From: Pseudomonadota bacterium | Lineage (GTDB): Bacteria > Pseudomonadota > Gammaproteobacteria > Xanthomonadales > Rhodanobacteraceae | Assembly (NCBI GenBank): GCA_021793575.1 | Contig: JAJYSM010000028.1 | Location: 1-40,710 of the forward strand | DNA length: 40,710 bases | Direction of reading: 5' to 3' | In this document: in pieces, positions 1 to 40,710 of the stretch | Position numbering within the stretch: the stretch's first letter is position 1 | Layout of the letters: each line of letters begins with the position of its first letter | Translations under genes and position numbers: made by a program | Notes under the pieces: model-generated | Databases searched by the model: none | Told to the model about the DNA's origin: nothing | Seen by the model: the letters and a program-made list of their open reading frames with translations, nothing else

Positions 1-659
1 TCGTCCTCGTGCTCGGGCATCAGCTTGCGGCCGAACAGGTAGAAATACAGCACGCCGACCAGCGCCAGCGCCAGGCCCACCGGCGTCACGCTGAACAGGC
101 CGAACTTCGGAATCGTGTGCGCGCCCGGCGGCAGGTTAACGTTGGCGCTGGCGATCAGGTCGTTCAGCACGATCAGCGGCGAGTTCGCGATCAGCGTGGT
201 GTTGGTGGCGGTGAGGATGCAGAACGCCATCGGCAGCAGCAGCCGCGACAGCGGCACGCCGGTGCGCGCCGACAGCCGGCTGCTGACCGGGATCATCAGC
301 GCGGCCAGTGCCTGGCTCGGAATCACCGCGCTGAACAGGCTGGTGACCAGGTTGATCACCACGCCCAGGCGCGACTCCACGCCGCGCGCCATGCGCATCA
401 CGAAACTGGCGGTGAGGCTGAGCACGCCGGCGTGATCGAGCCCCGCACCCATGATCATGATCGCCATGATCGCGATCACCGCGTTGCCGGCGAAACCGTT
501 GAACACCTTGTCCGAGGGGATCAGCCCGGTCAGCCCGATCACCACCACCACCAGCAGCGCCACCATGTCGGCGCGGATCCACTCCAGCACCAGCATCAGC
601 ATGGTGAAGCCCACCAGCCCGAGTACCAGGATCATTTCGGGAGTGAGCGACAGTCCCAT
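1..659 (-). CDS. SLC13/DASS-type permease, N-terminal part (cut by window edge)
   Basis: This open frame runs off the left edge of the window; 219 residues of the N-terminal half are visible. It is an inner-membrane protein with about six hydrophobic segments, including runs near residues 8-27, 31-48 and 57-76. The pattern GVLSLTASFVMRMARG, then a hydrophobic re-entrant region, then RTGVPLSRLLLPMAFCILTA and a segment with NTTLIANSPLIVLNDL is typical of SLC13-like (divalent anion/sodium symporter) permeases, which import dicarboxylates, sulfate or similar anions. The start is the ATG at 659; the Shine-Dalgarno before it is weak and ATGs lie further in. The substrate cannot be read from this fragment, and any TrkA-C or C-terminal membrane part lies outside the window. 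Family call fairly sure; substrate unknown. Confidence 0.8.
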   Translation of the reverse strand, partial: MGLSLTPEMILVLGLVGFTMLMLVLEWIRADMVALLVVVVIGLTGLIPSDKVFNGFAGNAVIAIMAIMIMGAGLDHAGVLSLTASFVMRMARGVESRLGVVINLVTSLFSAVIPSQALAALMIPVSSRLSARTGVPLSRLLLPMAFCILTATNTTLIANSPLIVLNDLIASANVNLPPGAHTIPKFGLFSVTPVGLALALVGVLYFYLFGRKLMPEHED

Positions 660-872
660 CAGCCGGCGTTCCGCAGGGGTGGCCGGCAGCAGTGCTTACG
701 GTGGGGCAGTGGAAGCTTCACGCTGCGACGATTCGTCCCTGGTGGATCGCGAGAGTATAAGCGGGCTAGCGCACTGGCTGGTGAACCGCAGCGCTACTTC
801 GCGCGCCCGGCGCGCGGTTTGCGCAGCGCCGATGCCTCCTCTCTCCGCGGGCAGCATGCCGTCACGGCAAGC

Positions 873-1586
873 TCAGGTTTTCCGGTACAGCAGGTCCCAC
901 ACACCGTGGCCGAGCTTCAGGCCGCGCCGCTCGAAGTGGGTCTCGATGCGCCACGGCGGCTGCTCGGCGTAGTGGGCGGCACCGAGCGGATTGATCCAGT
1001 GGGGCGCCGCGTCCATCACCGCCAGCATGTGCTCGGCATAGGCCCGCCAGTCGGTGGCCAAGTGCAGCAGGCCGCCCGGCGCCATGCGCGAGGCGAGCAG
1101 GGCGACAAATTCAGGCTGGATCAGCCGGCGCTTGTGGTGGCGCTTCTTGTGCCACGGATCGGGAAACCAGATGCGCGCCTCGGCCAGGCTGCCCGGTGCG
1201 ATCTCGTGTTGCAGCACTTCCACCGCGTCGTGCCGGTACAGCCGCACGTTCTCCGCACCGCGCGCGGCCAGCGCGAGCATCAGCCGGCCGACGCCGGGGC
1301 CGTGCACCTCGACGCCGATGAAATCGCGCGCGGGGTCATGCTCGCTGGCCCACGCCAGCGCCTCGCCGTTGCCGAAGCCGATCTCCAGCACGCGCGGCGC
1401 GACGCGGCCGAAGCTCGCGTCGAAGTCGTGCGGCGCGCCGCGATAGTCGATACCGTAGCGCGACCAATGCGCGTCGAACGCGCGCTGCTGTGCCGGCGTC
1501 ATGCGGCCTTCGCGCAGCACGAAGCTGCGGATGCGGCGCAAGTAGGCGGGCGCGTGCGCGGCGTCGGGAGCGGCGGGTTCGGTCAT
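873..1586 (-). CDS. trmB: tRNA (guanine-N7-)-methyltransferase TrmB
   Basis: TrmB methylates N7 of guanosine 46 in the variable loop of tRNAs, using S-adenosylmethionine. The 237-residue product shows the SAM-binding motif [14 protein letters not shown] near residue 70, and the family signature [20 protein letters not shown] near residues 140-160, which carries catalytic and tRNA-binding residues. Its length matches the usual 220-240. I chose the ATG at 1586 because AGGA lies about six bases upstream; an upstream start at 1619 would add 11 residues unlike the family. The gene stands alone, with an 86-base gap to the next minus-strand gene (stop at 1673). Confidence 0.96.
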
Positions 1587-1672
1587 GTGAAATCCTGGGG
1601 GTGAAGCACGGCACCGCACGCAGCGCCACAGCGGTCGCGCAGTGTATCCGTCCGCGCCAGTGCTTCAGCAGC

Positions 1673-3904
1673 TCAGTGCTGCTGCTCGTCTTTTTTCGGC
1701 GGCCGCGGGTGTGGCGCCGCCCGCGGCGGCGGGGCCATGGCGCGCGGCGGCGGCGCAAATGCCGGCATGGCGCGGGGCGGCGGTTCATAGCGCGGCGGCT
1801 GATATTCCGGGCGCGCCGGCTGCGGCATCGGGCGCGGCGGCTCGCGCATTTCCGCCCGCGGCGCCTGGCTGGCCGGTTCGTAGCGCTGCGCTTGGTAGCG
1901 CTGCGCCGGCATGCGGCTGTGCAGCGGTTCGGCCGGCAGGCTGTCGCGCATGGTACGCGTGGCCTCGAAGCGCTGATTGCGTTGCGCGCCGTTCGGCGGC
2001 AGCGGCTGGATCGGCGTGGCGCGCTCGATCTGCGGCAGCTGCGGCAGCCGCTGCGCTGCGCGATAGGCGTCCTGCCCATGCGCTGTCGACGGCAGCGGTT
2101 GGCCCGGCTCCGTGCCGCCGTAACGGCCACCCACAGGCGCGTCCTGCGGGTGGGCGAAGCGCGCCGAGCGCAGCTCGACCGGGCGCGCTTGCATCGCGCT
2201 GCCGTGCGGCGACTCGACCGCCGCACGAACGGCAGGGTTCACCGCCGCTGGCTGCGGTGGCAGCGGAGTGGCATGGGTCTCCGCCGGCAGCGGACGCCCC
2301 TGCGCCGGGCGCGCCCCGAACTCGTTGCCGGCGCGGGCATCCAGCAGCCGCACGTTGGCCGCCGGCATCAGCGGGCGCGCGGCGCCGCCGAGGTTGCCGG
2401 CGGGGCCGAAGCGCCGTTCCGCCAGGGCCGCCGGCGGCGCGTGGCGTGCGACCACCTCGCGCCGGAAGTCCGGCGACGGCAGCGCCGCCGCATGGGCGCT
2501 GCGCGGCGGTGCGATGGCGCCGGCGGTGGGGCGCAGGTTGGCGCCGCGCGGCAGCACCGTGGCTTGCGCCAACTGGCGCTGATTCACCTGCAGCAGGTCG
2601 TGCTGCACGCCGCGGCCGCTGGCGAACGCCTGCGCCGGAATCGCGCTGAAGCCGTGCGGCGCATCGCGGTTGACGTAGCGCTCGGCGCGCACCGGCTGGT
2701 TGTCCCGATAGCGGCCGTAGTGGTTGTTGATGTTGTTGATGATGGTGGTGTTGTTGGTAATGCGGGTCACCCGGATATTGGTGACGTTGACGCGGGTGTA
2801 ATACTCGCGGTTGCAGTGATACCAGGGGTTGTAGATTTCGCCCGGGCCGAGCGGAAACCAGCCGACCGGGCCGCTGCTGAAGCCCACCGACCAGCCGCCG
2901 CCGCCGACAAACGCCACCAGCGCCGGCGCGTAGATCGGACGCATCGCGATCGGCCCGGGAATCCAGCCCCAGCCGCCGTCGATATAGGCCCACCGGCCGT
3001 AGTGGTAGGGCGCGAATCCCCATGGCGAATCGTCCACCCAGGTCCAGCCCCACGGTGCGATATAGGCCCAGTGGCCATCGCGATACGGCGCCCATCCGGC
3101 GTCGACGTGGGTGGGAAACCAGACCTCGCCGTAGGCGCTGGTGCTGTGCCAGTCGCCGTACTGATCCAGGTCCTGGTAGCCGACCACATCGTCGGACACG
3201 TAGCGGCGGCTGACCGAGCGCGCGTACGCGTAGCGGCGGTCGCGTTCGGCGGACCAGGCGTCGAACGCATCGCCGCCGCCGATGTCGCTGATCGCCACCG
3301 CGCTCAGGCTCGAATCATCGAAGCGGTAGCGGCGACCGCCGAGAACGTCGCGCTGCGCGCCGTGTTCGCCATACACGGTGGCGCTGCCGTCGAAGTCGCT
3401 GACCAGCGTGCTCTGGCCGTTGTCCTGGACGTCGACACGGAAGCTGCCGGGGCGATCGACCACCAGCGCCACGGTCGGCGTGTCGATCTCGTAGCTCTGG
3501 CCTGGTTCGAGACGACGCACGGTGAGGCTGAGCGTGCCCTGGGTCAGCTCGACTTGGGCGATGCGGTCGCTCAGGTCGAGCACGCCCACGTCGGTGCGCG
3601 AGGCGATGCGCAAGGTGCCGCCGCCGAGCTCCAGCTCGGCGCGCGAGTCCCTGCCGCTGGACAGCCGATCGCCGCTGGTCAGCGGGCGGTTGATGCTGGC
3701 ATCGCTCCAGTCCTTCGCACCGGCCGGCAGCAGGCCGAGGTCGCCAGCCAGGTACGACAGCCGTGCCACCCGGCTCGGCGGATCGGCCTCGTTGCCATTG
3801 CTGCTGGATTGGGCGTGCAGCGGGGCCGCCAGTGCGCCCAGCAGCATCAGCGCCAGCGCCGTGCGGCGGCGCAGGGAAGCAAGCATCTTGACGAGCGCGT
3901 GCAT
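1673..3904 (-). CDS. Exported FecR/DUF6600-like protein with aromatic WG repeats
   Basis: A 743-residue protein with a clear Sec signal peptide (MHALVKMLASLRRR, a hydrophobic stretch, cleavage probably after LHA at residue 31). Residues about 40-230 resemble a FecR-like beta domain (RLSYLAGDLGLLPAG, GDRLSSGRDSRAELELGGG). From about residue 265 come two or more aromatic repeats (WAPYRDGHWAYIAPWGWTWV, then WGFAPYHYGRWAYIDGGWGW), the hallmark of DUF6600. A short Asn/Ile-rich run (ITNNTTIINNINNHYG) follows, then about 350 residues of Pro/Ala/Arg/Gln-rich low complexity. The ATG at 3904 has GGAG seven bases upstream; the upstream in-frame start lacks this and would precede the signal peptide. The function of DUF6600 proteins is not established; a periplasmic or envelope role is inferred from the signal peptide. 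Confidence 0.85.
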   Translation of the reverse strand: MHALVKMLASLRRRTALALMLLGALAAPLHAQSSSNGNEADPPSRVARLSYLAGDLGLLPAGAKDWSDASINRPLTSGDRLSSGRDSRAELELGGGTLRIASRTDVGVLDLSDRIAQVELTQGTLSLTVRRLEPGQSYEIDTPTVALVVDRPGSFRVDVQDNGQSTLVSDFDGSATVYGEHGAQRDVLGGRRYRFDDSSLSAVAISDIGGGDAFDAWSAERDRRYAYARSVSRRYVSDDVVGYQDLDQYGDWHSTSAYGEVWFPTHVDAGWAPYRDGHWAYIAPWGWTWVDDSPWGFAPYHYGRWAYIDGGWGWIPGPIAMRPIYAPALVAFVGGGGWSVGFSSGPVGWFPLGPGEIYNPWYHCNREYYTRVNVTNIRVTRITNNTTIINNINNHYGRYRDNQPVRAERYVNRDAPHGFSAIPAQAFASGRGVQHDLLQVNQRQLAQATVLPRGANLRPTAGAIAPPRSAHAAALPSPDFRREVVARHAPPAALAERRFGPAGNLGGAARPLMPAANVRLLDARAGNEFGARPAQGRPLPAETHATPLPPQPAAVNPAVRAAVESPHGSAMQARPVELRSARFAHPQDAPVGGRYGGTEPGQPLPSTAHGQDAYRAAQRLPQLPQIERATPIQPLPPNGAQRNQRFEATRTMRDSLPAEPLHSRMPAQRYQAQRYEPASQAPRAEMREPPRPMPQPARPEYQPPRYEPPPRAMPAFAPPPRAMAPPPRAAPHPRPPKKDEQQH

Positions 3905-4148
3905 GGAATTCTCCGCCTGGGGGCATTCGGTGCTGACCGCGATCGGCATGCCCTGAGGGCGATCGCGCTATGGTGGATTATGGGCATGCGCCGGGTTAGT
4001 CCGCGCTTAGTTTTGCGCTGCTTGCCGGGTTCGGTTCAGCTGGCCGCCATCTGCGATTCAACCGGCGTTGGGCTGGCTGGCCCGAGGCGATGTTGGCGCT
4101 GCGGCAGTTCCCACTGCGCGCCTCACGGGTTACCATCCGCCGGGCAGC

Positions 4149-4222
4149 GCGGGTGTAGCTCAATGGTAGAGCTGTAGCTTCCCAAGCTACTGACGAGGGT
4201 TCGATTCCCTTCACCCGCTCCA
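4149..4222 (+). tRNA. tRNA-Gly (anticodon CCC)
   Basis: A 74-base cloverleaf can be drawn by hand. The acceptor arms are GCGGGTG and CACCCGC, followed by discriminator T and an encoded CCA. The D arm is GCTC/GAGC. The anticodon stem is GTAGC/GCTAC with loop TTCCCAA, giving anticodon CCC (reads GGG glycine codons). The T arm is GAGGG/CCCTT with loop TTCGATT and one G-T pair. It stands upstream of the protease-rimK pair on the same strand. No integrase or duplicated 3' end is seen in the window. Confidence 0.97.
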
Positions 4223-4254
4223 ACTCCTCCGACTTGCCGAGCTCTTCCCGTCCG

Positions 4255-4734
4255 ATGGCAGATCTGATGATTCCGGATCTGGTCATGCCGGATCCGCTGC
4301 TGCTGGGTTGGCGCGAGCGCGTGGCGCTGCCCCAGCTCGGCATCGGCATGCTCAAGGCCAAGCTTGACACCGGCGCACGCAGCAGTTCGCTGCATGTCGA
4401 CACGCTGGAGACTTTTCCCCGCGGCGGCGTGACCTGGCTGCGCTTTCGCCTGCATCTTGCCCGGCGCCAGCCGCAGGCCGTGTGCTGCGAGGCGCCGGCG
4501 CTGGATCGGCGTGCGGTGACCGACACCGGCGGCCGCCGCACCGAGCGCTGGTTCATCCGCAGCGAGGTGCGCGTGGCCGGCCAGAGCTTCAGCGTCGACA
4601 TCAATCTGACCGATCGTCGGCATATGCTGTTTCCGCTGCTGCTCGGGCGCAGCGCGCTGGCCGGGCGTTTCGCGGTGGATCCGGCGCTTTCCTATACCCA
4701 GCCCAGGCCACTGCCGGCGGTCGGGCACCCTTGA
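4255..4734 (+). CDS. RimK-associated retropepsin-like protease
   Basis: The 159-residue protein belongs to the small family often annotated 'ATP-dependent zinc protease' or RimK/LysX-associated. The motif [14 protein letters not shown] near residues 33-46 has the Asp-Thr-Gly-Ala of retroviral-type aspartic proteases. [18 protein letters not shown] near the C-terminus matches the conserved LLGR segment that follows in this fold. It ends 13 bases before rimK, so the two are very probably co-transcribed. In pseudomonads a protease of this kind (RimB) is encoded with rimK and acts in ribosomal protein S6 modification; the same role here is inference. Start: ATG at 4255; a second ATG at 4267 and a TTG at 4234 are alternatives, and no Shine-Dalgarno decides. 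Confidence 0.85.
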
Positions 4735-4747
4735 TGACGGTGCTGCC

Positions 4748-5671
4748 ATGAAAATTGCGATCCTCTCGCGCAACACCCGCCTGTATTCCACCAAGCGGCT
4801 GGTCGAGGCGGCCCGCGAGCGCGGCCACGTGGTGCGTGTGCTCGACCCCTTGCGCTGCTACGTGCGCATCGCGCCGGGCGCGGTGGCGATCCGCTACAAG
4901 GGCAAGGCGGTGCGCGACATCGACGCGGTGATTCCGCGCATCGGCACCACCAGCACGTTCTACGGCACGGCGGTGCTGCGCCAGCTGGAAATGATGGGTG
5001 TGTACACGCCGAACCCGTCTGATGCGGTGCTGCGCGCGCGCGACAAGCTGCGCTGCCTGCAGATCCTCGCGGCGCAGGGCATCGACATGCCGGTGACGGT
5101 GTTCGGCGACAACCCGGACGACAGCGCCGACGTGCTCGCTCTGCTTGGCGATCCGCCGCATGTAATCAAGCTCAACGAGGGCAGCCAGGGCACCGGCGTG
5201 GTGCTGGCCGAAAAGCGCAGCGCCTCGCAGAGCGTGATCGAGGCGTTCCGCGGCCTGTACGCGAATTTCCTGGTGCAGGAGTTCATCGCCGAGGCCAAGG
5301 GCAGCGACCTGCGCTGTTTCGTGGTCGGCAAGAAAGTGGTGGCAGCGATGCAGCGCGACGCCAGCCCCGGGGAGTTCCGCGCCAACCTGCATCGCGGCGG
5401 CAGTGCGATGGCGGCTACGTTGAGCGCCGAGGAAAAGCGCATCGCGGTCCGCGCCGCCGGCGCGCTCGGGCTGGGCATCGCCGGGGTCGACCTGCTGCGC
5501 TCCAATCGCGGCCCGCTGCTGCTGGAAGTGAACGCCTCGCCGGGACTGGAAGGCATCGAGGCCGCCACCGGCATCGACATCGCCGGCGCCATCATCGATC
5601 TGCTGCAGGCACAGGCGGAGAAATCCGCCGCCAACGGCAAAGGGCGCGACGGTGCGCTACGAAAACCATAG
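4748..5671 (+). CDS. rimK: RimK-type ATP-grasp ligase (ribosomal protein S6 glutamate ligase)
   Basis: RimK adds glutamate residues to the C-terminus of ribosomal protein S6 (and can make poly-alpha-glutamate) using ATP. The 307-residue product has the usual start [21 protein letters not shown], the pre-ATP-grasp region ([20 protein letters not shown]) and the ATP-grasp elements: [17 protein letters not shown] near residue 140, [20 protein letters not shown] near 175-195 and the metal-binding [15 protein letters not shown] near 258-272. Length and order match E. coli RimK (300). It follows the retropepsin-like protease by 13 bases on the same strand. Whether S6 here carries a suitable C-terminus cannot be seen in this window. 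Confidence 0.95.
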
Positions 5672-5849
5672 TACGAAACGCTTCGTTGGCTGCTGCTCAT
5701 CAACGCCCGCGTCAGCTGCCAGATCACCACCGGAACCCACATCTGCCGCTGGCCCGACGCGCAGGAGTCACTGCATGCCGTGGCAGCGCGGTAGGGAGTG
5801 CGGGCGTGAGCCCGCGTCGTCGCCGGGCCAGCTCGCGGTCGGCTTGATT

Positions 5850-5905
5850 GTTAACCGCGCAGTGAGTCGGTGTTAACTGCAACGTAACCGCACACGCCCT
5901 ATAAC
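5850..5905 (+). promoter_or_regulatory. Putative response-regulator box with -10 hexamer
   Basis: The tetramer TAAC occurs at 5852, 5874 and 5885, that is at spacings of 22 and 11 bases, twice as part of GTTAAC. Direct repeats with an 11-base period are how OmpR/PhoB-family regulators usually bind. TATAAC at 5900-5905 is a fair -10, with no good -35, as expected of an activator-dependent promoter. Autoregulation by the downstream response regulator is inference. Confidence 0.45.
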
Positions 5906-5983
5906 GAACACGCTGTCTGTTTGCGTGACACCGCGACCGCAGGGTTCGGTGACGGCAGATGATGGTATCGGGGCGGTAGCTTG

Positions 5984-6026
5984 GGCCCAGGTGTGGCGAC
6001 GGCGAGTCGCGCATCTGGGCCTTTTT
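5984..6026 (+). terminator. Intrinsic terminator inside the two-component operon leader
   Basis: GGCCCAG (5984-5990) pairs with CTGGGCC (6015-6021). An inner stem GCGAC/GTCGC (5996-6000 with 6006-6010) closes on a GGCGA loop, with wobble pairs and a bulge between. TTTTT follows at 6022-6026. It lies 313 bases after the rimK stop and 117 bases before the response-regulator ATG, so it may end rimK transcripts, end a small RNA, or attenuate the downstream operon. Confidence 0.7.
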
Positions 6027-6083
6027 ATTGTGCGCATGCCGCCGCGTACCCTTTTGCAGTGCAAACAGCGAGCCTGATCCCAT

Positions 6084-6100
6084 CAAGCTTGTTAAGCTTG
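6084..6100. repeat. Perfect inverted repeat in the response-regulator leader
   Basis: CAAGCTT and AAGCTTG are perfect 7-bp arms around GTT, 42 bases before the response-regulator ATG. A second palindrome, TTTGCAGTGCAAA, sits at 6053-6065. These may be operators or small leader hairpins; no regulator can be named. Confidence 0.4.
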
Positions 6101-6142
6101 CCACTGCAGCCGCTCCGTTTGCCGGCTGCACAGGAGTGTCAC

Positions 6143-6829
6143 ATGCGCGTTCTGGTGATCGAAGACAACAGCGATATCGCGACCAACATCGGCGACTATC
6201 TGGAAGACCGCGGCCACGTGGTGGACTTCGCCGGCGACGGCGTCACCGGTCTGCACCTGGCGGTGGTGCACGATTTCGACGTGATCGTGCTGGATCTCAC
6301 GCTGCCCGGCATGGACGGCCTGGAGGTGGCGCGCAAGCTGCGCCACGAGGCGCACAAGCAGACGCCGATCCTGATGCTCACTGCGCGCGATGCGCTGGAG
6401 CAGAAGCTGACCGGCTTCGAATCCGGCGCCGACGACTACATGACCAAACCGTTCGCGCTGCAGGAGCTGTCCGCGCGGCTGGAGGTGTTGGCGCGCCGCG
6501 GCAAGGGTCCGCAAAGCCGCGTGCTGAAGGTGGCCGACCTCACCTTCAATCTGGACACGCTGACGATCAATCGCGAAGGCAAGTCGATTCAGCTGAATCC
6601 GATCGGCCTCAAGCTGCTGCAGGCATTGATGGAGGCGAGCCCGTCGGTGGTGACGCGCCAGGATCTGGAGCAGCGCGTGTGGGGCGAGGAGCTGCCCGAC
6701 AGCGATTCGCTGCGCGTGCACATCCACGGCCTGCGCGCGGCCATCGACAAGCCGTTCGAGAAGCCGCTGATCCACACGCGACACGGCATTGGCTATCGCA
6801 TGGTCGAGCCGGATGCAGTCCAGGCGTAA
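6143..6829 (+). CDS. OmpR/PhoB-family response regulator
   Basis: A 228-residue DNA-binding response regulator. The receiver domain (residues 1-115) has the acidic pocket E7-D8, phospho-acceptor D51 in VIVLDLTLPGMDG, switch T80 and K102 in DDYMTKPF. The C-terminal half is a winged helix (LTINREGKSIQLNPIGLKLL through RVHIHGLRAAIDKPF and TRHGIGYRMVEP). AGGAG lies about seven bases before ATG 6143. It overlaps the sensor kinase gene by 17 bases, so the two are translationally coupled. The N-terminal sequence reminds me of the ColR/VgrR group of Xanthomonas, but this is recall, not a search, so I give no symbol. Direct repeats at 5850-5889 may be its own binding sites. Confidence 0.93.
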   Translation: MRVLVIEDNSDIATNIGDYLEDRGHVVDFAGDGVTGLHLAVVHDFDVIVLDLTLPGMDGLEVARKLRHEAHKQTPILMLTARDALEQKLTGFESGADDYMTKPFALQELSARLEVLARRGKGPQSRVLKVADLTFNLDTLTINREGKSIQLNPIGLKLLQALMEASPSVVTRQDLEQRVWGEELPDSDSLRVHIHGLRAAIDKPFEKPLIHTRHGIGYRMVEPDAVQA

Positions 6830-8096
6830 GCTGCGGTTCCGCCTGATCGTCTCGTTCGCGCTGTTCGGTTTCGGCCTCAGCGCGCTGTTTGCCGTGGCCG
6901 CGTTGTACGTGCGCGCCAAGGTGGAGAACCAGCTGATCACGGCCAGCCTGCAAAGCGATGTCAATCAGGCGGTCGAGAACAAGCACGAGCATCCCGATCA
7001 GCCGCTCAGATCCGAGCTGATCGATGCATGGCTGTGGAGCGACCGCACCATCTACAAGGCACCGCTGGCCTGGCAAAACCTGGCGACGGGTGTCTACGAC
7101 ATTCACGATGTGGACAAGCGCGGCCAGCCCCGGCATTACAAACTGGCGGTGAGCCGCAAGTACGGACTGATCGCATTTCTCAGCTACGACATCAGCCGCG
7201 AGGATCTGGGCAAGCGCCAGCTGGTGACCTCGCTGATTGGCGCGGTGGTGCTGTTCAGCCTGCTCTCGCTGGCGATCGGGCTGTGGCTGTCGCGCAAGGT
7301 GCTCAAGCCGGTGACCGAGCTGGCGCGGCGGCTGCGCGACTTCCGCAAGGCCGGTAAGGCCGAGCCGCTGGCGCTGCATTTCGCCGACGACGAAGTGGGC
7401 GAGCTGGCTCACGCGCTGGACGAATATTCCGCGCGGCTCACCGCGATGGTCGAGCGCGACCGCGAGTTCAACTCCGATGTCAGCCACGAGCTGCGCACGC
7501 CACTGGCGGTGATCGCCAGCACCACCGAACTGCTGCAGGGCTCACCCGACCTCACCGAGAAACTGAGCGAGCGGCTGAAGCGGATCGAGCGCGCCTCGCG
7601 CCAGGCGACCGAACTGATCGAGGCGCTGCTGCTGCTGTCGCGCGCCGAGCGGCGCGGCCCGACCCGTGGTGAAACCACCGAGGTGGGCAAGATCGCCAAT
7701 GACGTGATCGAAAGCCAGCGTCCGCAGATGCGCGGCAAGCCGCTGACCATCGAGCTTGCTGCCAGCGAAACGGTGAGCGTCAATGCGCCGGCCTCGGTGG
7801 TGTCGGTGGCATTGACCAACCTGATCGGCAACGCGATCAAGTACACGCTCGAAGGCAGCGTGCGGGTCGAAGTGGGGCAGGGGCGCGTGGAAGTCATCGA
7901 CACCGGCCCCGGGATCAAACCGGAGGATGCCGAGCGCCTGTTCCAGCGCGGCGTGCGCGGCGAAGGCGCCGGCGGCAGCGGCGCCGGGCTGGGCCTCGCC
8001 ATCGTGCGGCGGTTGTGCGAGCTGTACGGCTGGAATGTCTCGATGCGGCCGCGCAGCGATGCCAACGGGGCGATTGCCAGCATCCGGTTCAGCTGA
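6813..8096 (+). CDS. Membrane sensor histidine kinase
   Basis: A 427-residue kinase, partner of the preceding response regulator. Transmembrane helices lie at about residues 11-33 and 137-160, bounding a periplasmic sensor domain of roughly 100 residues with no domain I recognise. A HAMP segment follows (RKVLKPVTELARRL). The dimerisation domain has the phospho-acceptor H225 in DVSHELRTPLAVIAS. The ATPase domain shows the N box (LTNLIGNAIKY), G1 (VIDTGPGIKPEDAERLF) and G2 (GSGAGLGLAIVRRLC). The ATG at 6813 lies inside the response-regulator gene; the stimulus is unknown. If the pair is ColRS/VgrRS-like, metal or envelope stress would be the guess. Confidence 0.92.
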   Translation: MQSRRKLRFRLIVSFALFGFGLSALFAVAALYVRAKVENQLITASLQSDVNQAVENKHEHPDQPLRSELIDAWLWSDRTIYKAPLAWQNLATGVYDIHDVDKRGQPRHYKLAVSRKYGLIAFLSYDISREDLGKRQLVTSLIGAVVLFSLLSLAIGLWLSRKVLKPVTELARRLRDFRKAGKAEPLALHFADDEVGELAHALDEYSARLTAMVERDREFNSDVSHELRTPLAVIASTTELLQGSPDLTEKLSERLKRIERASRQATELIEALLLLSRAERRGPTRGETTEVGKIANDVIESQRPQMRGKPLTIELAASETVSVNAPASVVSVALTNLIGNAIKYTLEGSVRVEVGQGRVEVIDTGPGIKPEDAERLFQRGVRGEGAGGSGAGLGLAIVRRLCELYGWNVSMRPRSDANGAIASIRFS

Positions 8097-8263
8097 TTCG
8101 CGGGGTTTGTCGAGGCGGCTGCGAGAATGGCGGCAACCGCTCCCACTACAAGCTGCCTACAAGAGCCTCGCCGAGGCGGATCCGGCGCGCCGGACATCGC
8201 GCAGCCGCTTGCCATCGGTTGGCGTTCAATGGCGATAATCAGGGCATTGTTGAAGGAGCCATC

Positions 8264-9661
8264 ATGAATTCGATGTTGCCGATCGCCGATCTCGACCTGC
8301 GCCGCGCCACCCTGTGCCAACTGCTGCACTGGCTGGCGGTGGGGCGGGTGCAGCCGCAGACGCTGGCCGATGTCTATCAGGCGGCGATCGAGCGGATCAA
8401 TCCGCAGATCAATGCCTACATCGACCTGCGCTCGGGCCTGCTGCAGGAACAGGCGCGGACCGCCGACCGCCGCCGCCGCGAAGGTGTGATCGGCCGGCTC
8501 GACGGCATCCCGCTGGCGCTGAAAGACAACATCGACATGGCCGGCTGGCCGACCCGCGCCGGCCTGCCCACGCGTGAGAGGCCGGTGGAACACGACGCGC
8601 ACGTAGTGGCGCGGCTGCGCGCCTCCGGTGCCGTGCTGGTGGGCAAGACCAACATGGATGAGGGCGCGCTGGGCGCGGCCTGCGACAATCCGCATTTCGG
8701 CGCCACCCACAATCCGCATCGGCGCGGCTACAGCGCGGGCGGCTCTTCCGGCGGCGCGGCGGCGGCGGTGGCGGCGGGGCTGGCGGTGGCGGCGGTGGGT
8801 TCGGACAGCCTGGGCTCAATCCGCATCCCGGCCAGCTACTGCGGTGTGTACGCGCTCAAGCCCACGCACGGCGAAATCTCTGCACGCGGGCTGGTGCCGG
8901 CGGCGCGGCGGCTCGACGCGGTCGGCCTGCTGGCGCGCAGCGCGGGCGACCTCACCGTGCTGCTGCAGGTGCTGGCCGGCTACGACGCCGACGATGCGCG
9001 CTCGCGCCGCCGCCGCGTGGCGTTCGCGCTGCCGGACTGGGAGCCGGGTAACCTGCGCGCGGGCCTGCTGCCGGATCTGGTGGCGGTCGGCGTGCAGCCG
9101 GAGGTGATCGAGGTGTTCGAGGCGGCGAAGGCCAAGCTGCAGCACGCGCTGGGCGATCGCCGCACGGTCGATTTCGCCGACTGGGATTTCAGCCGCACCC
9201 GTCGCGCCGGCCTGCTGCTGATGGAGGCGGAGATGCTTGGCACCTTCGCCGCGGATCTGGCCGACGCCGTGCATCCGGTGTCGCCGCGGCTGCGCCGGCT
9301 GCTCGGCTTTGCCGCCAGCAATAGCGCGGCCGACTACGCGGTGGCCGACCGCGTGCTGGACGCGGCCACGCTGAAGATGCGCCGGCTGTTTGCGCAGGTT
9401 GATGTGCTGGTGCTGCCGACCACGCCGCAGGGCGCCTTCGCGCTGGACGGTCCGGTGCCCGAGTCGCAAGCCGACCTCACCAGCTTCGCCAGCCTCGCCG
9501 GCTGCCCGGCGGTAAGCCTGCCGATGGGCACGCTGCCAAACGGACTGCCAATCGGTCTGCAGCTGGTCGGCGCGCGCGGCTCGGATCTGCGCCTGCTGGA
9601 GCTGGCCTCGGTCTGCGCGGCCACGCTGGACGCCGAGCCCACGTATCCGGTCATGGCCTGA
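8264..9661 (+). CDS. Amidase-signature family hydrolase
   Basis: A 465-residue amidase-signature enzyme, a family that hydrolyses carboxylic amides with a Ser-cisSer-Lys triad. The catalytic Lys is K87 in [14 protein letters not shown]. The Gly/Ser-rich signature [19 protein letters not shown] carries the cis-Ser. The nucleophile is the last Ser of [23 protein letters not shown]. The usual consensus here is DTGGS or D-x-G-G-S; a Leu replaces the first Gly next to the oxyanion hole. No signal peptide is seen. The ATG at 8264 has AAGGAG about six bases upstream. GatB and GatC are absent nearby, and the length and context do not suggest GatA. Substrate unknown. It stands between the two-component operon and cysD as a single gene. 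Confidence 0.9.
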
Positions 9662-9737
9662 CAGGGAGGTGCAAAGCGGGCGAGGGAAGTCGGGCCAGCG
9701 CGCGTGCGGCGGCAGCGTCCGGGACCGACCTGCGGAG

Positions 9738-9745
9738 TGACGTCT
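9738..9745. promoter_or_regulatory. Isolated Met-box-like octamer
   Basis: TGACGTCT matches seven of eight positions of the MetJ consensus AGACGTCT, but no neighbouring octamer matches. It lies 50 bases before the tandem boxes at 9796-9811 and could be an auxiliary site. Confidence 0.3.
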
Positions 9746-9795
9746 CCTTGATGCATCCACGAGGTGTCATGGTGTCCGGTTATGTCGATATGCAA

Positions 9796-9811
9796 AGACG
9801 TCTGGACGTCC
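9796..9811. promoter_or_regulatory. Tandem Met boxes (putative MetJ operator) upstream of cysD
   Basis: Two contiguous octamers read AGACGTCT GGACGTCC. The first is the perfect MetJ consensus and the second differs only at its two outer bases. MetJ binds as dimers on two or more adjacent 8-bp boxes. The site is 110 bases before the cysD ATG and about 26 bases before a possible -10, TATGAT (9838-9843). The MetJ-domain protein at 15802-16311 is the obvious candidate to bind it; this is inference from the motif. Confidence 0.7.
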
Positions 9812-9921
9812 GTCCGCCGAAAGCCTGCAAGGCGCATTATGATGGGCGGCCACGGACGGATGACCCCGCCATCCCGCCAACCTCCGTTTCGCCAGCACCC
9901 GATACCGAGTCTTTGCCTGCC

Positions 9922-10839
9922 ATGACGATGCCCGCGTTGCCGTTGCGAACCCACCTCGACGATCTCGAGGCCGAGAGCATCCACATCTTCCGCGAGGTGG
10001 CGGCGAACTTCCGCCGTCCGGTGATGCTGTATTCGATCGGCAAGGATTCCTCCGTGCTGTTGCATCTGCTGCGCAAGGCGTTTTATCCGGCGCGGCCGCC
10101 GATGCCGCTGCTGCACGTGGACACCACCTGGAAGTTCCGCGAGATGATCGCCTTGCGCGAGCAGGTGGCGACGGCCGGCGACGTGGACGTACTGGTGCAC
10201 ATCAACCAGGACGGCGTGCGCCAGGGTATCTCCCCGCTGACGCACGGCGCCACCGTGCACACCGATCTGATGAAGACGGTGGCGCTGAAGCAGGCGCTGG
10301 ACCAGCACGGTTTCGATGCGGCGATAGGTGGCGCCCGCCGCGACGAGGAGAAGTCGCGCGCGAAGGAACGCATCTTCTCTTTCCGCACCGCGCAGCATCG
10401 CTGGGATCCGAAACAGCAGCGGCCGGAGTTCTGGCACACCTACAACACCTTCATCCACCCGGGCGAGAGCGTGCGGGTGTTTCCGCTGTCCAACTGGACC
10501 GAGATGGACGTGTGGCTGTACATCCGCCGCGAGAACATTCCGGTGGTGCCGCTGTACTTCGCCAAGCCGCGTCCGGTGGTCGAACGCGACGGCGCGCTGA
10601 TCATGGTCGACGACGAGCGGTTCACCCTGCGCGCGGGCGAGACGGTGCAGCAGCGCGAGGTGCGCTTTCGCACGCTGGGCTGCTATCCGCTCACCGGCGC
10701 GGTGGCATCAACGGCCGACACGCTGGACAAGATCATCGAGGAGATGGCCAGCTCGCGAAGTTCCGAGCGGCAGGGGCGGGTGATCGACCAGGACCCCGGC
10801 GCCTCGATGGAGCGCAAGAAGCAGGAGGGCTATTTCTGA
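9922..10839 (+). CDS. cysD: Sulfate adenylyltransferase small subunit CysD
   Basis: CysD, with CysN, makes adenosine 5'-phosphosulfate from ATP and sulfate, the first step of sulfate assimilation. The 305-residue product is close to the usual 302. It has the PP-loop ATP pyrophosphatase motif [14 protein letters not shown] near residue 37, and the conserved [30 protein letters not shown] and the C-terminal [12 protein letters not shown] 9922 (with a second ATG at 9928) is chosen because CysD families begin with a short lead before LDDLEAESI; the longer open frame from 9748 would run through the Met boxes. There is no strong Shine-Dalgarno. Its TGA shares a base with the cysNC ATG (TGATG), so translation is coupled. 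Confidence 0.96.
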
Positions 10840-12725
10840 TGAGCACGTCGACCGGCACCGGCATGAATGCAGCGCGAGGCTTGCTGCGCTTCATCACCTG
10901 CGGCAGCGTGGACGACGGCAAGAGCACCCTGCTGGGGCGACTGCTGTACGACGCCGGCATGCTGGCCGACGACCAGCTCGCCGCGCTGGCGCGCGATAGC
11001 CGCCGGCAGCACGCGGATGCGCCCGATGCCCTCGATTTCTCGCTGCTGGTCGACGGGCTCGACGCCGAGCGCGAGCAGGGCATCACCATCGACGTGGCCT
11101 ACCGTTATTTCCAGACCGCACGGCGCAGCTTCATCGTGGCCGACTGTCCGGGACACGAGCAGTACACGCGCAACATGGCCACCGGCGCATCCAACGCCGA
11201 GCTGGCGGTGGTGCTGGTGGACGCGCGCAAGGGCCTGCTGGCGCAGACGCGCCGACACACTTATATATGTGCGTTGCTGGGTATTCGCCACGTGGTGCTG
11301 GCGGTCAACAAGATGGATCTGGTCGACCACGACGAGACCGTGTATGCCGCCATCACGGCGCAATACCGGCGACTGGCGCAGGAGCTGGGCGTCAGCCAGG
11401 TGCAGTGCCTGCCGGTGGTGGCGCCCACCGGCGACAACGTGGGCGCGCGCTCGGCGCGGATGCCCTGGTACGACGGCCCCTGCCTGCTGGAGCTGCTGGA
11501 GTCGGCTGACGTGACCCCATTCCGCGCGGAGGATTTCCGCCTGCCGGTGCAGTGGGTCAACCGTCCGGACCACACGTTTCGTGGCTACGCCGGCACCATC
11601 TGCGGCGGCAGTGTCAGCGTGGGCGACGAAATCATCGTGCAGCCCGGCCTGCAGCGGGCGCGCATCGAACGCATCGTCGGCACCGGTGGCGAGCTCGCAC
11701 GCGCGTCGGCCGGCGAGGCGGTGACGCTGTGCCTGCATCGCGAAGTGGATGTCAGTCGCGGCGACGTGATCGCCGACGCGCTGCGGCCGGCGGCGGTGGC
11801 CGACCAGTTCGCCTGTCATCTGCTGTGGCTGGGCGATGCGCCGCTGCTGCCCAGCCGCACCTACCGGCTGAAGATCGGCACGCGCACGGTCAACGCGCGG
11901 GTGATGTCGATCAAGTACAAGGTCGATGTCAACAGCCAGTCGCGGCTGGCGGCGCGGCATCTGGATCTCAACGAGGTGGGCTGCTGCACGCTGAGCCTGG
12001 ACGAGCCGATCGCATTCGAGCCGTATGCGCTCAATCGCACGCTGGGCGGATTGATCCTGATCGACCGCCAGAGCAACGCCACGGTGGCCTGCGGCATGCT
12101 TGACTTCGCGCTGGAGCGCTCGTCCAACGTGCACTGGCAGCATGTCGACATCGACAAGTCGGTGCGCGGCGCAAGCAAGGGCCAGCAGCCGCTGTGTTTG
12201 TGGTTCACCGGACTGTCCGGCGCCGGCAAGTCGACCATCGCCAACCTGCTCGAGCGCCGCCTGCACGCGCTCGGCTATCACACCTACCTGCTCGACGGCG
12301 ACAACGTGCGCCACGGCATCAACAAGGATCTTGGTTTCACCCCCGAGGATCGCGTGGAGAACATCCGCCGCATCGCCGAGGTGGCGCATCTGATGGTGGA
12401 CGCGGGACTGATCGTGCTGGTCAGCGCGATCTCGCCGTACCGCAGCGAGCGGCGCTCGGCGTGCGAGCTGTTCGATGATGGCGAGTTCCTGGAGGTATTC
12501 GTGGATGCGCCGCTGGCGGTGTGCGAGCAGCGCGATCCGAAGGGCCTGTACCAGAAGGCCCGCGCCGGCGCGATCCGCAACTTCACCGGCATCGACGCGC
12601 CGTACGAACGGCCCGAGGCGCCGGACATGCATCTGCACACCGACGGCCAGCGCGCCGAGCTGCTTGCCGAACAGCTCACCGAACAGCTGCTCGCACGCCA
12701 GGGGGGTGGGCCCGGCTCGGCGTGA
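10839..12725 (+). CDS. cysNC: Bifunctional CysN-CysC: sulfate adenylyltransferase GTPase subunit fused to APS kinase
   Basis: A 628-residue fusion. Residues 1 to about 435 are CysN, the GTPase that drives APS synthesis with CysD: P-loop GSVDDGKS at 22-29, G3 in [18 protein letters not shown]4 NKMDL, then EF-Tu-like beta-barrel domains. Residues from about 440 are APS kinase (CysC), which phosphorylates APS to PAPS: P-loop GLSGAGKST at 458-466, [17 protein letters not shown], and [20 protein letters not shown]. NodQ/CysNC fusions are common in proteobacteria. Both active sites look intact. The start overlaps the cysD stop, and the stop (12723-12725) overlaps a GTG start of the next gene. PAPS reductase and sulfite reductase genes are not in the window. 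Confidence 0.96.
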
Positions 12726-13381
12726 GCAGGCGCGACGATGGTGTGGCGCGGCAGGCACGGCTTGCCGGCTTGGTGCTGCCGTCGCCCGGCTGGCGGCCGC
12801 TGGCGCTGCCGGAGGCACAGGTGACGTTCGATCCGTGCTGGCTGCCACCGCACGAAGCGGACGCATTGCTCGCCGTGCTCAGCGCCACCATCCCGTGGCG
12901 GACCCATCGCATCCGCCTGTTCGGTCGCGAGGTGGTCTCGCCCCGGCTCAGCTGCTGGATCGGCGACGCCGGTGTCGACTACACCTATTCCGGCACCTGC
13001 TTCAGGCCGCAGCCGTGGCCGCCGGCGCTGGCTGCCTTGCGTGAACGTATCGCGGCCGCCTGCGACACGCGCTTCAACAGCGTGCTCGCCAACCTGTACC
13101 GGGACGGCAACGATTCGATGGGCTGGCACAGCGACGACGAGCCCGAGCTGGGTGCGCAACCGGTGATCGCCTCGCTCAGCCTGGGCGCCGAGCGCGTGTT
13201 TCGGCTGCGCCGGCGGCTGCCGCCGGCAGCGATGCTGCGCCTGGAGCTGCCGCACGGCAGCCTGCTGCGCATGGCTGGCGACACCCAGCGCCTGTACCAA
13301 CACGAGCTGCCCAAGTCGCGTGCGGTGACAGCGGCGCGAATCAACCTCACTTTCCGTTGGGTGCAGCCGCGCCGCGTCTGA
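12722..13381 (+). CDS. AlkB-like Fe(II)/2-oxoglutarate dioxygenase
   Basis: A 219-residue member of the AlkB family, resembling the ALKBH2/3-like bacterial group that demethylates alkylated bases in DNA or RNA. The iron triad is visible: H136 and D138 in [12 protein letters not shown], and H194 in LYQHELPKS. The 2-oxoglutarate-binding RINLTFR lies near the C-terminus. The substrate loop [20 protein letters not shown] is typical. The open frame extends upstream inside cysNC in another frame; the GTG at 12722 overlaps the cysNC stop (GTGA) and gives a family-like length, with GTG 12743 as alternative. Overlap with cysNC suggests read-through from that operon, so expression may follow sulfur supply. 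Start less certain than identity. Confidence 0.88.
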
Positions 13382-13419
13382 ATCCATCCGTCGATGGCGG
13401 TACGCGGGAGCGTCTGCGG

Positions 13420-13448
13420 TTGGATTGCCGCGAGGCGGCGGCGATAAT
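13420..13448 (+). promoter_or_regulatory. Putative sigma-70 promoter of gcvT
   Basis: TTGGAT (13420-13425) and GATAAT (13443-13448) are separated by 17 bases and lie 30 bases before the gcvT ATG at 13478. The leader would be about 25 bases, too short for a glycine riboswitch. Confidence 0.55.
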
Positions 13449-13477
13449 AATGCACTTTCCCGCCAGGCGCCGCCGCA

Positions 13478-14578
13478 ATGACCGACCAGACCATACTCAA
13501 CGCCACCCATCGTGCGCTTGGCGCCCGCATGGTCGACTTCGGTGGCTGGGACATGCCGATCAACTACGGCTCGCAGATCGAGGAGCATCACGCGGTGCGC
13601 CGTGATGCCGGCATGTTCGACGTCTCGCACATGACTGTGATCGACTTGCATGGTCCGCGCACGCGCGAATTTCTGCGCTATCTGCTGGCCAACAGCGTCG
13701 ACAAGCTGAAGGTCACCGGCAAAGCGCTGTACTCATGCATGCTGAACGAGCGCGGCGGCGTGATCGACGATCTGATCGTGTACCTCTTCGACGAGGCGCA
13801 TTTCCGACTGGTGGTGAATGCGGCCACCCGCGCCAAGGATCTGGCATGGATCGAGCAGCAGGCCGAGGCGTTCGACGTCGAGGTCCGGGAGCGGCCCGAG
13901 TTCGCCATGATCGCGGTGCAGGGACCGAACGCGCGCAGCAAGGTATTTTCCCTGCTGCACGAGGTCGACCGCCCGCGCATCGAAAAGCTCGGCAAATTCG
14001 CCGCCGCCGCCGCGCAGGGTCCGCACGGCATGCCGCTGTTCGTGGCGCGCACCGGTTACACCGGCGAGGACGGCTTCGAGATCATCGTGCCGAATGAGCA
14101 TGCCGTCGCGCTGTGGCAGGCACTGCTCGCTGCGGGCGTGAAGCCGGCCGGACTCGGCGCACGCGACACGCTGCGGCTGGAGGCCGGCATGAACCTGTAT
14201 GGCCAGGACATGGACGAGGCCGTCTCCCCGTGGGAGGCCAACCTGGGCTGGACCATTGCGCTCGACGCAGGCCGTGATTTCATCGGCCGCGCCGCGCTGG
14301 AGGCGCAGCAGGCCGCCGGCGTCAAGCGCGTGATGGTGGGCCTGGTGCTGGACGGCAAGGGCGTGCTGCGGCACGGTCAGAAGGTGCTCACCGCGCTGGG
14401 CGAGGGCGAGATCCTCTCCGGCAGCTTTGCGCCCACGCTGGAGAAGGCTGTGGCCTTTGCGCGCATCCCGGCGGGCGATCCCGGTGCCATCCGCGTGGAC
14501 ATCCGCGGTCGCGAAGTGCCGGTGCGGCTGGTGAAATATCCGTTCGTGCGCGACGGCAAGCCGTGTGTGGGCATCTGA
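13478..14578 (+). CDS. gcvT: Glycine cleavage system T protein (aminomethyltransferase)
   Basis: GcvT releases ammonia from the aminomethyl group carried on lipoyl-GcvH and passes the one-carbon unit to tetrahydrofolate. The 366-residue protein has the family landmarks [20 protein letters not shown] at the start, [55 protein letters not shown] and the C-terminal [10 protein letters not shown]. Length matches E. coli GcvT (364). It is followed after 91 bases by gcvH; the P protein is not in the window. A promoter-like pair precedes it. Confidence 0.97.
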
Positions 14579-14598
14579 GGCTTGCCGTCGCGGGTACA

Positions 14599-14627
14599 TT
14601 TTGTCGTGCAGCCGATACGGTTAGAAT
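14599..14627 (+). promoter_or_regulatory. Putative promoter of gcvH
   Basis: TTTTGT (14599-14604), a 17-base gap and TAGAAT (14622-14627) lie 42 bases before the gcvH ATG at 14670, so gcvH may be transcribed separately from gcvT as well as with it. The -35 is poor; TTGTCG two bases later would give only a 15-base spacer. Confidence 0.4.
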
Positions 14628-14669
14628 CGGCGCACTTCCCCTGACTTCCATCAACCACTGGATCCGATC

Positions 14670-15065
14670 ATGAGCGAGATTCCCGGCGATCTGAAATTCC
14701 TCAAGTCCCACGAATGGGCCCGCGTCGAGGACGACGGCCTGATTCGGGTGGGCATCTCCGACCATGCGCAGGCCCAGCTCGGTGACCTGGTCTACGTCGA
14801 GCTGCCGGAAGTTGGCGCCAGCGTGAAAGCCGGTAGCGGCGCGGCGGTGGTGGAGTCGGTCAAGGCCGCCTCGGACATCTACGCGCCGGTCTCCGGCGAG
14901 ATCGTCGAGGTCAACGAGTCGCTCAGCGACAAGCCGGAAATCATCAACGAGGATGCCTACGGCGAAGGCTGGATCTTCCTGGTGCGTGCCAGCGATCGCA
15001 GCGAACTGGACGAGCTGCTCGACGCCAACGCCTATGAAGAGCTGATCGAGAACGACGACCACTGA
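14670..15065 (+). CDS. gcvH: Glycine cleavage system H protein
   Basis: GcvH is the lipoylated shuttle of the glycine cleavage complex. The 131-residue product has the lipoylation site K65 in [19 protein letters not shown] and the usual N-terminal [16 protein letters not shown] and C-terminal [12 protein letters not shown]. Length matches the family (about 129). It follows gcvT by 91 bases and has its own promoter-like sequence. A perfect 22-bp hairpin begins 13 bases after the stop. Confidence 0.97.
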
Positions 15066-15077
15066 TTCGTCAGTCTG

Positions 15078-15126
15078 CCGCGCAAACGAGATCGGCCGCG
15101 TTTTGCGGCCGATCTCGTTTGCGCGG
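15078..15126. terminator. Perfect 22-bp hairpin after gcvH
   Basis: Arms 15078-15099 and 15105-15126 are exact reverse complements around a GTTTT loop, starting with CCGCGCAAAC. There is no T-run on either side, so this is not a standard intrinsic terminator. It may stabilise 3' ends or act bidirectionally. Confidence 0.65.
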
Positions 15127-15614
15127 TGCACTCGAGCACAAGGCTGTTTCGCGTGTTCGACCCCGCCGCGGACCGAGATCACGGGAACGATGGGTCCGCA
15201 CATCAGGCATGACGTCCAGCCGGCGATCAGACGCATGTGGCCATGGTCGCGGCGTGAGTGAGTGATCGGTACATGCATGCAGCCTTGGCCTGCGGCGTAC
15301 ACGCCGGCTTGCGCAGTGCGGCGAATCAATCCAGGAGTGTCGGCACGTCGCGATGATGCGTCCGATGCTGCCGCCTCGACACGGAATGGAGCTTCCTGTT
15401 GCCATTGATCGGCACGTTCCGGACCGAACGCGAAAAATATTTTTGGTCCGACGGGATGGCTTCAGTCGCGCCCCGTTCATCTCTTGCCGCAGATCGACAG
15501 GGCGAAACTCGTGTGCTGCAATCGGCAGTGTGTGCGAAGAATGTTTCGGATCGCGTGAATGCGAATTCGCGACAAACCCATGTGCGAAGCGGCTTGCACG
15601 GATTCTTGTAAATC

Positions 15615-15642
15615 TTCAAGTTTTTATATATGGACGTATAGA
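15615..15642 (+). promoter_or_regulatory. Possible promoter overlapping the Met boxes
   Basis: TTCAAG (15615-15620), a 16-base gap and TATAGA (15637-15642). The -10 lies within the Met-box pair, so a bound MetJ would block polymerase. Both hexamers are imperfect. A second candidate nearer the gene is TTGACA (15746-15751) with TAGCTT 17 bases on. Confidence 0.4.
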
Positions 15643-15647
15643 CGTCT
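15632..15647. promoter_or_regulatory. Tandem Met boxes (putative autoregulatory MetJ operator)
   Basis: Two adjacent octamers read GGACGTAT AGACGTCT. The second is the perfect MetJ consensus and the first matches six of eight. The 14-bp sequence TATAGACGTCTATA (15637-15650) is itself a perfect palindrome set in an AT-rich stretch. It is 154 bases before the MetJ-H1 start codon on the same strand, which fits autoregulation. Confidence 0.7.
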
Positions 15648-15801
15648 ATATATAAATATCACAAACCAGTCGACACCCTTGCTGCTGCTGGTTTTGCAAG
15701 GCTCGAAGTGGCAGTGAGGCGGCTTGATTCCATGGTTGAAATCCATTGACAGTTGAAATCTTCCGGAATAGCTTTCGCTTCAGATCATAGGGAACGGCAC
15801 C

Positions 15802-16311
15802 ATGGCAACATCGAAATTCATCAAGCCTTATGTCGAGCACGGTGCAAAAGCCGATGCGGTACGCAAGATCACCGTCTCGATTCCGCTGCATGTTTTACGG
15901 ATGCTTTCCGACTTGCGCACCGAGCGCCAAGTGAAAAATTTTCGGCACGCCACCAACAGCGATTTGTTGGTCGAGGCGTTCCTGCACGCTTTTACTGGGC
16001 AACCACTGCCAACTGATGAGGAGCTGAGACGAACTATGGCCACTGCCAAGAAATCCGCTGCAAAGAAACCGGCCGCCAAGAAGGCCGCCAAATCCACTGT
16101 GAAGAAAGTCGCTGCCAAGAAGCCGGCAGTCAAGAAAGTGGCTGCCAAGAAACCGGCCGCCAAGAAAGCTGCTGCGAAGAAGCCGGCGGCTGCCAAGAAG
16201 GCTGCCGTGAAGAAGGTTGCAAAAAAGGCTGCGCCGAAGAAGGCCGCCGTCAAGAAGGCTGCACCGGCCAAAGTGATGAAAGTCACCAAGACCGCCAAGG
16301 CGAAGAAGTAA
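15802..16311 (+). CDS. MetJ-like ribbon-helix-helix repressor fused to a histone-H1-like lysine tail
   Basis: A 169-residue protein of two very different parts. Residues 1-77 closely match E. coli MetJ, the SAM-dependent repressor of methionine genes: [15 protein letters not shown] is the DNA-reading beta strand and helix A, with K22 and T24 at the positions that touch Met-box bases. [19 protein letters not shown] (46-64) is helix B, followed by TGQPLP, the region next to the SAM pocket. MetJ normally continues for about 30 more residues including a third helix; here that part is missing. Residues 79-169 are instead about 35 Lys with Ala, Pro and Val in [13 protein letters not shown] repeats, like bacterial H1-like nucleoid proteins (AlgP, Hc1 type). 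The tail begins at an in-frame ATG (16036) with the classical H1-like start [21 protein letters not shown] precedes ATG 15802 by eight bases. Likely a Met/Cys regulon repressor; the tail's role and SAM response are inference. Confidence 0.88.
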
Positions 16312-16347
16312 GTTAGCAAGCAACACAGAAATCCGCGTTACGAATTT

Positions 16348-16377
16348 CTCTCCCCGCGGTGCCCAGCGCGGGGAGAG
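16348..16377. terminator. Hairpin after the MetJ-H1 gene
   Basis: CTCTCCCCGCG (16348-16358) and CGCGGGGAGAG (16367-16377) are perfect 11-bp arms around an 8-base loop, 36 bases after the stop. No T-run follows. Confidence 0.5.
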
Positions 16378-16392
16378 CACTTCGAAAGACTT

Positions 16393-16416
16393 CGTCCCGG
16401 CCAGTCCGGGACGTTT
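16393..16416 (+). terminator. Second hairpin with short T-run
   Basis: CGTCCCGG (16393-16400) and CCGGGACG (16406-16413) pair around CCAGT and are followed by TTTCGTT. Together with the hairpin 16 bases upstream it probably ends MetJ-H1 transcripts. Confidence 0.5.
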
Positions 16417-16695
16417 CGTTTCCGGCATTGCAAGACGCGCCCCGACGCCGGCCGTCGAGGTGTCCGCAGACGCCATCCGGTTCGTTGACCGCACTTCCGA
16501 GGATCGCATTCTGCAGGAAAACACCACCCGACCGGCACGGGCCTTTGTCTGCGTCGTGTCGTGGCGGCGTCCGGATTTGCCGTGCTGCCTCATTGGAGTT
16601 ACCTTTCGCACATCCGCGCCGCGGCGAGTCCGGGGGACTCATCGCTCCTACAGGGGGAAAAAGCGCGGGTATCTGTCGACACTCAGCGAGAGACC

Positions 16696-17721
16696 ATGGA
16701 TACCCGATTCGTACTTCATACGCGCCGGCATGCGCGTGGGGCCGTCAGGCCCATCATGCTTGCCATCATTGCGGTGTTTGTGATGCTTGGGATCGCCGCC
16801 TGGTTTCTGATCATTCAGCCGCATGAAGAGCTGATCCAGGCCGATGCGGGTGGCCATCCGTCGACCCCGGTATCCGCCACCGCCCGCGCCGTGCCGCCGC
16901 CACCGGTCAACGTGGCGGCGATGGATATCAACCAGCTGCTGAACGAGGCACGCAAGGCCATCAACGAGCAACGTTACCTGGCCCCGGCCGGCAACAATGC
17001 CTTCGAGTTCTACTTGCGGGTGTTGGAAAAGCAGCCCGGCAACAAGGTCGCCTCCGATGCGTTGCGCGAGACCTTTCCGTTTGCCGCCGACTCGGCCGAG
17101 CAGGTGATCAATGCCGGCAACTTCGGCGACGCCCAGCGCCAGATCGAGCTGCTGGCCAAAGCCGATCCAACCAACTTCACGCTGACCATTCTGCGCTCCA
17201 AGCTGGATGCCCAGCGCAAGCTGCAGGACAAGCAGCAGCAGACGGCGGATCAGCAGAAGGCGCAGGAGTTGGTCACCCAGAAAGCGGCGGCGGACAAGCT
17301 GGCGGCCGACAAGCTGGCCGAACAGGAGAAAGCGCAGCAGCTCGCCGAACAGGAAAAGGCGAAACAGGCGAGCGCGCCGCAGCCCGGCACGCCGGCGGCA
17401 GCAAAACCGGCGGCTGGCGAGACGGCTGTCGCTGGCGGCGCCGCGGCAAGCCAGACCAGCGAGGCGGTGCTGGTGAAGGGGGTGGCGCCAAGCTACCCGC
17501 CCAGTGCCCTGCGCGCCAAGCAAAGCGGCTGGGTGGTGGTGGCATTCACGATCGAGCCGAACGGCCGCACCAGCAATGTGCGCGTGACCGATGCCCAGCC
17601 CCGGCGCGTGTTCGATCGCGCGGCGATGGAAGCCGTGCTGCGCTATCGCTTCACGCCGGCGATGAAGGGCGGCGTGGCGGTGGCCAGCGAGCGGCAGCAG
17701 AAGATCGAGTTCAATCTCTGA
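16696..17721 (+). CDS. TonB-family energy transducer-like protein
   Basis: A 341-residue inner-membrane protein with its C-terminus in the periplasm. One transmembrane helix lies at about residues 19-41 (IMLAIIAVFVMLGIAAWFLI) after a basic cytoplasmic lead. Residues 75-165 look helical and TPR-like (ARKAINEQRYLAPAG, FYLRVLEKQPGNKVASDALR). Residues 170-230 are a Gln/Lys/Ala-rich stretch of coiled-coil character. The last 80 residues are a TonB C-terminal domain (VKGVAPSYPPSALRAKQSGW, then VVVAFTIEPNGRTSNVRVTD and EAVLRYRFTPAMKGG). Start ATG 16696 has GAGAG just upstream. Classical TonB has a Pro-rich linker instead; no ExbB/ExbD genes are adjacent. It may work with an ExbBD pair elsewhere. Confidence 0.88.
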   Translation: MDTRFVLHTRRHARGAVRPIMLAIIAVFVMLGIAAWFLIIQPHEELIQADAGGHPSTPVSATARAVPPPPVNVAAMDINQLLNEARKAINEQRYLAPAGNNAFEFYLRVLEKQPGNKVASDALRETFPFAADSAEQVINAGNFGDAQRQIELLAKADPTNFTLTILRSKLDAQRKLQDKQQQTADQQKAQELVTQKAAADKLAADKLAEQEKAQQLAEQEKAKQASAPQPGTPAAAKPAAGETAVAGGAAASQTSEAVLVKGVAPSYPPSALRAKQSGWVVVAFTIEPNGRTSNVRVTDAQPRRVFDRAAMEAVLRYRFTPAMKGGVAVASERQQKIEFNL

Positions 17722-17740
17722 CCGAAAGCATCTGATCGCG

Positions 17741-17787
17741 GCACCAACGACAACGGCGCATGCAACATGCGCCGTTGTCGTTGGTGC
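17741..17787. terminator. Perfect 22-bp hairpin between convergent genes
   Basis: Arms 17741-17762 and 17766-17787 are exact reverse complements around CAA, starting GCACCAACGACAACG. It lies 20 bases after the tonB-like stop and 38 bases from the stop of the minus-strand hydrolase, so it can serve both. No T-run flanks it. Confidence 0.65.
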
Positions 17788-17824
17788 GAAGCAGCCTGCC
17801 GCTTACGGTGCAGGCGGCAGCAGC

Positions 17825-19117
17825 TCAATGGTGGTGATGCAGTGGATGGCGGGTGCGGCTTCTTTTCTTCGGCACCGTGCGCGTCGCCTTGCTCTCGACG
17901 CCAGCCCAGTCCACATGCGGCAGCCCGAGCAGGTCGTCGAACACCATCGGCATCAACCCGCCCGGCATCGGGCCGGTGGAGTTCCACAGCGTCACCACGC
18001 CGACCTGGTACTTCGGAAAGAAGCCGATCATGGTGCGATAGCCGGCCACCGCGCCGGCGTGGAAGATCAGCGTCTGGCCACCGTATTCGTACACCCGCCA
18101 GCCCAGCGCGTAATGCGCGGCAGTCAGCCGCGCCCGCCGCCACGGCGTGGCATACAGCTCGGTGGGCGTGACCACGCCGGGCATGTGCAGCACGTGCAGC
18201 AGCGCGGGCGGCAGCACGTCCGGGCGCCCGCCCATCTGCGCGATCAGCCATTTCTCCATGTCGCGCAGGCTGGCGTTGACGCCGGCGGCCGGGGCCACGC
18301 GGTAATAGGTTTCCTTCGGCTGGAACGGCACCCAGCCATGCGCCGACGGATGATGCGGCCGTGCCCAGCTCTTGCTGGTCTCCAGGCCGGTGCGGCCATA
18401 GCTCGCGGTGTCCATGCCCAGCGGGTAGAAGATGCGCTTGTCGACCAGCCGGTAGAAGAACTCGCCGGTGCGCGCGAACACCACGTCGCTGATCATGCCG
18501 AAGGCGACGTTCTGGTAGCCGTAGCACGCACCCACGCCGCACGCCAGGCTCACCTCGTCCAGCTTGCGCACCAGCTCCTCGTAGGGAATGTCGTCTTCGA
18601 GCATGTTGTCGTAGGTGTTGCGCGGCAAGCCCAGGCGCTGGCCGAGGATGTCGCTCACGGTGGCCTTGTCGGCGTCCTGCATGTTCTTCAGCTTGAAGTA
18701 CGGCAGCACGTTGACCAGCTTGGTATCCCAGTGCAGCTTGCCGTCGTCCACCAGCAGGCCGACCAGCGCCGTCGCGAAAGCCTTGGACAGCGAGGCCAGC
18801 CGGAACACGGTCTCCGGTGTCACCGGCTGCTTGGTGGCGACATCGGCGTAGCCGATGGTGTGCTCGTAGACGACCTTGTCGTCGAGCACCACCGCGGTGG
18901 CAAGTCCGGCGACGGCGTGGCGTTCCTCCAGCAGAGTCAGCCAGCGCTGGTAGTCGGCAAGCGTCTGCTTGATGCGGGCCGCCGGCAGTGCGTCAACGGC
19001 GCTGTGCGCGTTGGCCGGTGGCGGCTTTCGAGGCGGGCTGGAAGGTGCGGCGCGCAGCGGCTGGATGGCGAGGCCGAGTACGCCCGCCACGAGCAGAAAG
19101 ATCTTTTGAAACTGCAT
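17825..19117 (-). CDS. Exported serine hydrolase, class C beta-lactamase/penicillin-binding type
   Basis: A 430-residue secreted or periplasmic enzyme. Signal peptide: MQFQKIFLLVAGVLGLAIQP, cleavage near RAA at residues 22-24. Catalytic motifs of the beta-lactamase/DD-peptidase fold are all present: S109-L-S-K112 in RLASLSKAFAT, Y201-Q-N203 in CYGYQNVAFG, and HAGA near residue 365 in the place of KTG. The substrate may be peptidoglycan peptides, D-amino acid peptides or esters; this family (COG1680) is too broad to tell. The C-terminus ends in a short His run (PLHHHH). ATG 19117 is chosen because it begins the signal peptide. The plus-strand lemA start is 56 bases away, so the two share a divergent promoter region. 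Confidence 0.9.
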   Translation of the reverse strand: MQFQKIFLLVAGVLGLAIQPLRAAPSSPPRKPPPANAHSAVDALPAARIKQTLADYQRWLTLLEERHAVAGLATAVVLDDKVVYEHTIGYADVATKQPVTPETVFRLASLSKAFATALVGLLVDDGKLHWDTKLVNVLPYFKLKNMQDADKATVSDILGQRLGLPRNTYDNMLEDDIPYEELVRKLDEVSLACGVGACYGYQNVAFGMISDVVFARTGEFFYRLVDKRIFYPLGMDTASYGRTGLETSKSWARPHHPSAHGWVPFQPKETYYRVAPAAGVNASLRDMEKWLIAQMGGRPDVLPPALLHVLHMPGVVTPTELYATPWRRARLTAAHYALGWRVYEYGGQTLIFHAGAVAGYRTMIGFFPKYQVGVVTLWNSTGPMPGGLMPMVFDDLLGLPHVDWAGVESKATRTVPKKRSRTRHPLHHHH

Positions 19118-19172
19118 GCTATTCTGATTTCGTTCCGGCGCGGGGATGCGCTGCAGGGTGGAGGATATACCG

Positions 19173-19760
19173 ATGGTGCTGATCATTTTTCTGATAATTA
19201 TCGTTTTGATTGTCGTGTACTTCGTGGCGATCTACAACGGACTGGTGACGGCGCGCAACGGCTACAAGAATGCGTTCGCGCAGATCGACGTGCAGCTCAC
19301 CCGCCGGCATGACCTGATTCCCAACCTGGTGGAAACCGCGAAGGGCTACCTGGCGCATGAGCGCGGCACGCTGGAGGAGGTGGTGCAGGCGCGCAATGCG
19401 GCGGTCAGCGGCTTGGCCGGCGCCAAGGCCAATCCCGGCGACCCCGCCGCGATGCAGCAACTCTCCGGCAGCGAAAATGCCTTGACCCAGAGTCTGGGGC
19501 GTTTGTTCGCGCTGAGCGAGGCCTATCCGGATCTGAAGGCCAACCAGACCATGATGCAGCTGTCCGAGGAACTCACCTCGACCGAGAATCGGGTGGCGTT
19601 CGCACGGCAGGCATACAACGACTCGGTGCTGACCTACAACAACCGGCGCGAGGTCTTTCCGGCGTCGTTCGTGGCCAACAGCGCCGGCTTCGCCGCCGCC
19701 GAGCCGCTGAAAGTCGAAGACCCTGCCGTGCGCGATGCGCCGAAGGTTTCCTTCACCTGA
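19173..19760 (+). CDS. lemA: LemA family membrane protein
   Basis: A 195-residue protein with an N-terminal membrane anchor (residues 2-22, MVLIIFLIIIVLIVVYFVAI) and a helical periplasmic domain. Signature: YNGLVTARNGYKNAFAQIDV, then LTRRHDLIPNLVETAKGYLA, ending with NNRREVFPASFVA. LemA proteins have no settled biochemical role. GGAGG precedes ATG 19173 by eight bases. It is followed after 52 bases by an M48 protease; LemA with an M48/HtpX-like protease is a common pair, suggesting a joint role in envelope quality control. Confidence 0.95.
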   Translation: MVLIIFLIIIVLIVVYFVAIYNGLVTARNGYKNAFAQIDVQLTRRHDLIPNLVETAKGYLAHERGTLEEVVQARNAAVSGLAGAKANPGDPAAMQQLSGSENALTQSLGRLFALSEAYPDLKANQTMMQLSEELTSTENRVAFARQAYNDSVLTYNNRREVFPASFVANSAGFAAAEPLKVEDPAVRDAPKVSFT

Positions 19761-19812
19761 TCGCCGATGCCGCCGCGGGCTGACCCGCGGCGGCCGTTCA
19801 GCGGGAGACAGC

Positions 19813-21720
19813 ATGGATTTCTTTGCGCAACAGGCGCGCGTGCGCGGCAGCAGTCGACGGTTGGTGGCGCTGTTCGTGCTGGCAGTGATCGCGATCGTGG
19901 TGACGATCGACGCGGTGGTGTGGTTCACCCTCGGCCATCATCCGGTCGATGGCGCGCCGGCCCGCTCGAATCTGCCGCTGCTGTTCACCAGCAGCATCGT
20001 GGTGCTGGCCGGCATCGGCCTCAGCTCGCTGTTCCGCATGATGAGCCTGTCCAGCGGCGGCAAGGCGGTGGCCGAGAGCGTGGGCGCGGTGCCGGTACCG
20101 CCGGACACGCGCGATCCGCAGCTGCGCCAGCTGCGCAACGTGATCGAGGAAATCGCGATCGCCTCCGGCGTGCCGGTGCCGGATATCTACCTGATGCCGG
20201 AGGAGACCGGCATCAACGCCTTCGCGGCCGGCTTCTCGCCGTCCGACGCGGCCGTGTGTGTCACCCAGGGCTGCCTCGACAACCTCAGCCGCGACGAGCT
20301 GCAGGGCGTGATCGCGCACGAGTTCAGCCACGTGCTCAACGGCGACATGCGGCTCAACATCCGCCTGATGGGCCTGCTGTTCGGCATCCTGGTGCTGGCG
20401 ATCGTGGGGCGCCAGGTGATCTGGTTCGGCGGCGGCCGCAGCAGCCGGCGCGACAACGGCAACCAGATCTGGCTGATCGGGCTGGCGCTGATCGTGGTCG
20501 GCTACATCGGCTACTTCTTCGGTCGGCTGATCCAGGCCGCGGTGGCGCGTTCGCGCGAATCGCTGGCCGATGCCTCGGCCGTGCAGTTCACCCGCCAGAC
20601 CGACGGCATCGCCGGCGCGCTGAAGAAAATCGCGATCCTCAGCGAAGGCTCCGAGCTGCAGGTGGCGAACAAGCACGAAGTGGCGCATATGCTGTTCGGC
20701 GAGGCGGAAAGCTTCAGTGCGCTGTACGCCACTCACCCGCCGCTGATCGAGCGCATCCAGGCGCTGGAGCCGGGTTTTCGCGAAGAGGATCTGGTGCAGT
20801 TCGCGGCCACGCTGCAGCGGGCCGAGGCGAACCGTGCGGCGGCCAGCGCCGACGTGCCCGCAGCACCCAGTCCGCCGCCGCTGCCCGGCGTCAGCCTGCC
20901 GGGTCTCGCGATCACGCCGCCGCTCACGACCGTGCTGACCGGCGCGGTGATGGCGCAGGCCGCGCAGCTGCATCAGGGCATGCCGGCCAGCCTGAGCGCG
21001 GCCGTGCAGCAGCCGGAGTCGGCGCTGGCGGTGGTGCTGGCACTGGCGATGTCGGCCCAGCCGGAGCTGCAGGCACGCCAGCGCGAGCTGGTGGCCAACA
21101 GTTTCGGCGACGACGTACAGCAGGCGGTGGCCGCGGTGTTTGCCGAGGTCGAGGCGCTGGCGCCGGAGCAGCGGCTGCCGCTGGCGGCGCTGGCTTTTCC
21201 GGCGCTTAAGCAGCTGTCCGAGGGGCGCGGTCAGACCCTGCTGGAGACGCTCGATGCGCTGGTGCGGCACGACGGCCGCGTCGATCTGGACGAGTACTGC
21301 CTCACCCGCCTGTTGCGCGTATATCTGCGCGAGGCGCAGCAGCCGCGGCGGGCGCCGGTGGATGGCCTGAAAAAACTTCCGGCGTGTCGCGACAGCGTGG
21401 CGCTGGTCTGCGCCGTGATGGCGATGCAGGGCAGCGCGGACGAGAGCGGCACACGGAGCGCATGGCTGCTGGCGATGCAGCAGGCGTTTCCCGGCGAGGC
21501 GCTGGCCTGGTCGCTACCGCCGCCGCAGTGGCAGCCTGCGCTGGAACGCGCGCTGGACGACCTCGACGGCCTGCTGCCGCCGGCCAAGGACGTGTTGATC
21601 CAGAGCCTGCTCGCGGCGATCCGCGCCGACGGCGTGATCAGCGTGGCGGAGAGCGAGCTGCTGCGCGTGATCTGCGCCAGCCTGCATTGTCCGCTGCCGC
21701 CGCAGGCCACCCCGCTGTAG
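19813..21720 (+). CDS. M48-family membrane zinc metallopeptidase with C-terminal TerB-like region
   Basis: A 635-residue integral membrane protease. Hydrophobic helices lie near residues 17-40 and 55-75, and two more at about 190-207 and 217-238 after the active site. The zinc site is HEFSH at 169-173 (IAHEFSHVLNGD) with third ligand E249 in SRESLADASAVQFTRQ. This is HtpX/M48 architecture, but HtpX is about 290 residues. The extra 300 or so residues contain a Pro-rich linker (APSPPPLPGVSLPG) and alpha-helical segments such as LETLDALVRHDGRVDLDEY and LAAIRADGVISVAESELLRV, which look TerB-like. It follows lemA closely. Probably degrades misfolded or damaged membrane proteins; partner and substrates unknown. 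Confidence 0.92.
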   Translation: MDFFAQQARVRGSSRRLVALFVLAVIAIVVTIDAVVWFTLGHHPVDGAPARSNLPLLFTSSIVVLAGIGLSSLFRMMSLSSGGKAVAESVGAVPVPPDTRDPQLRQLRNVIEEIAIASGVPVPDIYLMPEETGINAFAAGFSPSDAAVCVTQGCLDNLSRDELQGVIAHEFSHVLNGDMRLNIRLMGLLFGILVLAIVGRQVIWFGGGRSSRRDNGNQIWLIGLALIVVGYIGYFFGRLIQAAVARSRESLADASAVQFTRQTDGIAGALKKIAILSEGSELQVANKHEVAHMLFGEAESFSALYATHPPLIERIQALEPGFREEDLVQFAATLQRAEANRAAASADVPAAPSPPPLPGVSLPGLAITPPLTTVLTGAVMAQAAQLHQGMPASLSAAVQQPESALAVVLALAMSAQPELQARQRELVANSFGDDVQQAVAAVFAEVEALAPEQRLPLAALAFPALKQLSEGRGQTLLETLDALVRHDGRVDLDEYCLTRLLRVYLREAQQPRRAPVDGLKKLPACRDSVALVCAVMAMQGSADESGTRSAWLLAMQQAFPGEALAWSLPPPQWQPALERALDDLDGLLPPAKDVLIQSLLAAIRADGVISVAESELLRVICASLHCPLPPQATPL

Positions 21721-21827
21721 GAGCGCACCCTGTGCGCGAATGCTTTCTTGTGGGAGCGACTTCAGTCGCGATGCTCTGGTTCTGATGCTGCATCAAGGCA
21801 AAGGCATCGCGACTGAAGTCGCTCTAC
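21716..21827. repeat. Cluster of REP-like palindromic units
   Basis: Three related units follow the M48 gene. One is TGTAGGAGCGCACCCTGTGCG at the stop codon. The second, GTGGGAGCGACTTCAGTCGC, begins at 21750. The third is its inverse, GCGACTGAAGTCGCTC (within 21804-21827). The second and third form a face-to-face pair covering GCATCGCGACTGAAGTCGC. Such REP units are frequent in Xanthomonadales and may stabilise mRNA ends or bind nucleoid proteins. A single related half (CGCTCCCACTAC) lies at 8138-8149. Confidence 0.7.
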
Positions 21828-21855
21828 TGGTATTCGGCGCAGCTGCGTGCGGGAT

Positions 21856-23487
21856 TCAGGTGCTGCCAAGGATCAGCGCGCTGGCCCGCTCGGCAATCAT
21901 GATGGTGGGGGCGTTGGTGTTGCCGCTGGGCAGGCTCGGCATCACTGCGGCGTCGACCACGCGCAGTCCCTGCACGCCGCGCACGCGCAGCTCGCTGTCG
22001 ACCACCGCGCGATCGTCGCTGCCCATGCGGCAGCTGCCGACCGGGTGATAAATCGTTTCTGCCTTGCGCCGGATGAACCCGGCGTATTCGGCATCCGTGT
22101 GCAGCGCATGCTCGGGAAACACCGGCTTGCCGCGGTACGCGTCGAACGCCGGCTGCGCCAGGATCTCGCGCGACAGCCGCGCCGCCGCGATCATCCGCCG
22201 CAGGTCGTGCCCTTCGGGGTCACTCAGGTAACCGGCGTGGATCGCGATCGGCTGCGCCGGATCGGCCGAGCGCAGGCGCAGTCGGCCGCGGCTGCGCGGG
22301 TGCAGATGGCAGGCGTGCAGGGTGTAGCCGTCGCCCGGCAGGCGATGGCGGCCGTGGTCGTCGAGCAGCGCCGGCACGAAATGGAACTGCAGGTCGCAGC
22401 GTTCGTCCTCGGCCAGCGCGCTGCGCACGAAGCCGCCGGCCTCGGCGATGTTCGAGCTGCCCGGCCCGTCGCGATGGCGCAGCCAGCGCACGGCAGTGGT
22501 GAGCTCGTTGAGGTGGTCGTAGCTGAGTTTTTTGCGCTCGGTGCCGACCAGGGTGCAGATGTCCAGATGATCCTGCAGACCTTCGCCGACCTCGGGCAGG
22601 TCGGCGCGCACCTCGATGCCGTGCGCGCGCAGATGATCGGCCGGGCCGAGGCCGGACAGCATCAGCAGCTGTGGCGTGTTGATCGCGCCGGCGGCGAGGA
22701 TCACCTCGCCCGCCTCGATCTGCTCGCTGCCGCGGCGGCCGCGGCGCAGCTGCACGCCCACCACCCGCGCGCCGTCGAGCAGCACGCGCTCGACCAGCAC
22801 GCCGGTGCGCACCTCCAAGTTGCCGCGCGCGCGCACGGGCTTGAGGTAGGCCGTGGCGGTGGAGCAGCGCGCGCCGTTGCGCTGGGTCACCTGATACAGC
22901 CCGAAGCCGGCCTGGGCGCTGCCGTTGAAGTCGTCGTTGCGGGCGAAGCCGGCGCTGGCGGCGGCGTCGATCAGCGCCGCCGACAGCACATTGTGATGGC
23001 GCAGGTCGGACACGCCCAGCGGCCCGCCGGCGCCGTGCAGCGCGCTGGCGCCGCGGCTGTTGTCCTCGCTGCGCAGAAACCACGGCAGCACGTGCGACCA
23101 CGACCAGCGCGGGTCGCCGCAGGCCTGCGCCCAGCGGTCGTAGTCGGCCGGCACGCCGCGCACGTAGCACATCGCGTTGATCGAGCTGGAGCCGCCCAGC
23201 GTCTTGCCGCGCGGCCACCACAGCCGGCGCTGATCGAGCGCCGGCTCCGGTTCGGTGTGGTAGTTCCAGTTCACGCTGCGCTGGTTGACCAGCCGCGCCA
23301 GCCCGGCCGGCATGTGGATCAGCGGACTCCAGTCGGTGCCGCCGGCCTCCAGCAGCAGCACCCGCTTGCCGGTGTCGGCGCTGAGCCGGTTGGCCAGCAC
23401 GCAGCCGGCCGAGCCGGCGCCGACGATCACGTAGTCGTAGTGGTTCAAGCGCGCTTCCCCGCCGTCGCTGGATGGTGATGAGCCCAT
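21856..23487 (-). CDS. GMC-family FAD oxidoreductase (choline dehydrogenase-like)
   Basis: A 543-residue flavoprotein of the glucose-methanol-choline family, which oxidises alcohols. The FAD-binding GxGxxG is at 23-28 in DYVIVGAGSAGCVLANRLS. GGSSSINAMCYVRG is the first GMC signature and AGAINTPQLLMLSGLGP the second. The C-terminal catalytic His is in TIYHPVGSCRMG and the Asn in LPSGNTNAPTIMIAER. The substrate is not known; the gene has no betaine pathway neighbour. ATG 23487 overlaps the ATG at 23486 of the divergent transporter; a TTG at 23448, preceded by GGGGAAG, would begin right at the FAD strand and leave room for promoters, so the start is uncertain. REP units lie beyond its stop. Confidence 0.92.
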   Translation of the reverse strand: MGSSPSSDGGEARLNHYDYVIVGAGSAGCVLANRLSADTGKRVLLLEAGGTDWSPLIHMPAGLARLVNQRSVNWNYHTEPEPALDQRRLWWPRGKTLGGSSSINAMCYVRGVPADYDRWAQACGDPRWSWSHVLPWFLRSEDNSRGASALHGAGGPLGVSDLRHHNVLSAALIDAAASAGFARNDDFNGSAQAGFGLYQVTQRNGARCSTATAYLKPVRARGNLEVRTGVLVERVLLDGARVVGVQLRRGRRGSEQIEAGEVILAAGAINTPQLLMLSGLGPADHLRAHGIEVRADLPEVGEGLQDHLDICTLVGTERKKLSYDHLNELTTAVRWLRHRDGPGSSNIAEAGGFVRSALAEDERCDLQFHFVPALLDDHGRHRLPGDGYTLHACHLHPRSRGRLRLRSADPAQPIAIHAGYLSDPEGHDLRRMIAAARLSREILAQPAFDAYRGKPVFPEHALHTDAEYAGFIRRKAETIYHPVGSCRMGSDDRAVVDSELRVRGVQGLRVVDAAVMPSLPSGNTNAPTIMIAERASALILGST

Positions 23488-23521
23488 GCTAGTCTCTCTG
23501 CGCTCTCCCTTGGATGTGCCC

Positions 23522-24826
23522 GTGAGTCTGTCCCGTCGTGCCGTGATCGAAGAGGGCGTTGCGCCGATGCTGTCAGCGCTGGCGTTCTTCTTCGTGATGA
23601 CGTCGTACTACATCATGCGGCCGGTGCGCGACCAGCTCAGCGGGGCGCTCGGCTCGATCTCGCTGCCGCTGTTCTATGGCGCGGTGTTCGTGGTGATGCT
23701 GCTGCTGACGCCGGTGTTCGGTCTGCTGGTGGCGCGGTTTCCGCGGCGCCGGCTGTTGGGCTGGAGCTACAGCTTCTTCATCCTGTGCCTGCTCGCGTTC
23801 GTGCCGGCCTTCATGGCGCAGGAGCGCATCGGCGCGCGCGTGCTCGGCGTGGTGTTCTTCGTCTGGGTCAGCGTGTTCAACCTGTTCGTGGTGTCGCTGT
23901 TCTGGAGCTTCATGGCCGACATCTTTTCCAGCGGCCATGCGCGCAAGGTGTTCTCGCTGATCGCGTTGGGCGGCATGGCCGGCGCGATTTTCGGCCCGCT
24001 GGTGACCCGGCTGCTGGTGCAGCGGATCGGCGTGGCGCCGCTGCTTCTGGTCTCGGCGCTGGCGTTGCTGCTGGCGCTGCTGCTGCTGCTGCGGCTTTCC
24101 GCGCGGCACGACCAGCGGCCGGGCAACCATGCCGAGGAGATCATCGGCGGCTCGTTGTGGGCCGGCCTGCGCGAGGTCTGGTCGCGTCCGTTCCTGCGTT
24201 CGATGGCGCTGCTGATGCTGTTTGGCGACGGCATCGGCACGCTCGGCTATGCGCTGATCGCCGATTACGCCAAGGCGCATGTGATCGGCACGCTGGCGCG
24301 CACCGAGTTCTACAACAATCTTGACCTGGCCACCAACCTGCTGGGCGCCGCGCTGCAGCTGACACTGACGCCGTGGCTGCTGATCCGCCGCGGCGCCGGC
24401 TGGGCGCTGGTGCTGGCGGCGCTGGTCAACGTGGCGCTGCTGGCGGGCGTGGCATGGCGTGGCGCCGGTCGCCTCGAACTGCTCGGCGTCGGCGTGCCGG
24501 TGCTGGCGCTGATGCTGGTGATCACGCGCGGCTTTGCCTACGGCATGACCAAGCCTGCCATCGACGCGCTGTATACGCGGGTGTCGCGCGAGGCCCGCTA
24601 CAAGGGCAAGAATTTCGTCGAGACGACGATCTGGCGTTTTGGCGACCTGCTGGTCACTACGGGCGTCAGCGGCCTGCATCTGCTCGGGTTGGGCGTCAGC
24701 GGGCTGGCGCTGCTGGGTACCGGCATATCGTCGCTGGCCACCGTGGTGGCGCGACGCGCGGGCTGGTCGCCGGATCTGGCGCCGGACGAGACGCTGCAAA
24801 GTGATCGTGGCGCGCCGCCCGTTTGA
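23522..24826 (+). CDS. Multipass transporter of the MFS / NTP-NDP exchanger-like type
   Basis: An integral membrane protein of about 434 residues with about twelve hydrophobic segments. ALAFFFVMTSYYIMRPVRDQ, then FWSFMADIFSSGHARKVFSL and IALGGMAGAIFGPLVTRLL resemble the NTP/NDP-exchanger (TlcC-like, COG3202) branch of the major facilitator fold, which in free-living bacteria has no clear substrate. The frame is open back to ATG 23486, whose codon overlaps the divergent oxidoreductase start. I prefer GTG 23522, which leaves an intergenic space, but ATG 23567 is also possible. Ends 40 bases before the stop of the convergent CBS gene. Confidence 0.8.
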   Translation: MSLSRRAVIEEGVAPMLSALAFFFVMTSYYIMRPVRDQLSGALGSISLPLFYGAVFVVMLLLTPVFGLLVARFPRRRLLGWSYSFFILCLLAFVPAFMAQERIGARVLGVVFFVWVSVFNLFVVSLFWSFMADIFSSGHARKVFSLIALGGMAGAIFGPLVTRLLVQRIGVAPLLLVSALALLLALLLLLRLSARHDQRPGNHAEEIIGGSLWAGLREVWSRPFLRSMALLMLFGDGIGTLGYALIADYAKAHVIGTLARTEFYNNLDLATNLLGAALQLTLTPWLLIRRGAGWALVLAALVNVALLAGVAWRGAGRLELLGVGVPVLALMLVITRGFAYGMTKPAIDALYTRVSREARYKGKNFVETTIWRFGDLLVTTGVSGLHLLGLGVSGLALLGTGISSLATVVARRAGWSPDLAPDETLQSDRGAPPV

Positions 24827-24865
24827 GGCTGCCGCCGTGCGCCGCGCGTAGTGCGTGCCACCAGC

Positions 24866-25294
24866 TCAGCTGGTGATATAGCGCTGCAGATGCTCGATCT
24901 GCTCGGCCTGGGCGTCGATCACCGCCTTGACCAGGTCGCCGATCGAGATCACCCCGATCACCGCGCCGTCCTGCACCACCGGCAGGTGCCGCACGCGGCT
25001 GTCGGTGCACAGCCGCATGCAGTCGAACACGTCGGTGGCCGGGCTCACGGTGAGTGGTTCGGGGCTCATGATGTCGGCCACCGAGGTCTGCGCCGACGAC
25101 CGCCCCTGCAGGATCACCTTGCGCGCGTAGTCGCGCTCGGATACCACGCCTACGAGCTTCTCGCCGCGCATCACCAGCAGCGCGCCGACGCGGTGCTTGG
25201 CCATCTGGGTGATGGCTTCGAGCACCGGCGCCTCCGGTGCGATGGCGAAGATCGTGCTGCCCTTGCTTTCCAGCAGATGTCTGACCTGATGCAT
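24866..25294 (-). CDS. CBS-domain-pair protein
   Basis: A 142-residue soluble protein made of two CBS domains and nothing else. The first spans about residues 8-62 (FAIAPEAPVLEAITQMAKHR through LVGVVSERDYARKVI) and the second about 74-132 (IMSPEPLTVSPATDVFDCMR through AVIGVISIGDLVKAVI). Such tandem pairs bind adenine nucleotides and regulate partner proteins. AGGAG lies seven bases before ATG 25294. No partner is evident; the next minus-strand gene upstream is a glycosyltransferase 95 bases away. Its role is unknown. Confidence 0.93.
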   Translation of the reverse strand: MHQVRHLLESKGSTIFAIAPEAPVLEAITQMAKHRVGALLVMRGEKLVGVVSERDYARKVILQGRSSAQTSVADIMSPEPLTVSPATDVFDCMRLCTDSRVRHLPVVQDGAVIGVISIGDLVKAVIDAQAEQIEHLQRYITS

Positions 25295-25389
25295 GGCGCG
25301 TCTCCTGCGGGCCCGGCGGGCCGGATGCCGCCAAGTTTACGCTTCGACGCGGCGCCCGGGTGTGGCGCGCCAGGGAAGCCTCGCTGCCG

Positions 25390-26340
25390 TCAGCGCGGCA
25401 GCCGCGGCAGCCGTTGTTCCTCGACGAAATACAACGGGCGCCGCTTGCTCTCGGCGTAGTTGCGGCCGAGGTATTCGCCAATCACGCCCAGCGCCAGCAG
25501 CTGCACGCCGCCGAGAAACAGGATCACCAGCATCAGGGTCGGATAGCCGCGCACCGGATCGCCGTGGAACAGCGCCTTGATCAGCACCCACAGGCCGTAC
25601 ACGAAGGACATGCCGGCCGCGCCCAGGCCCACCCAGGTGGCCAGCCGCAGCGGCGCGGTGGAGAACGAGGTGATGCCCTCGATCGCCAGCTGCGCCAGCC
25701 GCCAGTAGTTCCACTTGGTGGTGCCGGCCTGACGCGGCTCGCGCTGGTAGTGCACGGCCGTCTGGCGGTAACCGATCCAGCTGAACAGGCCTTTCATGAA
25801 GCGCTGGCGTTCGCGTAGCTGGCCCAGCGCATCCAGAGCGCGGCGCGACAGTAGCCGGAAGTCGCCGGTGTCGCGCGGGATGGCGGTGTCGGACAAGCGC
25901 TCCATGCTGCGATAGAACGCCGCCGCGGTGAAGCGCTTGAAGGCGGTCTCGCCCTCGCGCACGCTGCGCGTGGCGTAGACCACGTCGAAGCCGGCTTGCC
26001 ACTGCTCGACCAGGGCAGGAATCAGTTCCGGCGGATCCTGCAGGTCGGCGTCGATGACCACCGCCGCATCGGCGGTGACGGCGTCCAGGCCGGCGGTGAG
26101 CGCCGCCTCCTTGCCGAAATTGCGCGACAGCTTGAGCGCGCCGGTGCGCGGATCGTCGGCGACCAGCGCCTCGATGATCGACCAGGTGTCGTCGCTGCTG
26201 CCGTCGTCGACATACAGTACGTTGGCCGCCAGCGGCAGCGCGTCCAGCACCTGCCGCAGCCGTTGATGAAACGTCCTCAGCACGGCCGATTCGTTGTAGG
26301 CGGGAACCACGATGGTGAGCTGCGGCATGGGCGAAACCAT
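25390..26340 (-). CDS. Family 2 glycosyltransferase, GtrB/dolichol-phosphate-mannose-synthase type
   Basis: A 316-residue enzyme that probably transfers a sugar from a nucleotide sugar to undecaprenyl phosphate. The GT-A domain has LTIVVPAYNES at the start, LYVDDGSSDDTW, and the metal-binding motif in VVIDADLQDPPELIPALVEQ. RDTGDFRLLSRRALDAL and QAGTTKWNYWRLAQLAIEGI are typical of GtrB. Two hydrophobic helices at about 230-255 and 268-292 anchor the C-terminus. No flippase (GtrA) or lipid-A modification gene is adjacent. Starts at 26340 and 26328 both lack a good Shine-Dalgarno. A repeat element lies 62 bases upstream, between this gene and mtgA. Confidence 0.93.
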   Translation of the reverse strand: MVSPMPQLTIVVPAYNESAVLRTFHQRLRQVLDALPLAANVLYVDDGSSDDTWSIIEALVADDPRTGALKLSRNFGKEAALTAGLDAVTADAAVVIDADLQDPPELIPALVEQWQAGFDVVYATRSVREGETAFKRFTAAAFYRSMERLSDTAIPRDTGDFRLLSRRALDALGQLRERQRFMKGLFSWIGYRQTAVHYQREPRQAGTTKWNYWRLAQLAIEGITSFSTAPLRLATWVGLGAAGMSFVYGLWVLIKALFHGDPVRGYPTLMLVILFLGGVQLLALGVIGEYLGRNYAESKRRPLYFVEEQRLPRLPR

Positions 26341-26402
26341 GAAAATGATGGCTCATGCTAACCGGCCGGCAGGCTGCCCGGCGAATCGCGCACGGGTGGC
26401 GC

Positions 26403-26584
26403 TCAGAGGCTGAGAAAAATTTGACCGCCGTAGCGAGGGCGTCGCCGGGCGCGCGTGACAAGGTGCGTTGCGGGCACTACGGGGAGTTTGGTGAACCGGT
26501 GACTCGGATTTGACCGCAGCGCGCCGCCGGCACGGGCGTTTGGCGGCGGTCGCAGTAGGTGGGCGATTTTTTCTCAGCCTCTCA
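26403..26584. mobile_element. MITE-like element, copy A (with terminal inverted repeats)
   Basis: The ends are TCAGAGGCTGAGAAAAATTT and the inverted ATTTTTTCTCAGCCTCTCA, a terminal inverted repeat of about 15 bases (AGAGGCTGAGAAAAA). The element is 182 bases long with no coding capacity. Its right half (from GCAGCGCGCCGCCGGCACGG to the end) recurs in copy B at 28343-28436. The last three bases (TCA) are the stop codon of mtgA on the minus strand. No target duplication is evident. Confidence 0.65.
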
Positions 26585-27322
26585 GTGCGGCGGGCGCGGC
26601 GGCGCGCGGCCGTCGATGTAGCCGGGGCCGCCGAGCTGGGTCATCTGCTGCTCGATCCAGCCGGCGCGGCGCAGCACGTAGGCGCTGGGGCGGTCGGCGT
26701 GCAGCCGGCGCGGGCTCGGCAGCACCGCCGCCAGCCGCGCCGCCTGCGCCGGCGTGAGCCGTGCCGGCGTGGTGTGGAAATACGCCTGGCTGGCCGCACC
26801 CACGCCATAGATGCCATCGCCCAGCTCGGCGATGTTCATGTAGACCTCGAGCACGCGCCGCTTGGGCCAGGTCAGGTCGATCAGCACCGTGAAGTACGCC
26901 TCCAGCCCCTTGCGCACGAAGCTGCGGCCGTTCCACAAGAACAGGTTCTTGGCCGTCTGCTGGGTGAGCGTGCTGGCACCGCGCAACCGCCGGCCGTCGT
27001 CGGCGGCGTCGATCGCCTCGTGGATCGAGCGGAAATCGAAGCCGTGGTTGTAGGGAAAGGTCTGATCTTCGCCGGCCACCATCGCCAGCGGCACCCACGG
27101 CGTCACCTGCTGCCAAGGTACCCAGTGCTGCTGCAGGTGGAAATCCGGCTCGTGGTGCAGCCACGCGCCGAGGCGCCGCTCCAGCATCACCGCCGAGGTC
27201 AGCGGCGGCACGAAGCGCAGGATCAGCACCGCCAGCCAGCTCAGCGCCACCCACGCCAGCGCAACCCACGCCAGTCGGCGCAGCCAGCGGATCGACTTCG
27301 GATGGCGCGTGGGATGGGGCAT
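26582..27322 (-). CDS. mtgA: Monofunctional biosynthetic peptidoglycan transglycosylase
   Basis: MtgA polymerises lipid II into glycan strands in the periplasm. The 246-residue protein has one N-terminal membrane helix (residues 17-37) and a GT51 domain. Catalytic E85 lies in MVAGEDQTFPYNHGFDF. RGASTLTQQTAKNLFLWNGR and EVYMNIAELGDGIYGVGAAS are the other conserved GT51 motifs. Length fits E. coli MtgA (242). ATG 27322 starts a normal short cytoplasmic lead; the open frame continues upstream to 27400 without family resemblance. The stop codon TGA is supplied by the edge of repeat copy A, so the C-terminus (GRAPPRPPH) may have been set by that insertion. Confidence 0.94.
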   Translation of the reverse strand: MPHPTRHPKSIRWLRRLAWVALAWVALSWLAVLILRFVPPLTSAVMLERRLGAWLHHEPDFHLQQHWVPWQQVTPWVPLAMVAGEDQTFPYNHGFDFRSIHEAIDAADDGRRLRGASTLTQQTAKNLFLWNGRSFVRKGLEAYFTVLIDLTWPKRRVLEVYMNIAELGDGIYGVGAASQAYFHTTPARLTPAQAARLAAVLPSPRRLHADRPSAYVLRRAGWIEQQMTQLGGPGYIDGRAPPRPPH

Positions 27323-27432
27323 GCGGCAGGGCAGTCGGCGCGTGCGGCGAAGGGAACGCGCAGTATACGGGGCGTTGCCGCACCGCTGCGGCGCCCCCAT
27401 CTGGAAAACTTTGTCTACGGGAGTAGCGTGGC

Positions 27433-28332
27433 TTGGAAAAGATATCCGACGACGATGTGCTGCACCGCTTCATGCTGGAACACGCCGGCGTGCGCGGCGC
27501 CCTGGTGCGGCTGGGCCCCGCCTGGCGCGAAGTGGCAGGGCGCGGCGACTACCCGCCGGCGCTGCACGCACTGCTGGGCGAGGTGCTGGCCGCCAGCGCG
27601 CTGCTGACCGCCAACATCAAGCTCGATGGCGCGCTCTCGATCGAGCTGAAAAGCAGCGGCGCGCTGCGCCTGCTGTTTGCCGAATGCAGCCAGCACGGAC
27701 GCCTGCGCGGGCTGGCCCGCTGGAACGCGCCGCTGCCCGAGCCGCTGCAGCTGCGCGTGTTGCCCGACGCGATCATGGCGATCACCCTGGGCAACGTGGA
27801 GCGCGGCCAGCGCTACCAGGGGCTGGTCGAGCTGCAGCACGAGGGGCTGGCGTTGGCGCTGGAAAACTACTTCGTGCGCTCCGAGCAGCTGCCAGCGCGC
27901 ATCCTGCTGGCCGCCACCGGCGATCACGCGGTGGGCCTGATGCTGCAGAAGATGCCGGACGAGGGTGGCCGCGATGCCGCCCGTGACGACGACGCCTGGA
28001 ACCGCATCGTGCAGCTCACCGCCACGCTGAGCCCGGCGGAGCTGCTGGCCAGCGCGCCGGAGCAGTTGCTGTACCGGCTGTACCACCAGGAGTCCGTGCG
28101 CCTGTTCGAGCCGCGTGCGCTGGCGTTCGGCTGCAGCTGCAGCCGCGAGCGGGTGGCGGCGATGCTGCATTCGCTCGGTCGCGACGAGGTGGAGGCGGCG
28201 CTGGCGGCGCGCGGCGGCGAGATCGAAGTGATCTGCGAGTTCTGCGCGCAGCGCTACCATTTCGATCGCATCGACGCCGAACATCTGCTCAGCCGCCACC
28301 CCGCGCCCGCGCCCCCGGATACAGCGCAGTGA
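27433..28332 (+). CDS. hslO: Redox-regulated chaperone Hsp33
   Basis: Hsp33 is a cytoplasmic holdase switched on by oxidation. The 299-residue product has the zinc-binding cysteines C234 and C236 (GCSCSRERV) and C268 and C271 (CEFCAQRYHF). The N-terminal half has ASALLTANIKLDGALSIELK, and ITLGNVERGQRYQGLVEL matches the family core. The start is most likely TTG 27433 (LEKISDDDVLHRF), with GGGAG about ten bases before it, since no ATG or GTG fits the conserved beginning better. mtgA is divergent, 110 bases away. Downstream lies repeat copy B and a convergent gene. Confidence 0.95.
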   Translation: MEKISDDDVLHRFMLEHAGVRGALVRLGPAWREVAGRGDYPPALHALLGEVLAASALLTANIKLDGALSIELKSSGALRLLFAECSQHGRLRGLARWNAPLPEPLQLRVLPDAIMAITLGNVERGQRYQGLVELQHEGLALALENYFVRSEQLPARILLAATGDHAVGLMLQKMPDEGGRDAARDDDAWNRIVQLTATLSPAELLASAPEQLLYRLYHQESVRLFEPRALAFGCSCSRERVAAMLHSLGRDEVEAALAARGGEIEVICEFCAQRYHFDRIDAEHLLSRHPAPAPPDTAQ

Positions 28333-28342
28333 ACGGTCGGCG

Positions 28343-28436
28343 TCAGAGGCTGAGAAAATTCGGCTGCCGCAGCGCGCCGCCGGCACGGGCGTTTGACGGC
28401 GGTCGCAGCAGGTGGGCGATTTTTCTCAACCTCTCA
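28343..28436. mobile_element. MITE-like element, copy B
   Basis: Ends TCAGAGGCTGAGAAAATTCG and the inverted ATTTTTCTCAACCTCTCA form terminal inverted repeats with one mismatch. The interior is about 95 percent identical to the right half of copy A by eye. At 94 bases it lacks about 88 bases present in copy A. It lies between convergent genes, and its last three bases (TCA) are the stop codon of the GGDEF-EAL gene. It can fold into one long hairpin and may also serve as a terminator. Confidence 0.65.
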
Positions 28437-31337
28437 CGCCAGCAGTAGCGGCCGGTCGGCGCGCAGCCAAGTTTCGGCTGACTGCGCAGTGGCATACAGG
28501 AAACCCTGGCCGTAGCGGCAGCCCACCCGCAGCAGGGCCTGCCGCTGGGTTTCGCTCTCGATGCCCTCGGCGATCACTTTCATCTGCAGCGAATCGGCCA
28601 GCACCTGGATCGTGCGCACCAGTGCCAGCCCCTGGGTCTGCTCGTCGTCGACGGGCAATTCGGTGATGAAGGAGCGGTCGATCTTCAAGGTGTCGAACGG
28701 ATACTGGTGCAGGTAGCTGAGCGACGAATAGCCGGTGCCGAAATCATCCAGCGCGATGCCCACGCCGTGGCTGCGCAGGTTCTGCAGGATGCGCTTGACC
28801 TGCTCCGGGTTTTCCAGCAGCGCCCCTTCGGTGACTTCGATGCGGATGCAACGAGGCGGCACGGCGTATTGCTCGAACAGTGCGAGCAGCTGCTGGTCGA
28901 GGTTGGCCGAGCGGAAATGCCGGCCGGACACGTTGATGCTGATGAAGCCCTCGGGCCCGGTCAGCCGCAGCGCCTGCGCGCAGACCTGTTCGAAGATCTG
29001 CCAGTCGATTGCCTCGGCGCAGCCGCACTCCTCGGCGATCAGCAGAAAGTCGGCGGGGGACAGCAGCCCGCGTTCGGGATGGTGCCAGCGCAACAGCGCC
29101 TCATAACCGGTGATGCGGCCATCGGCGAGTTCGACGATAGGCTGGTAGAACGGCACGAATTCATTGCGGGCCAGCGCGTGGCGCAGGTCACTCTCCATGT
29201 CCAGCAATGACAGCGCCTCGCGCCGCAGGCGGTCGTCGAACATCGCGGCGCGATGGCGCCCCCCGTCCTTGGCGTTGTACATCGCCGCGTCGGCGTCGCG
29301 CAGCAGTTCCTCCGGCTGCCGGTAATGCGCTCCCGCCAGGGCGATGCCGATCGAGGCGGAGGTGAATATCTCCTTGGCGCCGAGGCGGAACGGTGTGTGC
29401 AACTGGTGGATGATGCGCTCGGCAATCAGCATCGCCGTGCCATCGTCGGCAATACCCTCCAGCAGCACCGCAAATTCGTCGCCGCCCAGGCGCGCGACCA
29501 CATCGCGTGTCTTCACGCAGGCGCGAATGCGGCCGCCGACCTGGAACAGCAGGTCGTCGCCGATCAGGTGACCAACCGAATCGTTGATCACCTTGAAGCG
29601 GTCCAAGTCGATGAACAACACGGCGAACGACTCGCCGGGGTTCGCATTGAAGCGCTGCATCGCCTGCTCCAGCCGTTGCAGCAGCAGGGTGCGGTTTGGC
29701 AGTCCGGTCAGCGAGTCGTGCAGGGTTTCGTATTTCAGCCGACGCTCGACGCGCTCGCGTTCGGCGATCTGCTCGCGCAGGTCGCGGTTGGCCAGTGCCA
29801 GCGCGCGGGTGCGCTCGGACACGCGGCGCTCGAGCCCGGCATAGGCCTGCTTGAGCGAGGCCGCGGCGTACTTGCGCTGCAGCGCGTTGGCGATGTGGTA
29901 GCTGACGAAGGTGAGCAGCTCCTGGTCACGCTCGTTATAGGTGTGGCCTGGCGAGTAGCTCTGCACGGCCAGTACGCCCAACGCTTTGCCGTTCCACACC
30001 AGCGGCACGCCGAGCCAGCACACTGAGCGCGTACCAAACTGACTGATCTCGTCGAGTGCGACCAGCCGGTCGATTTCATGTGGATCGGCCAGCAGCGGCT
30101 TGCCATGGCGTAGCACGTATTCGGTGACTCCACGGCCGTGCGCGCGCGCCGGCGGCACGATGTCCACCTCGTCAACCGAATAGGGGAAGGTCAGGTGGCC
30201 GCTTTCCTCGTCGACCAGCGCGATGTAGAAGTTGCGCGCGTACAGCAGGCCGCTGATCACCTGATGCACCGAGGAGTAAAATTTCTCCAGGCTCTCCGAG
30301 GCGTTGGCCAGTTCGGCAATGCGGAATAGCGCCGCCTGCAGGCGCTCGCCGCGTTGCCGTTGCAGCACCTGCTGGCGCAACACGCGATTGGCCTCGCGCA
30401 GCGCCGCGGTGCGATCCGTGACCCGGCGGCCCAACTCGATATGCGCTTCGCGTCGTTCGAGCGCGGTCTGCACATGCTGGGCTACGTAGTTCAGCAGTTC
30501 GAGGTCGTGCCGCGAGTAGTGCGTATCGGCACGATAGCTCTGCACCACGATGCCACCCACCACGCGCCCGGCATGCAGCAACGGTACGCCCAGCCAGTGC
30601 TCGCTGCGGGGGCCGACCAGCACGAAGTGGTCGCCGAACTGCTGGCGCAGCTCGTCGATTGAGCCCATCACCGGGCGGCCGGCCTGCAGCAGGTTCCAGG
30701 TCAGGCTGTGCAGCAGATCGTGCAGCGGCAGATCCTGATCCGGCGGTGGCGGGCTGGTGTCGACAATGTCGACGTAGTACGGAAAACGGACGGTGTCGGA
30801 GATCGCGTCATACAACACGATGTAGAAGTTTTCCGCGTACATCAGACTGCAGACGATGCCCTGCAGCGCCCGCATCATCTCGGGCATGTCGTGTTCTGTG
30901 CCGGCCTGTTCGGCAATCGCATACAGCGCACGCTGCAGCCGCTCGGCGAGGGCGAGGCGTGAAATCGCCTCATACAGACGGCTGGTCTCGGCCAGCTGGC
31001 GCAGCCGCGCATCGGCCACCCGGCCCAGCCATGCCAGCTGGTTCCGTGTCGTCTCGAGGGTGGGCAGTTCGGCCGCGTCAAGCACCAGCGCGCGCGAATC
31101 CTGCGGATCCTCGGCCAGCACCAGTTGCCCCGACGGTCGCGGCGTGACCGGCTCCGTCAGCCCTCGCCAGTGCAGCCGGCCGCGGATGCCGAGGTGGTCC
31201 AGCGCCAGTTCGCACAGCTCCATCACGCTGGCTGCATCGGTGGCTTCGAAGAACCGCTCGATCGCTCCCTGCAAGGCCGCGCTGTCCCTCGCCGCGACGG
31301 GCGGTTCGGATGAACGGATCGTGGGAGTGGCACTCAT
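28434..31337 (-). CDS. GAF-GAF-GGDEF-EAL cyclic-di-GMP signalling protein
   Basis: A 967-residue cytoplasmic protein. Two GAF-type sensor domains come first (about residues 120-290 and 330-500; RSEHWLGVPLLHAGRVVGGI and SVCWLGVPLVWNGKALGVLA are the paired strands), each followed by a coiled segment (ELGRRVTDRTAALREANRVL and GLERRVSERTRALALANRDL). Then a GGDEF domain with intact ARLGGDEFAVLLEG (GGDEF at 618-622) and an EAL domain with intact EALLRWHHPERG (EAL at 746-748), NVSGRHF and DDFGTGYSSLSYLHQYPFDT. Both cyclase and phosphodiesterase sites look usable. The usual inhibitory RxxD before GGDEF reads KTRD, so product inhibition may be absent. No membrane segments. The GAF ligand is unknown. 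A 14-bp palindrome lies 64 bases upstream of ATG 31337. Confidence 0.95.
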   Translation of the reverse strand: MSATPTIRSSEPPVAARDSAALQGAIERFFEATDAASVMELCELALDHLGIRGRLHWRGLTEPVTPRPSGQLVLAEDPQDSRALVLDAAELPTLETTRNQLAWLGRVADARLRQLAETSRLYEAISRLALAERLQRALYAIAEQAGTEHDMPEMMRALQGIVCSLMYAENFYIVLYDAISDTVRFPYYVDIVDTSPPPPDQDLPLHDLLHSLTWNLLQAGRPVMGSIDELRQQFGDHFVLVGPRSEHWLGVPLLHAGRVVGGIVVQSYRADTHYSRHDLELLNYVAQHVQTALERREAHIELGRRVTDRTAALREANRVLRQQVLQRQRGERLQAALFRIAELANASESLEKFYSSVHQVISGLLYARNFYIALVDEESGHLTFPYSVDEVDIVPPARAHGRGVTEYVLRHGKPLLADPHEIDRLVALDEISQFGTRSVCWLGVPLVWNGKALGVLAVQSYSPGHTYNERDQELLTFVSYHIANALQRKYAAASLKQAYAGLERRVSERTRALALANRDLREQIAERERVERRLKYETLHDSLTGLPNRTLLLQRLEQAMQRFNANPGESFAVLFIDLDRFKVINDSVGHLIGDDLLFQVGGRIRACVKTRDVVARLGGDEFAVLLEGIADDGTAMLIAERIIHQLHTPFRLGAKEIFTSASIGIALAGAHYRQPEELLRDADAAMYNAKDGGRHRAAMFDDRLRREALSLLDMESDLRHALARNEFVPFYQPIVELADGRITGYEALLRWHHPERGLLSPADFLLIAEECGCAEAIDWQIFEQVCAQALRLTGPEGFISINVSGRHFRSANLDQQLLALFEQYAVPPRCIRIEVTEGALLENPEQVKRILQNLRSHGVGIALDDFGTGYSSLSYLHQYPFDTLKIDRSFITELPVDDEQTQGLALVRTIQVLADSLQMKVIAEGIESETQRQALLRVGCRYGQGFLYATAQSAETWLRADRPLLLA

Positions 31338-31400
31338 CGGCGACGGTCAGTTCCGGGTTGATCCGGGCGGGGATCGGCATCGCCTGCCTTTATAACGTGT

Positions 31401-31414
31401 TAGTCAGCTGACTA
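31401..31414. promoter_or_regulatory. Palindrome upstream of the GGDEF-EAL gene
   Basis: TAGTCAGCTGACTA is a perfect 14-bp palindrome in the 245-base gap between divergent genes. GTTATA (minus strand, 31391-31396) next to it could be a -10 for the GGDEF-EAL gene. It is a candidate operator with no known regulator. Confidence 0.4.
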
Positions 31415-31582
31415 GCCAGCGTTCTCGGCTATGGGAACCCGGCACAGTGCGGCAGGTCATGTTTGGTGGGAGTGGCGGATTCTGTGCTTGGAGTAGCGTT
31501 TTCTGGTGTTAGTAAAACGTAAAATACGCTAGAATCGCCTGCCGAACTGACCAGTCACCGAGAAACGCCGCACCTTAACCTT

Positions 31583-32494
31583 ATGCGCCGCCTGTCCGCC
31601 CTGTTGTTGATGTGCCTGCTGCCGCTTGCCGCGGCCGGGCAGTCTGTACGCAGCGACAGTGCGCTCGCCCAGCGACTGCTGAGCCGGCAGCCGGATCAGC
31701 TCAGCGAGGTCGCGCCGGGCATGCTGCTGCCGCTGTGGCGCGGTCGCGACGGCCGCATGCTGGCGCTCAAGGCAGAGCGCAGCACCGGCGCCCAGGCGCT
31801 GCAGGACAACGCGCCGCTGGCCTTCCATGCCGTCGATGCGGCGAGTGTGATGACGACCGGCCTGCAGTATGGCCTGCTGCCAAACCTGCAGGCGCATGCC
31901 GAGATCAGCGAACATTCCTGGGCGAATCAGCCGCAGCGGGTACTTGGCAGCGAAGTGGGGGCCACGTATGCAGCTGGCCCGTACAGCCTGGGCGTGAGCG
32001 TGGGTACCAACAGCACCCCGGGCAATATCGCACTGCTGCCGCGGGTACTGCCCGGTGCAGCGCCCGGCGTGGATGGCCTGTCCGGGTTCGACAGCAGCGC
32101 CCAGCTCAACGCCCGCGGCCGGGTGGCCCTGGGTGGTGGCAGCGGCATTGATCTGGGTGCCAGCGTCGGCCGCATCCGGCTGCTGCCGGGCAACCTGCTG
32201 GGGGTCAGCACCATGGATCAGAAGCAACTGAGCTTCGGCGTCGACCATGGCCCGGTGACCGGCATGCTGGTCGGCCGCACCATGCAACCGCTGGCCGGCA
32301 TTCCCGGCGGTTTCAATCCGGACAAGCGCTGGAGCAGCATCGACCTGGGCGTGACGTGGCGGTTGCCGTGGCGCGGATCGTTGAGCGTCGGGGCGCAGAA
32401 CCTGTGGTCATCCGGCAATTCGACCAGCACGCCGGTGGGCCCGGAGCCGGATCAGTCGCGCACGCCCTACGTGCAGTATCACCAGGATCTCTGA
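31583..32494 (+). CDS. Exported protein of unknown function, probable beta-barrel
   Basis: I do not recognise this 303-residue protein. It has a signal peptide (MRRLSALLLMCLLPLAAAGQ, cleavage near residue 19). The mature part alternates polar and hydrophobic residues in short strands separated by turns, such as VGATYAAGPYSLGVSVGTN, RVALGGGSGIDLGASVGRI and WSSIDLGVTWRLPWRGSLSV. This suggests an outer-membrane barrel, but there is no C-terminal Phe. ATG 31583 has no Shine-Dalgarno. A weak -10 TAGAAT lies at 31530-31535, giving a leader of about 40 bases. A true intrinsic terminator follows. Restriction to Xanthomonadales is a guess. Confidence 0.7.
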   Translation: MRRLSALLLMCLLPLAAAGQSVRSDSALAQRLLSRQPDQLSEVAPGMLLPLWRGRDGRMLALKAERSTGAQALQDNAPLAFHAVDAASVMTTGLQYGLLPNLQAHAEISEHSWANQPQRVLGSEVGATYAAGPYSLGVSVGTNSTPGNIALLPRVLPGAAPGVDGLSGFDSSAQLNARGRVALGGGSGIDLGASVGRIRLLPGNLLGVSTMDQKQLSFGVDHGPVTGMLVGRTMQPLAGIPGGFNPDKRWSSIDLGVTWRLPWRGSLSVGAQNLWSSGNSTSTPVGPEPDQSRTPYVQYHQDL

Positions 32495-32520
32495 GTCACC
32501 TGCCGCCGCAACGTCCCGCA

Positions 32521-32547
32521 ACGCCGTCGTCCTGCGACGGCGTTTTT
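32521..32547 (+). terminator. Intrinsic terminator after the unknown exported protein
   Basis: ACGCCGTCG (32521-32529) and CGACGGCGT (32535-32543) pair around TCCTG, and a run of five T ends at 32547. It lies 26 bases after the stop at 32494 and just before the stop of the convergent DUF4097-like gene. Confidence 0.85.
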
Positions 32548-32557
32548 GCGAGTGCGT

Positions 32558-33466
32558 TCAGTGCTGCCGGCGGATGTGCAGATCGCCGCTGAAGGTCTCG
32601 ATATTGATCCGCCCCTGGCCATCGCCGAGGCGGGCGTCGAGGCTGCTGCCGGGGCCGTGATCGGCTTGGTGTGGCGTGCCGAAATCGCTGCGCAGATCGC
32701 CGCTGAAGCTGCTCGCATGCAACCTCGCAGAGGTGGCTGCCGGCAGCTGCAACTGCACGTCGCCACTCATGCTGTCGACATCGAGGCTGCCACCCACCGC
32801 CAGCGCACCGGCCAGTTGCGCGTCGCCGGATACCGTGCTGAGGCTGAATGTGCGCCAGGGACCGCCTTGAGCCTGGACATGGCCGGAAATCGTCTGCAGC
32901 TTGGCCACGCTACCCAGGGCGGGGGCCAGAATATCGCCGCTGACGGTTTGCAAATCGGCTTGTTCGGCATGCCCGCTCAGCTCGATGCCGCCGCTGACGC
33001 TGTCCACCTTGAGCGAAGGGGTGCGCGCCTGGATGCGCGCCTTGCCGCTGACCGTATCGAGCGAGATGCTGCCACCATCGACGCCGTCGATGACCAGTGA
33101 GGCGCTGATCACGCTGATCGCCAGCGATGCGGCCCGGGGCACGTGCACTTCCAGCGCGGTGGGCCCCATGCGGCTGTCACTGGCCCAGTGGAACCAGCCG
33201 GAGCCACCCTGCGGCTCGACCTTGATCGCCAGGTTGCCATTGCTGCCGCTGATGGTCAGCGGTTTGGCGCCGTCGCCCAGCTCTCCAGCCACCTGCACCT
33301 CGTTGCGATCCCAGCCGAGCACGGTCACCGTGCCGGCGATATTGCTGATGCTGACATGCGTCGTGGGGCTGGCGTCATGGCGCAGCTGGATCGGCGTGCC
33401 GGCGAGCGCGCAGCCCACGCACAGGCACAGCAGCAGCGGAAGGTAGCGGGTGCTTTTCATGGTCAT
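32558..33466 (-). CDS. Exported DUF4097-like protein
   Basis: A 302-residue protein with a signal peptide (MTMKSTRYLPLLLCLCVGCA, cleavage near ALA before GTPIQL). The mature part is a series of short beta repeats with the pattern VSG-x-A/I (LDTVSGKARIQA, VDSVSGGIELSG, LQTVSGDILA, LSTVSGDAQLAG, VDSMSGDVQLQL), as in DUF4097 proteins, which are predicted to form a beta-helix-like sheet. It is third in a minus-strand operon after an ECF sigma factor and a putative anti-sigma factor. ATG 33466 lies 11 bases after the anti-sigma stop; ATG 33460 is the alternative. DUF4097 proteins often sit with such regulators; their activity is not established. Confidence 0.88.
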   Translation of the reverse strand: MTMKSTRYLPLLLCLCVGCALAGTPIQLRHDASPTTHVSISNIAGTVTVLGWDRNEVQVAGELGDGAKPLTISGSNGNLAIKVEPQGGSGWFHWASDSRMGPTALEVHVPRAASLAISVISASLVIDGVDGGSISLDTVSGKARIQARTPSLKVDSVSGGIELSGHAEQADLQTVSGDILAPALGSVAKLQTISGHVQAQGGPWRTFSLSTVSGDAQLAGALAVGGSLDVDSMSGDVQLQLPAATSARLHASSFSGDLRSDFGTPHQADHGPGSSLDARLGDGQGRINIETFSGDLHIRRQH

Positions 33467-33476
33467 TGCGAGGATC

Positions 33477-33932
33477 TCAGCCGGCTTCCCGACCCAGCCG
33501 GCGCAGCTGGGCCTGCTGGCGCTCGGTGCGCACCAGCAGGCGCTGTAGTGCGGGTGAGTCGGGCGCCTGTCGCAGCGCCTGTTGCAGCTCCATGCGTGCC
33601 GCGTCCAGCTCGATCGTGGCGCCAGCCAGGCGTGGGTCGACAGGCTTCCAGTGAACAAAGCTGACCGCGCTGATGACCGGCATCGGAGCGGCGGCCGGGC
33701 GCAGCACGTACCAGCCGACAGCGGCACTCAACCCGATCGACGCCGCCAGGCCGACGGCGCCGAGCCGCCGCCGTCGGCGGACGGATGGCGGCTCGGCCTT
33801 GGCGGCGGGCGGGGCGACCTGCAGCGGCGCTAGCGCATCCAGCCGCGCATGGATCGACCCCCACAGCTCATCCGGTGGGCTCAGCGGCTGGCGCAGATCG
33901 CGCAGCTGGCGGCGCCAGGCGAATTCGTACAT
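33477..33932 (-). CDS. Putative membrane anti-sigma factor
   Basis: A 151-residue protein with no clear family motif. A cytoplasmic N-terminal part (MYEFAWRRQLRDLRQPLSPP) is followed by an Arg cluster (RRRRR) and one transmembrane helix at about residues 57-77 (LGAVGLAASIGLSAAVGWYV), then a helical periplasmic tail (DAARMELQQALRQAPDSPAL). Size, topology and position right after an ECF sigma gene, with start and stop codons overlapping (TGATG at 33930-33934), are what one expects of an anti-sigma factor. There is no zinc HxxxCxxC motif. The function is inferred from context. Confidence 0.7.
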   Translation of the reverse strand: MYEFAWRRQLRDLRQPLSPPDELWGSIHARLDALAPLQVAPPAAKAEPPSVRRRRRLGAVGLAASIGLSAAVGWYVLRPAAAPMPVISAVSFVHWKPVDPRLAGATIELDAARMELQQALRQAPDSPALQRLLVRTERQQAQLRRLGREAG

Positions 33933-34477
33933 CAGCGTTCTCCCAAGAGTTTGCGCAGCAGGCTGCGGGCACGGTGCAGCTGCGCCTTGGAGGTGCCCGC
34001 CGCCATGCCCAGCGCATGGCCGATCTCGTCATGCCGCCAGCCTTCGATGTCGTGCAGCACCAGCACGGCGCGCGCACGCGGCGGCAGCTGGCCGATGGCG
34101 CGCTGCAGCTCCTCGCGCTCGGCGGCGCAGAACGGCAGCTGGCCGGGATCGGGCAACCGCTCGTCGTCCCGCATGCTGACCGGGTCGGCGCCGCGGGCGC
34201 GGATGTCCATCAGCGCCACGTTCACCGCCAGCCGGTACAGCCAGGTGCCGAACGCGCTCTCGTGGCGGAAGCCGGGGAGTTTCTGCCAGGCGCGCACGAA
34301 GGCGTCCTGGGTCAGGTCCTCGGCGCGCGCGTGATCGTAGCCGGCCAGCCGATAAACCGCGCCATGCACGCGGCCCACGTGCAGCCGGTACAGCCGCTGG
34401 AACGCATGGCGATCACCGGCGGCGGCGGCGCGCACGTCGTCGGCATCATCGGCTTCTGCGGCAGTCGCAGAGCGCAT
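33932..34477 (-). CDS. ECF-subfamily RNA polymerase sigma factor
   Basis: A 181-residue sigma factor. Region 2 is ETPM-independent: FQRLYRLHVGRVHGAVYRLA, then AEDLTQDAFVRAWQKLPGFR and GTWLYRLAVNVALMDIRARG, which bind core polymerase and the -10. Region 4 is LPPRARAVLVLHDIEGWRHD, EIGHALGMAAGTSKAQLHRA, the -35-binding helix-turn-helix. ATG 34477 has GGAAA seven bases upstream; ATG 34510 would add 11 residues and lacks a good site. It is the first gene of a three-gene minus-strand operon with a putative anti-sigma factor and a DUF4097-like protein. The -10/-35 it recognises cannot be told from one operon. Confidence 0.92.
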   Translation of the reverse strand: MRSATAAEADDADDVRAAAAGDRHAFQRLYRLHVGRVHGAVYRLAGYDHARAEDLTQDAFVRAWQKLPGFRHESAFGTWLYRLAVNVALMDIRARGADPVSMRDDERLPDPGQLPFCAAEREELQRAIGQLPPRARAVLVLHDIEGWRHDEIGHALGMAAGTSKAQLHRARSLLRKLLGER

Positions 34478-34574
34478 GGGTGTTTCCGGCTTGGGGCGGA
34501 CGGCAATCATCTTGCCAGCTTCGATGCAGCAGCGCGCCAAAGCGTTTGGATGCCGGCTGCCGATGCTCAGCCCG

Positions 34575-36356
34575 TCAGCCGCTGGCCTGGCGCCGCGGCT
34601 GCTCGGCAGCCTCGACCAGCGCCTGCGCGATGCGCTGCTGCTCGACGCGCAGACGCTCGGGCAGGCGCGGGGCGAAGGTTTCCAGATAATCGCCGATCGC
34701 GGCCAGCTCGTCCTGCCAGCCGGCGTGATCCACCTCGAGCAGCTCGTCGAGCCAGGCCGGTTCCAGCGCCAGTCCATCCAGCTTCAGTTCGCCGTCGGCC
34801 GGCAGGATGCCGATCGGCCTGTCGACGCCGGTGGCGCGGCCCTCGATGCGCTCGATCATCCATTCGAGCACGCGCAGGTTGTCGCCGTAGCCGGGCCACA
34901 GGAACTGGCCGTTGCTGCCCTTGCGGAACCAGTTGACGTGGAAAATTTTCGGCAGCTTCGCACCGGGCCGGTCGAAGGCCAGCCAGTGCGCGAAGTAGTC
35001 GCCGAAGTGGTAGCCGCAGAACGGCTTCATCGCCATCGAGTCGCGCCGCAGCACGCCGACTGCGCCGGTGGCGGCGGCGGTGGTTTCCGAGCCCATCGCG
35101 GCGCCCATCAGCACGCCGTGGGCCCAGTCGCGCGCTTCCATCACCAGCGGCAGCAGGGCGGGCCGGCGGCCGCCGAACACAATCGCGCTGATCGGCACGC
35201 CCGCGGGCGCCTCGGCCTGCGCCGACCAGGTGGGACACTGCCTCGCGCTGACCGTGAAGCGCGAGTTGGGATGCGCGGCCGGGCCATTCGCCGGATCGTA
35301 CGCACGCCCCTGCCAGTCGCTGACCGGCGTGCCGGGCAGGCCTTCCCACCACGGCTGGTTGTCGGCGGTGACGGCGACGTTGGTGAAGATGGTGTCGTGC
35401 GAGATGCTCCTCATGGCATTGTGGTTGGTGGCGTCGCTGGTGCCCGGTGCCACGCCGAAGAAACCGGATTCCGGGTTGATCGCATGCAGGCGGCCGTCCG
35501 TGCCCGGGCGCATCCAGCAGATGTCGTCGCCCACTGTCCACACCTTCCAGCCATCGCGCAGGTAACCTTCCGGCGGAATCAGCATCGACAGGTTGGTCTT
35601 GCCGCAGGCGGACGGGAACGCGGCGGCAATGTAATGCGTCTCGCCCAGCGGGTTCTCGATGCCGACGATCAGCATGTGCTCGGCCAGCCAGCCCTCGGCG
35701 CGGGCCTGGTGGCTGGCGATGCGCAGCGCGTGGCATTTCTTGCCCAGCAGTGCGTTGCCGCCATAACCGGAGCCGTAGGACTTGATCAGCAGTTCGTCGG
35801 GGAAGTGCATGATGAAGCGGCGCTCGGGATCCAGTTCGCCGATGGAATGCAGGCCGCGCACGAACCGGCCCTCGCGCTCGATGCGCGCCTGCGCGGCGGC
35901 GCCCATGCGCGTCATGATGCGCATGTTGGCCACCACGTAGGGGCTGTCGGTGAGCTCCACGCCGCAGCGCGCCAGCGGCGAGTCGATCGGTCCCATGCAG
36001 TAGGGAATCACGTAGAGGGTGCGGCCTGCCATGCAGCCGTCGAACAGGGCGTCGATCTTCGCGTGGGCGGCGGCCGGATCCATCCAGTGATTGTTCGGGC
36101 CGCTGTCTTCCTGCTGCGGATGGCAGACAAAGGTCAGATGCTCGACGCGCGCCACGTCCGACGGGTGCGAACGGTGCAGGTAACAGCCCGGATGGGTCTG
36201 CTGGTTCAGCTCGATCAGGTCGCCGGTCTGCAGCATCTGCTGCACCAGCGCCTGGTATTCGGCATCCGAACCGTCGCACCAGTGGATCTGTGCGGGGCGG
36301 GTCAGCACCGCCACCTCGTCCACCCACTGCTGCAGCGCCGCCAGCTTGCTCGCCAT
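34575..36356 (-). CDS. pckG: Phosphoenolpyruvate carboxykinase (GTP)
   Basis: PckG converts oxaloacetate and GTP to phosphoenolpyruvate, the entry to gluconeogenesis. The 593-residue product has the GTP-PEPCK landmarks: YVIPYCMGPIDSPLARCGVE, KSYGSGYGGNALLGKKCHAL, the kinase-1a P-loop with reactive Cys (FPSACGKTNLSML, Cys near residue 251), DDICWMRPGTDGRLHAINPE and FVHVNWFRKG-like FHVNWFRKGSNGQFLWPGYG. AGAGGA precedes ATG 36356 by about five bases, a very good site; the frame stays open upstream to 36455 without family resemblance. It is monocistronic, with a TetR gene next upstream on the same strand. Confidence 0.97.
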   Translation of the reverse strand: MASKLAALQQWVDEVAVLTRPAQIHWCDGSDAEYQALVQQMLQTGDLIELNQQTHPGCYLHRSHPSDVARVEHLTFVCHPQQEDSGPNNHWMDPAAAHAKIDALFDGCMAGRTLYVIPYCMGPIDSPLARCGVELTDSPYVVANMRIMTRMGAAAQARIEREGRFVRGLHSIGELDPERRFIMHFPDELLIKSYGSGYGGNALLGKKCHALRIASHQARAEGWLAEHMLIVGIENPLGETHYIAAAFPSACGKTNLSMLIPPEGYLRDGWKVWTVGDDICWMRPGTDGRLHAINPESGFFGVAPGTSDATNHNAMRSISHDTIFTNVAVTADNQPWWEGLPGTPVSDWQGRAYDPANGPAAHPNSRFTVSARQCPTWSAQAEAPAGVPISAIVFGGRRPALLPLVMEARDWAHGVLMGAAMGSETTAAATGAVGVLRRDSMAMKPFCGYHFGDYFAHWLAFDRPGAKLPKIFHVNWFRKGSNGQFLWPGYGDNLRVLEWMIERIEGRATGVDRPIGILPADGELKLDGLALEPAWLDELLEVDHAGWQDELAAIGDYLETFAPRLPERLRVEQQRIAQALVEAAEQPRRQASG

Positions 36357-36481
36357 CGCTTTCCTCTCTGGTCTTGCCGTAAAAAAGAGCAGGAACGGTA
36401 GTTTGCGATTACTGGCATTGCAAGGTGGGACGCAGCAACGGCACCCGCTCACCATCGCGGCGCGCGTGTGCCAGCAAAGGG

Positions 36482-37060
36482 TTACGCGGGAATCAGGGTG
36501 GCGATCATGTGCTCCACGTAGGCATCGAACTCCTCGTGGTTGATGCGCGGCAGGCCGAGGGTGAAATTCAGCTGCAGGAAGCCGACGTAAGCGGCGTAGG
36601 TCAGCCGCGCCCGATTGAGCGCCTGCGGCGGCGGCAGGCCGGCTTCGCGGTACGCGGTGGTGAGGAAATCCATCCGTCGCTGCGACACCCGCGCCATCAC
36701 CGGCACCACCTGCGGATGATCGAGCGCCTTCAGCAGCGCGGCGTACACGCGATGCGACTGCAGCTCGTGGGCCACCCGGCGAAACAGCTCGGGCAGACGC
36801 TCGCGCGGGTCGGCGATCAGCTCGATCTGGCTGAAAATCTCGCGTTCACCGTGCTGCTCCCAGCGTTCCAGGGTGGCGTTGAGTAGCGCCTCACGGGTAC
36901 GGAAATGCCAGTAGAAGCTGCCCTTGGTTACGCCCAACTGGCGTGCCAGCGCTTCCACCGCCACGGCGCCGACGCCCTGATCGGCGATCAACTGCATGGC
37001 GGCCAGCTCCCAGTCCTCGGCGGAAAGGCGGGTGCGTTCGGGTTTGCTGCTCACATTCAT
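36482..37060 (-). CDS. TetR-family transcriptional regulator
   Basis: A 192-residue regulator. The N-terminal helix-turn-helix spans AAMQLIADQGVGAVAVEALA and RQLGVTKGSFYWHFRTREAL (residues about 22-62). The C-terminal ligand domain (from about 65) is not assignable. ATG 37060 is chosen because the DNA-binding domain follows at a normal distance; the frame is open to 37132. It is divergent from an alpha/beta hydrolase and acyl-CoA dehydrogenase pair, so it probably controls that fatty-acid or ester pathway. An imperfect palindrome, GTATGGTACCGATAC (37065-37079), lies right before its start codon and could be its operator. Confidence 0.92.
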   Translation of the reverse strand: MNVSSKPERTRLSAEDWELAAMQLIADQGVGAVAVEALARQLGVTKGSFYWHFRTREALLNATLERWEQHGEREIFSQIELIADPRERLPELFRRVAHELQSHRVYAALLKALDHPQVVPVMARVSQRRMDFLTTAYREAGLPPPQALNRARLTYAAYVGFLQLNFTLGLPRINHEEFDAYVEHMIATLIPA

Positions 37061-37064
37061 CAGC

Positions 37065-37079
37065 GTATGGTACCGATAC
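37065..37079. promoter_or_regulatory. Candidate TetR operator
   Basis: GTATGGTACCGATAC has outer arms GTAT and ATAC and an inner GGTACC, four bases before the TetR ATG on the minus strand. Position fits autorepression. Sequence evidence only. Confidence 0.4.
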
Positions 37080-37163
37080 CCTGCCGCTTTGTAATGTGTG
37101 ACCGTGGCAGTCGCTGCCCTCGCAGCGGCCATGTGACGGTCGTCCGGCCCAGCGGTGGCGCGC

Positions 37164-37193
37164 TTGACGTCAGCGACTCGACCGATCCATACT
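37164..37193 (+). promoter_or_regulatory. Promoter of the hydrolase-fadE pair, probably leaderless
   Basis: TTGACG (37164-37169), an 18-base spacer and CATACT (37188-37193). The hydrolase ATG is at 37201, seven bases after the -10, so transcription would start at or near the A of ATG. No Shine-Dalgarno is present. Confidence 0.55.
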
Positions 37194-37200
37194 CATCCGT

Positions 37201-38100
37201 ATGGTTACCGAAGACTACATCCAAGACAGCATCACCCGTTTCCCGGTGGCTGATCTCAGCCTGGCGGTGCAGACGCGCAACCCTGCCGGCGCACCGGTGT
37301 TGCTGTTCGCGCATGGTTTTGGCCAGACCCGCGGCGCCTGGAACGGCGCCGCGGTCTCGCTGGCCGTGGCCGGCTGCCGTTGCGTGACCTTCGACAGCCG
37401 CGGCCACGGTGAAAGCGATCGCGTGGGTTCGGGTGACTACCACCTGGAACAGTTCGCCGACGACCTGCTGCGACTTGCCCGTGCCCAGCCGCAGCCGCCG
37501 GTGCTGGTGGGCGCCTCGATGGGCGGCCTGCTCGGGCTGATGATTGCCGGTGAAGTACGTCCCGCGCCGTTTTCTGCGCTGGTGCTGGTCGATATCACGC
37601 CGCGGTGGGAGACCGCCGGGGTGGAGCGCATTCTCGCCTTCATGCAGGCGCATCCGGACGGCTTTGCCGACTACGCCGAAGCGGCCGAGCGGATCGCCGG
37701 CTACCTGCCGCAACGACGCGAGCGCAAGAGCGAGCAGCAGCTGCGCCCGCTGCTGCGCGAGGGTGCCGATGGCCGATTGCGCTGGCATTGGGATCCGGCA
37801 CTGCTGACCGGCGTGGTGCGCGAGAGCGAGCGCTACCAGCCGCAGCTGCAAACCGCCGCGGCGAAGGTGGACGTGCCGGTGCTGCTGCTCTCGGGCGCGC
37901 GCAGCGACGTGGTGTCGCGTGCCACCGTGGAAGAGTTCCTGCAACTGGTGCCGCATGCGCAACATGTGGAACTGGCTGATGCCACGCACATGGTGGCGGG
38001 CGACGTCAACGATGCGTTTACGCGCGAAGTGGTTCGCTTCGTGCAGAGTCTGGATTCACCCGTGGTCCGGCAGCGTGCCGGTGCTGTTCAATCGCAATGA
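37201..38100 (+). CDS. Alpha/beta-fold hydrolase
   Basis: A 299-residue hydrolase. Oxyanion and core motifs: LLFAHGFGQTRGAWNG, then FDSRGHGESDRVGSGDY. Nucleophile S106 is in VLVGASMGGLLGL, the acid is probably the Asp of SGARSDVVS, and H263 lies in ADATHMVAGDVNDAF. It resembles ester and lactone hydrolases of the MhpC/BioH type; the substrate cannot be named. ATG 37201 has no Shine-Dalgarno but follows a -10 by seven bases, so the mRNA may be leaderless. It is followed by the FadE-type gene after nine bases and is divergent from a TetR gene, which suggests a role in acyl-ester breakdown before beta-oxidation. Confidence 0.9.
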   Translation: MVTEDYIQDSITRFPVADLSLAVQTRNPAGAPVLLFAHGFGQTRGAWNGAAVSLAVAGCRCVTFDSRGHGESDRVGSGDYHLEQFADDLLRLARAQPQPPVLVGASMGGLLGLMIAGEVRPAPFSALVLVDITPRWETAGVERILAFMQAHPDGFADYAEAAERIAGYLPQRRERKSEQQLRPLLREGADGRLRWHWDPALLTGVVRESERYQPQLQTAAAKVDVPVLLLSGARSDVVSRATVEEFLQLVPHAQHVELADATHMVAGDVNDAFTREVVRFVQSLDSPVVRQRAGAVQSQ

Positions 38101-38109
38101 GGTGCTGAG

Positions 38110-40581
38110 ATGTCCATCCTGTTGACCCTGCTGGCGGCACTGGTGGCCACCGGTGCCTGTGCCTATCACCGCAGCAGCCTGCGCACCTGGGCCATCGCCA
38201 CGCTGGCGACCACCCTGGTGGTGGGCCTGCTGACGCATGCGTTGTGGACGATGGTGATCCTGCTGATCCTCGAGTCGGCGATTGCCGTGCCGCTGCTGCT
38301 GGTGAATTTCCGTCGCCGGCAGATCAGCGCGCCGCTGCTGCAGCTGTTCGCCAGGGCCACCCCGAAACTGTCCGACACCGAGCAGACCGCGCTGGAGGCC
38401 GGCACGGTCGGTTTCGAGGGCGAATTGTTTTCCGGCAAGCCGGACTGGCATCAGCTGCTGAAGCAGCCCAGGCCCGAGCTGAGCGTGGAGGAGCAGGCCT
38501 TCCTCGACGGCCCGGTGGAGGAACTCTGCGGCATGCTCGACGACTGGCAGATCACCCACGAGCTGGCCGATTTGCCGCCGAATATCTGGGCATTCCTCAA
38601 GCAGCACAAGTTCTTCGGCATGATCATTCCCAAGCGCTACAACGGGCTGGAATTTTCCGCATTGGCGCATTCTGCAGTGCTGCAGAAACTGGCCACGATG
38701 TCGGCTACGGCCGCCTCCACCGTGGCCGTGCCCAACTCGCTCGGGCCGGCCGAGCTGCTGCTGCATTACGGCAGCGAGGAGCAGAAAAACCACTACCTGC
38801 CGCGGCTCGCGGTGGGCGAGGAGATTCCCTGCTTCGCCCTCACCGGCCCATACGCCGGCTCCGATGCCACCTCGATTCCCGACTTCGGCATCGTCTGCCG
38901 GCAGAGCGTCGACGGCGTTGATACGCTGGGCATCCGGCTCACCTTCGACAAGCACTACATCACGCTGGCACCCATCGCCACCGTGGTCGGGCTGGCGTTC
39001 CGCATGTACGACCCGGAGCACCTGCTGGGCGAGAAAGAGGATCTGGGCATCACCCTGGCGCTCTTGCCGCGCGCGACGCCGGGCCTGCAGCTCGGTCGCC
39101 GCCATCTCCCGCTGAACGTGCCGTTCCAGAACGGGCCGGTGCGCGGCAAGGACGTGTTCGTGCCGCTGTCCACGCTGATCGGTGGCCCGCACATGGCCGG
39201 TCACGGCTGGCGCATGCTGGTGGAGTGCCTGTCGGTCGGCCGCGCCATCTCGCTGCCGTCCAATGCCACCGGCGCCGTGCGCGCCGCGGTGGCGTCGGTG
39301 GGTGCCTACGCGCGCATGCGCAAGCAGTTCGGACTGGCGATCGCCCGCTTCGAGGGCGTGGAGGAGGCCTTGGCGCGCATCGGCGGCCTGACCTATGCCA
39401 CCGCCGCGTTGTCGCGCGCCACGGCCGCCGCGGTCGATCGCGGCGAGAAGCCGGCGGTGCCGTCGGCGATCGCGAAGTACCACGCTACCGAATGGGGCCG
39501 CCAGGTGGCATCCGACGCGATGGACGTGCTGGGTGGCAAGGGCGTGCAGCTCGGCCCGAAGAATTACGCCGGCCGCGCCTGGCAGGGCGTGCCGATCGCG
39601 ATCACGGTGGAGGGCGCCAACATCATGACGCGCAGTCTGATGATCTTCGGCCAGGGCGCGATCCGCTGCCATCCTTACGTGCTGAAGGAGATGCAGGCGC
39701 TGGCGATCACCGACCGCGGCGAGCAGCTGCGCACCTTCGACCGCCTGCTGTTCGGCCATCTCGGCTTTGGCATCTCCAACGCCGTGCGCAGCTTCGTGCT
39801 GGGCCTGACCGGCTCGCGCCTGGGCGAGAGCGCCGGGGATGCGTACACGCGCCGCTACTACCGCAAGCTCGATCGCTACTCCGCCGCGCTGGCGCTGTGC
39901 GCTGACGTGTTCATGGGCGTGCTGGGCGGCAAGCTGAAGTTCAAGGAGAAGCTGTCGGCGCGGTTGGGTGACGTGCTCAGCTATCTCTACATCGCCAGCG
40001 CAATGCTCAAGCGCTACGAGGACACCGGCCGGCCGGAGGCGGATCGTCCGCTGCTGGCGTGGGCTTTCCACGAGTGCGTGTGGCAGATGCAGAGCGCACT
40101 GGACGGCGCCATCCGCAACTTTCCGGTGCGCCCGGTGGCGTGGTTGCTGCACCTGCTGGTGTTCCCGTTCGGCCGGCGCGAAGTGCCGCCGTCCGATCGC
40201 CTGGGCCGGCGCGTGGCCGCCCTGATCACCGCCCCCAGCGAGGCGCGTGACCGCCTGCTGGAATGGGTCTACCTGAGCCCGACGGCGAACAACACCGTCG
40301 GCCGCATGAACGCCTTGCTGCCCGACGTGATCCAGGCCGAGCCGGTCGAGCGCAAGTTCGTGAAGGCGCAGAAGTCAGGCCAGTTCAAGGCGTACGACTA
40401 CGTCGGCCAGCTGGTCGAGGCCAGGCAGGCCGGGGTGATCTCGCCGGCCGAGTTCGAGCTGCTCAAGCGCGTGCGCGAGAACGTGTTCGAATTCATCTCG
40501 GTGGACGACTTCGACCCGGCCGAGCTGCGCGCCGCCGTGATCCGCGGCGCGCAGCCGACCAAGCTGGCTTCGGCGGCCTAG
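38110..40581 (+). CDS. fadE: FadE-type acyl-CoA dehydrogenase
   Basis: FadE catalyses the first step of fatty acid beta-oxidation, oxidising acyl-CoA to trans-2-enoyl-CoA with FAD. The 823-residue product is the long, membrane-associated type (E. coli FadE is 814). It has N-terminal hydrophobic helices (residues 2-18 and 28-67), then the ACAD core: FFGMIIPKRYNGLEFSALAH, CFALTGPYAGSDATSIPDFG, GRAISLPSNATGAVRAAVAS, RKQFGLAIARFEGVEEALAR and VLGGKGVQLGPKNYAGRAWQ. The C-terminal 250 residues are the FadE-specific extension (DUF1974). GAGGTG lies five bases before ATG 38110, nine bases after the hydrolase stop. Control by the divergent TetR gene is inferred. Confidence 0.94.
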   Translation: MSILLTLLAALVATGACAYHRSSLRTWAIATLATTLVVGLLTHALWTMVILLILESAIAVPLLLVNFRRRQISAPLLQLFARATPKLSDTEQTALEAGTVGFEGELFSGKPDWHQLLKQPRPELSVEEQAFLDGPVEELCGMLDDWQITHELADLPPNIWAFLKQHKFFGMIIPKRYNGLEFSALAHSAVLQKLATMSATAASTVAVPNSLGPAELLLHYGSEEQKNHYLPRLAVGEEIPCFALTGPYAGSDATSIPDFGIVCRQSVDGVDTLGIRLTFDKHYITLAPIATVVGLAFRMYDPEHLLGEKEDLGITLALLPRATPGLQLGRRHLPLNVPFQNGPVRGKDVFVPLSTLIGGPHMAGHGWRMLVECLSVGRAISLPSNATGAVRAAVASVGAYARMRKQFGLAIARFEGVEEALARIGGLTYATAALSRATAAAVDRGEKPAVPSAIAKYHATEWGRQVASDAMDVLGGKGVQLGPKNYAGRAWQGVPIAITVEGANIMTRSLMIFGQGAIRCHPYVLKEMQALAITDRGEQLRTFDRLLFGHLGFGISNAVRSFVLGLTGSRLGESAGDAYTRRYYRKLDRYSAALALCADVFMGVLGGKLKFKEKLSARLGDVLSYLYIASAMLKRYEDTGRPEADRPLLAWAFHECVWQMQSALDGAIRNFPVRPVAWLLHLLVFPFGRREVPPSDRLGRRVAALITAPSEARDRLLEWVYLSPTANNTVGRMNALLPDVIQAEPVERKFVKAQKSGQFKAYDYVGQLVEARQAGVISPAEFELLKRVRENVFEFISVDDFDPAELRAAVIRGAQPTKLASAA

Positions 40582-40710
40582 CCGGTGTTACGTCCGTCGA
40601 AGTCCGAGGGCCGATGGCCTCTGACGCCCCGAGTTCTTTCAGGGCGTTCATGAGAACCGCTCCCAGCGCAGCCTGGGACGAAGTGCCAACAAGATAGGCC
40701 GGTGCTCCTT

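Follow-up and report, generated by a model that had tools for sequence, protein, structure and literature searches.

A MetJ core fused to a histone H1-like tail in Rhodanobacteraceae, with a conserved nucleotide signal and a candidate internal start at the junction

MetJ is a textbook repressor. The protein presented here resembles E. coli MetJ (PF01340; PDB 1cma, others) in its core sequence over residues 4-89, in invariant core residues and in the Met-box tandems found at sulfur genes. It differs from it in that a tail of about +35 takes the place of the C-terminal part after the core, and in that its gene has a nucleotide signal at the junction.

Lysine-rich tails and nested genes have each been described elsewhere. 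In the Pseudomonas proteins AlgP and PhaF, an N-terminal domain is likewise joined to a Lys/Ala/Pro-rich, disordered, DNA-binding tail of H1-like KPAA type, as described in PMC9239181. Unlike these proteins, the fusion has a sequence-specific metabolite repressor as its N-terminal part, and its tail comes with its own candidate start. Genes within genes such as infB, clpB, mrcB and cheA also make a C-terminal product in the same frame, and PMC11005335 likewise uses conservation of start codon and Shine-Dalgarno (SD) sequence as evidence. In comparison with those infB-type starts, the metJ case is known from sequence alone, its leader is frozen well past the SD element, and its short product would be a nucleoid-type protein.

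Core, tail and distribution of the fusion

The window, i.e., the whole stretch of DNA analysed, comprises 40,710 nucleotides of contig JAJYSM010000028.1 (assembly GCA_021793575.1, Rhodanobacteraceae). Two features define the fusion within it.

15802..16311, + strand: metJ-H1 fusion gene, 169 aa, a single frame from ATG to TAA
15802..16032, + strand: MetJ ribbon-helix-helix core, residues 1-77 (profile and structure matches, alignment)

Residues 5-89 match the Pfam MetJ model (PF01340) with 117.8 bits against a cut-off of 25 (E 2e-34), residues 4-89 match the NCBIfam MetJ model with 124 bits against a cut-off of 110, and E. coli-type MetJ structures align to residues 4-89 (E 5.5e-30). In an alignment of 25 sequences K22, T24, R42, E58 and A63 are invariant, and K22 is kept in 82 of 83 distinct family genes. 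We take K22 and T24 to be the base-contacting lysine and threonine of MetJ. R42, E58 and A63 correspond to Arg43, Glu59 and Ala64 as numbered in the E. coli MetJ account of PMC2775130. The Pfam and NCBIfam matches and the alignment bear out the preliminary description, which had named a MetJ core with K22, T24 and the TGQPLP region. Its claim that the last part of MetJ is replaced also holds: the E. coli-type C-terminal segment after the core is absent and the tail stands in its place. MetJ proteins of the sister family f12 end at 79-82 aa and still score over the cut-off; hence we do not regard this segment as required for membership of the MetJ family.

Residues 78-169 contain 35 lysines, 33 alanines and no aspartate or glutamate, in line with the roughly 35 lysines in a 91-residue Ala/Lys tail reported initially. 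The 91 residues from 79 to 169 have a charge of about +35 at pH 7. The tail scores 31.9 bits against HC2 (PF07382, cut-off 40) on the protein and 41.4 bits in a six-frame search, and residue 79 is where an H1-like NCBIfam model starts to align, from its first position, with 26.3 bits, below its cut-off of 80. The tail is like chlamydial HC2 and the Burkholderia H1-like proteins (PF07382, NF038053) in composition and repeat style, and differs from them in scoring near or below the cut-offs and in being encoded within metJ. The AlphaFold single-chain model of the fusion has a mean pLDDT of 50.8 and was given no weight.

According to PMC2775130, debate continues over activation of MetJ by SAM's positive charge. 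The fusion, with about +35 extra charges on each chain, offers a natural test of charge-based activation: if SAM is still needed, simple charge cannot account for the whole of the switch.

A MetJ match was found in 227 of 233 Rhodanobacteraceae genomes, and 84 family loci were read, comprising 79 closed genes and five that run off a contig end. All 79 closed genes have a tail, which is 35-310 residues long with a K+R fraction of 0.29-0.49. A frameshift or an assembly join, by which the preliminary description would have been refuted, is rejected on this count. A separate complete metJ was also looked for: the profile search finds MetJ once in the genome that bears the window, and no second metJ in that assembly (123 contigs, 99.83% complete). 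Throughout Rhodanobacteraceae, then, the predicted protein has a MetJ core that continues in frame into a Lys/Ala tail of H1-like type.

MetJ occurs in 53 of 200 genomes of the order, confined to three of the twelve families sampled, and in three of 274 genomes of the class (own genome included in both). No such tail is present in the MetJ loci read from sister families, 13 in f9 and six in f12. The MetJ profile search across Xanthomonadales that had been suggested as a check accordingly recovers the tail in one family, Rhodanobacteraceae, with nine of the twelve sampled families giving no MetJ match at all. Given the tail is family-wide and the loci read from the sister families are tail-less, the fusion is best seen as an old family trait. 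It is also present in Dyella choica (locus L002). Locus L071, which shares its genus with the window, encodes a protein identical to one of Rhodanobacter sp. B04, so that the window very likely belongs to Rhodanobacter; the family assignment agrees with these named relatives. Among the database matches listed (120 of 808), many are called MetJ with PF01340, often also with PF07382. The MetJ naming of these proteins is therefore already in databases; for the tail, no description was recognised among the papers listed from the open-licence literature that was searched.

Several observations concern incomplete or duplicated loci. Short MetJ proteins among the matches listed come from G484, G579, G483 and G478 (loci L048, L096, L097 and L058), all at a contig end, and from G472, G473 and G510, at a contig end by match coordinate. 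In L179, L180, L048, L058, L096 and L097 metJ is cut at the contig end in or near the tail, perhaps because the tail repeats break assemblies. Genome G515, listed as 9% contaminated, has two metJ matches, a case of duplication or contamination.

Other H1-like sequences also occur in the family. Separate H1-like genes in L109, L126, L129 and L135 start with MAT(T/K)R(K/T)(S/P)AAKK and have AGGAG or CGGAG 9 nt before the ATG; an AGGAG + 9 nt pattern before an ATG is present in 19 of 117 genomes, not each confirmed upstream of an H1-like gene. Homology of the junction with such leaders is not claimed, the shared AGACG being inconstant among them. In the HC2 search of 13 genomes, three (G031, G485 and G662) gave nothing beyond metJ itself, in G662, and a very long frame, 841-970 aa in length; the ten others showed additional or different matches. 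HC2 matches within very long frames recur in several relatives. In L108 a topoisomerase-like ORF (judged by eye) lies beside or bears an HC2-like Lys/Ala stretch, and by likeness to it the 841-970 aa frame is perhaps topoisomerase-like.

Frozen codons at the junction

The preliminary description noticed the fusion and overlooked a conserved, start-like signal at codon 79, which involves three features.

15988..16035, + strand: codons 63-78, conserved at synonymous sites and leading up to the internal ATG (codon alignment, third-position changes)
16018..16023, + strand: GAGGAG, Shine-Dalgarno-like, with a gap of 12 nt to the internal ATG (9 nt where codon 78 is missing)
16036..16311, + strand: nested in-frame ORF from the ATG at codon 79, candidate H1-like protein of 91 aa, about +35

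Third-position changes were counted by parsimony on 83 distinct family genes, with a tree built from the upstream codons. Most synonymous sites vary widely up to codon 62 and then freeze: there are 2.7 changes per codon in codons 65-76, where conservation is strongest, versus 14.3 in codons 10-62, within which the lowest single codon has 3. ACT is kept in 82/83 genes, GGG in 82/83, CAA in 78/83, CCA (codon 70) in 82/83, and the two GAG codons in 82/82 and 83/83. AGA is used in 76 of the 76 genes where codon 76 is arginine, versus 0.7% of arginine codons in 24 long ORFs of the window. Codons 72, 75 and 77 are still variable, and codon 78 is variable and sometimes missing. Where codon 68 encodes Gln, Lys, Ser or Thr, as it does in a number of genomes, its third base A remains unchanged: the nucleotide is conserved apart from the residue.

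The same stretch stands out in base composition and in whole-genome searches. GC at third positions in Rhodanobacteraceae drops from 0.71 to 0.39 over codons 63-76; the corresponding values are 0.81 and 0.83 in tail-less f12, with no drop, and 0.43 and 0.40 in AT-rich f9, with no contrast. The tail-less f12 and f9 MetJ genes that were read do not show the frozen block. The 30-mer ACTGGGCAACCACTGCCAACTGATGAGGAG is found with at most 3 mismatches in 216 of 233 family genomes, versus none for the reversed control. The 17 genomes without it comprise six without a MetJ match, two with contig-edge fragments that stop short of the block (G651, G655), eight in which the block is present and diverges further (G150, G653, G660 and G661, i.e., loci L024, L052, L061 and L046, and G595, G652, G656 and G658), and G552, which has lost most of the block. 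Read as sequence, the junction has a conserved nucleotide signal, consisting of a frozen low-structure leader, GAGGAG and ATG, laid over the protein code.

A block of this kind could be a nucleic-acid site at which a partner, i.e., a small RNA or an RNA-binding or DNA-binding protein, controls metJ, the ATG being incidental. The exact letters are frozen across at least 36 nt, beyond what a start site needs, an imperfect dyad TGGGCA-N5-TGCCAA lies within the block, and the hairpins GGCA/TGCC and GCTTTT/GAGGAGC are fully possible in 76/84 and 66/84 loci, respectively. Yet Rfam and tRNA searches of the block yield no known RNA family at the gathering score and no tRNA, the own genome holds no second copy within 3 mismatches, and no compensatory changes are seen; we consider this explanation unlikely. 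A hammerhead-like CUGANGA, noted by eye, was rejected, since its GAA part lacks conservation and the motif does not survive in ACC variants. No conserved start of an out-of-frame short ORF was seen in the block by eye. A consensus scan, which also overlooked the TTGACA-17-TAGCTT element before metJ, gave no internal sigma-70 promoter.

A candidate translation start at codon 79

The ATG at codon 79 is present in 81 of the 82 family loci that reach that point and in 12 of 12 further loci, and Met occupies the position in all 120 homologous proteins listed; these three sets overlap. Codon 78 is missing in some lineages, and the Met after the junction stays. The sole family lineage without the ATG is L092 (G552), which also lacks most of the frozen codons: it keeps ACT, CTG, GAT and the second GAG of the block and has GTG at the ATG position. 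Most of the frozen codons and the ATG appear as if lost together in G552, as one unit, in what is a single event.

Predicted pairing and folding also set the site apart. The anti-SD energy before codon 79 is -8.43, versus -6.05 for a synonymous null and -4.63 at the first start. The mRNA folding energy from -45 to +39 around codon 79 is -13.75 versus a null of -22.53 (-15.94 at the first start), folding is weaker than the null in 80 of 80 cases, and codon 79 is the least structured of eight positions sampled. Low structure and strong SD pairing are partly due to the same frozen rare codons, so the two tests are not independent.

These two properties would also hold if the block were a programmed elongation pause at the domain boundary, letting the intertwined MetJ dimer form before the tail emerges, with no second protein. 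The location at the domain junction and the rarity of many frozen codons in the window ORFs (ACT 3.4%, CCA 4.9% and CGA 3.0% of their amino acid, besides AGA) also suit a pause. However, one exact codon is kept despite the availability of other rare synonyms, the frozen GAG and CTG codons are common ones, and the third base A is kept despite amino acid changes. A pause moreover requires no ATG, yet the ATG is near-universal and is absent in the lineage without most of the block. This explanation is given a low probability.

A plain fusion, in which the tail merely raises the DNA affinity of MetJ and an ancestral H1-like gene has left the ATG and leader behind as relics, agrees with the separate H1-like genes with MATTRKSAAKK-type starts in family genomes. 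A relic would decay, however, and the third positions of the block change about 5 times less often than those upstream, which makes this reading quite improbable.

The favoured reading, held with moderate confidence, is an internal translation start that would yield, in addition to the fusion, a separate H1-like protein of 91 aa. The predicted product from codon 79 begins like the separate H1-like proteins of the family (e.g., MATTRKSAAKK). The 12-nt gap between GAGGAG and ATG is long in most lineages and weighs against an internal start, and GAG GAG is found at the same codons in some tail-less f12 genes too. In addition, a start site requires an SD element, an ATG and weak structure but no run of 36 frozen nucleotides; an internal start thus leaves part of the signal unexplained. 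A hairpin covering the SD element is possible in full in 66 of 84 loci and would couple the internal start to ribosome passage through the core; across the 84 loci no compensatory change was found, and its pairs break in some lineages.

Under an internal start, ribosomes would begin at codon 1 to give the MetJ-tail fusion, whose core would bind Met boxes as a dimer and whose tail would give extra nonspecific DNA affinity. Ribosomes would also begin at codon 79, giving a free, roughly 9-kDa H1-like protein that would coat DNA. On this evidence the metJ of Rhodanobacteraceae is fused and probably also nested. Its junction signal makes a strong and testable gene-within-gene case, with a regulator and a histone-like protein in one frame.

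Met boxes, promoter and sulfur genes

Four features bear on the regulation of metJ and its putative targets.

15632..15647, strand not assigned: tandem Met box, GGACGTATAGACGTCT, 170 nt before the metJ start
15746..15774, + strand: promoter-like TTGACA-17-TAGCTT (by eye from conservation in relatives; consensus scan silent)
9796..9811, strand not assigned: tandem Met box upstream of cysD, whose likely start we infer at 9922
9748..10839, + strand: cysD ORF, putative MetJ target with a Met box upstream

Tandem Met boxes with at most 3 mismatches number 16 in the own genome (overlapping registers counted), versus five for the reversed pattern. Eight have 2 mismatches, and four of these are at sulfur genes: cysD, metJ itself, a divergent metX/cysK pair and a divergent cysB-like/cysG pair, the cysB-like protein scoring below its models' cut-offs. 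The other four lie in or beside genes without an evident link, e.g., a helicase-like or an esterase-like ORF (by eye). In nine relatives the boxes with at most 2 mismatches sum to 37, versus four for the control; G552 and G485 have one versus one, equal to the control. A metX-like gene adjoins a Met box in four of the nine (G115, G662, G031 and G514), counted on some sites per genome and with the G031 gene just under the cut-off. Predicted Met-box tandems at sulfur genes, metJ included, are hence present in the own genome and in relatives, as had been anticipated.

Before metJ, a Met box with at most 4 mismatches is found at -205 to -140 in 56 of 84 family loci, versus a shuffled expectation of 0.3%; the 28 loci without one include several from genus g9. 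The box lies about 100 nt upstream of the conserved TTGACA-17-TAGCTT element. Since a Met box lies upstream of metJ, the SAM level could tune both products, the fusion and the free H1-like protein. It is tentatively suggested that one frame encodes both a SAM-sensing repressor-histone fusion and, through an ultraconserved internal start, a free H1-like histone, so that SAM or methionine would set the dose of a nucleoid protein family-wide. If true, chromatin state would be coupled to sulfur economy across a whole bacterial family.

In Rhodanobacter R12, PMC12146267 reports MetJ up with nitrate and methionine enzymes down. A survey of 199 proteobacterial genomes gives no MetJ regulon for its four Xanthomonadales (PMC4239095); compared with that listing, the present data point to MetJ regulation in one Xanthomonadales family.

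The sulfate assimilation genes cysD and cysN/C-like lie at 9748-12725 of the window, about 3 kb from metJ, with the Met box at 9796, and MetJ control of sulfate assimilation is possible. A Met box adjoins a metX-like gene in L115, L145, L146, L148 and L149, from several genera, the gene being divergent from a cysteine synthase in L115 and L145. Finally, an inverted repeat of the TTGATTnCATG..AAATC type (window 15720-15751) in many relatives stands directly ahead of the -35-like hexamer of metJ, and is possibly the site of another regulator.
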